Shown: piece by piece, positions 1-39,016 of the stretch
Position numbering within the stretch: position 1 is the stretch's first letter
How the letters are laid out: each line of letters starts with the position of its first letter
Assembly: GCA_015521685.1 (NCBI GenBank)
Contig: WANT01000056.1
Span: forward strand, 1-39,016
Origin: Aeropyrum sp.
Lineage (GTDB): Archaea; Thermoproteota; Thermoprotei_A; Sulfolobales; Acidilobaceae
Reading direction: 5' to 3'
DNA: 39,016 bases
Translations under genes and position numbers: made by a program
The notes under the pieces: model-generated
The model's database searches: none
What the model was told of the DNA's origin: nothing
What the model saw: only the letters and a program-made list of their open reading frames with translations

Positions 1-8
1 CGGTGGTG

Positions 9-86
9 TGGCGGGCCCGGGGGGATTTGAACCCCCGACCACCGGCTTAGGAGGCCGGCGCTCTGTCCTGGCTGAGCTACGGGCCC
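9..86 (-). tRNA. tRNA-Arg (anticodon CCU)
   Basis: Read on the minus strand, the gene starts at 86 with acceptor stem GGGCCCG, which pairs fully with CGGGCCC at 19-13. The D-arm begins TAGCTCAG (A box), and the T-arm is a GGGGG/CCCCC stem around TTCAAAT (B box). The anticodon stem CCGGC/GCCGG encloses loop CTCCTAA, giving anticodon CCT, which reads AGG (Arg). The discriminator is G and the 3' CCA is encoded (11-9). There is no intron. Confidence 0.95.
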
Positions 87-104
87 TCGTTGGGGTCCGG
101 ATTG

Positions 105-115
105 TGTTTAAGTTT
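105..115 (-). promoter_or_regulatory. TATA box of tRNA-Arg
   Basis: On the minus strand, CTTAAAC is centred near 110, about 25 bases upstream of the tRNA 5' end at 86. This is the spacing expected for an archaeal TATA box whose transcript begins at the mature tRNA end. A second A+T stretch (TTTAAA, 124-129) lies further upstream. Confidence 0.55.
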
Positions 116-143
116 GTGCGGAGGTTTAAAGTCTTACAGCTGG

Positions 144-1403
144 CTATCTTGCCTTCCTTAGCAGTATATCCTCGAGGGCCGTTGCGAGGGCTTCGACATC
201 GCTCGGACAGTTATATATGTAGAAGCTGGCCCTTACACTGCCCTCAGGCACCCCTAGCCTGTCGTGGAGTATGTGGGCGCAGTGGAGTCCCGTCCTCACC
301 GCTATCCCCCTCCTATCCAGCAGGAGGCCTATCTCGTCGGGGTTCCTGCCCCTTGCCACGAAGGATACTATCCCATGCCTCTCCCCCGGGCTGGAGGGGC
401 CCACATACCTTATCACACCCTCCTCGTGGAGCGGCTCCAACAACTTCATGGTCTTCTCGGTGAGGAAGTCCTCGTGCCTCGCTATCTCACTCATACCTAT
501 CTCCCTAAGCATCTCCGCGGCCTCGGCCAGCCCTATAGCCTCTATTATAGGCGGGGTTCCAGCCTCGAACTTCCAGGGAGGCTCGTCCCACTCTATAGAT
601 ACGCCGCCAGAGGGGGATAACCTAACCCGACTCACCGTCCCGCCCCCGCCCAGCGGAGGCTCCAGCTCCTCTAGGAGGTCACGCCTAGCCCAGAGGACGC
701 CGATGCCCGTGGGGCCCAGCATCTTGTGCCCGCTGAAAGCCGCGATATCCACGCCCATCCCCCTAAAGTCCACAGGCAGGTGGGGCACCCCCTGGGCAGA
801 GTCCAGGACGACCAGCGCCCCTACACTCCTGGCGGCCTTGGCAATATCCTCGACAGGGGCTACCGCGCCAGTAACATTAGAGACGTGGCCGAAGGCGACG
901 ACCCTAGTCTTCTCAGAGAGGAGCTCCCCTAGCAGATCCCACCTAGGCACGCCCCTATCGTCAACTGGGAGTAGTTTCACTGAAGCGCCACCTAGCCTAG
1001 CCGCCCTTACCCAGGGCAGCAGGGTGGAGTGGTGGTCTGCCTCCGTGACAATAACCTCCCCACCCCTCAGCACGCCGTTCAGCGCTAGGCTGAGAGCGGC
1101 TAGCTGCATAGCCTCAGTAGTATTCCTAACGAATACAATCTCGTCCCAAGAGCCCCCGACGAGCCTGCCCACAGTCTCGTGGGCGTCCTCATACCTCTTG
1201 CTCGCCTCCATGCTGAGAGTGTGAACCCCCCGGTGAACGTTGGCATAGCTAGTGTAGGAGAACTCCCTCATAGCTTCCACAACTCTCCTAGGCTTTAGAG
1301 TGCTCGCGGCGTTGTCGAGATAAATAATCCCCCTCTCCAGCGAGGGGAACTCGCTCCTCACAACGCTACAGTCAAAGCCAGGCAAACCAGAACACCCCAA
1401 CAC
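144..1403 (-). CDS. sufS: Cysteine desulfurase, SufS/group II type
   Basis: This PLP enzyme takes sulfur from cysteine as a persulfide for Fe-S clusters and thiolated tRNA. Visible family marks are the N-terminal YLDNAAST, the PLP lysine in SGHKMLGPTG (about residue 227) and the active-site cysteine in RTGLHCAH (about residue 374), which is typical of the SufS branch. The reading frame is open up to an internal site at 1484, but that upstream part has no family similarity. I take GTG at 1403 because the alignable protein begins just after it. A TATA-like TATACTATAT at 1407-1416 would even suit a leaderless TTG at 1385. The product is about 420 aa, normal for the family. The gene stands alone between two tRNA genes; the SufT-like scaffold partner is 23 kb away. 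Confidence 0.9.
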   Translation of the reverse strand: MLGCSGLPGFDCSVVRSEFPSLERGIIYLDNAASTLKPRRVVEAMREFSYTSYANVHRGVHTLSMEASKRYEDAHETVGRLVGGSWDEIVFVRNTTEAMQLAALSLALNGVLRGGEVIVTEADHHSTLLPWVRAARLGGASVKLLPVDDRGVPRWDLLGELLSEKTRVVAFGHVSNVTGAVAPVEDIAKAARSVGALVVLDSAQGVPHLPVDFRGMGVDIAAFSGHKMLGPTGIGVLWARRDLLEELEPPLGGGGTVSRVRLSPSGGVSIEWDEPPWKFEAGTPPIIEAIGLAEAAEMLREIGMSEIARHEDFLTEKTMKLLEPLHEEGVIRYVGPSSPGERHGIVSFVARGRNPDEIGLLLDRRGIAVRTGLHCAHILHDRLGVPEGSVRASFYIYNCPSDVEALATALEDILLRKAR

Positions 1404-1530
1404 CCAAATATAGTATAGGTCGTGATCTACATGGTAAATACTAGGGCCAATACCGCACAGACACCAACCTCCAGAGAGAACCATGCCAAACGCATAAGAG
1501 CCCAGAGAGCCAAAGATAGACTAACCAGGA

Positions 1531-1608
1531 GGGCCCGTCGTCTAGCCTGGTCAGGACGCCGCCCTGACGCGGCGGAGGTCCGGGGTTCAAATCCCCGCGG
1601 GCCCACCA
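1531..1608 (+). tRNA. tRNA-Val (anticodon GAC)
   Basis: The acceptor stem GGGCCCG (1531-1537) pairs with CGGGCCC (1598-1604); the discriminator is A and CCA is encoded at 1606-1608. The anticodon stem CCGCC/GGCGG encloses loop CTGACGC, giving anticodon GAC for Val GUC. The T-arm is CGGGG/CCCCG around TTCAAAT. The acceptor stem is identical to that of the tRNA-Arg at 9-86, and the two genes form a widely spaced inverted pair. No convincing TATA box is seen at the expected distance. Confidence 0.95.
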
Positions 1609-1943
1609 CAAATCTATCTCAGAGAGTCCCTACAGGTTTTCATACTATAATCAGACTGCTTTACGCGAAGAGTCACGAGAGTAACTCAAAAGTGAATATC
1701 TTATGTAAGGATGTAAGGATTCTTGCTGGTGACACGAACATTTATATCTTAGAATACATGAGCTGCTATTCCTTAAGGGTTACAACCAGAAGGGTAGGAG
1801 ACAGTCGTTCCAAGTCCTTGATACCAAGGTTAGGCTAGCACGTCTCAGTGTATCCCGATTCTAATTCATGAGCTGAAGCTACTCAAGACAAATACCTTGA
1901 ATCCGATCTTGTGAAATCTAATATAGGAGAGTAGTTAGATTTG
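1609..1943. other. A+T-rich intergenic stretch with a possible PIN-domain remnant
   Basis: There is no complete gene here. In the plus strand around 1707-1838, an open frame reads RILAGDTNIYILEYM and then stops at 1836-1838. DTNIYIL resembles the first strand of PIN-domain (VapC-type) nucleases, where the Asp is catalytic, but the remaining domain of about 110 aa is absent. A short tandem repeat ATGTAAGG-ATGTAAGG lies near 1702-1718. Composition is clearly more A+T-rich than the flanking core genes. No copy of the tRNA-Val 3' end (attachment site) was found at the far side of the island. Confidence 0.35.
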
Positions 1944-2639
1944 TCATGCATGTAATTCTCCTTTAATGAAAATTATAAAGGAGCCTAACATTAATAGTGT
2001 TGAGATCGCTATCGTTACTAACCATAATACATGTTCATCCATGCTGAGTAATTGGCTGTTCATGTGTAGTAGGATAGGTGATACAAAGTATAGCATGATA
2101 GACTCTACTGTCCCGAGCTTTTGGCCTGGGGGAACGTTGCTGATAACCCCTAGAGAGGCCGAGGGTAGTATTATTGCCGTCGTTATAATAAATGCTAGGG
2201 CCCCCCTACGCGACTGGAGCAGTATAGCTATGGAAACTATTGTGGTGTATTCTAAACCTTTTAATGCGAGAGGGATTATCATGTCTTGAAACCCTTTTAA
2301 GTAAAGGAGTAAGCTACTTGGAACAACCACAATAGTTAGGGATGCTAGGAAAACGGCTATCCTAGCCAGGAAAAGAGTCTTCCAGCTTCTGATAAGGTTT
2401 AGCTCAAAAACCGTGGTCTTAGGATCCCTTACAATATGGAGGGCCGCCTGCAAGAAATATAGGGGAAAGAGTAGCCACTCAAGTGTTAGCCAGATCCAGT
2501 TGGCTCGTGAGGGTTCAGGCCTGTTGAGGGATTCAATTAAAGCTATTACAATTATTCCTGCAAATATTATTGTTAAAGGATGAAACAGGCCTTTATAATA
2601 CCATTGAATAGCTTTAGTCATTGCCCAATGCATTGGCAT
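1944..2639 (-). CDS. ABC-2-type transporter permease (last gene of the secreted-protein operon)
   Basis: A 231-aa, almost wholly hydrophobic protein with about six predicted membrane helices (near residues 20-38, 48-68, 88-112, 127-142, 148-168, 205-226). It is the expected size for an ABC-2-type permease subunit. The start ATG at 2639 has GGTGAGG a few bases upstream and lies 26 bases inside the preceding ATPase gene, so the two are translationally coupled. I infer that it forms the membrane channel with the ATPase. The substrate is not shown by sequence; the adjacent secreted protein, a lipid or a toxic peptide are all possible. Codon choice is A+T-rich like the rest of the operon and unlike the core genes nearby. 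Confidence 0.7.
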   Translation of the reverse strand: MPMHWAMTKAIQWYYKGLFHPLTIIFAGIIVIALIESLNRPEPSRANWIWLTLEWLLFPLYFLQAALHIVRDPKTTVFELNLIRSWKTLFLARIAVFLASLTIVVVPSSLLLYLKGFQDMIIPLALKGLEYTTIVSIAILLQSRRGALAFIITTAIILPSASLGVISNVPPGQKLGTVESIMLYFVSPILLHMNSQLLSMDEHVLWLVTIAISTLLMLGSFIIFIKGELHA

Positions 2640-3471
2640 ATATTTTCCTCACCCCAGCTTTCTTAAACCCGTTAATATCCCCTCTCTTGTACAATCTTTC
2701 GAGAGAGTCGAAGTCTTCTACTTGAACAAGACATATATAGCCATGGCATGTTAAGAGTCTTATGCCGCTGTCCTCCGACTTAATATATTGCAGTCCATTG
2801 CCGGGCTCGATATAAACCTCAATTATGTTCCCTTTATATAATTCACTCCTACTTCCAGACCACCTTATTTCGCCATCATCCAGCACGATTATATAATCAG
2901 CCAGACTCTCAGCGTCCCATGGGGAGTGCGTTGTATATATACAAGCCTCTCTATCCTTAAGGATACCTGCTAGAATACCTCCCCTTCTAACGTCCAAGTG
3001 GGCAAAGGGCTCATCTAATATAACAACACTAGACTTCATATATAGTGCAGTAAGAAGCCCCACAAGTTGTGCTTCTCCCATGGACAAATCATATAAGTTC
3101 CTGTCCATCAACATTCCCATGTTCATAACGTTAATGAATTGCTCAACACCATCCGAATCACCTAGCTCCCTTACAAGCCCTACTACATCCCTGACTTTGA
3201 CTGGTAGGGGGAGTTTCGGTTTTTCAAATAAAAAAGATATCTCCTTTAACGCTTTCTCCCTTTCCTTATAAGGTATCAATCCATTTATCTCTAAATGCCC
3301 CTTGCTCGGGTAGCTAAGCCCAGCAGCTATAGTTAGAAATGTTGTCTTCCCGCTCCCATTAGGTCCAATTATTGCTATGATCTTTGACTCTATTTCGAGG
3401 GATTCTATTCTTAATGCCCTAATTTTTCCATATGTTTTTTCTAAACCTCTTACTTCTAGTCTTATAGCCAT
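2614..3471 (-). CDS. ABC transporter ATP-binding protein
   Basis: This 285-aa nucleotide-binding subunit has Walker A GPNGSGKT (36-43), signature LSMGEAQ (129-135), Walker B SVVILDEP (148-155), D-loop HLD (158-160) and the switch histidine in TTHSPWD. The usual Q-loop glutamine appears to be replaced by Glu (LFEKPKL, about residue 83). After the fold, residues 210-285 form an extra C-terminal domain of unknown role, as in many ABC-2 export ATPases. ATG at 3471 is preceded by GGGTGAG and overlaps the upstream membrane-protein gene by 10 bases. It should pair with the permease encoded at 1944-2639. Confidence 0.88.
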   Translation of the reverse strand: MAIRLEVRGLEKTYGKIRALRIESLEIESKIIAIIGPNGSGKTTFLTIAAGLSYPSKGHLEINGLIPYKEREKALKEISFLFEKPKLPLPVKVRDVVGLVRELGDSDGVEQFINVMNMGMLMDRNLYDLSMGEAQLVGLLTALYMKSSVVILDEPFAHLDVRRGGILAGILKDREACIYTTHSPWDAESLADYIIVLDDGEIRWSGSRSELYKGNIIEVYIEPGNGLQYIKSEDSGIRLLTCHGYICLVQVEDFDSLERLYKRGDINGFKKAGVRKIYANALGND

Positions 3472-4454
3472 CTTCTCACCCTTACGATTAGCAATATGAT
3501 TGAAGCCATTATCACGGCATACGAGAATGGGAAAAGCCTGTTAAAATTCCACCACAAGTACTCAAGCCATGCCTGATCGCTCGGTATAAATCCACTAATG
3601 CTGTCTAAGCGTAGAATCACTTCTTCACTTCGATTTATCATTTCTCCAGTTAAAACGTCCTCCAGAGCTTTTGAGTCCATAATCCCACCTAGGATTACAT
3701 CACCTAGGTAAGTTATGAAGCTAGAACTATCTCCATCGGTATCCCTAAGCCTTATATTGAGTTCAAGAAGGAGAAGACGCGTATCATCCAAGCCTATATA
3801 TAGCAGGTTACAGCTTGGGTAACTGCATTCTATCGAGGGGGTTTCCAGCGATAAACTTCCTTGATAAGTTCTCGGAACACCTAGGACTCTATCTGGGTGC
3901 GGCTCGGGATATGCTATATAAAATCCAGCTTTTTTCAGAGATAAAGCTATCCCATCGTTGTAAAGCCTGTCTCTAGGGGGCATAAGTAGTTTGAGTAGAA
4001 AGTCGTCAAGCGGCTTAACCTCCTCGTGCTCCGCTATAACACTTGAGTTGTAGAAGACCACCCCTCCGTCTTCTATACTTCTAAAGCTAAGCGCATTTTT
4101 GATTGCAATCAGCTTATATGATACGTTGATAGTGTTGGAGCCCAAATCAGGATTTCTAAGCTCGATAAGAACGGCATACCTATCTGTGCCATACTTTGCC
4201 AGAAATTGTTTGGCACGCTCAGGACTGACCTCGAATATAAAAGCGTATGTTACCTTTGCATCATATACTAGACCCTTGTCCATACCAAAGTAAACATCTA
4301 TGTAAAAAGAGACTAAGGGATAAACTACCACTAAGATGACTAAAAAAACAAGGAATAAAGAAATAAAGAAATAACGATCTAGGAACCTACGCCGCAACCT
4401 AGCTTTAACACCCTTAATGCAGATTCTTTTATGTTTTCTTTTTATGTATATCAC
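3462..4454 (-). CDS. Membrane protein with a large external domain between two membrane helices
   Basis: Unrecognised protein of 330 aa. It has a very basic N-terminus (residues 4-27), a membrane helix at about 29-50, a polar domain of about 255 residues, a second helix at about 309-327, and a short basic tail. By the positive-inside rule both ends are cytoplasmic and the domain is outside. The domain carries a close cysteine pair (CSYPSC) that could form a disulfide. The GTG start overlaps the stop of the secreted-protein gene by one base (TAGTG). This layout resembles ABC-2-associated accessory or immunity proteins with an extracytoplasmic loop, but I cannot assign a family. The context suggests a partner of the ABC transporter, perhaps binding or processing the secreted protein. 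Confidence 0.65.
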   Translation of the reverse strand: MIYIKRKHKRICIKGVKARLRRRFLDRYFFISLFLVFLVILVVVYPLVSFYIDVYFGMDKGLVYDAKVTYAFIFEVSPERAKQFLAKYGTDRYAVLIELRNPDLGSNTINVSYKLIAIKNALSFRSIEDGGVVFYNSSVIAEHEEVKPLDDFLLKLLMPPRDRLYNDGIALSLKKAGFYIAYPEPHPDRVLGVPRTYQGSLSLETPSIECSYPSCNLLYIGLDDTRLLLLELNIRLRDTDGDSSSFITYLGDVILGGIMDSKALEDVLTGEMINRSEEVILRLDSISGFIPSDQAWLEYLWWNFNRLFPFSYAVIMASIILLIVRVRRWL

Positions 4455-4972
4455 TATCTATATTTCAATAACAAGTTAATTATTACAGGCAATAGATTAC
4501 TAGCCAAGTCCTCTATAATGTCTCCATAAGTTCCTTGACCATCTATAAACACACGGTAATCTATTTCAATCCAGTCGTCATCTATCCAAATCTCCCTTTC
4601 AACTTCTATTTGATTATACCCTGTAAACTGGACATTCCAAGACCCAATATTCCAAGAAGCCTTACCATATAATCTATAGTTAGGATCTACTTGAGTACTA
4701 GTTGATGTTATCTCTGCATAACACGTAAAACACCACCAGGCCTTATATCTCCAGCTATCTACATCAACATCCCAAAAACGATTGTTGACGTCGTCATAGT
4801 CAAATTTAACCTGTGTGTACACACCAACTAAAAGCCTGTCAAAAACATTATAGCCCTCTACACCTACTTTGATTCTGCTATCGTTATACAAAGCCGCGAA
4901 TGCTAAGTTTGCATATAAGAGAGCGATTATCAACAAAAATCCTAATATATAGTTAGAAATTCTTGGAACCAT
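4454..4972 (-). CDS. Secreted aromatic-rich protein, candidate substrate or effector of the ABC operon
   Basis: From ATG at 4972 the 172-aa product has a clear signal peptide: positively charged start, hydrophobic core GFLLIIALLYANL, and a likely cleavage after LAFA. The mature part is rich in Trp, Tyr, Asp and beta-type alternation (WDVDVDSW, WWCFTCY, YGKASWNIGSW), with one CFTC pair. It ends in an amphipathic helix (ASNLLPVIINLLLKYR). No known family was recognised. An alternative TTG at 5005 would place a short tail ahead of the signal peptide. It is the first gene of the operon, and its stop codon overlaps the next start. Size, signal peptide and ABC neighbours resemble a bacteriocin or pore-forming toxin operon, but this is inference. 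Confidence 0.6.
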   Translation of the reverse strand: MVPRISNYILGFLLIIALLYANLAFAALYNDSRIKVGVEGYNVFDRLLVGVYTQVKFDYDDVNNRFWDVDVDSWRYKAWWCFTCYAEITSTSTQVDPNYRLYGKASWNIGSWNVQFTGYNQIEVEREIWIDDDWIEIDYRVFIDGQGTYGDIIEDLASNLLPVIINLLLKYR

Positions 4973-5031
4973 GTTTGATACCCTTTTAAATATAGATAAC
5001 AACAAAACTAACGTTTAAGGATATCAAACAT
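4971..5031. repeat. Imperfect inverted repeat at the 5' end of the island operon
   Basis: ATGTTTGATA-C-CC (from 4971) recurs in inverted orientation as GG-ATATCAAACAT (ending 5031). Ten outer bases match perfectly and the arms continue with CC and TTTAAA-like bases. The arms flank the A+T-rich sequence holding the putative promoter and, for the inner arm, the ATG of the secreted-protein gene. It could be an operator or an mRNA hairpin controlling translation. Confidence 0.45.
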
Positions 5032-5330
5032 AGCTTATCCTAGCTTTTTGGGTTTATAGTACACTTTAGCTCCCATGCTAGCTCTGGATGGTTTTGGAAG
5101 TTTTGTACGGCAATTTATTTGTACTATTGTCGGTAATCTTCTCGACATAGTCCATGTGGCCTATGAACTATTTGGGGATTAATATGTAAGCGTTGCTTCG
5201 GAAGGTTCGGAAGGGGCTTGGATCATGTTTGTGCACTTTGGGAGATTAGGAAAATCAAGGAGAAAGGAATATACTGGCCTAAATCTAGTACAATTGCTAG
5301 CCTGGGAAGGAAAAGCCTTTGCTGGGCTTC
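5032..5330. other. Intergenic region between the island operon and the Fur-linked gene
   Basis: About 300 bases without a supported gene. Moderately A+T-rich at the left, returning to normal composition near 5300. An open plus-strand frame from about 5178 reads WEIRKIKEKGIYWP and stops near 5329, but it has no good start or ribosome site and no recognised homology. It may be decayed coding sequence. A local repeat, ttcggaaggttcggaagg, is present at about 5197-5214. Confidence 0.3.
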
Positions 5331-5669
5331 TTAGCTTTCGACCTCCTCCTCGTATGGCTCGGCCCTGAGATACCTCCTAGCTAGCCTGTCGACATCATCT
5401 CCCTCAGCCTCCCTGAACCCCTCCTTCGACATCATCTCCCTCAGCCTGCGCACGCTCTCGCATGCTGCTACAACCTTCTCTAATGGTATTGGTGCTATCA
5501 CCTCGTAGTCCTCGAGGAATATCTTGAAGACCTTCTTCCTCTCGTCTACCACGACATGTATGCATGGGGGAGAGTCGCACTCGAAGCTCTGCTGCACCCT
5601 CTTAACCAACCCCGAGCACCCCCAAGCTGAGACCCTTGTGATTTCGTGTTCTTGAGCCCTTAACAGCAA
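5331..5669 (-). CDS. Small Cys-containing protein co-transcribed with the Fur-family regulator
   Basis: Not recognised. The 112-aa soluble product starts with TTG at 5669, with AAGGGGCC upstream. It has cysteines at about 19, 30 and 36 (FECDSPPC) and 69, an internal beta-rich stretch (CIHVVVDERKKVFKIFLEDY) and a charged C-terminal helix. It lies 16 bases after the regulator stop, so the two are very likely one operon. The CxxxxxC region next to a metal- or peroxide-type regulator suggests metal or redox handling, but this is inference only. Confidence 0.6.
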   Translation of the reverse strand: MLLRAQEHEITRVSAWGCSGLVKRVQQSFECDSPPCIHVVVDERKKVFKIFLEDYEVIAPIPLEKVVAACESVRRLREMMSKEGFREAEGDDVDRLARRYLRAEPYEEEVES

Positions 5670-5685
5670 GAGGCCCCTTGTAGGG

Positions 5686-6126
5686 CTATCTGCGCCCTCC
5701 TTCCCTGCCTCGGGCTGCTAGGGATGGGGGGCAGGTCTCCGACTCGACTATTATGTTTCTGGGGGTGAGTCCCATAGACTTGAGGAGACTCAGTATCTCT
5801 CCTTCGCCTAGCTCCAAGTCCACGACCCTCCCGTCGTCTCTACAGTAGATGTTTAGGTGTAGGTGGGGCCTGTCGACGTGTATCCTCCCCTCTAGCTCGA
5901 ACGTCTTTATAACCCCTATATCCTCGAGGAGCTTTAGAGTGTGGTAGACCGTGGACACGCTTATCCCGGGAACGCTTCTCGAAACCTTCTCGTGTATCTC
6001 CCTAAGGCTCTCGTGGTTCTCGACGTTAGCAATTATGTAGCGGACTAGAGCGACTCTCTGGGGTGTGAGCCTGAAGCCCCTCCTCCTCATCTCAGCTAGT
6101 ATCCTCTCCAGCCTGCCGTCGTCCAT
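5686..6126 (-). CDS. Fur/PerR-family metal-dependent transcription regulator
   Basis: The protein has the Fur-family winged helix (RGFRLTPQRVALVRYI, then SVSTVYHTLKLLEDIGVIK as the recognition helix) followed by a dimerisation/metal domain with PHLHLNIYCRDDGRVVDLE, matching the usual His-rich metal segment. The CxxC pairs that hold structural zinc in many Fur proteins are absent. I prefer ATG at 6126, where Fur homology begins and AGGGTG lies 10 bases upstream. ATG 6180 and TTG 6189 are in frame upstream, but the TATA-like ATATATAG at 6193-6200 would put the transcript start near 6168, inside them. The 14-bp palindrome at 6198-6211 suggests autoregulation. Whether it senses Fe, Mn, Zn or peroxide cannot be told. 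Confidence 0.85.
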   Translation of the reverse strand: MDDGRLERILAEMRRRGFRLTPQRVALVRYIIANVENHESLREIHEKVSRSVPGISVSTVYHTLKLLEDIGVIKTFELEGRIHVDRPHLHLNIYCRDDGRVVDLELGEGEILSLLKSMGLTPRNIIVESETCPPSLAARGREGGRR

Positions 6127-6197
6127 GACTCTAGAGCACCCTGGGCGTCCAGATAAGCCTGCCTCCACTATATCGAGCATACACCTCAAAATCTATA

Positions 6198-6211
6198 TAT
6201 TGTCGACAATA
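6198..6211. promoter_or_regulatory. Palindromic operator, candidate Fur-family box
   Basis: TATTGTCGACAATA is a perfect 14-bp palindrome between the divergent Fur-family gene and the PUA-protein gene, directly beside the TATA-like CTATATAT at 6193-6200. Fur-family regulators commonly bind A+T-rich palindromes at their own promoters. It could control both directions. Confidence 0.6.
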
Positions 6212-6246
6212 CACGGGAACCACCCCATAGGGGTGTATGGGAGAGA

Positions 6247-6699
6247 GTGGGCAGGAGGCTGGTTGACGAGAGGATTTACAGGCTGCTATGGTCTAGGCTG
6301 GCACTTCAGTTCGACGCGGGGGTAGCAACAGCACTGCTAGAGGGGCGCCTTGAGGTCAGCTTCGGCGCTGGGGGTAGGGTCAGGCAGGTATGGAAGGATG
6401 GAGAGCCTTACCTAACTCTCAGGCCTAGCGACGGGTACGCGAGCCTCTCGATAAGGGCTGCCGAGGTAGTGAGGTCCTCAACCAGACCCCCAAGATATAG
6501 GGTGATAGTTGCTAGGGGGGCTAGCATCGTGGGCTCCGTCTTCGCCTCCCAGGTTGTGGGCGGGGACAGTGGGCTCAGGCCCGGGGAGGAGGCGTTAGTT
6601 GTTGATGAGGACGACAACCTCATTGGTGTAGGCCGAGTTAGGGTGCCGCTCGCCTTTATTAAGGGCCTAGATAGAGGGGAGATTGTTAGGCTTCGGTAG
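6247..6699 (+). CDS. PUA-domain RNA-binding protein, possible detached domain of archaeosine TGT
   Basis: 150 aa. The C-terminal 65 residues (GASIVGSVFASQVV, then LRPGEEALVVDEDDNLIG and RVRVPLAFIKGLDRGEIVRLR) form a typical PUA domain like that at the end of ArcTGT. The first 80 residues resemble the small domain that precedes PUA in ArcTGT/ArcS. It starts at GTG 6247 with GGGGTG upstream, and is followed 13 bases later by the PAC2 gene. The TGT encoded at 7491-9020 ends before a PUA domain, so this product may supply it in trans; that is inference. Confidence 0.75.
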   Translation: MGRRLVDERIYRLLWSRLALQFDAGVATALLEGRLEVSFGAGGRVRQVWKDGEPYLTLRPSDGYASLSIRAAEVVRSSTRPPRYRVIVARGASIVGSVFASQVVGGDSGLRPGEEALVVDEDDNLIGVGRVRVPLAFIKGLDRGEIVRLR

Positions 6700-6712
6700 G
6701 GAGGGCTGAGTT

Positions 6713-7450
6713 TTGGTGGATGAGGTAAAAATAGTCACGGACCTTAAGCGGGAGGAGCTAGAGGGGGCCACACTCGTAACAGGGTTCAGAGGCTTCGGCC
6801 TAGTAGGCTACCTAGTGTCGAAGCACCTAGCACTAGCGCTAAACTCTAGCAAGCGAGGCTACATCATATCCCCACTACTCCCTCCCGTGGTTGTAGTTGA
6901 AGACGACGGCCCTGGATACCCCTTCGAGCTCTACTATTCCAGCGAGTCCCGCGTCGCCACCATAGTCCATAGGGCTAACCCCGAGAGGGAGGTGCAGGAC
7001 GAGTATCTCTACACAATAGCGTCGTGGGCCTCAGAGATGGGGATATCTAAGGCCGTGCTAGTAGGAGGCCTAAACATGGAGTATATGCCCAAGGAGGAGA
7101 AGCACGGCTACAGGTGGATATCCAACAGGCACTACACTGAGCCTAGGCTCGAAGCGCCGCAGATGGAGAACGGGCTGGGAGTCGTAGGGCCCCTAGCCCT
7201 ACTCTACATATACATGGACTACCTCGGAGTGCCAGCAGCCATGATACTCCCATATACTGTGGCGGAGAGAGTCGACTACGAGGCAGCCATCAGAGGGCTC
7301 AAGGTGATAGGCAGGGAGATCATAGGAGTCGATATACCCACCGAGGAGGTCGAGAAAATGGCTAGCATGCAGAAGGAGGTCCTAGAGACGCTAAGCAAGA
7401 TGCTAGAGGGGGATGAGGGGGAGAGGGAGAGCGGAGGCATATACATGTAG
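6713..7450 (+). CDS. PAC2-family proteasome-assembly chaperone-like protein with C-terminal HbYX motif
   Basis: The 245-aa protein matches the PAC2 family (archaeal PbaA/PbaB): the N-terminal GATLVTGFRGFGLVGYLVS, central KAVLVGGLNMEY and a C-terminal helical region with PYTVAERVDYEAAIRGL. Known members help assemble the 20S proteasome, and PbaB can act as an ATP-independent activator by docking a C-terminal hydrophobic-Tyr-X tail on the alpha ring. This protein ends in I-Y-M, exactly such a tail. The start is TTG 6713 or GTG 6716, after GGAGGGCTGAG. It lies 2 kb from the PAN ATPase gene, which lacks this tail. Confidence 0.85.
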   Translation: MVDEVKIVTDLKREELEGATLVTGFRGFGLVGYLVSKHLALALNSSKRGYIISPLLPPVVVVEDDGPGYPFELYYSSESRVATIVHRANPEREVQDEYLYTIASWASEMGISKAVLVGGLNMEYMPKEEKHGYRWISNRHYTEPRLEAPQMENGLGVVGPLALLYIYMDYLGVPAAMILPYTVAERVDYEAAIRGLKVIGREIIGVDIPTEEVEKMASMQKEVLETLSKMLEGDEGERESGGIYM

Positions 7451-7490
7451 CCGCTGCGCAGCCACCAGCCCAGGAAGAAGCTCTAGGCCT

Positions 7491-9020
7491 TCAACACGAG
7501 TCAACCAGCCTCAAGCCTCTCACGGCCAGAATGCTTGAGAGCCTAGAACTCCACTCTACCCCACTACAGTATGTCAACTCAACACTGTAGCCGGACTCGC
7601 TAAGCATCCTAGCAGCCTCTTCGAGTTCCCCGGCTAGGTCCTCCAACACTTCTCTGGGGAGTCCCAGGCCAGGATGGTCCACGTGTATCGATGGGTAGGC
7701 GCCGCAGAGCTCCACGGGAAAGACTCCTACGAAGGGCTGGTAGTATATGATCCAGGGATCCCCGCCCACAAGCCTCTCACACTCGCCTGGCTGGGGCTTC
7801 GGCTCCAGCGGCTTGAACAAGGCCCTCCCCCCTCCATACCTCTCAGCTAGGAGTCTCAACACCAGCCTGCTCCTATCCCTGAACCTCTGGAGCTTTGGGT
7901 TATTCAGGCTCTCAACCCCGTAAGCCCTCACCCCCTTTACAGACCCCCTAGACAAGGGAGCGCCCCTAGAGAGCATGTCCGTGTGGCGTGATATGAGCGA
8001 CATCGCCCTTGCAGCAGCTGGATGCCTCCTAGAAGCCTCCTCTAGGAGCTCCCAGAGCCTCCCCTCACGTATGGCTAGTTTCACCCTCCTAAGTGTGGCT
8101 GAGATGGTGTAGAGGTTATGGAGCGCTAGCATCCTGGTTCTCTCGTGCCTCTCGGCCTCCCGCAGGTCCTCAGGGCTCCTCCTACTACATACGGGGCAGC
8201 TACAGGGAAGGTAGTCAAGCTCCTCCAACCTATAGACGCCTCCCTCAGTCATATACCTGCCGTCCCTAGCGTAGAGGATGTAGGACGCGGAGTCGAACGT
8301 GTCGACCCCCATAGCCACAGCGAATGGAATTATGAGTGGGTGCCCCGCGCCGAACAGGTGAACTGGCCTTCCCCAAGGTAAGTGTAGTTTAGCCCTCCTA
8401 ACAGCCTCTATAACAACATCGTACATATACCTCTCTAGGAATACGGTTGGGCTGCCTATCCCATACATCCCGTACCCACTTATTGTTGCCGCCCTCCTAG
8501 CGCTCTCCTCGACGAGATCGAAATACCTCCCGCCCTGTACAGGGAGAACCCAAATCCTCTCGTCGCCCTCAACAAGCCTAGACGCCTCAACCGCCCTCCT
8601 AAGAGTCTCCTCCACGCTCCTCTCGGCCTCGCTACGAGACACGTCGCCCGTGGGTATGTCCAGGATAACTGCTATGTCGCTCCCTATAGCCTTCTGATAC
8701 TCAACTATCTCATCCTGACCTACCTCAACGCCCCCATACTCGAGTATCTGGTAAGCCCCCGAATCCGTCATCACAGGACCGTCAAACCCCAAAACACTGT
8801 GTACCCCCCTAGAAGCCGCCTCAGCGCCGAAACGCCTCCACACCAAGTAGGCGTTAGTGATAACCTGGCCGAACCCCGCCTCAACCACCTCTCTAATAGG
8901 GACCTCCTGCCTCGCCACGTCTATTACGGGGAAGAATGCGGGCGTCTCTATCACGCCATGCCTAGTATAGATCCTCCCTATCCTGCCAGCGAGGTCGACC
9001 TCCCTTACCTCGAAGACCAC
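7491..9020 (-). CDS. tgtA: Archaeosine tRNA-guanine transglycosylase without its PUA domain
   Basis: The enzyme swaps G15 of tRNA for the preQ0 base, the first tRNA step to archaeosine. The catalytic TIM-barrel holds TDSGAYQ (Asp at about 86), VDTFDSASY (nucleophile region, Asp at about 243) and the zinc site CSCPVC with a later His (Cys 273, 275, 278 and His 301). The archaeal C1 and C2 domains follow, but the chain stops near 509 residues, where the euryarchaeal enzymes of about 580 aa continue with a PUA domain. GTG at 9020 is preferred, with AAGGGGTG 10-13 bases upstream; a further GTG at 9056 is possible. The gene is convergent with the PAC2 gene. Confidence 0.92.
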   Translation of the reverse strand: MVFEVREVDLAGRIGRIYTRHGVIETPAFFPVIDVARQEVPIREVVEAGFGQVITNAYLVWRRFGAEAASRGVHSVLGFDGPVMTDSGAYQILEYGGVEVGQDEIVEYQKAIGSDIAVILDIPTGDVSRSEAERSVEETLRRAVEASRLVEGDERIWVLPVQGGRYFDLVEESARRAATISGYGMYGIGSPTVFLERYMYDVVIEAVRRAKLHLPWGRPVHLFGAGHPLIIPFAVAMGVDTFDSASYILYARDGRYMTEGGVYRLEELDYLPCSCPVCSRRSPEDLREAERHERTRMLALHNLYTISATLRRVKLAIREGRLWELLEEASRRHPAAARAMSLISRHTDMLSRGAPLSRGSVKGVRAYGVESLNNPKLQRFRDRSRLVLRLLAERYGGGRALFKPLEPKPQPGECERLVGGDPWIIYYQPFVGVFPVELCGAYPSIHVDHPGLGLPREVLEDLAGELEEAARMLSESGYSVELTYCSGVEWSSRLSSILAVRGLRLVDSC

Positions 9021-9108
9021 GCCCCATAGACACCCCTTGAAGGTGTGTCCAAACACCTAACGTTAATAGTCTCCGCCCCCGCCGGGAATCCCATGGGGGT
9101 CTGGAGGC

Positions 9109-9480
9109 GTGAATGTCAAGCTTAAGGTCAAGATCGAGGAGATAGAGCCCGGCAGGCTCCAGGGCCAGAGGATTGCCAGCGGTAAAGCTAGGAAGGGTCC
9201 TAAGGTTAAGTTCGACGTAATAGACGGGCTTCTAGATGTTGGCGAGGGCGACACGCTGCAGATAGAGGTTATCAGCAGCAAGCCCGAGAGCCTCGACGAC
9301 TACGAGTTCTGCGGCCATGGCTACAAGGTGCCAGCTAGCGGGGAGAATGTTGAGATATTATCGATATGGGGCATACTATTCGCCTTCGAACCCCCCATAG
9401 GGCTGGAGGAAGGGGTGAAGTACTACGTTTGCATCTCTAGGCAGGCTAGAAAGTCCAGGAAGCCCAAGAAGAAGGGCTAA
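9109..9480 (+). CDS. rpo8: DNA-directed RNA polymerase subunit Rpo8 (RpoG)
   Basis: 123 aa. The sequence [13 protein letters not shown], followed by [13 protein letters not shown] and a C-terminal YYVCIS segment, matches the crenarchaeal Rpo8 subunit, the archaeal counterpart of eukaryotic Rpb8. The protein is an OB-fold-like subunit of the polymerase and ends in a basic tail ([13 protein letters not shown]). GTG at 9109 follows GGAGG. Its stop codon overlaps the convergent PAN gene by 4 bases (CTAA). The subunit is confined mainly to Crenarchaeota and relatives, which supports the taxonomic call. Confidence 0.85.
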
Positions 9481-10712
9481 AGCACGGTAGTGAACCCCCT
9501 CTCATCACCCCTCTTGGAGTGCTGCAGGAACGGGTCGCTCCCGCCCCTCTTCTCCACGGCAATCCTAACCTTCATAACAGCACCTACAATATCCTCCATA
9601 GATATCGCCCTAGCCCCCCTCCTTATGGCGTTGTAACCCGCCTCAACCACAACAGCCCTCAGGTCCGCGCCCGTGAACCCCTCAGTTATCCGGGCTATAT
9701 ACTCAAAGTCCACCCCCTCCTCCAGCCGGGCTCTGCTGGCGTGGATACTAAGTATCTCTAGCCTACCATGATAGTCTGGCAAGGGTATCTCGATAATCCT
9801 ATCGAACCTGCCAGGCCTCAGCACAGCGGGGTCTATAAGGTCTAGCCTGTTCGTGGCTGCAATAACCTTAACATTATCCAGGGGGTCGAAGCCGTCCATC
9901 TCGGCGAGCAGCTGGAGCATGGTCCTCTGCACCTCCCTGTCGCCGCTAGTACCCATATCGACCCTTCTAGACGCTATCGCGTCTATTTCGTCTATGAATA
10001 CTATCGAGGGCGCCCTATCCCTGGCAAGCCTAAAGATCTCCCTAACGAGCCTCGCACCCTCCCCTATAAACTTGTTGACTAGCTCGCTTCCAACAACCCT
10101 TATGAAGGTAGCCTCAGTCTCTCCGGCCACCGCCTTAGCTAGCAGGGTTTTACCGGTCCCTGGAGGGCCGTGCAGGAGGACCCCCTTAGGCGGGTCTATA
10201 CCCATCTCTCTGAAGAGGTCAGGCCTCCTGAGAGGAAGCACCACCACCTCGTAGAGCTCCCTAACCTGCTCTCCCAAGCCCCCGACGTCTCTAAAGGTAA
10301 CTCGAGGCTTCTCTTCAACCTCCATAGCCTTAACGAGAGGGTCATACCTCCCCGGGAGCACCTCAACTATGGTTGACCCCCTGTTGTTGAGCGCCACCAC
10401 GGTGCCTGGCCTGAGCCTGGAGACATCTACGCCTGAGGCAACGTTCACGATCAGGTTGGGACCCGTGGTGCTCTTTACTACGACCCTACCCTCATCTATG
10501 ACTTCGAGGACAACAGCCTCTATGTAGGGGGGCGAGAGGAGCTTGGTTATCTCGTTCTTATAGTACTCGAGCTCCCTCTGGAGGCTGATCTTCTCCTTGG
10601 TGAGGCTTCTAACCTTATCCCTGAGGAGCTTCACCTCGAGGTCTTTCTCCGAGGGGTCTTCGCCGTGATGCTTCGATCCCCCCCTCCTACTGCCAGCGCT
10701 GCTGAGAGTCAT
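9477..10712 (-). CDS. pan: Proteasome-activating nucleotidase PAN (AAA+ ATPase)
   Basis: This ATP-driven unfoldase feeds substrates to the 20S proteasome. Its 411 aa show an N-terminal coiled coil (about 22-58), a proline hinge (SPPY, 60-63) and an OB domain (64-125). The AAA+ module has Walker A GPPGTGKT (182-189), pore loop KFIGEG (214-219), Walker B IVFIDE (237-242), and RPGRFDR (299-305) in the second region of homology. The C-terminus is FTTVL, without the penultimate Tyr of the HbYX tail by which studied PAN proteins dock on 20S. ATG at 10712 has GGGAG nearby, with TATA-like CTTTTAAGC near 10746-10754. Confidence 0.95.
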
Positions 10713-10830
10713 CTATGCTCCCACCACATACCTTTAACCGGAATGCTTAAAAGCCGTGAGGGCTATTACGACTCAATTAATATGATTCTACTTTATGCAT
10801 GCCGGGGCCAGTTTATAGGGCCGCCGCCCA

Positions 10831-10840
10831 CTAAATATAG
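10831..10840 (+). promoter_or_regulatory. TATA box for the MBF1 operon (leaderless)
   Basis: CTAAATATAG is centred about 25 bases upstream of the TTG at 10861 and no ribosome-binding site lies between. This fits a leaderless transcript beginning at the TTG itself. Confidence 0.6.
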
Positions 10841-10860
10841 ATCTAAGGTGCCCCGCAGTA

Positions 10861-11358
10861 TTGAGGCAGTCCACTGTCTACTGTGACATATGCGGCAGCC
10901 CCATACAGGGCAGGCCCTACAGGGCGCTTGTCGACGGGGCCGAGATGGTGTTATGCCTATCGTGCTACATGAGGCTCTCGAGGGGAGGTAGGGCTCAGCC
11001 CGTTAGGGAGGCAAAGCCCAGGAGGCCTAGGGGCGTGAGGAGGCCTAGGCGGCTGGCGCCAGATATGTACGATCTTGTCGAGGACTATCCCGAGAGGATC
11101 AGGGAGGCTAGGGAGGCTAGGGGATGGAGCACCGCCGTGCTGGCTCAGAAGCTGAGGATAAGCGAGACTATGCTCAGGAAGATAGAGGCTGGCAAGCTGA
11201 AGCCAAGCCTCGATCTTGCGAGACGTATGGAGAAGGTTCTTGGGACCAAGCTTCTCGAGCCAGTAGTTGATGAGGACGTCTACTACGGGGACGACGACTA
11301 TGGTAGGGACTACGTGACTCTGGGAGACATTGTGGTGATTGATAGGGATGAGGAGTAG
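10861..11358 (+). CDS. mbf1: Archaeal multiprotein bridging factor aMBF1
   Basis: 165 aa. An N-terminal zinc ribbon (CDICGSPI at about 8-15 and CLSCYM at about 32-37) is joined by a basic linker to an XRE/Cro helix-turn-helix (ERIREAREARGWSTAVLAQ, then ISETMLRKIEAGKLKPSL) and an acidic tail. aMBF1 is a conserved transcription- or translation-linked protein of archaea. TTG at 10861 is placed by the TATA box 25 bases upstream. The following HflX gene overlaps its end by 11 bases, so it opens a plus-strand operon. Confidence 0.92.
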   Translation: MRQSTVYCDICGSPIQGRPYRALVDGAEMVLCLSCYMRLSRGGRAQPVREAKPRRPRGVRRPRRLAPDMYDLVEDYPERIREAREARGWSTAVLAQKLRISETMLRKIEAGKLKPSLDLARRMEKVLGTKLLEPVVDEDVYYGDDDYGRDYVTLGDIVVIDRDEE

Positions 11359-12451
11359 CCGCAGAGCGTTCATGATAGTGCCCAGACTACTCGAGAGGCA
11401 GGTGGACGAGGCCCTAGCTCTCTCGGAGACCGCTGGCTACGAGATCGTTAGGATCTGGAGGAACAGGTATCCTAGGATAGTTAAGAAGGGCCTCCTAGAA
11501 GCTCTTAAAGAAGCCGCTGGGCAGGGCCTAGCGGAGACCCTTATATACTATGGTGAGCTGCAGCCCTCCTCCAAATTCACGATAATGAAGGAGACAGGCC
11601 TGAATGTTGTGGATAGAGTCATGCTCATCCTAGAGATCTTCGCCCTCCACGCCTCTAGCAGGGAGGCCCTACTCCAGATAGAAGCCGCCAGAATACGGCA
11701 CGAGATCCCCCTAGCTAGAGAGCTGGTGAGGAGGAGCAAGATGGGAGAATACCCCGGCTTCCTGGGGCCCGGGATGTACGCGGCCGACCAGTACCTGAGG
11801 CACCTCAAGAGAAGGCTTGCCAGAATAAGGGTTGAGCTCGACAAGATCCGGGAGTCCAGGGAGAGGAGGCTCGCATCAAGGTCCCGCAGCGGCCTCCTGC
11901 ACGCAAGCATAGTAGGCTACGCCTCAGCAGGGAAGACGAGTCTCTTCAACGCGCTGACCGGCGAGTCCAAGCCAGTAGGGCCCGAGTACTTCACTACACT
12001 TCAGCCTAAACACAGCAGGCTCTCCTGGCCTGGGGGCGACGGCATAGTGCTGGCGGACACTGTGGGCTTCATAAGGGACGTGCCCCCAGAGATAGTTGAG
12101 GCCTTCCACGCGACACTAGCAGAAGTCAAGTATTCCGACGCTATAATCTTCGTGGTGGACGCCTCGGAGCCAGAGAAGGACATGATAGACAAGACCAGGG
12201 CTGGCGTGGAAACCCTAGCCAGGATAGGCGCGCTCTCCGTCCCCATGATAATCGCCGCCAACAAGATAGACGCCCTAGATGATAGCCTCCTAGAGTCTAG
12301 GCTTGAGGCCCTAGAGTCTGAGGCCTCCAGCCTCCCTAGGGCCCCGCCAGTAATCCCCATATCAGCTAGGACGGGGAAGGGTTTGGGGATTCTAGTAGCC
12401 GAGCTAAGGTCCCTCCTAGACTCTAAGGCTAGGAGTGCAGTCACCAGCTAG
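11348..12451 (+). CDS. hflX: GTPase HflX
   Basis: Ribosome-associated GTPase of the HflX family. The N-terminal half (about 1-180) contains the family domain and a coiled-coil rich in Arg and Glu. The G domain follows with G1 GYASAGKTSLFN, G3 DTVGFI, G4 NKID and G5 SARTGKG. About 367 aa from ATG 11348, with GGTGAT 8 bases upstream; TTG 11339 and ATG 11372 are alternatives. Overlap with MBF1 indicates coupled translation. Confidence 0.92.
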   Translation: MRSSRRAFMIVPRLLERQVDEALALSETAGYEIVRIWRNRYPRIVKKGLLEALKEAAGQGLAETLIYYGELQPSSKFTIMKETGLNVVDRVMLILEIFALHASSREALLQIEAARIRHEIPLARELVRRSKMGEYPGFLGPGMYAADQYLRHLKRRLARIRVELDKIRESRERRLASRSRSGLLHASIVGYASAGKTSLFNALTGESKPVGPEYFTTLQPKHSRLSWPGGDGIVLADTVGFIRDVPPEIVEAFHATLAEVKYSDAIIFVVDASEPEKDMIDKTRAGVETLARIGALSVPMIIAANKIDALDDSLLESRLEALESEASSLPRAPPVIPISARTGKGLGILVAELRSLLDSKARSAVTS

Positions 12452-12472
12452 TAAACCATACCCTGGGGGCTC

Positions 12473-13030
12473 GTGGGTTTGAAGCCCGGGGGTCCTTATG
12501 GTAGGGTTTATGTCCTGAGGCTCGGTCATAGGCCGGGCAGGGATAAGAGGGTTACTACTCACGTAGCGCTAGTTGCCAGGGCTTTCGGCGCAAATGGCCT
12601 AGTGCTGGCTGGAGTGTGCGACGAGTCAGTCCAGAATAGTGTCAGGAGTGTCGTCGAGCGGTGGGGAGGCCCGTTCCACTTTGAGTGCGGGGTTTCTGCT
12701 AGGAGATACCTCGAGTCGTGGAGGAGCGCTGGCGGGGAGGTCGTGCATCTCACAATGTATGGGATCCACGTAGACGATATTGTGGGTATTATAGCGTCTA
12801 GCCCTAAGCCCAAGCTAGTTGTTGTTGGTGCCGAGAAGGTTGATAGGTTCTACTTCGACGTCTCCGACTTCAACGTATCCATAGGCACCCAGCCTCACAG
12901 CGAGGTAGCGGCCCTCGCGGTCTTCCTGGACAGGTTATTTAGGGGTAGCTGGCGTAGAATAGACTATGAGGGAGGGCGCCTAGGAATAGTAGAGTCTCCT
13001 AGGGGTAAGAGGGTTGAAGAAAAAGGGTAA
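12473..13030 (+). CDS. trm56: tRNA (cytidine(56)-2'-O)-methyltransferase aTrm56
   Basis: A SPOUT-fold enzyme that methylates C56 in the T-loop of archaeal tRNA. The N-terminal [19 protein letters not shown] is the family signature. The C-terminal knot region includes [16 protein letters not shown] and the SAM-pocket-like [18 protein letters not shown]. 185 aa, normal length. GTG at 12473 is preceded by GGGGGC. The end overlaps TFE by 17 bases. Confidence 0.93.
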
Positions 13031-13583
13031 GGGGACGCCTGTCAGGAGCCTCGAGATATACGTGAGGAAGCTCGCGGAGGTCAACGGGATAGAGCCCGAG
13101 ATAGCGGCCCACATATTCCACCTTATATACGAGGAGTCGCCGAGGGGTGGGATAAGCGATGATGACCTCGAGAGCCTAACGGGGTATAAGCAAAGCGACA
13201 TCAGAAGGATACTCAGGCTGCTAGGCGAGAAGAGGATTATAGTTAGCAGGAAGGGGAGGCACCCGAAGAGGGAGGCCACCAGGTACTTCTGGAGGATAGA
13301 CAGCGACACGATAAACATGAGCCTGCTCAACCTCAAGAGGAAGGTGCTCGAGAAGCTCGAAATAAAGGAGGCCCACGAGAACTCCAACACCTTCTATGTT
13401 TGCCCCTCATGCGGCGAGAAGTACAGCTTCGACGACGCCTTCATGGCCGACTTCACATGCCAGAAGTGCGGCGTCGTCCTGGAGGAGATGAGCGGCGAGG
13501 ATGCTATAGAGAGGCTTAGAGAAAGGATAGGGAGGCTTAGGGAGGAAATAGAGAGGGATGAGTCGAGGATTTACGGTGGTTGA
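13014..13583 (+). CDS. tfe: Transcription initiation factor TFE (alpha)
   Basis: 189 aa. It has an N-terminal winged helix (about 10-90, with [20 protein letters not shown]), a linker helix, a C4 zinc ribbon (CPSCGEKY and CQKCGVVL, about 129-155) and a C-terminal coiled helix. This is the arrangement of archaeal TFE and the N-terminal half of TFIIE-alpha; it helps open promoter DNA with TFB and RNA polymerase. TTG 13014 lies inside the trm56 gene, with GGGGTAAGAGGG upstream. The methyltransferase gene overlaps its 3' end by 26 bases. Confidence 0.95.
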
Positions 13584-14544
13584 CCTCTTCTCGGGCGGCG
13601 GAGGGTTCGGAAGGGGTTTCGAGGAGGCGGGTTTCAAGGTCCTAGCCGCTGTTGACAACTACCCTCCCGCGGCAAAGACCTATAAGTACAACTTCCCCCA
13701 CGCATCCGTGATAGCAGACGACATAAAGGAGATTGGACTCGAGGAGATCCTGGAGGCCGCAGGGCTGAGGCCAGGAGAGGTAGACGTAGTTGTGGCCAGC
13801 CCCCCCTGCGAGCCCTTCACAGGAGCTAATCCAAGGAGGATGGAGAGGCCGCTGGACCGGCTCTACAGGGACCCAGCAGGGCAGCTCTTCCTACATGCAA
13901 TACGGGTTATAGGCAGCATAAAGCCAAGATACTTCGTGGTCGAGAACGTCCCGGGCATAATGCACCCGGAGATAGAGAGATCGCTGAGGGCTGAGGTGGC
14001 CAGGGCCGGCTATCCCAGGGTGTACTTCAACGTTCTGAAGGCTGAGGACCACGGTACCCCCAGCAGGAGGACGAGGGTTTTCATCTCCAATGTTAGGCTC
14101 AACCCCAGGAGGGTGAGAGGCCCGACGGTAGCCGAGGCTCTGAAAGGTCTGCCAGAGCCCGGAGCGTCTTGGCCTCCTAACCACGAGGACCCGCCCGAGG
14201 TTCCCAGGAGGCATAGAAGGCGGTTGGCCAGGCTGAGGAGCGGCCGGGGCCTCATAGAGTTTACCGGGGCGGGTGGTAGGAGGATACCAAACTATGTTAG
14301 GCTAGACCCCCACAGACACGCGCCCACAGTTATGGGGACCAGCAGGTTTGTCCACCCATTCCAAGACAGGCTACTGACCGTTAGAGAGCAGGCCAGGCTG
14401 ATGGGATTCCCAGACTACCACGTCTTCCTCGGGAGCAGGGACGCCCAGTATAACATGGTGGGGGAGGCTGTCCCACCCCCGCTGGCAAGTGCTATAGCAG
14501 AATACCTCGCATCCCTACTCGAAGATGGGGGTGCAACTCTTTGA
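13558..14544 (+). CDS. DNA (cytosine-5) methyltransferase, no restriction partner visible
   Basis: All main C5-methyltransferase motifs are present in order: motif [14 protein letters not shown] (9-21), motif IV SPPCEPF with catalytic Cys84, motif VI VVENVPG (127-133), motif VIII RRTRVFI, motif IX REQARLMGFPD and motif X VGEAVPP. Motif IV reads PPCE rather than the usual PPCQ. The target-recognition region between VIII and IX is short, and the whole protein is 328 aa. ATG 13558 lies within the end of tfe, and the next gene overlaps its stop (TTGA). No nuclease gene adjoins it. A tRNA substrate, as for Dnmt2, cannot be excluded. Confidence 0.9.
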   Translation: MSRGFTVVDLFSGGGGFGRGFEEAGFKVLAAVDNYPPAAKTYKYNFPHASVIADDIKEIGLEEILEAAGLRPGEVDVVVASPPCEPFTGANPRRMERPLDRLYRDPAGQLFLHAIRVIGSIKPRYFVVENVPGIMHPEIERSLRAEVARAGYPRVYFNVLKAEDHGTPSRRTRVFISNVRLNPRRVRGPTVAEALKGLPEPGASWPPNHEDPPEVPRRHRRRLARLRSGRGLIEFTGAGGRRIPNYVRLDPHRHAPTVMGTSRFVHPFQDRLLTVREQARLMGFPDYHVFLGSRDAQYNMVGEAVPPPLASAIAEYLASLLEDGGATL

Positions 14545-15026
14545 CCAGCGTGGAGGGCGATGTCATACCAGTGCTCCACAACGTCTCCAGCGTGCAGAGA
14601 GTCGTGGATCTGGCCAGGCTAGCCTTCAACCTAGGGTATAGCAATCTAGTTGTCACCAAGGCCTACGGCGGCGCTGCCCAGTCAGGGGTTCCTGAGGCTA
14701 TGAGGATAGCACTCAAGATGGGTAGATCGCTCATAGTCCTACCCGACCTCCCAGACGCCGCAAGGCTATTGAGCCCCGACAAGATTATAGCAGTCACTCC
14801 TTCCAGGCCAGAGAAGCTGGTGAGCCCCTCAACCCCGCCGCAGGTTGAGGGAAAGACTCTAGTTGTCTTCAGCGGTGGCGAGCCTGACTTCACCCCCGAG
14901 GAGATCGCCGGGGCTGAGAGGGTCTACATATCAGGGGTTGAAGGGAAGCTGGGTCCCGTGGCCGAAGCCGCTCTGATCCTGTACCTAATGAGGCGAGGGG
15001 GCCAAGGTTTTGGATCTAGGGGCTAG
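14541..15026 (+). CDS. Predicted SPOUT-superfamily RNA methylase-like protein
   Basis: 161 aa. VLHNVSSVQRVVDLARLAFNLG at the start, VVTKAYGGAAQSGVPEA and a C-terminal Gly-rich VEGKLGPVAEAALILYL resemble a small archaeal family described as SpoU/SPOUT-like (also seen labelled RecB-like). The C-terminal segment looks like a trefoil-knot SAM pocket, but no substrate is known. TTG 14541 overlaps the methyltransferase stop by 4 bases, and GGGGGTG lies just upstream. The next gene overlaps its end by 17 bases. Confidence 0.55.
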   Translation: MTSVEGDVIPVLHNVSSVQRVVDLARLAFNLGYSNLVVTKAYGGAAQSGVPEAMRIALKMGRSLIVLPDLPDAARLLSPDKIIAVTPSRPEKLVSPSTPPQVEGKTLVVFSGGEPDFTPEEIAGAERVYISGVEGKLGPVAEAALILYLMRRGGQGFGSRG

Positions 15027-16140
15027 GCGCGAGGGCCTCATAGGCCTCCTATCCAAGGCGAGGCGGCTAACTAGCATCATGATCGACCTCTCCATATACA
15101 GCCTGGCCTTCGGAGACAAGCTGGCGGCCCTCGAGGCGCTAGCCATTGAGGACGAGGTTGACGAGATAGTTAGGGATGCTGTTGCCCTCATGAGCCTCGC
15201 GGTAAGAAGCCCCTCCCAGGAGGGGCTGGCCAAAGGTATTGTTGAGCTGGCTGCCGCCTTCGATAGGGCCAGTGACGCGGCGGGCGATATGGCCCAGCTT
15301 GCTCTAAGGGGGTATCCACCACACAGGTATGTCACGGCCTCAGCGATATGCTGTGGTGAGGTTGTCGCTGCTCTGAAGTCTGAGAGGTCCTCAGAACCCC
15401 TCGAGGCGGTGGACGTGGTTCTGGTCAGGCGCGGGGGCCGCTCTATACTGAGCCCCGAGGATATGCCCATACTTAGGGGTGACGTGGTTATTGTGAGGGG
15501 CGCCCTCGAGGCGGTCTACGAGGCTGCCGAAATCCTGGGAGCAAGGCCTCCGAGGCTCGAGTCTAGCGTTGACGCCATGCTGGCGGACGAGACTGCCAGG
15601 GGGTTTGCCAGGGCTAAGGTCCTCGCTAGAGCTGGCTACGACGCCTCGCTATACAGCCTTCTGGCGGGCGATGAGGTCCTCGCCAGAACCATACTCGAGA
15701 TGGAGGAGATTATGGATCTAGAGATAACTGGGCTCATGGAGGCTCTTACGGCCCAGGGTGCTGGTAGGCCCGGAGAGGTCCTCGCGGGCTACACTTTCCT
15801 CTCAGGCCTGGAGGACCTCTCCGACGCCGCCGCTAGGGTGGCTGGCGTTGTGGTGGGCGGGCTGGCTGGGGAGGTGCTAGGTATGACTGTAGAGGACCCC
15901 TGGGAGTCATATCTCCAGCTAGAATACTCGAGCCCCGAGCCCGCCGACCTAGAGGAGCTAGGCCTGGATGAGGAGGGTATAGTGGTCGTGGCTGCCAGGG
16001 TTGGAGGCAGGTGGGTGATCCCCTTCGTGGAGAATCCCGTGCTAGAGAAGGGAGATACAGTGCTTGCTAAGATCTATGCCGGGCAGGCTGGAGCCCTAAA
16101 GAGATTTCTAGAGTCTAAGGGATTCACTGTGAGAGGGTAG
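15010..16140 (+). CDS. PhoU/TrkA-C double-module protein
   Basis: 376 aa with two copies of the same layout: PhoU-like helical domain (about 5-115) then TrkA-C/RCK-C domain (about 128-170, with DMPILRGDVVIVRG), and again PhoU-like (about 185-290) and RCK-C (about 300-374, with PVLEKGDTVLAKIYAGQ). RCK-C domains bind small ligands and gate K+ and other ion transporters, while PhoU domains bind metals and transporters. It is soluble, and no channel gene adjoins it. TTG 15010 overlaps the previous gene by 17 bases. I infer a cytoplasmic regulator of an ion or phosphate transporter elsewhere. Confidence 0.8.
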   Translation: MDLGARREGLIGLLSKARRLTSIMIDLSIYSLAFGDKLAALEALAIEDEVDEIVRDAVALMSLAVRSPSQEGLAKGIVELAAAFDRASDAAGDMAQLALRGYPPHRYVTASAICCGEVVAALKSERSSEPLEAVDVVLVRRGGRSILSPEDMPILRGDVVIVRGALEAVYEAAEILGARPPRLESSVDAMLADETARGFARAKVLARAGYDASLYSLLAGDEVLARTILEMEEIMDLEITGLMEALTAQGAGRPGEVLAGYTFLSGLEDLSDAAARVAGVVVGGLAGEVLGMTVEDPWESYLQLEYSSPEPADLEELGLDEEGIVVVAARVGGRWVIPFVENPVLEKGDTVLAKIYAGQAGALKRFLESKGFTVRG

Positions 16141-16151
16141 GGCTGGAAGAC

Positions 16152-17381
16152 TTGCCGAGAATCCCCCCGGAGCTGTGCACCAGGTGTAAGGGCTTCAGGC
16201 TGCTCTGCGGCCTGCCATCCTGCCCTATACTCGACAGGCTTAGAAGCCAGACCAGGAGCCTCCAGAGAGCTGGGTGGAGGAGGGATGTTGAGGGCCCCAC
16301 CCCGCCCAGCATACTCGTGGGGGAAAGGGGATACCCCAGGGTGAGGCTGTACTATATGGTACCTCCAGGCGCATCACCACAAGATGCGTCGCGATACGAG
16401 GACCCCCAGGGGTGGAGGGAGAGGGGCGTTCCTCTAGCCTCTATAGTAAGGCTTAGAAGCGAGCTCCTGGCAGGCTCCATACAGCTCAACGCTGCCAGGA
16501 GGGCTTTCGAGAGGCTGTATGAGCTCGAGATAGCGCCAGCAGCCCTATCCTCGAGGCCAGTCGACAGCATGGTTGAGCTTCTGAGAACCCCCGTTCCTAG
16601 GGTGAGCTTCGACGGGTACACCAAGCCCGTGGGCCCTACGGCTCCGGCTAGGAGGGTGGTGGTTGGGGGGAACCCTTCTCTAGAGCCTAAGCTTGAGAGG
16701 GTATTATGGGAGGATGAGAAGGCAGAGCCCCTCGCATGGGAGCTCTACAGGTCGGGGGTGGATGTCTATAGGATACAGAGGGCCCTGAGCCTAGGTGCTC
16801 TCGGCAGGCTTAGAAATAGGAGGCTTGTTCCCACACGGTGGGCGATCACTGCTGTGGATGAAATGTTGTCACGGAGGCTTAGGGACAGCCTGAGGGGGAG
16901 GCCTTGGATAGACACGCTAGAGGTATACTATTCCGAGTACCTACACAACCGTTTCCTCATAATACTCCTGCCTGGGGCAGGGTGGATGGAGTGGATTGAG
17001 ATATGGCACCCCCATGGCCTCTGGACCCAGACGGCTGCAGCCCCCCTAGTATGGCGTGTTGCAGAGGATCCCCTAGGCAGGAAGACGGCTGAGGATGGAG
17101 GTTTTAGTGCTGCGAAGCTCCCAATACTGGAGCACCTATCCGCTAGGGGGCGTAATGCCGACGCGATTATCGTGAGGGAGATACTACCACAGTACTACGC
17201 CCCCGTAGGTAACTGGCATATAAGGGAAACTGTGAGGGCCGCCATGAAGAGGCCAATAGCTAGAGGGCTCTCACATGGAGAACTAGAGAGGTTGGCCGGA
17301 GGCCTCGTAAACGAGTGGCCTCTAGCCAAGCGCCATATAACCCTCCTGAAGCCGAGGCCCACGCTTGAGGACTTCCTCTAG
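16152..17381 (+). CDS. nreA: NreA-family DNA repair protein with C-terminal PCNA-binding motif
   Basis: 409 aa. The N-terminus carries a zinc-binding cluster CTRCKGF...CGLPSC (Cys 9, 12, 19, 24), then a conserved region (RVSFDGYTKPVGPTAP), and the C-terminal half ends in RPTLEDFL, a PIP-box-like tail for PCNA. This matches the archaeal NreA/NreB family, implicated genetically in DNA repair in Haloferax. TTG 16152 is 11 bases after the PhoU/TrkA-C stop and closes the operon. The next gene is convergent, across the A+T-rich spacer. Confidence 0.85.
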   Translation: MPRIPPELCTRCKGFRLLCGLPSCPILDRLRSQTRSLQRAGWRRDVEGPTPPSILVGERGYPRVRLYYMVPPGASPQDASRYEDPQGWRERGVPLASIVRLRSELLAGSIQLNAARRAFERLYELEIAPAALSSRPVDSMVELLRTPVPRVSFDGYTKPVGPTAPARRVVVGGNPSLEPKLERVLWEDEKAEPLAWELYRSGVDVYRIQRALSLGALGRLRNRRLVPTRWAITAVDEMLSRRLRDSLRGRPWIDTLEVYYSEYLHNRFLIILLPGAGWMEWIEIWHPHGLWTQTAAAPLVWRVAEDPLGRKTAEDGGFSAAKLPILEHLSARGRNADAIIVREILPQYYAPVGNWHIRETVRAAMKRPIARGLSHGELERLAGGLVNEWPLAKRHITLLKPRPTLEDFL

Positions 17382-17405
17382 GCCAGCATCACTCCCCAGA
17401 CTCTT

Positions 17406-17423
17406 GTTAACCCCCCGGTTAAC
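17406..17423. repeat. GTTAAC-N6-GTTAAC site, left copy
   Basis: GTTAAC CCCCCG GTTAAC, where each half is itself a palindrome. Read on the minus strand with flanks, it matches the site at 18493-18510 in 21 of 23 positions. The two therefore lie in inverted orientation on either side of the WhiP-like gene. Candidate binding site for an initiator or regulator. Confidence 0.7.
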
Positions 17424-17636
17424 TCTCTGTATTGTCTATCAACTTCCAATACGGGCAAAATCCTAGGTAAGGCAAAAGGGTTCTAGTGATAGTTAGTTTT
17501 GTCTAGATAATACTCGCATAATGATACAAAAGGTAATATTATGGGGTCACAGCATACCATGCAATCGCTAGAATATCATTAAACCATAATATCGTGAGAG
17601 TATAGTTGTAGATACTCCAGCTGGGACCTCATAAAA
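17424..17636. other. A+T-rich spacer, candidate duplex-unwinding region
   Basis: No gene; lies between the convergent nreA and WhiP-like genes. It is distinctly A+T-rich compared with neighbours. It contains ATATTATGG (17536-17544) inverted as CCATAATAT (17584-17592) and a weaker AGTAT/ATACT pair near 17599-17616. With the adjacent GTTAAC site it has the look of an origin spacer, but no full ORB element was recognised. Confidence 0.4.
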
Positions 17637-18416
17637 CTACAGCCGGGCTCCAGCCTCGCATGCCTCAATGAGCTCCTTAGACTTTTTGGAGAGACCAACT
17701 CTCATGCCTAACCTCGGATCCCTGTAAATATATATGTAGCCTTTAGTCTGGAGTCCCCGTAGAGTCTTAACAAGCCACTGAAAATCTGCCCCCATCTCCT
17801 CCTGCATCTGGTCAAGGTAGATGTATGTGGTTCCCCACTTGGCGTAGTGGTCTAAGAGGAACGACATAACCTCGAGCTCATCGCCTGTAAGATCCTCTCT
17901 AGATACCTCTAGTGCACACCTCGCTGAGGCGGCCCTCTCTTGTGGTTTATTGTCAGGCTTACCTTTTAGGCCGGCAATGAATGGCAAAGGTTTGCCAGCG
18001 GCTCCTCTAATGGAGGCTCTTCTCTTGTCATTTATTGCCGGCTTTTCCCGTACGGTGGATAATATGCGCTGTGCGATAACGGCGAACTCATTAAACCTAT
18101 CCCTACTCTCCCTCTCGAGGACCTCACGCGCATACTCCTCTCCCAGAGGCGTCAAGTACCAGAGTCCAGCCTCGTACTCTACATAGCCCCTAGTCTTCCA
18201 GTAGCTTAGATAGCTAGAGACATACCTAGTCTGGTAGCCTAGTATACCAGCTATCTCGGCCGCCCGCATAGGCTTGGCTAGGAGCATAACTAGAATTGCG
18301 TCGACTAGCCTGCTCCGAGGACCTCGCCTGCCTCGTGCTTTAGCCTTAGCCTCCTCGTGTTGCTCGAGGTACTCTTTCACTGCTCTCCATAGATCATCAG
18401 ACAAGCCTAGCCCCAT
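17637..18416 (-). CDS. WhiP-like double winged-helix DNA-binding protein
   Basis: About 259 aa with two winged-helix segments. The first (about 35-100) contains AAEIAGILGYQTRYVSSYLS, KTRGYVEYEAGLWYLTPLG; the second (about 175-250) contains LTGDELEVMSFLLDHYAKWGT and LRGLQTKGYIYIYRD. A variable basic linker of about 60 residues joins them. This resembles WhiP, the Cdt1-like candidate initiator found near Sulfolobus and Aeropyrum origins, but a general regulator is possible. ATG 18416 (or TTG 18419) is used; the TATA box at 18429-18436 might instead favour a leaderless TTG at 18404. It is flanked by paired GTTAAC sites. Confidence 0.65.
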   Translation of the reverse strand: MGLGLSDDLWRAVKEYLEQHEEAKAKARGRRGPRSRLVDAILVMLLAKPMRAAEIAGILGYQTRYVSSYLSYWKTRGYVEYEAGLWYLTPLGEEYAREVLERESRDRFNEFAVIAQRILSTVREKPAINDKRRASIRGAAGKPLPFIAGLKGKPDNKPQERAASARCALEVSREDLTGDELEVMSFLLDHYAKWGTTYIYLDQMQEEMGADFQWLVKTLRGLQTKGYIYIYRDPRLGMRVGLSKKSKELIEACEAGARL

Positions 18417-18428
18417 CAAGAGGGATTT

Positions 18429-18436
18429 GTATATAG
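18429..18436 (-). promoter_or_regulatory. TATA box of the WhiP-like gene
   Basis: CTATATAC on the minus strand, inside an A+T-rich run, is the only TATA-like element between the gene and the GTTAAC site at 18493. It predicts a transcript start near 18405. Confidence 0.5.
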
Positions 18437-18492
18437 TTGGGTTGGTGTGGAGTGAGGGCCTGTAACACCGGGCTTGCTATGGGTACCTAGGA

Positions 18493-18510
18493 GTTAACCG
18501 GGGAGTTAAC
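18493..18510. repeat. GTTAAC-N6-GTTAAC site, right copy
   Basis: GTTAAC CGGGGA GTTAAC, almost the exact reverse complement of the left copy (17406-17423), including flanking GA and CAGG. A half-like TAACACCGGG lies nearby at 18462-18471. It sits about 60 bases upstream of the TATA box of the WhiP-like gene. Confidence 0.7.
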
Positions 18511-18539
18511 AGGTGGATGGTAAGCATTAAGGGGGGGTG

Positions 18540-19154
18540 CTAGCAAACCTCCTCGGCTACCATCCTGGCAACTGCATTATATGCATTGTAGAGGCATTCC
18601 CTAGGAATGAAGATCACTAGAGCCCTATCGGAGATGCCGAGGTCCTCGACGGCCTCGTATATTGTAGACGCTAGCTCACCCTCTAGACCGGGGAACACTG
18701 GCTTGCCCTCCTTAACACCTCCAATTACCGATATCCTGCATCCCTCCATAACCAGGTAGTCGCGGATCTTGTAGACGCCAGTCAGGTCCTCGGGGGGGTC
18801 TATTGTGGGGACTACCACCGCGACGCCGCCTCGTATAGGGCTAGCTATGTTTTCTTGGATCTCTAAGAGTTTGTTCATTGCTTTGACGAGCTTCAAGCCC
18901 TTCTCGGAGGGCTCTATACCCCTCCCCCTCTTGAGAGCCAGGCCCGTCTCGATCAGCCACTCCATGAGCGTGCGTGTGGATGCCTCACCCAAGCCTAGGA
19001 GGGCCGAGATCCTGTGCCTGCCTAGGGGCTGTCTAGCGGAGTGTTCTAGTGCTTTGACCACATGGTAGAGCCTGTAAGTTGGGGCTCCTCCCCTCCTGGG
19101 GGATGATAGCCCTATAACCTCCTTTAGGAGCCTACACTCCTCACCACCAATCAT
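18540..19154 (-). CDS. Predicted winged-helix regulator with DUF4443-like ligand domain
   Basis: 204 aa. The N-terminal half is a winged helix (RLYHVVKALEHSARQPLGRH, ALLGLGEASTRTLMEWLIET). The C-terminal half (about 105-204) is a compact alpha/beta domain (GGVAVVVPTIDPPEDLTGVY, GISDRALVIFIPRE) resembling DUF4443 of archaeal regulators. The ligand is unknown. ATG 19154 lies 14 bases inside the upstream small gene, so the pair is translationally coupled. Confidence 0.6.
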   Translation of the reverse strand: MIGGEECRLLKEVIGLSSPRRGGAPTYRLYHVVKALEHSARQPLGRHRISALLGLGEASTRTLMEWLIETGLALKRGRGIEPSEKGLKLVKAMNKLLEIQENIASPIRGGVAVVVPTIDPPEDLTGVYKIRDYLVMEGCRISVIGGVKEGKPVFPGLEGELASTIYEAVEDLGISDRALVIFIPRECLYNAYNAVARMVAEEVC

Positions 19155-19377
19155 CCTCCTCGACCTCTACATCTAGCTCATCGTAGAGTGAAACGAGGTC
19201 CTGGAGCGTCACCCCAGCCTTGGCCGCAGCTCTCCTTATCCTTCTCCATTCAGGCTTTACCCTGACTCCGAACTCCTCCCAGAGCCACTCGGCGACGGTC
19301 TCCGCATCTACGCCCTTCTCCTCGAGCCTGCCTAGAAGCCTGTCTACTACTAGCCTCCTATCCCTGCCTGGCTTCAT
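19141..19377 (-). CDS. Small acidic-tailed protein, coupled to the regulator gene
   Basis: 78 aa, not recognised. It is helical and charged, with tryptophans at 32, 39 and at the very end (EEDDWW). ATG 19377 has GGTG upstream, and its stop overlaps the next gene by 14 bases, which supports it being real. It is divergent from argF. Confidence 0.55.
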   Translation of the reverse strand: MKPGRDRRLVVDRLLGRLEEKGVDAETVAEWLWEEFGVRVKPEWRRIRRAAAKAGVTLQDLVSLYDELDVEVEEDDWW

Positions 19378-19478
19378 ATGTACACCGGGGAGTATATTGT
19401 AGAGGGTGGGGTCTATAATTGGAGCTGTTGGAGCCCAGTTATCAGGCCTAACCCGCCGAAGGTTCTGGAGGGTGGCAG

Positions 19479-20426
19479 GTGGTGGGGCTTCGCTCGCTTA
19501 AGGGGAGGCACCTCCTCTGGCTGGCTGATTTCGCGCCGGAGGAGGTTAGGCATATGGTGGATTTGACTCTAGAGCTGAAGAGGAGATTCTATTCGGGAGA
19601 GAGGATCCTACCGCTGCTAGAGGGTAAATCTATCGGCCTCCTATTCGAGAAGCCTAGCACGAGGACCAGGATAAGTCTAGAGGTGGCTGTGTCCCAGCTT
19701 GGGGGGTCGACAGTGTATATGACGCCCCAGGAGACTCAGATCGGCAGGGGCGAGACTATAGCCGACACAGCCCGAGTCCTTTCGCGCTATCTCGACGCGA
19801 TAGTGGCTAGGGTCAAGAGCCACTCAACTCTGGAGGAGCTAGCCAAGCACTCAACCATACCAGTTATTAATGGTTTGAGCGACTTAACCCACCCCCTCCA
19901 GGCTGTGGCAGACATGGCGACCATACTCGAGAAGAAGGGTAGGCTTTCGGGCGTGAGGCTAGCCTTTGTCGGTGATGGGAGCGATAATGTGCTCCACAGC
20001 CTGCTGCTGGCTGGAGCCAAGCTAGGGTTGAGTATAGTAGTCAGTAGCCCGCCCTCTTTGAGGCCTGATGATAGGGTTATGGCGAGGGCGCTGGAGGCTG
20101 CGGAGGAGACAGGCGCCTCTATAGAACTGGTTGTTGATCCTTTTGAGGCCGTTGAGGGTGCTGACGTGGTCTACACTGATGTGTGGGTTAGCATGGGCCA
20201 AGAGGATATTGCCGAGAGGAAGATTGAGCTGCTGAGACCCTACCAGGTCAACTCGAGGCTTATGGAGAAGGCTGGGGGGAGGGCTATATTCATGCACTGC
20301 CTTCCGGCAGTGAGGGGCCAGGAGGTTACTGACGACGTAATAGACGGTCCCCAGAGCGCAGTGTGGGACCAAGCCGAGAACAGGCTTCACGCACACAAGG
20401 CGGTCCTCTCGCTTATAGTGCCCTGA
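19479..20426 (+). CDS. argF: Ornithine carbamoyltransferase
   Basis: The enzyme makes citrulline from ornithine and carbamoyl phosphate. Motifs: carbamoyl-phosphate loop EKPSTRTR (57-64), HPLQ (138-141), DVWVSMG (234-240, ornithine side) and HCLP (273-276). 315 aa, normal length. GTG 19479 (or 19482) follows GGAGGGTGG. No other arginine gene adjoins it, though carbamate kinase lies 11 kb away. Confidence 0.95.
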
Positions 20427-20437
20427 ACCGGGCTCCG

Positions 20438-20770
20438 TCAGGCTATAGCCTCCTCAACAACCTCCCACTCATCCTCGAACACTGGGAAGCCCGCAGGGCC
20501 TATGCTGGAGGCCAGCTCTATCGACTTGAAGACCTCATCAACTATCTCCTCGATGCTGGGGACCCTGCCCTCAGCAATAACCACCCCATCCACTATCACT
20601 AGTGGTAGCCCCCTCCTCTCAGCCTCCACCCCATCTACTGGTATCTCTAGTATGTCAACGTCTACCGATACGCTGTACTCCCTTGCTAGAATGCTGGCCG
20701 CCTCTCTGGCTACAGCAGCCGCCAGCCTCCCCCTCCAGTCTATACCCGCGTATACCGTTATCTCGGGCAA
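20438..20770 (-). CDS. Thioredoxin-fold-like small protein lacking CxxC
   Basis: 110 aa. The order is beta start (EITVYAGIDW), helix (LAAAVAREAASILAREY), beta (VSVDVDILEI), then GLPLVIVDGVVIAEGRVPS with a proline before a strand, as at the cis-Pro of thioredoxins. At the usual CxxC position it reads DWRGR, so redox activity is unlikely. TTG 20770 has GATGAGGG next to it. It is convergent with argF, separated by 11 bases. The family assignment is tentative. Confidence 0.5.
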   Translation of the reverse strand: MPEITVYAGIDWRGRLAAAVAREAASILAREYSVSVDVDILEIPVDGVEAERRGLPLVIVDGVVIAEGRVPSIEEIVDEVFKSIELASSIGPAGFPVFEDEWEVVEEAIA

Positions 20771-20909
20771 CCCTCATCTCCCAAAACGATATATAACGTC
20801 GTGTGGAATATACAGGAGTGGACCTCGTAATACACGCTCCAATGCCCTCCATGCTAGGGAGGCTCCATCGTGGAACTCCCGGGGCGGCCGAGCCGAGGGT
20901 GGATAGGTA

Positions 20910-22028
20910 TTGAGCCAGAAGGAGCTGGAGGCGAAGCTGACTATATCAAAGAGGGAGCTAGCGAAGCTGCTCAGGGAGCTCAAGAAGTGGAGCGCCCCGG
21001 CGACTGTACTGCTGAGCCTCTACATACCACCAGGCAGGCCTGTGAGTGATGTCATGACGCTCCTCAGGCAGGAGTACAGTATAACTGATAACATAAAGCT
21101 CAAGAGGACTAGGCAGGCCGTCAAGAGAGCTCTCTCAGCTGCTATGGACAGGCTCCAGATGGTGCCATCAGTACCTAAGAACGGACTCGTTATATTCTGC
21201 GGTGAGGATATGAACACCGGCAAGTTCGAATGCTACATGTTCAGCCCGCCCGAGCCGATAAGGGTGTTCTACTATAGGACCGACAAGAGGTTCATAACAG
21301 ACTTTCTAGAGGATATGGTTGAGGATAGGAGCGCTATAGGTATAATCGTCGTAGAGAGAGACCAGGCCACGATAGGTCTTCTGAAGGGAGCTCGCCTGGA
21401 GGTCCTTAAGGAGCTGGAGGGGTTCGTCCCCGGCAAGCACAAGATGGGAGGACAGAGCCAGAGGAGGTATGAGAGGATTATAGAGCAGATGGTGGACGAG
21501 TTCTTCAAGAAGGTGGGAGAGGAGGCTAACAACCTGCTGGTCCCGCTTGTTGAGAAGGGCTTGCTTAAAGGGGTTCTAGTGGCAGGCCCCGGGCTGGCTA
21601 AGCAAGAGTTCGTCGAGGGAGGCTACCTAGATTACAGGCTCAGGAAGATACTGGCTAAGGATCTCGTAGACGTGGCTTACCAGGGTCTCCAGGGCCTCAA
21701 GGAGGCTGTCATGAAAGCTGAGAGAGTCGTGGAGGCGCAGCTATATAGGGATGCTGTAAGCGCTATGGAGGAGTTTAAGTCAAACCTAGCCAGGGGGACC
21801 GGAATGGTGGTGTATGGTGATAAGGAGGTGGAATACGCCCTGGAGATGGGCGCCGTCAAGACCCTCCTCATACACGAGTCCCGCGAGGACCTTGAGGAGT
21901 GGGTGGAGAGGGCAAGGCAGAGAGGTGCTCAGGCGGTGATCGTACCTGAGACCCTACCGGAGGCTGAATGGTTCCTCCACACATTTGGAGGCCTGGCGGG
22001 CATTCTGAGGTTTAGAGTATCGTTTTAG
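20910..22028 (+). CDS. Translation termination factor aRF1
   Basis: Recognises all three stop codons and releases the peptide. GGQ is in KMGGQSQRR (residues 180-182). The stop-codon-reading N-domain has ITDNIKLKRTR, where the usual NIKS reads NIKL (61-64), and FECYMF at the YxCxxxF position. The C-domain follows (about 270-372) with typical VYGDKEVEYALEMGAVKTLL. 372 aa, normal. TTG 20910 follows GGGTGG. Confidence 0.95.
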   Translation: MSQKELEAKLTISKRELAKLLRELKKWSAPATVLLSLYIPPGRPVSDVMTLLRQEYSITDNIKLKRTRQAVKRALSAAMDRLQMVPSVPKNGLVIFCGEDMNTGKFECYMFSPPEPIRVFYYRTDKRFITDFLEDMVEDRSAIGIIVVERDQATIGLLKGARLEVLKELEGFVPGKHKMGGQSQRRYERIIEQMVDEFFKKVGEEANNLLVPLVEKGLLKGVLVAGPGLAKQEFVEGGYLDYRLRKILAKDLVDVAYQGLQGLKEAVMKAERVVEAQLYRDAVSAMEEFKSNLARGTGMVVYGDKEVEYALEMGAVKTLLIHESREDLEEWVERARQRGAQAVIVPETLPEAEWFLHTFGGLAGILRFRVSF

Positions 22029-22050
22029 AGGAGGTAGCTGTGGGTTTGAT

Positions 22051-22569
22051 CTAGTCTGAAGAGGTGGCCCACCTTATCCTCTCCACCCCGCCCACCTCCT
22101 CTATAAAGCGTGCGGTGGAAGGGGTGACGGTCTCCTTCCAGCGATCGTCGCCCCTAGCTATAAGCCTCCTTATCCTCTCCCCCCTCCACTCATCCCGGTT
22201 GAAGAGAGGTGGCCTCTCTACGTTTATACCAGCGTCGAGGAACACCTTTGCTATAACCGGGTTTCTCGTTAGTATAGTGTCAACCCTGGGGACGTAGGAT
22301 AGAACGTAGTACACACTCCCAATGCTGGTTTCGAGTGTTCTTATCGTGGCTGTTATGGCCCTATCCAGGGGTAGGCCGGCGTCAGCGAATGATAGCCTTA
22401 TCATCTCTATACGCTCCCCCGCAGTAAATGGATTCCTAGGGGTATAGTTCTCCGACGCCATTCCAACCAAGAATACTATCTCCCTGTAGCCCCTTTCGAA
22501 TGCCCACTCCACTATCGAAAGGTGGCCTCTGTGGAACGGCTGGAACCTGCCGAATATGAGAGCCCTCAC
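22051..22569 (-). CDS. nadM: Nicotinamide-nucleotide adenylyltransferase NadM
   Basis: Forms NAD from NMN and ATP. The nucleotidyltransferase motif GRFQPFHRGH (7-16) and the archaeal-type NRDEWRGERIRRLIARGD are present. 172 aa, normal. GTG 22569 follows GGTGGAG. NAD synthetase in this window (38194 onward) acts on the deamido form of the same pathway. Convergent with aRF1. Confidence 0.95.
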   Translation of the reverse strand: MRALIFGRFQPFHRGHLSIVEWAFERGYREIVFLVGMASENYTPRNPFTAGERIEMIRLSFADAGLPLDRAITATIRTLETSIGSVYYVLSYVPRVDTILTRNPVIAKVFLDAGINVERPPLFNRDEWRGERIRRLIARGDDRWKETVTPSTARFIEEVGGVERIRWATSSD

Positions 22570-22664
22570 ACAGCTCCACCGCTAAACCTAGAGGCGGGCC
22601 AGAGGATTATAGGGGGAACATTATTAGCCCGCCGCCCTACTGGAGTTTCCCGGGTGTGTAGGGT

Positions 22665-23012
22665 ATGGTTACCTCTGAGGAAGCGTTCGAGGCTAAGAAG
22701 CTGGCAGCCAAGTACGGCGTTGTAGGGAGGGTGGCCGGCAGCTACCGGATGGCCGGATACGAGGTTGAGGTCCTCGACGCGAGCCTCGACTCTCCACTAA
22801 ACTTCAAGGCGTGGAGGCGGGGCGAGAAGCTCGCAGTAAGGGTCTATAGTAAGAGCGGTAGGGTGCCCGCTGGTGTTGTAGAGGAGCTGGCCTCTAAGGC
22901 GGAGGGGTGGAAGCCTGTTCTGGTTCTATATGGGGCTGGGCCCAAGGTCTCTGGCGAAGTGCTGGAGAAGTCTAGGGAGCTCGGTGTATCGATTAGGAGG
23001 TTCAGGAGGTAG
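22665..23012 (+). CDS. Conserved-looking small alpha/beta protein, possible nuclease-like fold
   Basis: 115 aa, not firmly recognised. It alternates strand and helix, with LDASLDSPLNFKAWRRGEKL, AVRVYSKSGRVPAGVVEEL, then KPVLVLYGAGP and a C-terminal LGVSIRRFRR. The D-x(n)-xVxK pattern and final strand recall archaeal PD-(D/E)XK-like proteins, but the key acidic residues are unclear, so this is inference. ATG 22665 has GGGT directly upstream. Confidence 0.5.
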   Translation: MVTSEEAFEAKKLAAKYGVVGRVAGSYRMAGYEVEVLDASLDSPLNFKAWRRGEKLAVRVYSKSGRVPAGVVEELASKAEGWKPVLVLYGAGPKVSGEVLEKSRELGVSIRRFRR

Positions 23013-23043
23013 GGTACCAGGACTTAAGCCTAGGGTTGCTAAA

Positions 23044-23262
23044 CTACTCCCTGCCCTCCATCCTTATAGCTATCCTCCTGTAGGGGCAGTCTTGCCAGTA
23101 CTTCTCGCATTTCTCCACGCTGGTTACTGTGAGGGGCCTGCCCAGAACCTTGCAGAGGGCTATGAACTCTCCGCCCCTCTCCCTGACCTCGAAGTACTCA
23201 CAATCGCTTCTAGGCCTCCTATGCATGATGTAGATCTTAGGATACACTATTCTCTCGCTCAC
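23044..23262 (-). CDS. Small four-cysteine protein, metal or Fe-S site candidate
   Basis: 72 aa. The pattern is C-x15-C-x14-C-x6-C, ending EKCEKYWQDCPYRR. The spacing suggests a zinc or Fe-S ligand set. The same KC[DE]...CP ending occurs in the 33582-33902 product. GTG 23262 has no strong ribosome site; the gene is about 60 bases downstream of the GNAT gene, likely the same transcript. Confidence 0.6.
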   Translation of the reverse strand: MSERIVYPKIYIMHRRPRSDCEYFEVRERGGEFIALCKVLGRPLTVTSVEKCEKYWQDCPYRRIAIRMEGRE

Positions 23263-23322
23263 TACAGAGGCCCCACACTCTATGGTTGGAGGAGGGTCTG
23301 GCTATAAAGTGTGATGCCCGGG

Positions 23323-23907
23323 CTAGACCAGCGCTCTATACTTCCTCTCCATCCACGGCTTGTAGCATATCTCCCACCACACTTCTTTGTAGTCGTCGGG
23401 CGTCATGGAGGGCAGCTTCTCCACGGCCTTCGGTGAGGCGGGCTTGAGTGCTATGAGGTCCTCCTCATAGCTGCAGGTAGCGTGGTGTATGGCAGAGATG
23501 GCCTTCCAGCCAACTTCTCGCGCCAGCTCGCTGTAAGCCTTAACAGTGTAGCCTAGCTGTTGAAACATTCTGGCGCTCGGGTGGTTCCTGAGCTCTATAG
23601 TAGCTACATAAGCCTCAGGCATATCCAAAGCCCTCTCACAACTGGACACTAGGGCCTTACCTATGCCGCGCCCCCTGAACTTATGGTCGACTGCCACATA
23701 GTAAATCACTCCTAGCTTCATGCTACCTACTGCCGTATAGCATACGGCGGTGCCAGCAGGCATGTTATGGATATAGTACACGAGGCCTATAGAGGTAGGA
23801 AGCCTATCGAGCGCCGCTCTAGCGTAGTATGCGTGGTAAGACCCCATAATCCTCTCCAACAGCTCAACAGCGTCCCGGCTACTTACCTTTATCTCTCCGC
23901 TGTCCAT
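23323..23907 (-). CDS. GNAT-family N-acetyltransferase
   Basis: 194 aa. The acetyl-CoA loop is in YYVAVDHKFRGRGIGKALV (GRGIG, about 79-83), followed by YVATIELRNHPSARMFQQLGY. This resembles RimI/Ard1-type acetyltransferases, but an unusual C-terminal extension of about 60 residues (with WEICYKPWMERK) is present. The substrate is unknown. ATG 23907 is used. Confidence 0.8.
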   Translation of the reverse strand: MDSGEIKVSSRDAVELLERIMGSYHAYYARAALDRLPTSIGLVYYIHNMPAGTAVCYTAVGSMKLGVIYYVAVDHKFRGRGIGKALVSSCERALDMPEAYVATIELRNHPSARMFQQLGYTVKAYSELAREVGWKAISAIHHATCSYEEDLIALKPASPKAVEKLPSMTPDDYKEVWWEICYKPWMERKYRALV

Positions 23908-23973
23908 ACTCGTGCCAAACCCCAGCCATCATAATTGTCTCCGGGGGATAATGATAGTGTGGGGGTCTAAGCC

Positions 23974-24777
23974 TTGCCTGTCGAGGCTTGGATAGTCACT
24001 GTCGGCAACGAGTTACTCATAGGAAGGACTATTAACACGAATGCGGCTTGGCTAGCACGGAAGCTGTCATTCCTAGGCTTCAAAGTTCTCAGGATCGTTG
24101 TTGCCCCTGATAGTGTTGATGATATCGCAGAGGAGGTGTCCCGCGCTCTATCGAGGGCAAGAATTGTGGTTACCACAGGTGGGTTGGGGCCCACCTATGA
24201 TGACGTGACGCTTGAAGGCGTCTCTAGGGCTATAGGCAGGAGGATGGTGCTGAATAAGGAGGCTCTAGAGATGGTCAGGAGGTTCTACGAGGCTAGGGGT
24301 ATGGTGTTGACTGACGACAGGGTCAAGATGGCTGTTATGCCAGAAGGCGCTAAACCCTTAGCTAATCCTGCGGGGGCTGCGCCCGGAGCGATGGTAGAGC
24401 TAGATGGAGGCCGGCTAGTTGTGTCTCTACCGGGGGTTCCTCGCGAGATGGAGGCCATGTTCGAGGCTGAGGTGGAGCCGGTTTTGAAGGACATAGCGGG
24501 GGGTATCGAGGTCGTGGAGTGCGGGTTCACGGCTGTCGGGGTGCCGGAGTCTAGCCTAGCCCCCTACATAAGGAGGGCTGCTGAGGCCTCGCCCAGAGCC
24601 TACGTAAAGAGCCATCCCAGAGGCTCCGAGTTGGGGGACCCCGTTGTTGATATAAAGGTTGTAGCATCTGGCTCTAACCTTGATGAGGCTAGGTCTGAGG
24701 CGCTAAGGGCTCTTGAAGTCGTGAGGGAGGGAATAGCAAGCCTTGGAGGGAGGATCTCCGAAGAGGATACTTGCTGA
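23974..24777 (+). CDS. CinA/molybdopterin-binding-domain protein
   Basis: 267 aa. The MoCF-biosynthesis-like domain is clear: TVGNELLIGRTINTNAAWLA (9-28), VTTGGLGPTYDD and GAMVELDGGRLVVSLPGVP, as in the N-terminal half of CinA. The C-terminal NMN deamidase domain of bacterial CinA is absent. Archaeal stand-alone members are common and their role is uncertain; ADP-ribose or FAD pyrophosphatase activity is suggested for relatives. TTG 23974 follows GGGGGT. Confidence 0.85.
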   Translation: MPVEAWIVTVGNELLIGRTINTNAAWLARKLSFLGFKVLRIVVAPDSVDDIAEEVSRALSRARIVVTTGGLGPTYDDVTLEGVSRAIGRRMVLNKEALEMVRRFYEARGMVLTDDRVKMAVMPEGAKPLANPAGAAPGAMVELDGGRLVVSLPGVPREMEAMFEAEVEPVLKDIAGGIEVVECGFTAVGVPESSLAPYIRRAAEASPRAYVKSHPRGSELGDPVVDIKVVASGSNLDEARSEALRALEVVREGIASLGGRISEEDTC

Positions 24778-24970
24778 GAAGCTTATAATGACTGCAGTGT
24801 TCGCCCTAGTGGGAGTCCTCGTGGTTATAGCGGGCTACTCTAGGGAGTCGCTGCCCATAATGATAGTTGGCCTTGTCATAGTAGCTCTAGCCCCCTTCAT
24901 AAGTCTAGCCGTGGTGCTGGCTAGGCTCTCTAGGTCTAGGTCGAGGGGTAGAGTACTGTCTAAAGGATAA
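24743..24970 (+). CDS. Small two-helix membrane protein overlapping the CinA-like gene
   Basis: 75 aa with membrane helices at about 16-31 (TAVFALVGVLVVIAGY) and 38-60 (PIMIVGLVIVALAPFISLAVVL), and a basic C-terminus. TTG 24743 lies 35 bases inside the previous gene, with GGAGGG upstream. No function is recognised. Overlap and membrane pattern support a real gene. Confidence 0.55.
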   Translation: MEGGSPKRILAEKLIMTAVFALVGVLVVIAGYSRESLPIMIVGLVIVALAPFISLAVVLARLSRSRSRGRVLSKG

Positions 24971-24989
24971 TTCCCTGGTTTAACATTCG

Positions 24990-24997
24990 TTAAATAA
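24990..24997 (+). promoter_or_regulatory. TATA box of the SufT-like gene
   Basis: TTAAATAA is centred about 27 bases upstream of the TTG at 25021, with no ribosome site between. This fits a leaderless TTG transcript. Confidence 0.55.
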
Positions 24998-25020
24998 CCG
25001 GGATCTAGTGGTGGCAAGCT

Positions 25021-25425
25021 TTGGAGGGCAGTAGTGAGGGCCAGATAGTACTAGAAGGCCCTAGGGATGTGATAGACAGGATCATCAAGGCAGTCAAGGA
25101 GGTATACGATCCCGAGATACCGGTAAACGTCTACGATTTGGGCCTGATTTATGAGGTTAGGGTCGAGGGCCCTAGGGAGAAGCCTAAGGTGAAGGTGAAG
25201 ATGAGCCTGACAGCCATAGGATGCCCCGTCGGCGTAGCCCTGCCAGCCTATGTGGAGGAGGCTATCAGGGAGGCTGTTCCCGAGGCGGAGGATGTGGAGG
25301 TAGAGGTAGTGTTCGACCCTCCATGGACGCCTGAGAGAGTGACTCCGGAGGGCCGGGAGTTGTTAAAAGCACTCTACGGTTACGATATTGTAGAGCAGTG
25401 GAAGAATATGGCTACACAGGCGTGA
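25021..25425 (+). CDS. MIP18/DUF59-family Fe-S assembly protein (SufT-like)
   Basis: 134 aa. VYDPEIPVNVYDLGLIYEV (28-46), MSLTAIGCPVG with Cys68, and VVFDPPWTPERVTPEGRELL near the C-terminus are diagnostic of this family. Relatives deliver or mature Fe-S clusters in target proteins. Likely works with the cysteine desulfurase encoded at 144-1403, though the genes are far apart. TTG 25021 is set by the TATA spacing. Confidence 0.9.
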   Translation: MEGSSEGQIVLEGPRDVIDRIIKAVKEVYDPEIPVNVYDLGLIYEVRVEGPREKPKVKVKMSLTAIGCPVGVALPAYVEEAIREAVPEAEDVEVEVVFDPPWTPERVTPEGRELLKALYGYDIVEQWKNMATQA

Positions 25426-25469
25426 CGAGGGGCTAATCTAGCCACTAGCCGTCAAAAGGTTTACCCCAG

Positions 25470-25838
25470 ATGCTAACGCAATCTAGTAAGTTGGAGGCTA
25501 GGGAGTTGCGTGTGGATCGTGAGGAGGCTAGGGACAGGATCCTAAGGCTTATAGAGGACTCTGACAATCCATGGTTGAAGGCTGCATTCTATGGCGACCC
25601 GAAGGTCTCCCAGGTCCTCGACAGGCTTTTCGAGGAGTGGGAGAAAAGTGGTAGGAAGGGAATTCCGATAGACTACGCCACAGACGACGAGCTAGTAGTG
25701 TTAGAGAGGGCTGCTGTGAAGTATGCCTCAATGTCCACAGCAGAGCTGCAGATGATTGCCTACTCATACATGTCGGGGGGCGGGGAGGAGAGGGTTAGCT
25801 TGTCGCGCTTCATAAGGCGGATACTCGGACTTGAGTAG
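25470..25838 (+). CDS. Small helical protein of unknown function
   Basis: 122 aa, soluble and mostly helical (DREEARDRILRLIEDSDNPW, DDELVVLERAAVKYASMST). No motif is recognised. ATG 25470 has no clear ribosome site; GGTTTACC lies near. It follows the SufT-like gene by 44 bases and is convergent with serS. Confidence 0.5.
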   Translation: MLTQSSKLEARELRVDREEARDRILRLIEDSDNPWLKAAFYGDPKVSQVLDRLFEEWEKSGRKGIPIDYATDDELVVLERAAVKYASMSTAELQMIAYSYMSGGGEERVSLSRFIRRILGLE

Positions 25839-25861
25839 GGTGTCCGCGCCCCACTATTGTT

Positions 25862-27241
25862 TTAGGCGGGCGCCCTACTGTGGGGGTGTATGTAGTCTCT
25901 GGGGGCCTTTTTGAATACCTCTAGGTAGGGCTTCAAGACTCTCGGTATTGTTATAGTGCCGTCCTCGTTCTGGAAGTTCTCTAGGATTGCAGTTATGGTT
26001 CTGGTGCTGGCTATTGCGGTGGCGTTAAGCGTGTGGACGTAACCCCTCTCCATACCCTTCCTCCTGACGAGCCTAATGTTTAGCCTGTAGGCCTGCCAGT
26101 CGGTGCAGTTGCTAGCGCTAACCATCTCCCGATACTTACCCTGGGCTGGCATCCACACCTCGAGGTCGTACTTCTTTACCGCACAGGCGCCAAGGTCTCC
26201 TGAAGCGATATTAACCACCCTATATGGTAATTCTAGTCCTCTAAAGATCTCTCTAGAGTTGTTTATGAGCTCCTCATGCATCTCCCTGCTATGCTCTGGG
26301 AGGCTGAATATGAACTGCTCCACCTTGTGGAACTGGTGTACCCTGAATATCCCTTTAAGATCCCTATTTCCTGCCCCAGCCTCCCTCCTGAAGCAAGGGC
26401 TCACTCCTACGAGCTTGAGAGGCAGGTCCTCGTCGTAGATCTCGGAGTTGTAGTATAGGGCTGCTAGGGGGTGCTCTGCAGTGGCTATCAGGTAGAGGTC
26501 CTCGCCCGCTATCTCGTATATGGCATCCTTGAAGGTCTCGAGGTCCACCACCCTGCTCATAACCTTGTATCTCAGCATGTAGGGCGGTAGAACCAGGAGA
26601 TAGCCCCTATCCGTCATATAGTCGATAGCATACATTAGCAGGGCCAGGTCAAGGAATACTATATCATTAAAGAGGTAGTAGAACCTTGACCCGGCAACCT
26701 CTGCTGCCCTCAGAGTATCCCCAAGCCTTAGGACCTGCTCCAGCATGTCGGCGTGACCCACAGGCCTCCAGCTTATAATATCATGATCAACCTTGAAGCC
26801 GTAGGCCTCAGTCTGAGACTTGAAGTCATCTAGATGGCCCTCCCAGACTCTAGGCCTCCCCCAAAACTCCACGGGCTTTGTAGCCGTTTCGTCACCAACA
26901 GGCACGTCTGGGTCCACAGTGTTAGGCAGGGAGAGGAGAGCCTCCTCCCTAAGCCTCTCAACCTCCCTCAGCCTCGACTCTAGATCCTCCCTCTCTTTAA
27001 GAAGCCTTCTAGCCTCGCCTATCAGCTTCTCCCTCTCCTCGCCCCCTGCCTTGGCTATCATCCGAGTAATCTCATTATGCCTCCTCCTAACCTCGTTGAC
27101 TTTAGTTAGAAGTCTCCTCCACTCCGAGTCAAGCTCGCGAGCCCTGTCAACAAGCGCTGGATCCATCAATCTTTTCCTCACGTGATCCTTTAGCCTCTCG
27201 GGATCGTTTCTCAGTAGCTCCAGAATACTCCAAGACGCCAT
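25862..27241 (-). CDS. serS: Seryl-tRNA synthetase (class II, common type)
   Basis: 459 aa. The N-terminal long coiled-coil arm (about 30-110) binds the long variable arm of tRNA-Ser. Motif 2 is in [20 protein letters not shown], the motif 3 region in [19 protein letters not shown], and serine-site residues are near [14 protein letters not shown]. It is the common type, not the rare methanogen enzyme. ATG 27241 follows GCAGGG; TATA-like ATTAAATAT near 27280-27290 serves it. Confidence 0.95.
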
Positions 27242-27305
27242 CCCTGCGAGCCCCCGAACCCTCGGATGGGATGTGAGCGATATTTAATGTCGCTTTAGTC
27301 TAACT

Positions 27306-27440
27306 GCGTGCCTAACTGGAGTTTAAGAGGCTTGGAGGCGAGCTAACCTCCATTGGCACGCGTATGTGGAGTCCTAGCCAGGGGGAGGCCCTGAGGGGCC
27401 TGTGAACGGTGGACCACAGTCCGAAGCCTAGAATCCTAGA
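27306..27440. ncRNA. Structured spacer, candidate RNA of unknown family
   Basis: Between two minus-strand genes lies a run of strong hairpins. GCGTGCC (27306-27312) pairs perfectly with GGCACGC (27355-27361), with TGGAG/CTCCA and a GCTTG/CGAGC tip inside. AGGCCC/GGGCCT follows (27386-27401), then GGAC/GTCC (27411-27422) and GAAGC-CTAG/CTAG-GCTTC (27424-27447). Strand and family are unknown; it might instead be a 3' UTR of the upstream gene. Confidence 0.35.
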
Positions 27441-27457
27441 TGCTTCGAGGGATTAGC

Positions 27458-27940
27458 TTAGGCCTCGGCTTTCTCAGCTTCACGCCTAGCCCTCTCTCTG
27501 GCATCCTTGATTATAGTCTCAGCCTGGGGGGAAAGCTCCTCTCCGCCTATTATCCCAGTCGCGTAACCTTCGGGGAGAAGGCTCGCAATCCCCTGCTCGA
27601 TGCTGTCGAGCAAGGCTCCTATCTCTGGGGGGAGGCTCTCAGCCTCCCTCGAGAGGGTCTTGGAGAGCTCGTAGGGGAGGCGCAGTAGGTCCTCGTCGAG
27701 GCCCTGAACGGCTCCTGAGACTGTCAGTATGGTTTCGAGCCTCAGGCTTATAGCCTCGAGTATGTAGTCGACGTAGTAGAGGCTCTCCCTAAGCCTCCTA
27801 GCCTCCTCAGCCTGCAAGCCGCCCAACCTGGACGTGTACATTCTTATCCTAACCCTGGCTTGTCTGACAGCCGATAGGGCGTCTAGCAGCATCCTCCGCC
27901 CATCCTTCCTTCTCCTCCTCAGCACCAAAGCGCGCAGCAC
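27458..27940 (-). CDS. ESCRT-III/CdvB-like protein
   Basis: 160 aa, almost all helical. It has a very basic start (LRRRRKDGRR), then long amphipathic helices DALSAVRQARVRIRMYTSRL and LRESLYYVDYILEAISLRLE, a linker, and a helix with LPPEIGALLDSIEQGIASLL. This is the layout of the small archaeal ESCRT-III paralogues (CdvB2/B3), which remodel membranes in cell division. No MIM-type C-terminus for CdvC is obvious. GTG 27940 is used; ATG 27892 is possible. The assignment rests on overall pattern. Confidence 0.55.
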   Translation of the reverse strand: MLRALVLRRRRKDGRRMLLDALSAVRQARVRIRMYTSRLGGLQAEEARRLRESLYYVDYILEAISLRLETILTVSGAVQGLDEDLLRLPYELSKTLSREAESLPPEIGALLDSIEQGIASLLPEGYATGIIGGEELSPQAETIIKDARERARREAEKAEA

Positions 27941-28047
27941 CCTTCGATTGAGCTAAAGTCGGGGGTCTCTTAGGTGTGGGTTCTCAGGCCACCCTTAGAG
28001 GAATAGGGTGTTAGTCGGGGTTAAAACGTGGATTGGGTGGGCTGTTG

Positions 28048-30222
28048 CTAGGGGCTCCCTGTCCACACGTATACTGCAACAACTTCTGCGTAGAACTCTA
28101 TCCTGTTCTCAGTCTCGTTGAGTATGGTGGGGCATGAGATAGAGATCACTAGTGGTTCGAATGAGTAGGGAAGGTCTATCTGGAAGACTGGTTGTATCTG
28201 TCCTCCGGCTTGCGAAGGTGTGAAGACGCCGAATAGTGCTGATGGCCGACCTGCCAGGAACCCGCATCCCTCGCCGAATACGGTTTCTTCGCCTCCTATC
28301 TCGTTGACAGCATCTAGCAGGAGCTTTACCATGAGGGTCTTCATAGTTCTCTCCACATTATCAGCAGGCTCTCCTATGAAGGCGGGGAACATCTGGACTA
28401 TTGCCCCCTGAGTGGGGAACTCGGACGACCAGCCTGTGTTGAATGGTGAGGCCTCACTCTCCGCGACCCTCTCTCCGGCCTTGAGTAGGGTGAATAGGTT
28501 GTTCATATCGTATATTCCATTTATTTGGAAGAAGAGGCTGGTCTCTGGAACGCTCCTAACCACCGGCCTCGGGTAGAGAACCATTATTTGGTTGTTGAGA
28601 TCGTAGGCGCCGAAGAAAGCCTCGTACACTACAACGTATGTGTTGCCGGGAACAGCGTTTAGGACCTCCCTGAGAACATAGTTTGCCTCCCCCTCAGTCC
28701 CGGTAAGTACTCTAGAGGCTGTGAAGAGCTCTTGGCTGCTATCTCTGGTTGATGGTGCATCCACTCCTAGAAGAGCCTCGACGAGCGGAGCATAGTACGG
28801 AGTGAGTATAACTATGCTATCTCCATCTATCCTCTCATTCAGCATCTCAAGAGCAGGACCCCAAGACGTTGCCACGCCGCCAAACCCTGGAGATAGTGAG
28901 GCGCCTGCCAGGGGTGATGGTGTAAACGTCTGGAAGGCCTCGTAGAGTGCGGACGCCATGTAGGCTGAGGTCACGGCAACCGCTACTATTGCAGAGAGGA
29001 CGACGACCCTACCTAGCTCATCGCCCCCCTGAACTGTCAGGCCCATATCGCGCAACGCCCTAACAGCGTAGGCTGAGGCTGGTGCGAGGAGGGAGATGGT
29101 TACGGGGGCTAACTCAGAGTTTATGGTTGTGTGTAGTGCTGCTACAACTATGCCTGCCGCGAGCGATGCCAGAAGGAGCTCGAAAGGCACATCCCCTCTA
29201 CCTGAAGTGAGCTTGTATGCCGCCCAGGGGAGCGCTACAAGTAGGAGCGCCCACCATATGGGGGCATCCCTAAGGACGGCGTAAAGCGATGCGGGGCTTG
29301 CTGTGGCCTGTATCACCGTCTCCGCGTTGGGGGGCTCTAACATGAGGATAGCCCCCAGTTCGGGTGGAGGCGAGGCCAGGCCTGTGAAGAGGGAGAATGA
29401 CAGTATTGATAGCGCACCTAGGAGAACCCAGAAGGGGCTTAACCCTGACTTGCTGGCCTTCCAGGAGAGGGGAGGCAGTATAGCGGCTAGTAGAATTATC
29501 AGGAAGTCAATGGTAAACCCATGGAGCAATAGAGAACCGCCTGCAACTGAGCCTGCTAATGCAGCCATAGCTGGGGCAGCCGCCCTATCCCATCCTAATT
29601 TAGGGGCAGCTACTATGGAGAACACGAGGATGGTCGCGAATATCGCTATGCCTAGCCCGTTAATGGGGGTAAGGAGGCCAGCCAAGAAGGCTAGAACGGC
29701 AGCTCCTATGAGAGCGGCTCGGCCTTTCTCCACGACTCTAGAGGCTAGCGCTAGAGCCGCTACCACTAGGGATGTAGCTGCAGCCGCTAGGGTACCGTCA
29801 AAGAGCCTGCCTCCCACAGTCACGGCGTATAGCGAGGGGGTCAGCGAGTAGGCTAGGGCAGCGATTAGTGCCCCCCCTATGGAGCCCGAGATCCTATACC
29901 CTGCATATACTGCTGGAACATATCCTAGAAGCCATAGTATTGGGGGTAGTAGGGCGACAGCCGTCTCGGGGGCAATACCTAGGCTTGATGCTATGGACAC
30001 AAGCATCTTTGTGAAGATTGTTGGGGGAGCCTCGAGGCCCTCCAGCGACGCGACTAGCCTCCAAGCATCTGTGCTGTCAGGGGATGTTATTACTCTGAAT
30101 CCCGGTGCGATCCTCGAGGCTACACCAATTCCTCCGAGTACTCCTATTAGTATTGAGGCTACTATGGGGTATAGCTTGTATACGGCCTCTTCTATGCTGC
30201 TAACTCTCTTCCTGCTGGGCAA
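28048..30222 (-). CDS. STT3/AglB-like membrane protein without the WWDYG motif
   Basis: 724 aa. The N-terminal half has about a dozen membrane helices and loops like STT3 (SPDSTDAWRLVASLEG in the first outer loop; TVGGRLFDGTLAA in the second, recalling the acidic loop motif). The C-terminal outer domain begins SWGPALEMLNERIDG, followed by TPYYAPLVEALL where oligosaccharyltransferases have WWDYG. Known STT3/AglB proteins transfer glycans to Asn; the missing motif suggests a divergent transferase or changed acceptor. TTG 30222 has GGTGAT upstream. Confidence 0.55.
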   Translation of the reverse strand: MPSRKRVSSIEEAVYKLYPIVASILIGVLGGIGVASRIAPGFRVITSPDSTDAWRLVASLEGLEAPPTIFTKMLVSIASSLGIAPETAVALLPPILWLLGYVPAVYAGYRISGSIGGALIAALAYSLTPSLYAVTVGGRLFDGTLAAAATSLVVAALALASRVVEKGRAALIGAAVLAFLAGLLTPINGLGIAIFATILVFSIVAAPKLGWDRAAAPAMAALAGSVAGGSLLLHGFTIDFLIILLAAILPPLSWKASKSGLSPFWVLLGALSILSFSLFTGLASPPPELGAILMLEPPNAETVIQATASPASLYAVLRDAPIWWALLLVALPWAAYKLTSGRGDVPFELLLASLAAGIVVAALHTTINSELAPVTISLLAPASAYAVRALRDMGLTVQGGDELGRVVVLSAIVAVAVTSAYMASALYEAFQTFTPSPLAGASLSPGFGGVATSWGPALEMLNERIDGDSIVILTPYYAPLVEALLGVDAPSTRDSSQELFTASRVLTGTEGEANYVLREVLNAVPGNTYVVVYEAFFGAYDLNNQIMVLYPRPVVRSVPETSLFFQINGIYDMNNLFTLLKAGERVAESEASPFNTGWSSEFPTQGAIVQMFPAFIGEPADNVERTMKTLMVKLLLDAVNEIGGEETVFGEGCGFLAGRPSALFGVFTPSQAGGQIQPVFQIDLPYSFEPLVISISCPTILNETENRIEFYAEVVAVYVWTGSP

Positions 30223-30347
30223 AACGTCATCACCACATGCTTAGACCGCGGTTTCGGAGGAGTATTGGGGGTTGGCATTGGCTTTAAGACTTTAATGCAA
30301 ATGCTACACACCATGCTAAGTTACAATTGTATCTTTGCTTTAAAAGA

Positions 30348-30367
30348 CTTGATACGTAAGTATCAAG
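30348..30367. promoter_or_regulatory. Palindromic operator upstream of the cDPGS-family gene
   Basis: CTTGATAC GTAA GTATCAAG is a perfect 8+8 inverted repeat. It lies between the TATA-like CTTTAAAAG (30338-30346) and the GTG at 30373, covering the expected transcript start. This is the position of a repressor site. The gene is probably leaderless. Confidence 0.65.
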
Positions 30368-30372
30368 GTTAG

Positions 30373-31737
30373 GTGTGTGGTGTGCCCGGGGGAAGGCCGC
30401 AGAGAGTTCTAATACTGGGGGCTGGAGGCAGGGACTTCCACAACTTCAACGTCTACTTTAGGAATAACCCTGAGTATAGGGTTGTGGCTTTCACAGCAGC
30501 CCAGATACCCGGAGTCTCTGGCAGGCGTTACCCTCCCGAGCTGGCCGGCCCCCTATACCCTAGCGGCATACCAATATTGAACGAAGAAGGCGTCGAGGAG
30601 ATAATAAGGAGCCAGGGAGTAGATTTGGCAGTGTTATCTTACAGCGATCTAGACTACGGCGATGTAGGTAGGATCCTGAGCAGGGTGCTGGCTGCAGGCG
30701 CCAACTTCCTGATCTTAGGCCCTAGGGATACGATGCTAGTCACATCTAAGCCTGTCATAGCTGTAACAGCGGTGAGGACGGGGGCTGGGAAGAGTACGGT
30801 GTCTAGGGAGATTGCCAAAATTTTGAGGAGCAGAGGCCTCAGAGTCGCCCCGGTGAGGCATCCCATGGTCTATGTTAATATAACGCCTGACATTGAAGTT
30901 CAGAGGTTTGAGACGCTCGAGGACCTGGACAGGTATGGAGTCACGGTGGAGGAGCGGGAGGAGTATGAGGCCTATATTAAGATGGGATTCACGGTTTTTG
31001 CTGGAGTCGATTACGGCTCCGTCCTTAGGGAGGTCGAGAGGGAGTCGGACGTAATACTATGGGATGGGGGCAATAACGACCTGCCCTTCTTCAGACCAGA
31101 CTTCATGATTACAGTAGCCGACGCCCTGCGGCCTGGGCAGGAGACCTCGAGCTTCCCGGGTGAGGTGAATGTCAGGCTGGCAGACGTGGTGATAATAAAC
31201 AAGGTTGACCGCGCTAGCGAGAGCGATGTGAAGATTGTAGAGGAGAACGTTTCTAGGCTTAACAGTAGGGCGATAATAGTTAAGGCGGCCAGCGAGGTCG
31301 AAGTAGACAATCCATCGTCAATTATGGGCAAGAAGGTGGTTGTTGTGGAGGACTCTCCCACAGTCACTCACGGAGGAGCCCCCTACGGCGCCGGGTATGT
31401 TGCTGCTGAAAAGTATGGAGCTGAGATAGTAGATCCAAGGCCCTACGCTAGAGGAGTTATAGAGGAAATGTACTCTAGATACCCGCATATGGGGCCCGTC
31501 GTACCGAGCACGGGATATAACAGGTCGCAGCTTAAAGACCTGGAGGACACTCTGAACAGCGTTCCCGCTGATGCTATAGTCTCGGGGACGCCTATCGACA
31601 TAGAGAGGCTTCTTAGCCTGGACAAGCCGGTTGTGAAGGTAAGGTACAGGTTGAAGATCCTTGAGGGGCCTTCCCTTAGCGAGATCGTAGACATGTTCCT
31701 AGATAGAGTTAAAGATAGGCTGCCCAAATCACCCTAA
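30373..31737 (+). CDS. Cyclic 2,3-diphosphoglycerate synthetase-family P-loop protein
   Basis: 454 aa. An N-terminal Rossmann-like segment (RVLILGAGGRDFHNFNVYFR) is followed by a P-loop VRTGAGKST (134-142), SDVILWDGGNNDLPFF and VVIINKVD. The family includes the Methanothermus cDPG synthetase, but many archaeal members are only called predicted GTPases. The neighbouring carbamate kinase is a recurring partner, so a carbamoyl-phosphate-linked role is possible. GTG 30373 is set by TATA spacing; GTG 30382 is an alternative. Confidence 0.8.
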   Translation: MCGVPGGRPQRVLILGAGGRDFHNFNVYFRNNPEYRVVAFTAAQIPGVSGRRYPPELAGPLYPSGIPILNEEGVEEIIRSQGVDLAVLSYSDLDYGDVGRILSRVLAAGANFLILGPRDTMLVTSKPVIAVTAVRTGAGKSTVSREIAKILRSRGLRVAPVRHPMVYVNITPDIEVQRFETLEDLDRYGVTVEEREEYEAYIKMGFTVFAGVDYGSVLREVERESDVILWDGGNNDLPFFRPDFMITVADALRPGQETSSFPGEVNVRLADVVIINKVDRASESDVKIVEENVSRLNSRAIIVKAASEVEVDNPSSIMGKKVVVVEDSPTVTHGGAPYGAGYVAAEKYGAEIVDPRPYARGVIEEMYSRYPHMGPVVPSTGYNRSQLKDLEDTLNSVPADAIVSGTPIDIERLLSLDKPVVKVRYRLKILEGPSLSEIVDMFLDRVKDRLPKSP

Positions 31738-31802
31738 CGTAAACCCTCTTCGTGGAGGGCCGAGTTTTACAACAACTGAAGTTGCTTTAGAGGTGTACAG
31801 CT

Positions 31803-32753
31803 TTGGCGGAGAGGCTAGCGGTTGTAGCTCTAGGGGGCAACGCGATAGCTGGGAGGGGGTTGAGTCTAGATTTAAACTCCCAGTGGACGTCTGTGGCAAG
31901 CGCTGCCAGGGGTATAGTATCAATGCTGGAAGAAGGCTGGAGTGTGGTTGTAACACATGGTAACGGGCCTCAGGTGGGGTATCTCGCTGAGGCCATGGAA
32001 GCCCTACCCCCCGACTCTCCTAGGCAGCCCCTCTACCTGGCAACAGCCATGACTCAGGGATGGATTGGGTATATGTTGATGCAGGCTATAGAGGGGGAGA
32101 TGGTTAGGAGGGGCTTAGAGGGCGGCGTCAGCGTTATTGTGACGAGAGTGCTTGTGGACGGGTCTGACCCAGAGTTTAGGTCTCCATCGAAGCCCATAGG
32201 CAAGATATATAGTGAAGAGGAGGCCCTGGCACTATCTAAGAGCAAGGGCTGGATTTTCAGAAGGGACCCTCGAGGAGGCTATAGGAGGGTAGTGCCCAGC
32301 CCTAGACCTATCTCTGTTCTAGAGACCAGGAGGGTGAAGGCACTGCTCGAGTCGAATAGAGTTGTTGTGGCAGTTGGTGGGGGTGGCGTGCCTGTAGTAG
32401 AGGAGGGTGGCGTGCTTGTACCCGTTGAGGCGGTTGTTGATAAGGATCTCGCTTCGAGCGTTCTAGCTATTGAGGCGGGTGCTGATGTTTTTGCTATATT
32501 GACTGATGTGCCGGGAGTTGCCCTAGACTTTGGGGGGCCTGATGAGAGGTGGTTGGACGAGGTGTTAGTAGAGGACTTGAAGAGGTACCTAGATGAGGGG
32601 CATTTCCCTCCAGGCAGTATGGGGCCTAAGGTCGAGGCTGCAGTATTGTTCGTTGAAAGGGCTTGCAGGCCCGCAGCTATAGGTAGCTTAGAGGATGCCG
32701 AGCTAGTGGTGTCCATGAAGAGAGGCACCCGCGTCCTACCAGGCAAATGCTAG
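31803..32753 (+). CDS. arcC: Carbamate kinase
   Basis: Interconverts carbamoyl phosphate + ADP and carbamate + ATP. Amino-acid-kinase fold with VALGGNAI (8-15), VTHGNGPQVG, KPIGKIYS, VAVGGGGVPVV and the ATP-site FPPGSMGPKVEAA. 316 aa, normal. TTG 31803 follows GAGGTG. It is 65 bases after the P-loop gene and probably co-transcribed. Confidence 0.95.
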   Translation: MAERLAVVALGGNAIAGRGLSLDLNSQWTSVASAARGIVSMLEEGWSVVVTHGNGPQVGYLAEAMEALPPDSPRQPLYLATAMTQGWIGYMLMQAIEGEMVRRGLEGGVSVIVTRVLVDGSDPEFRSPSKPIGKIYSEEEALALSKSKGWIFRRDPRGGYRRVVPSPRPISVLETRRVKALLESNRVVVAVGGGGVPVVEEGGVLVPVEAVVDKDLASSVLAIEAGADVFAILTDVPGVALDFGGPDERWLDEVLVEDLKRYLDEGHFPPGSMGPKVEAAVLFVERACRPAAIGSLEDAELVVSMKRGTRVLPGKC

Positions 32754-32841
32754 AGTTGGCCCTGCTAATACGGCTCTAGCCCTAGCTAGGCCTCAACAGA
32801 AAAGATCTCTACAATGTTGGAGATAGAATTGGGGTTGTGGT

Positions 32842-33438
32842 TTGGAGCTGCTGGGGGGTGGCGGTCTCTCGAGGAGGGTTAACATAGAGCTAGAGGAGCC
32901 GGTCTCGTGGATAGCAGGTCTTGCTGCAGTCACCTTCGCCTGGGGCGGGCTCTCGGTCCTCAACCCGCAGTTCTACATTTCGCCTAGTTTTATAGCTGTC
33001 CTCGCCGGGTTTGTGCTTCACGAGGCTGCCCATAAGATAGTAGCGATCAGGATGGGCATGAAATCCGAGTTTGTTGCATATGGTCCAGGCCTCCTAGTGA
33101 CCTTCCTATCAGGCATTATACCCTTCATAGTTGTTCTAGCCCCCGGCTATGTTAGAAGCGTCTACACGGGATGGACGAGTCCCAAGGGCTTCTTCTACTC
33201 GGTCGTTGCAGGCCCGTCAACCAACATATTGCTCGCCCTAGCCTCGCTCTTCCTACTGCAAGCCTCACCCCCTCTAGAGTTAGCTAGATATCTTTCTGCC
33301 ATGGTTGAGGTTAATGCTTGGTTCGCGTTCTTCAACCTACTTCCGATAAGCCCTCTAGACGGCTCTAAGATTCTAAGGGCTAGCCCTACTGTGTGGGCAG
33401 CTATGTTTATAGTCTCGGCAGTGCTGGTAGTGTCGTGA
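32842..33438 (+). CDS. Site-2 protease-type membrane metalloprotease (M50 family)
   Basis: 198 aa. Zinc motif HEAAH (60-64) in a membrane helix, conserved AGPSTNILL (123-131) and NLLPISPLDG (165-174, with the third zinc ligand Asp173) are all present. These intramembrane proteases cut membrane-bound proteins such as anti-sigma-like factors. The protein has about five membrane helices and no PDZ domain. TTG 32842 follows GGGG. Confidence 0.9.
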   Translation: MELLGGGGLSRRVNIELEEPVSWIAGLAAVTFAWGGLSVLNPQFYISPSFIAVLAGFVLHEAAHKIVAIRMGMKSEFVAYGPGLLVTFLSGIIPFIVVLAPGYVRSVYTGWTSPKGFFYSVVAGPSTNILLALASLFLLQASPPLELARYLSAMVEVNAWFAFFNLLPISPLDGSKILRASPTVWAAMFIVSAVLVVS

Positions 33439-33465
33439 GACTGCTCTCGGCTCGGCCGTATGTAG

Positions 33466-33497
33466 ATTAGGTTAATGGGAGACGGCTAACCTCTAAT
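33466..33497. terminator. Hairpin after the site-2 protease gene
   Basis: AGGTTA (33469-33474) pairs with TAACCT (33487-33492) and ATT with AAT beyond a small bulge, 30 bases after the stop. No T-run follows. It may aid termination or mRNA stability. A smaller ATAAC/GTTAT pair lies at 33510-33525. Confidence 0.3.
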
Positions 33498-33581
33498 AAG
33501 TTACGGATAATAACAGAAATGTTATGGTATGCTGTATAACGTGTACATCCAGACAATTGTGTTGCTTAGGGGGTGTTGCTG

Positions 33582-33902
33582 GTGTCAGGCGGCGGGCAGG
33601 AGGAATTTGAGGGGCTTGACAGGGTTGAGGATTCGCCTAAAAAGCAATGGGTAGCTAAAATGGTGAAGAGCGCGAGGAGGTATCACAAGCTCTGCCCCTA
33701 CTTTGATAAGAAGACGGGGCAATGCCTCCTATACCCAACTATAATGGGCGATCTTGGAAAGTGTGATAGGGAGGGTAGGTATGAGAACTGCCCCATATTC
33801 CTCAAGTTCCTTGAGAACGCGTACGATACCTACACCAAGAAGAGGAAGGTGTTGCCCAGGGATTTCCAGGACTTGGTGAACCAGGTATTTCTCCTAATGT
33901 AG
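33582..33902 (+). CDS. Small four-cysteine protein, metal or Fe-S site candidate
   Basis: About 106 aa. The cysteines are arranged C-x9-C-x12-C-x8-C: LCPYFDKKTGQC, then GKC and RYENCP. The KC[DE]...CP ending recalls the 72-aa protein at 23044-23262. GTG 33582 is preferred because GGGGGTG ends six bases before it; GTG 33573 is also in frame. The C-terminal half is helical. No function is recognised. Confidence 0.65.
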   Translation: MSGGGQEEFEGLDRVEDSPKKQWVAKMVKSARRYHKLCPYFDKKTGQCLLYPTIMGDLGKCDREGRYENCPIFLKFLENAYDTYTKKRKVLPRDFQDLVNQVFLLM

Positions 33903-34035
33903 CAGATAGGCCTCCAGCCGGGATCCTGGAAGGTTTTTAGCAGTTATGCTGGGGTATCTAGGCGGTATCTCATTAAAACGGCACCTAGTCTAAATCACGT
34001 CGCGAGGTCCTGCTCTGAAAGAGAGTAGCGCCAGG

Positions 34036-34389
34036 GTGATCGCTGTATTGATATCTCCAGCTGAGGTCGAGGCGGTGTGCGACGTCATTGAGGACCTACT
34101 AATCAAGCTCGCCAGGCTCGAGAGCCGTGTAGGCTCCACCAGAGCTGAAAGTATAAGATACTGGGTTTATACTCTAGCCTGGGTTAAGTCTAAGCTAGAT
34201 AGGGCCGCGCAGGAGCTCGAGGCGGGCAACTCGCTGACTGCCAGCGAGGAAGCCTGTGAGGCATACTCGTTTATACAGAAGAGGATCATAACTATGAGGG
34301 AGAACGACGCTGTAGGGCAGTCTTTGAGAGGGGAGCTAGTTTCAGTTGCAGACCTCGCGGCAAGACTTTGCGGCAGAGGACCTAGATAG
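34036..34389 (+). CDS. Small helical protein of unknown function
   Basis: 117 aa. Helical (PAEVEAVCDVIEDLLIKLAR, SIRYWVYTLAWVKSKLDRAA). No motif is recognised. GTG 34036 is uncertain and no ribosome site is clear. Coding-like composition and lack of a better opposite frame support it. Confidence 0.45.
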   Translation: MIAVLISPAEVEAVCDVIEDLLIKLARLESRVGSTRAESIRYWVYTLAWVKSKLDRAAQELEAGNSLTASEEACEAYSFIQKRIITMRENDAVGQSLRGELVSVADLAARLCGRGPR

Positions 34390-34603
34390 CGGTATGTTAG
34401 TCAAGCAAATAAGCAATCTTAAGAATCTCGACATCAATCATCGTCTATCTAGGGATGATAGAAAGTCTCGGCCTCTGCTGAATCATGTGATGATGCTTTA
34501 GGCCTAAGACCCGCTGCTACTGGCTGGATAAGAGATGGCAGTATTGCTATATCACTACTTTCGCGCATAGCTTAAGATTCTGGCGGTTGATCTAGCGGCC
34601 TGC
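34390..34603. other. Intergenic stretch with weak C/D-box-like elements
   Basis: No gene. It holds ATGATA (34455-34460), CTGA (34478-34481) and GTGATGA (34487-34493), in the order C-like, D', C', but without a good closing D box. A TATA-like CTTAAGA at 34571-34577 precedes the structured element starting at 34604 by about 30 bases. Confidence 0.3.
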
Positions 34604-34671
34604 GGGAGGGGCTAAGTCCCCGCGGTCACACCCCCCGCTAGGGGTGTCGCGCGGGTCGGCGCTCCCCTCCC
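34604..34671. ncRNA. Three-helix hairpin, candidate structured RNA
   Basis: Nested perfect helices: GGGAGGGG (34604-34611) with CCCCTCCC (34664-34671), 8 bp; CCCGCG (34619-34624) with CGCGGG (34650-34655), 6 bp; and ACACCCC (34628-34634) with GGGGTGT (34641-34647), 7 bp, around loop CCGCTA. The internal loops are CTAAGT plus C and TCGGCGCT. On the plus strand a TATA-like CTTAAGA lies about 30 bases upstream; on the minus strand it follows the SHMT stop. An ATA just after the outer stem sits at the place of an ANA box, but no kink-turn was seen. Confidence 0.45.
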
Positions 34672-34699
34672 AATATCTAGCATGTGCTTTCAACAGGTT

Positions 34700-36004
34700 T
34701 TACTCTATGAGGTCCAGTATTGTCGAGATCTTGGCCTCCTTCTCATCTAGGCTGTATTTCACTTCTACGAAGTCCTTTCTGAACTCTGATACGCGTCTCG
34801 CTATCTCTGACGGCTCCCTCCTCTCTATGAGTACGGCCGCCATTAGCCTGGCTATCTCCTCCATCTCTCCAAGACCCATGCCCAGCCTAGTCACCTCCTG
34901 GACCCCTATTCTGATCCCGCTTGGGTCTTTAACAGCTTCTGGGGGATCCCAGGGGAGCAAATTCTTGTTGACCACTATGTTGGCGTCTTCCAGGAGCTTG
35001 GCGCACTTGGCTCCCCCACCCTGCTTTCTGACGTCAACCACTACCTGATGGCTCTTCGTGTAGCCCAGGTGCTCCCCTATGACATTGAAGCCCTCAGAGG
35101 CTAGAGCCTCTGCAAGGCGTTTGGCATTAGATACTATCTGGCTGGCATAGTCTCTGCCGTAGAGCTTCATCTCCAGCGCCGTTATTGCAGTGGCTGGTAT
35201 CCTATGTAGGTGGTGGTTGCTGACCCACCAGGGGAATACAGTTTTGCCTACTGCCTTGTAGAGGGCTTTGTCTGTGAACGCTATGAGCCCTCCTTGAGGG
35301 CCTGGGAATGTCTTGTGTGTTGAGCCTGTCATCGCATCGGCTCCTAGAGGAAGCGGGTTCCGCCACGAGCCACCTGTTATTAGGCCTAACACGTGAGCGG
35401 CATCGTAAACTAGCTTCCCTCCGACGCTGTGAACAGCGTCTGCAATCTCCTTGACTGGGTGTGGGAAAAGGTAGACGCTTCCACCTAGCACGGCAAACTT
35501 GGGTTTTACTTCTTCGATTAGCTTTACAGCCTTGTCGACATCAACATTCATAGACTCGCTGTCGTAGGGTAGGGCTACTTGCTCGATGGCCAGTGCGCCT
35601 AGGGTTCCGAACTTTGTGTGGCTGACGTGGGCTCCAGCCTGTACCGGGGCTATCACGGCTTTATCCCCCGGCTCAGCTAGGACTCTGAAGACGCTTGCGT
35701 TTGCTATAGTACCGCTTACTGGCCTGAGCTCTATCATATCGCTGCCTAGCAGTTCGCCTATTAGCTTAGCTGTCAGGACCTCGAGCTCGTCTATGAACTT
35801 GGTTCCCTGGTAGTACCTCTTGAAGGGTTTGCCCTCGGCATACCTGTACATAAAGTCGCTTATATACGCCTTTAGAGCTACTCTGCTCATGACGTTTTCA
35901 GACGCTATCAGGTTTAGAGAGAGCCTTAGCCTCCACTCGTTGTGAGCGCTCGTTAGGCTAGCTATTTTAGCGAGGATGTCGCCGTAACCCTGGCTGGAAG
36001 CCAT
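34700..36004 (-). CDS. glyA: Serine hydroxymethyltransferase
   Basis: Converts serine to glycine and passes the C1 unit to a pterin cofactor. [12 protein letters not shown] and the PLP lysine in [14 protein letters not shown] (about Lys231) are diagnostic. The product is about 434 aa from ATG 36004; GTG 36019 is an in-frame alternative. Crenarchaeal enzymes use a modified folate. It is divergent from the aldo/keto reductase gene. Confidence 0.95.
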
Positions 36005-36089
36005 AACCCGCGGCACCACTATTAGTTATCGCCTCTCTAAGCGATAAAGCCATTCATAATTCCGACATAATATCTTAGGTGGCTGGGGC

Positions 36090-36908
36090 TTGCCCAAATT
36101 CCCAATAGACTATAACGATCTAAAACCCCTCGGCAAAACTCGCGAGCGAATAACTGCCATAGGCCTCGGCACTTGGGCTATAAGGGACTATAAATCGGCT
36201 TTCGAGGCTTTTGTTGAAGCTATAGAGTCCGGGATCAACCATATAGACACCGCCGAGATGTACGGAGCTGGTGAGGCTGAGAGCTTCGTAGGTAGGGTGG
36301 TTAAGGAGGTCGGGAGGGATAGGGTCTTCATAGTAACCAAGCTCTACCCATACAGGTTCAGAAGTTTGGAGGAGACTCTGAAGGCTGCGAGGGCAAGCGT
36401 CGATAGGCTGGGAGTGAGGTATGTGGACGTCCTGCTAATACACTGGCCTGACCAGCAGACAGCCATCAAAGACCAGGTTAGGAATCTAGAGGCGGTTGCC
36501 GAGGCAGGCCTCTCTAGGTACATAGGTGTTAGCAACTTCAGCAAGGATGAGCTGGAGGAGGCGCTAACAGCTACTAGCAAACATGAGATAGTCGTCGACC
36601 AGATAAAATATAGTGTGCTTGACAGGAGGTCGGAGGACCTTATCCCCTTAGCCCTAGAGAGGGGTGTGTCGCTTCAGGCCTACTCGCCTCTTGAGAGGGG
36701 TCAGGTAGCTCACGTTAAGCTTTTATCGAAGATTGGAAGGCAGTATGGCAAGACAGCGGTACAGGTGGCCCTGAACTTCATAATATCGAGGCCTAGGTTC
36801 GTTGCGATACCTAAAGCAGAGAGGAAATCACACGTTGAGGAGATCACCGGGGCTCTAGGGTGGCGTCTGAAGCCTGAGGACATAGAGCTTATAGAGACGA
36901 AACTTTAG
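36090..36908 (+). CDS. Aldo/keto reductase
   Basis: 272 aa. The catalytic tetrad is visible: Asp53 and Tyr58 (HIDTAEMYG), Lys84 (VTKLYP), His118 (LLIHWPD). The NADP-binding end has VAIPKAERKSHVEE. The substrate cannot be told. TTG 36090 follows GGTGGCTGGGGC. CoaBC follows 22 bases downstream, probably one operon. Confidence 0.92.
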   Translation: MPKFPIDYNDLKPLGKTRERITAIGLGTWAIRDYKSAFEAFVEAIESGINHIDTAEMYGAGEAESFVGRVVKEVGRDRVFIVTKLYPYRFRSLEETLKAARASVDRLGVRYVDVLLIHWPDQQTAIKDQVRNLEAVAEAGLSRYIGVSNFSKDELEEALTATSKHEIVVDQIKYSVLDRRSEDLIPLALERGVSLQAYSPLERGQVAHVKLLSKIGRQYGKTAVQVALNFIISRPRFVAIPKAERKSHVEEITGALGWRLKPEDIELIETKL

Positions 36909-36930
36909 CTAGCTCTGGGAGGTCTCATCG

Positions 36931-38181
36931 ATGAATGACGTTGAGGAGCATCATCCCTCTAAAGAGATATATGGAGAGGTTAACAGCTATCTGCGAGGAC
37001 TCCACATAGTCTTGGGGGTTACGGCTAGCGTAGCCATATATAGGAGTCTAGACCTGGCTAGGTGGTTCGTAAGAAGGTCAGCGCGGGTTTCCACCGTAGC
37101 CACACCTGAAGCATCAAAGCTAGTCTCACCAGAGCTATTCAGATGGGCCACAGGAGGACCGGTCTACTCGGAGTTCACGGGCGACACCGAGCATATAGTC
37201 CTAGCTAGATCAGCCTCCTCGATGGTTGTCGCTCCAGCTACTCTGTCAACCATGGCAAAGATAGCCAGCGGTGTTGTAGACAACCCGGTTGCATTGACAG
37301 CGGTATCTCTTGCAGGCGAGGGAAAGCCAGTCACTATCGTGCCGGCTATGCACGGTAACATGTACAACTCTCCCCAGGCTAAGGCAGTGGTGTCTAAGCT
37401 AGAGTCGCAGGGCTCAATAGTTATCCCTCCCGTCGTAGAGAAGGGGGTGGCTAAGTATCCTGAGCTCCATACAGTGGGTAGGATAGCGGGGGCAGTAGCT
37501 AGGAGGGGGGCGAGGGATCTAGAGGGCCGCCGAGTCCTCATTACCCTGGGGGCTACTAGAGAGTGGATTGACAGGGTCAGGTTTGTCTCTAACCCTAGCA
37601 GTGGGGCTATGGGGGTAGAGCTTGGTCTAGAGCTATACGCTCGAGGTGCTACTGTAGACGTTATAGCCGGGTACACTTCCGTTAGCGTTCCCCACGTATT
37701 CAACGTTCACAGAGTAGAGACTACCAGGGAGATGGCTGAAGAGATGGAAAGGTTGACAAGAGAGGTTAGGTATGACGCTATTATAGCATCAGGCGCTCCC
37801 GTGGACTTCGCTCCTAGGTCTACTTGGGGGGAGAAAATCAAGAGTGGTAGAGAGCTCTCTCTAGTACTAGAGCCTACACCTAAGGTGCTTGAGAGGATTG
37901 TGAAGAAGCCTAGGGTGCTCGTCGCATTCGCGGCTGAGTATGTGGGCAGCCTGGACGACTTGAAGGAGCCCGCCCTAGAGAAGCTGGAGAAATACGGTGC
38001 TGATCTAGTTGTGGCTAATAGAGTGGGCTTGCCGGGAGTCGGGTTCTCTAGCCCTGAGCTGGACGCCATTATTGTTGATAGAGGTGGTAGAGAGCTATTT
38101 AGGGGTAGGGAGCATAAGGAGGTGGTCGCCGCAGTTATAGTGGATATAGTTTCCGATGCTCTTAAAAATAGTTCTTTATAA
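36931..38181 (+). CDS. coaBC: Bifunctional phosphopantothenoylcysteine decarboxylase/synthetase CoaBC
   Basis: Two steps of coenzyme A synthesis. The N-terminal flavin domain (about 25-190) has VVAPATLSTMAKIASGVVDN and VPAMHGNMYNSP. The CoaB domain (about 198-412) begins GRRVLITLGATREWIDRVR and has NPSSGAMG and ADLVVANRVG. The N-terminus has about 20 extra residues. ATG 36931 follows GGGAGGTC at a good spacing. Confidence 0.95.
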   Translation: MNDVEEHHPSKEIYGEVNSYLRGLHIVLGVTASVAIYRSLDLARWFVRRSARVSTVATPEASKLVSPELFRWATGGPVYSEFTGDTEHIVLARSASSMVVAPATLSTMAKIASGVVDNPVALTAVSLAGEGKPVTIVPAMHGNMYNSPQAKAVVSKLESQGSIVIPPVVEKGVAKYPELHTVGRIAGAVARRGARDLEGRRVLITLGATREWIDRVRFVSNPSSGAMGVELGLELYARGATVDVIAGYTSVSVPHVFNVHRVETTREMAEEMERLTREVRYDAIIASGAPVDFAPRSTWGEKIKSGRELSLVLEPTPKVLERIVKKPRVLVAFAAEYVGSLDDLKEPALEKLEKYGADLVVANRVGLPGVGFSSPELDAIIVDRGGRELFRGREHKEVVAAVIVDIVSDALKNSSL

Positions 38182-38184
38182 ATT
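38175..38184 (+). promoter_or_regulatory. TATA box of NAD synthetase
   Basis: TTTATAAATT lies just inside and after the coaBC stop. Its spacing predicts a transcript start near 38205, so a leaderless TTG at 38209 competes with the ATG at 38194. Confidence 0.45.
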
Positions 38185-38193
38185 TAGCATGAT

Positions 38194-39016
38194 ATGGGCG
38201 GTGGTTTATTGAAACCCGCCAAGGTTTCGTTGGATGATGTTCTAGACTTCGATTTTGAGGCTGCAAGATCAAAGATAGAGGAGTTTATAGTCTCCTATCT
38301 CGAGTCTTCTGGCGCCAAGGGCTACATAGTGGGTTTGAGCGGCGGAGTAGACTCATCCCTGGTAGCTGCCCTAGCAGTCAGCGCGGTCGGGAGCTCAAGG
38401 GTGATGGCACTCATAATGCCAGACTCCACAGTGACTCCCGAAGCAGACGTTGAGGATGCCAAGTGGGTGGCTGGTTTTCTAGGGATTAAGTATAACGTGA
38501 TAGACATTTCCCCGATAGTAGATGTTTACAGATCCTCCATTCCAATAAGCGAGGAGTCGGATAAGATTCCAATAGGCAACTTGAGAGCCCGTATAAGGGC
38601 TTCCCTACTCTACTATTATGCCAACAAGCTGGACCTTATAGTTCTCGGAACGGGAGACAGGAGCGAGTTTCTGATAGGATACTTCACCAAGTATGGCGAT
38701 GCTGCCGTAGACATAGCGCCTATCCTGGTACTGTATAAGACCCAGGTTAGGCGGCTAGCCAGAATTATGGGTATTAAGGAGGAGATTGCGTATAAGCCGA
38801 GCAGCCCCAGGCTATGGCCCGGGCACCTCGCTGAGAAGGAGCTTGGAGCGAGTTACGAGGAGGTGGATGTTATACTCTACTCGAGGTTCGATCTGGGTCT
38901 CCAGTGGGAGGAAATACCCGACGTTACTAGACTACCGAAAAGCACAGTTGACCTAGTTAGGAGGCGGTACGAGGAGAGTAGGCACAAGAGGGAGCCTCCG
39001 GCGTCGCCAAAGCTAG
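38194..39016 (+). CDS. nadE: NAD synthetase (3' end cut by the window)
   Basis: Amidates deamido-NAD. The PP-loop SGGVDSSLVAAL, a GTGDRSEFLIGYFTKYGDAA segment and KPSSPRLWPGHLAEKELGASY are typical of ammonia-dependent NadE. At least 269 codons are present, and the frame is still open at the window end. Start is ATG 38194, or TTG 38209, for which the TATA box and GGTGG upstream fit better. There is no glutaminase domain at the N-terminus. Confidence 0.95.
   Translation, partial: MGGGLLKPAKVSLDDVLDFDFEAARSKIEEFIVSYLESSGAKGYIVGLSGGVDSSLVAALAVSAVGSSRVMALIMPDSTVTPEADVEDAKWVAGFLGIKYNVIDISPIVDVYRSSIPISEESDKIPIGNLRARIRASLLYYYANKLDLIVLGTGDRSEFLIGYFTKYGDAAVDIAPILVLYKTQVRRLARIMGIKEEIAYKPSSPRLWPGHLAEKELGASYEEVDVILYSRFDLGLQWEEIPDVTRLPKSTVDLVRRRYEESRHKREPPASPKL

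Follow-up and report, generated by a model that had tools for sequence, protein, structure and literature searches.

A palindrome flanking the WhiP-type origin locus of Aeropyrum recurs beside ORBs at oriC1 and brackets a repeatedly inverted cassette

Archaeal replication origins that use different initiators have not been known to share any sequence element other than ucm. In the WhiP-dependent origins, namely oriC3 of Sulfolobus and the WhiP-type origin of Aeropyrum pernix, the whiP gene lies beside an A+T-rich intergenic origin with a ucm. WhiP is bound at the adjacent origin and needed for its firing in S. islandicus and S. solfataricus (PMC4010727, PMC5134839). A. pernix possesses two origins, oriC1 of the Orc1 type and one of the WhiP type, and a marker-frequency peak or bubble arcs have been shown at the A. 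pernix origin that corresponds to the locus described here (PMC10769869). The ucm, bound by the protein UBP, is a short asymmetric motif of 11 bp common to all origins of the order (PMC12141716). In Haloarcula hispanica, a G-rich inverted repeat that adjoins the ORBs of oriC1, and is not an initiator box, functions as an enhancer; it lies inside an ORB pair, with one half beside each ORB (PMC3936714). Two other systems of the same order use short sites: the chromosome-maintenance protein SegB has palindromic sites of consensus TCTAGA-S-TCTAGA, mostly intragenic (PMC12284271), and the Orc1 paralogue Orc1-2 has a damage-response element, an ANTTTC hexanucleotide at promoters (PMC9738581).

We analysed a stretch of 39,016 nucleotides from an Aeropyrum assembly (hereafter the window), in which a pair of inverted GTTAAC-N6-GTTAAC sites framing a WhiP-like gene had been predicted to mark a replication origin. 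The gene between the sites is indeed an orthologue of WhiP. Its product is 79% and 77% identical to the proteins of the two nearest closed genomes (1,669,696 bp and 1,595,994 bp), which we take to be A. pernix K1 and A. camini; identity is 77-79% across the other Aeropyrum and 43-49% to the Sulfolobaceae orthologues. From the inferred genome identity and the shared context, these orthologues are evidently the published WhiP genes. Orthologues were found in 68 of 117 relatives, with never more than one full-length copy per genome, and the family is order-wide; the named loci of Aeropyrum's own family include Aeropyrum, Thermodiscus, Caldisphaera and Acidilobaceae. A search for WhiP on plasmids gave no match. 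The predicted double winged-helix architecture was borne out by an AlphaFold model, in which both domains are confident. Profile searches of Pfam, NCBIfam and the PDB did not give the protein its name, and Foldseek with the model returned only weak E-values, the best being for tandem or single winged-helix proteins (SarS, MarR). An 18-nt inverted repeat (89%) lies inside whiP at 17970-17987 and 18025-18042, in the linker between the winged-helix domains.

The features of the locus are collected in Table 1. The spacer 3' of whiP has a G+C content of 37%, compared with 54% for the whole window. The A+T richness that had been predicted for this spacer is therefore real, and the inverted repeats predicted within it matter less than the blocks conserved across species. 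On the 5' side of whiP, only P2 and its short flanks are conserved among the three Aeropyrum. A comparison of oriC1 from two Sulfolobaceae yielded, de novo, an 11-bp ucm, ACGGTTTGTAT, situated between the ORBs, in agreement with the published position of ucm in the unwinding element (PMC12141716). At whiP, a ucm-like TTTGTAT is found directly 3' of the gene in most of 53 loci across the order, and the ATGATACAAAA element of the whiP spacer is also present in oriC1 of A. pernix and of the genome analysed here. Because the conserved blocks and the ucm sit in the 3' spacer, and the ATGATACAAAA element recurs at oriC1, this spacer is the likely origin core. Since the whiP gene is orthologous and the A. 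pernix origin is known, the window holds the counterpart of the WhiP-type origin of A. pernix. The predicted origin locus is thus supported both by its orthology with the WhiP-dependent origin of A. pernix and Sulfolobus and by the ucm-type element conserved 3' of whiP (PMC10769869, PMC12141716). With an A+T-rich intergenic region and a ucm beside whiP, as in the described origins, the locus is, judged from its sequence, almost certainly the WhiP-dependent origin of an Aeropyrum species. GC skew gives no mark at this locus. The whiP promoter, to judge from the distance between its TATA-like box and the start codon, would have a leaderless arrangement. On the circular A. pernix chromosome (G005:C1), the origins lie at about 445 and 1,260.8 kb; the two arcs that separate them measure 816 and 854 kb, which places them nearly opposite each other.

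Table 1. Features of the whiP locus, in positions of the window
Feature	Position	Strand	Remarks
nre, adjoining P1 here (P2 in A. pernix)	16152..17381	+	Pfam Nre_N/Nre_C; gene order; BLASTN
Palindrome P1, GTTAACC-CCCC-GGTTAAC	17406..17423	+	Exact match; origin side, 3' of whiP; 25 bp past the nre stop codon
A+T-rich spacer 3' of whiP, probable origin core (duplex-unwinding region)	17424..17636		37% G+C; blocks invariant in three Aeropyrum species
Conserved block TTGTCTAGrTAATAC in the origin spacer	17499..17513		All but one base invariant in three Aeropyrum
22-bp block ATAATGATACAAAAGGTAATAT holding the ucm-type motif	17518..17539	-	Near-invariant in three Aeropyrum; one A. camini mismatch, at the last base
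ucm-type motif ACCTTTTGTAT (minus strand)	17524-17534	-	Within the 22-bp block
Conserved block ACCATAATAT in the origin spacer	17583..17592		Invariant in three Aeropyrum
whiP, 260 aa, two winged-helix domains (about residues 37-89 and 158-243)	17637..18419	-	Orthology; AlphaFold model
TATA-box-like TATATA of whiP	18430..18435	-	Read from the sequence; about 15-20 bp from the start codon
Palindrome P2, GTTAACT-CCCC-GGTTAAC on the minus strand	18493..18510	-	Exact match; whiP promoter side; inverted relative to P1
Winged-helix neighbour gene, beside P2 here, beside the ucm-side palindrome in A. pernix	18540..19154	-	Weak PH0730-like_N/CggR_N

Both predicted sites are present as exact matches to the pattern, at 17406-17423 (P1, GTTAACCCCCCGGTTAAC) and 18493-18510 (P2, GTTAACCGGGGAGTTAAC), and both are intergenic, on either side of the ORF 17637-18419(-), with P2 74-91 bp 5' of the whiP start. 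The near-identity that had been noticed between them also holds: P1 and reverse-complemented P2 agree at 21 of 23 positions with their flanks and at 17 of 18 in the core, and a repeat search delimits the P1/P2 region as 30-nt arms, 83% complementary, with 1065 nt between them. Two exact copies of GTTAAC-N6-GTTAAC in the window compare with a mean of 0.003 in 300 dinucleotide-preserving shuffles, and of the window's six GTTAAC hexamers, four belong to P1 and P2. In locus alignments, both sites are kept in A. pernix and A. camini, P1 at the same place as GTTAACCCCCCGGTATAC. The conserved unit is narrower than the predicted pattern: it reads GTTAAC-Y-CCCC-R-GTTAAC, with palindromic arms in a 7-4-7 layout and a centre that lacks symmetry. 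Exact GTTAAC-N6-GTTAAC occurs three times in the entire assembly of 1.44 Mb, so that the many scattered copies that would have spoken against the prediction are not seen here. The third copy (contig C61) lies in frame within a shikimate-kinase ORF, with codons for ...VNRGVN..., and is probably a coding coincidence; P1 and P2, flanking whiP, are the only intergenic exact copies in this genome. The copies in C61, in sufS (window 1221) and in rpiA, which encode in-frame peptides of the VNRGVN/VHRGVH/VYRGVN type, were set aside as at least partly coding coincidences.

We then sought the exact sequence TTAACYCCCCRGTTAA in 77 genomes, 37 of Aeropyrum's family and 40 others, with the reversed pattern as a control. 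It was present in 30 of the 37 and in 11 of the 40, with 181 sites in total, and the reversed pattern gave no match in either the 77 genomes or 53 whiP loci. At most 3 kb separates whiP from 42 of the 181 sites, where 0.74 would be expected, and about half of the 53 named whiP loci have the gene flanked by the palindrome. The predicted sites are thus conserved, non-random and associated with origins. In Sulfolobaceae, the palindrome is found about 0.4 kb 5' of whiP and, in several, also 1.7-2.2 kb 3' of it; in one genome (G092), the only two sites within one mismatch both flank whiP. Copies are also found directly 5' of orc1-1 in two Sulfolobaceae, directly 5' of whiP, and around orc1-3, on both sides of which the palindrome lies in a Metallosphaera. 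No palindrome was found around whiP in the WhiP-bearing genomes of f3 (Ignisphaera-type) and f7 (Pyrodictiaceae), and an alternative palindrome at those loci was dismissed after a repeat search and a relaxed pattern gave none.

Some copies have a different distribution. Unlike the genome analysed here, a Caldisphaera-like sister genus (G009, 1,546,846 bp; e.g. L143-L162) has about 31 scattered copies, far above other sister genera, mostly intergenic and exact and mostly away from origins. In two Sulfolobaceae, the palindromes form clusters (L131-L133, G116:C1:1306000-1356000; L126-L129, G085), some with integrase-like ORFs nearby, which suggests that the clustered copies belong to integrated elements. 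Viral contigs gave 67 matches, by our own estimate roughly chance level for so large a collection. Attention was therefore confined to the few contigs whose lengths agree with those of known crenarchaeal viruses: L169/L213, L174 and L195 (75,294, 76,107 and 62,730 bp), which have the lengths of STSV1, STSV2 and ATV, carry one or two copies each, three of four outside ORFs of at least 80 aa. The scatter in G009 and the integrase-linked clusters imply further targets, or a general regulatory role, for the putative factor recognising the palindrome.

The same element is found at oriC1. The A. pernix ORB cluster (CTCCACAGGAAACGGAGGGGT) spans about 444.9-445.2 kb; only 1-2 bp separate it from GTATACCGGGGGGTTAAC, which comes next, and a second copy of the palindrome lies on the far side, inside rpiA. 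In the genome analysed here, oriC1 is on contig C43, with ORBs at 886-1165 and the palindrome at 1166, 1 bp past an ORB. We predicted that inverted pairs elsewhere would bracket ORB clusters; among regions selected accordingly, almost all pair loci have a palindrome directly against an ORB. Across genomes, the palindrome abuts the outermost ORB at its G-rich end, the gap being 1-4 bp and hardly ever more than 2; 19 of the 24 genomes surveyed in Aeropyrum's family show this. Outside this family, the adjacency is seen in both Sulfolobaceae surveyed, in G064 and in four of five f7 genomes, and in none of nine genomes of f2, f3, f5, f9 and f10. G064 has no detectable WhiP and two palindromes, one of them flush with an ORB, and the f7 genomes have WhiP and carry palindromes only at oriC1. 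At the f7 oriC1 (L259-L263), the 7-4-7 shape is kept with other centres (TAGA, TATA, AGGT), as in GTTTACC-TAGA-GGTAAAC; the specificity of the factor may have drifted there. The palindrome is therefore neither confined to genomes with WhiP nor a follower of WhiP origins, and its presence at oriC1, including that of G064 with no detectable WhiP, means that the element belongs to origins generally, not to WhiP. Consequently, the part of the original prediction that made the sites specific elements of WhiP is not supported, the same palindrome being present at oriC1 in a genome without detectable WhiP and absent around whiP in f3 and f7. From its distribution, the palindrome is probably a general origin-border element rather than a private site of WhiP.

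Comparison of gene order around whiP revealed a second property of the locus. In the window, the order is trkA and nre (forward), P1, the spacer, whiP (reverse), P2, the winged-helix gene (reverse) and argF (forward), and a homologue of this winged-helix gene is the neighbour of whiP in most of Aeropyrum's family. A. pernix and A. camini have the same flanks, and the cassette between the palindromes is turned round relative to the window. When the window is aligned to A. pernix by BLASTN, the cassette (17499-18415) runs in one direction and the flanks (15041-17233 and 18634-20500) in the other; the breakpoints therefore fall in two short intervals that hold P1 and P2, a resolution at the level of intervals. 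The bracketed segment is thus found in both orientations, with the crossover placed only to the intervals around the palindromes. On an nre+whiP tree of 28 family members, obtained by a quick search, the orientation of the cassette requires at least six parsimony changes, four of them forced by well-supported branches; the winged-helix neighbour gene also switches orientation. Gene order is nearly constant in the Sulfolobaceae, Pyrodictiaceae and Ignisphaera-type loci, and several flipped cassettes (L299, L303, L304) have no recognisable palindrome at whiP today. The winged-helix gene beside whiP (18540-19154 and its homologues) is found in both orientations in the family and is itself sometimes flanked by palindromes.

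We lean slightly towards the following explanation as a whole. The unwinding core with its ucm would lie in the spacer 3' of whiP, with WhiP as the adjacent initiator, and P1 and P2 would be copies of an 18-bp origin-border element common to the WhiP-type and Orc1-type origins of the order. Its constant distance from the ORB, its conserved 7-4-7 symmetry and its presence at both types of origin suggest that this element serves a dimeric factor at origin borders. The factor would most likely be a homodimeric protein, probably of the winged-helix or HTH type and distinct from WhiP, which would bind directly against Orc1 on the outermost ORB at oriC1 and on both borders at the WhiP origin. Pairs of palindromes may bridge and close a small origin loop that limits or stabilises the assembly of initiator and MCM, and P2, on the promoter side, may in addition control the initiator gene. 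As P1 and P2 enclose the cassette as inverted repeats, an occasional exchange between the two could flip it, presumably without harm to function. Among candidates for the binder, the neighbouring HTH protein was rejected, since some families that lack the palindrome have it and G064 does not, and WhiP as a universal binder is disfavoured by G064 and f7.

A narrower role for WhiP has some attraction, in that its tandem winged helices could each occupy one GTTAAC arm while the asymmetric centre sets the orientation, the sites acting as initiator boxes and autoregulatory operators. The strongest genome-wide association of the palindrome is with whiP, the gene is flanked by the only intergenic exact copies here and by the only two sites of G092, and a two-domain monomer such as that modelled by AlphaFold could read a pseudo-palindrome of this kind; we nevertheless hold it unlikely, given that the palindromes abut the ORBs of oriC1 in several families, including G064, and that f3 and f7 have WhiP and no such sites around whiP. 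We regard as less likely again a reading in which the palindrome extends the ORB as a secondary site of Orc1-1, through which Orc1 would be brought to the WhiP origin as well. This would fit with the 1-4 bp gap that, in many genomes, separates the palindrome from the outermost ORB at its G-rich end, and with the in vitro binding of S. solfataricus Orc1 proteins to oriC3 (PMC5333045), but the palindrome is found on the outermost ORB only, shares no dyad with the ORB and has no ORB near it at whiP. Orc1 binding to the palindrome is possible; the site itself is not an ORB, as neither P1 nor P2 carries the TCCANNGGAAAC dyad that makes up an ORB together with a GGGG string.

The copies directly 5' of whiP, 5' of orc1-1 in two Sulfolobaceae and around orc1-3, together with the scattered intergenic copies in G009, could instead reflect the operator of a transcription factor for initiator and mobile-element genes, so that proximity to origins would merely mirror their promoters. 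We give this a still lower probability: P1 lies between convergent gene ends, the neighbour of oriC1 in f1 is rpiA and not an initiator gene, and the fixed ORB spacing is left unexplained. An operator role is possible for the upstream copy P2 and does not account for the downstream copy between convergent genes. Least probable of all is a site-specific recombinase of mobile-element origin that inverts the origin cassette by crossing over at the palindromes (arms with a 4-6-bp overlap). The repeated inversion of the bracketed unit and the copies in integrated elements and in viral contigs, including those with the lengths of STSV1, STSV2 and ATV, are consistent with such an enzyme, for which we found no candidate; however, the palindrome has a fixed position against the ORBs and is conserved at oriC1, an origin whose orientation to rpiA is constant in the loci examined, some flipped cassettes have no recognisable sites, and ordinary exchange between short inverted repeats would suffice.

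Returning to the border element that we prefer, it differs from each of the described systems. Relative to the known WhiP-dependent origins, this locus adds bracketing palindromes common with oriC1 and the recurrent inversion of the cassette, neither of which is mentioned in the open-access sources consulted. The palindrome, 18 bp long and at the borders, is not the ucm, which is located inside the unwinding element (PMC12141716); it does not match the ACGGTTTGTAT-type motif, and this locus has a ucm of its own (Table 1). The G-rich inverted repeat of H. hispanica seems the closest functional analogue, with a different geometry: there the halves lie directly inside two inverted ORBs, an arrangement that the palindromes do not have, whereas here each copy is a complete palindrome placed beyond the outermost ORB, and such copies also bracket an origin without ORBs. 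The SegB site, which has no resemblance to P1 or P2, and the Orc1-2 damage-response element, a different sequence, were both discarded as identities of the palindrome. Among the matches listed in a search of open-access text for the palindrome sequence, there was no archaeal paper, the primary WhiP papers lying outside that scope, and the element is apparently undescribed so far.

We tentatively suggest, as a proposal about which we have some doubt, that archaea have, in this palindrome, a hitherto unrecognised class of cis-element that borders origins and serves the unrelated Orc1 and WhiP initiator systems alike; its putative factor would contact Orc1 at a fixed spacing, and at the WhiP origin the element would delimit a flipping cassette, perhaps one that flips within populations. 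The recurrent inversion indicates that the WhiP origin can function whichever way it faces its neighbours. A second element common to Orc1-type and WhiP-type origins points to a further origin factor and to a common border or loading geometry, and the palindrome itself provides a bait sequence for finding this factor, the same route by which UBP was found.
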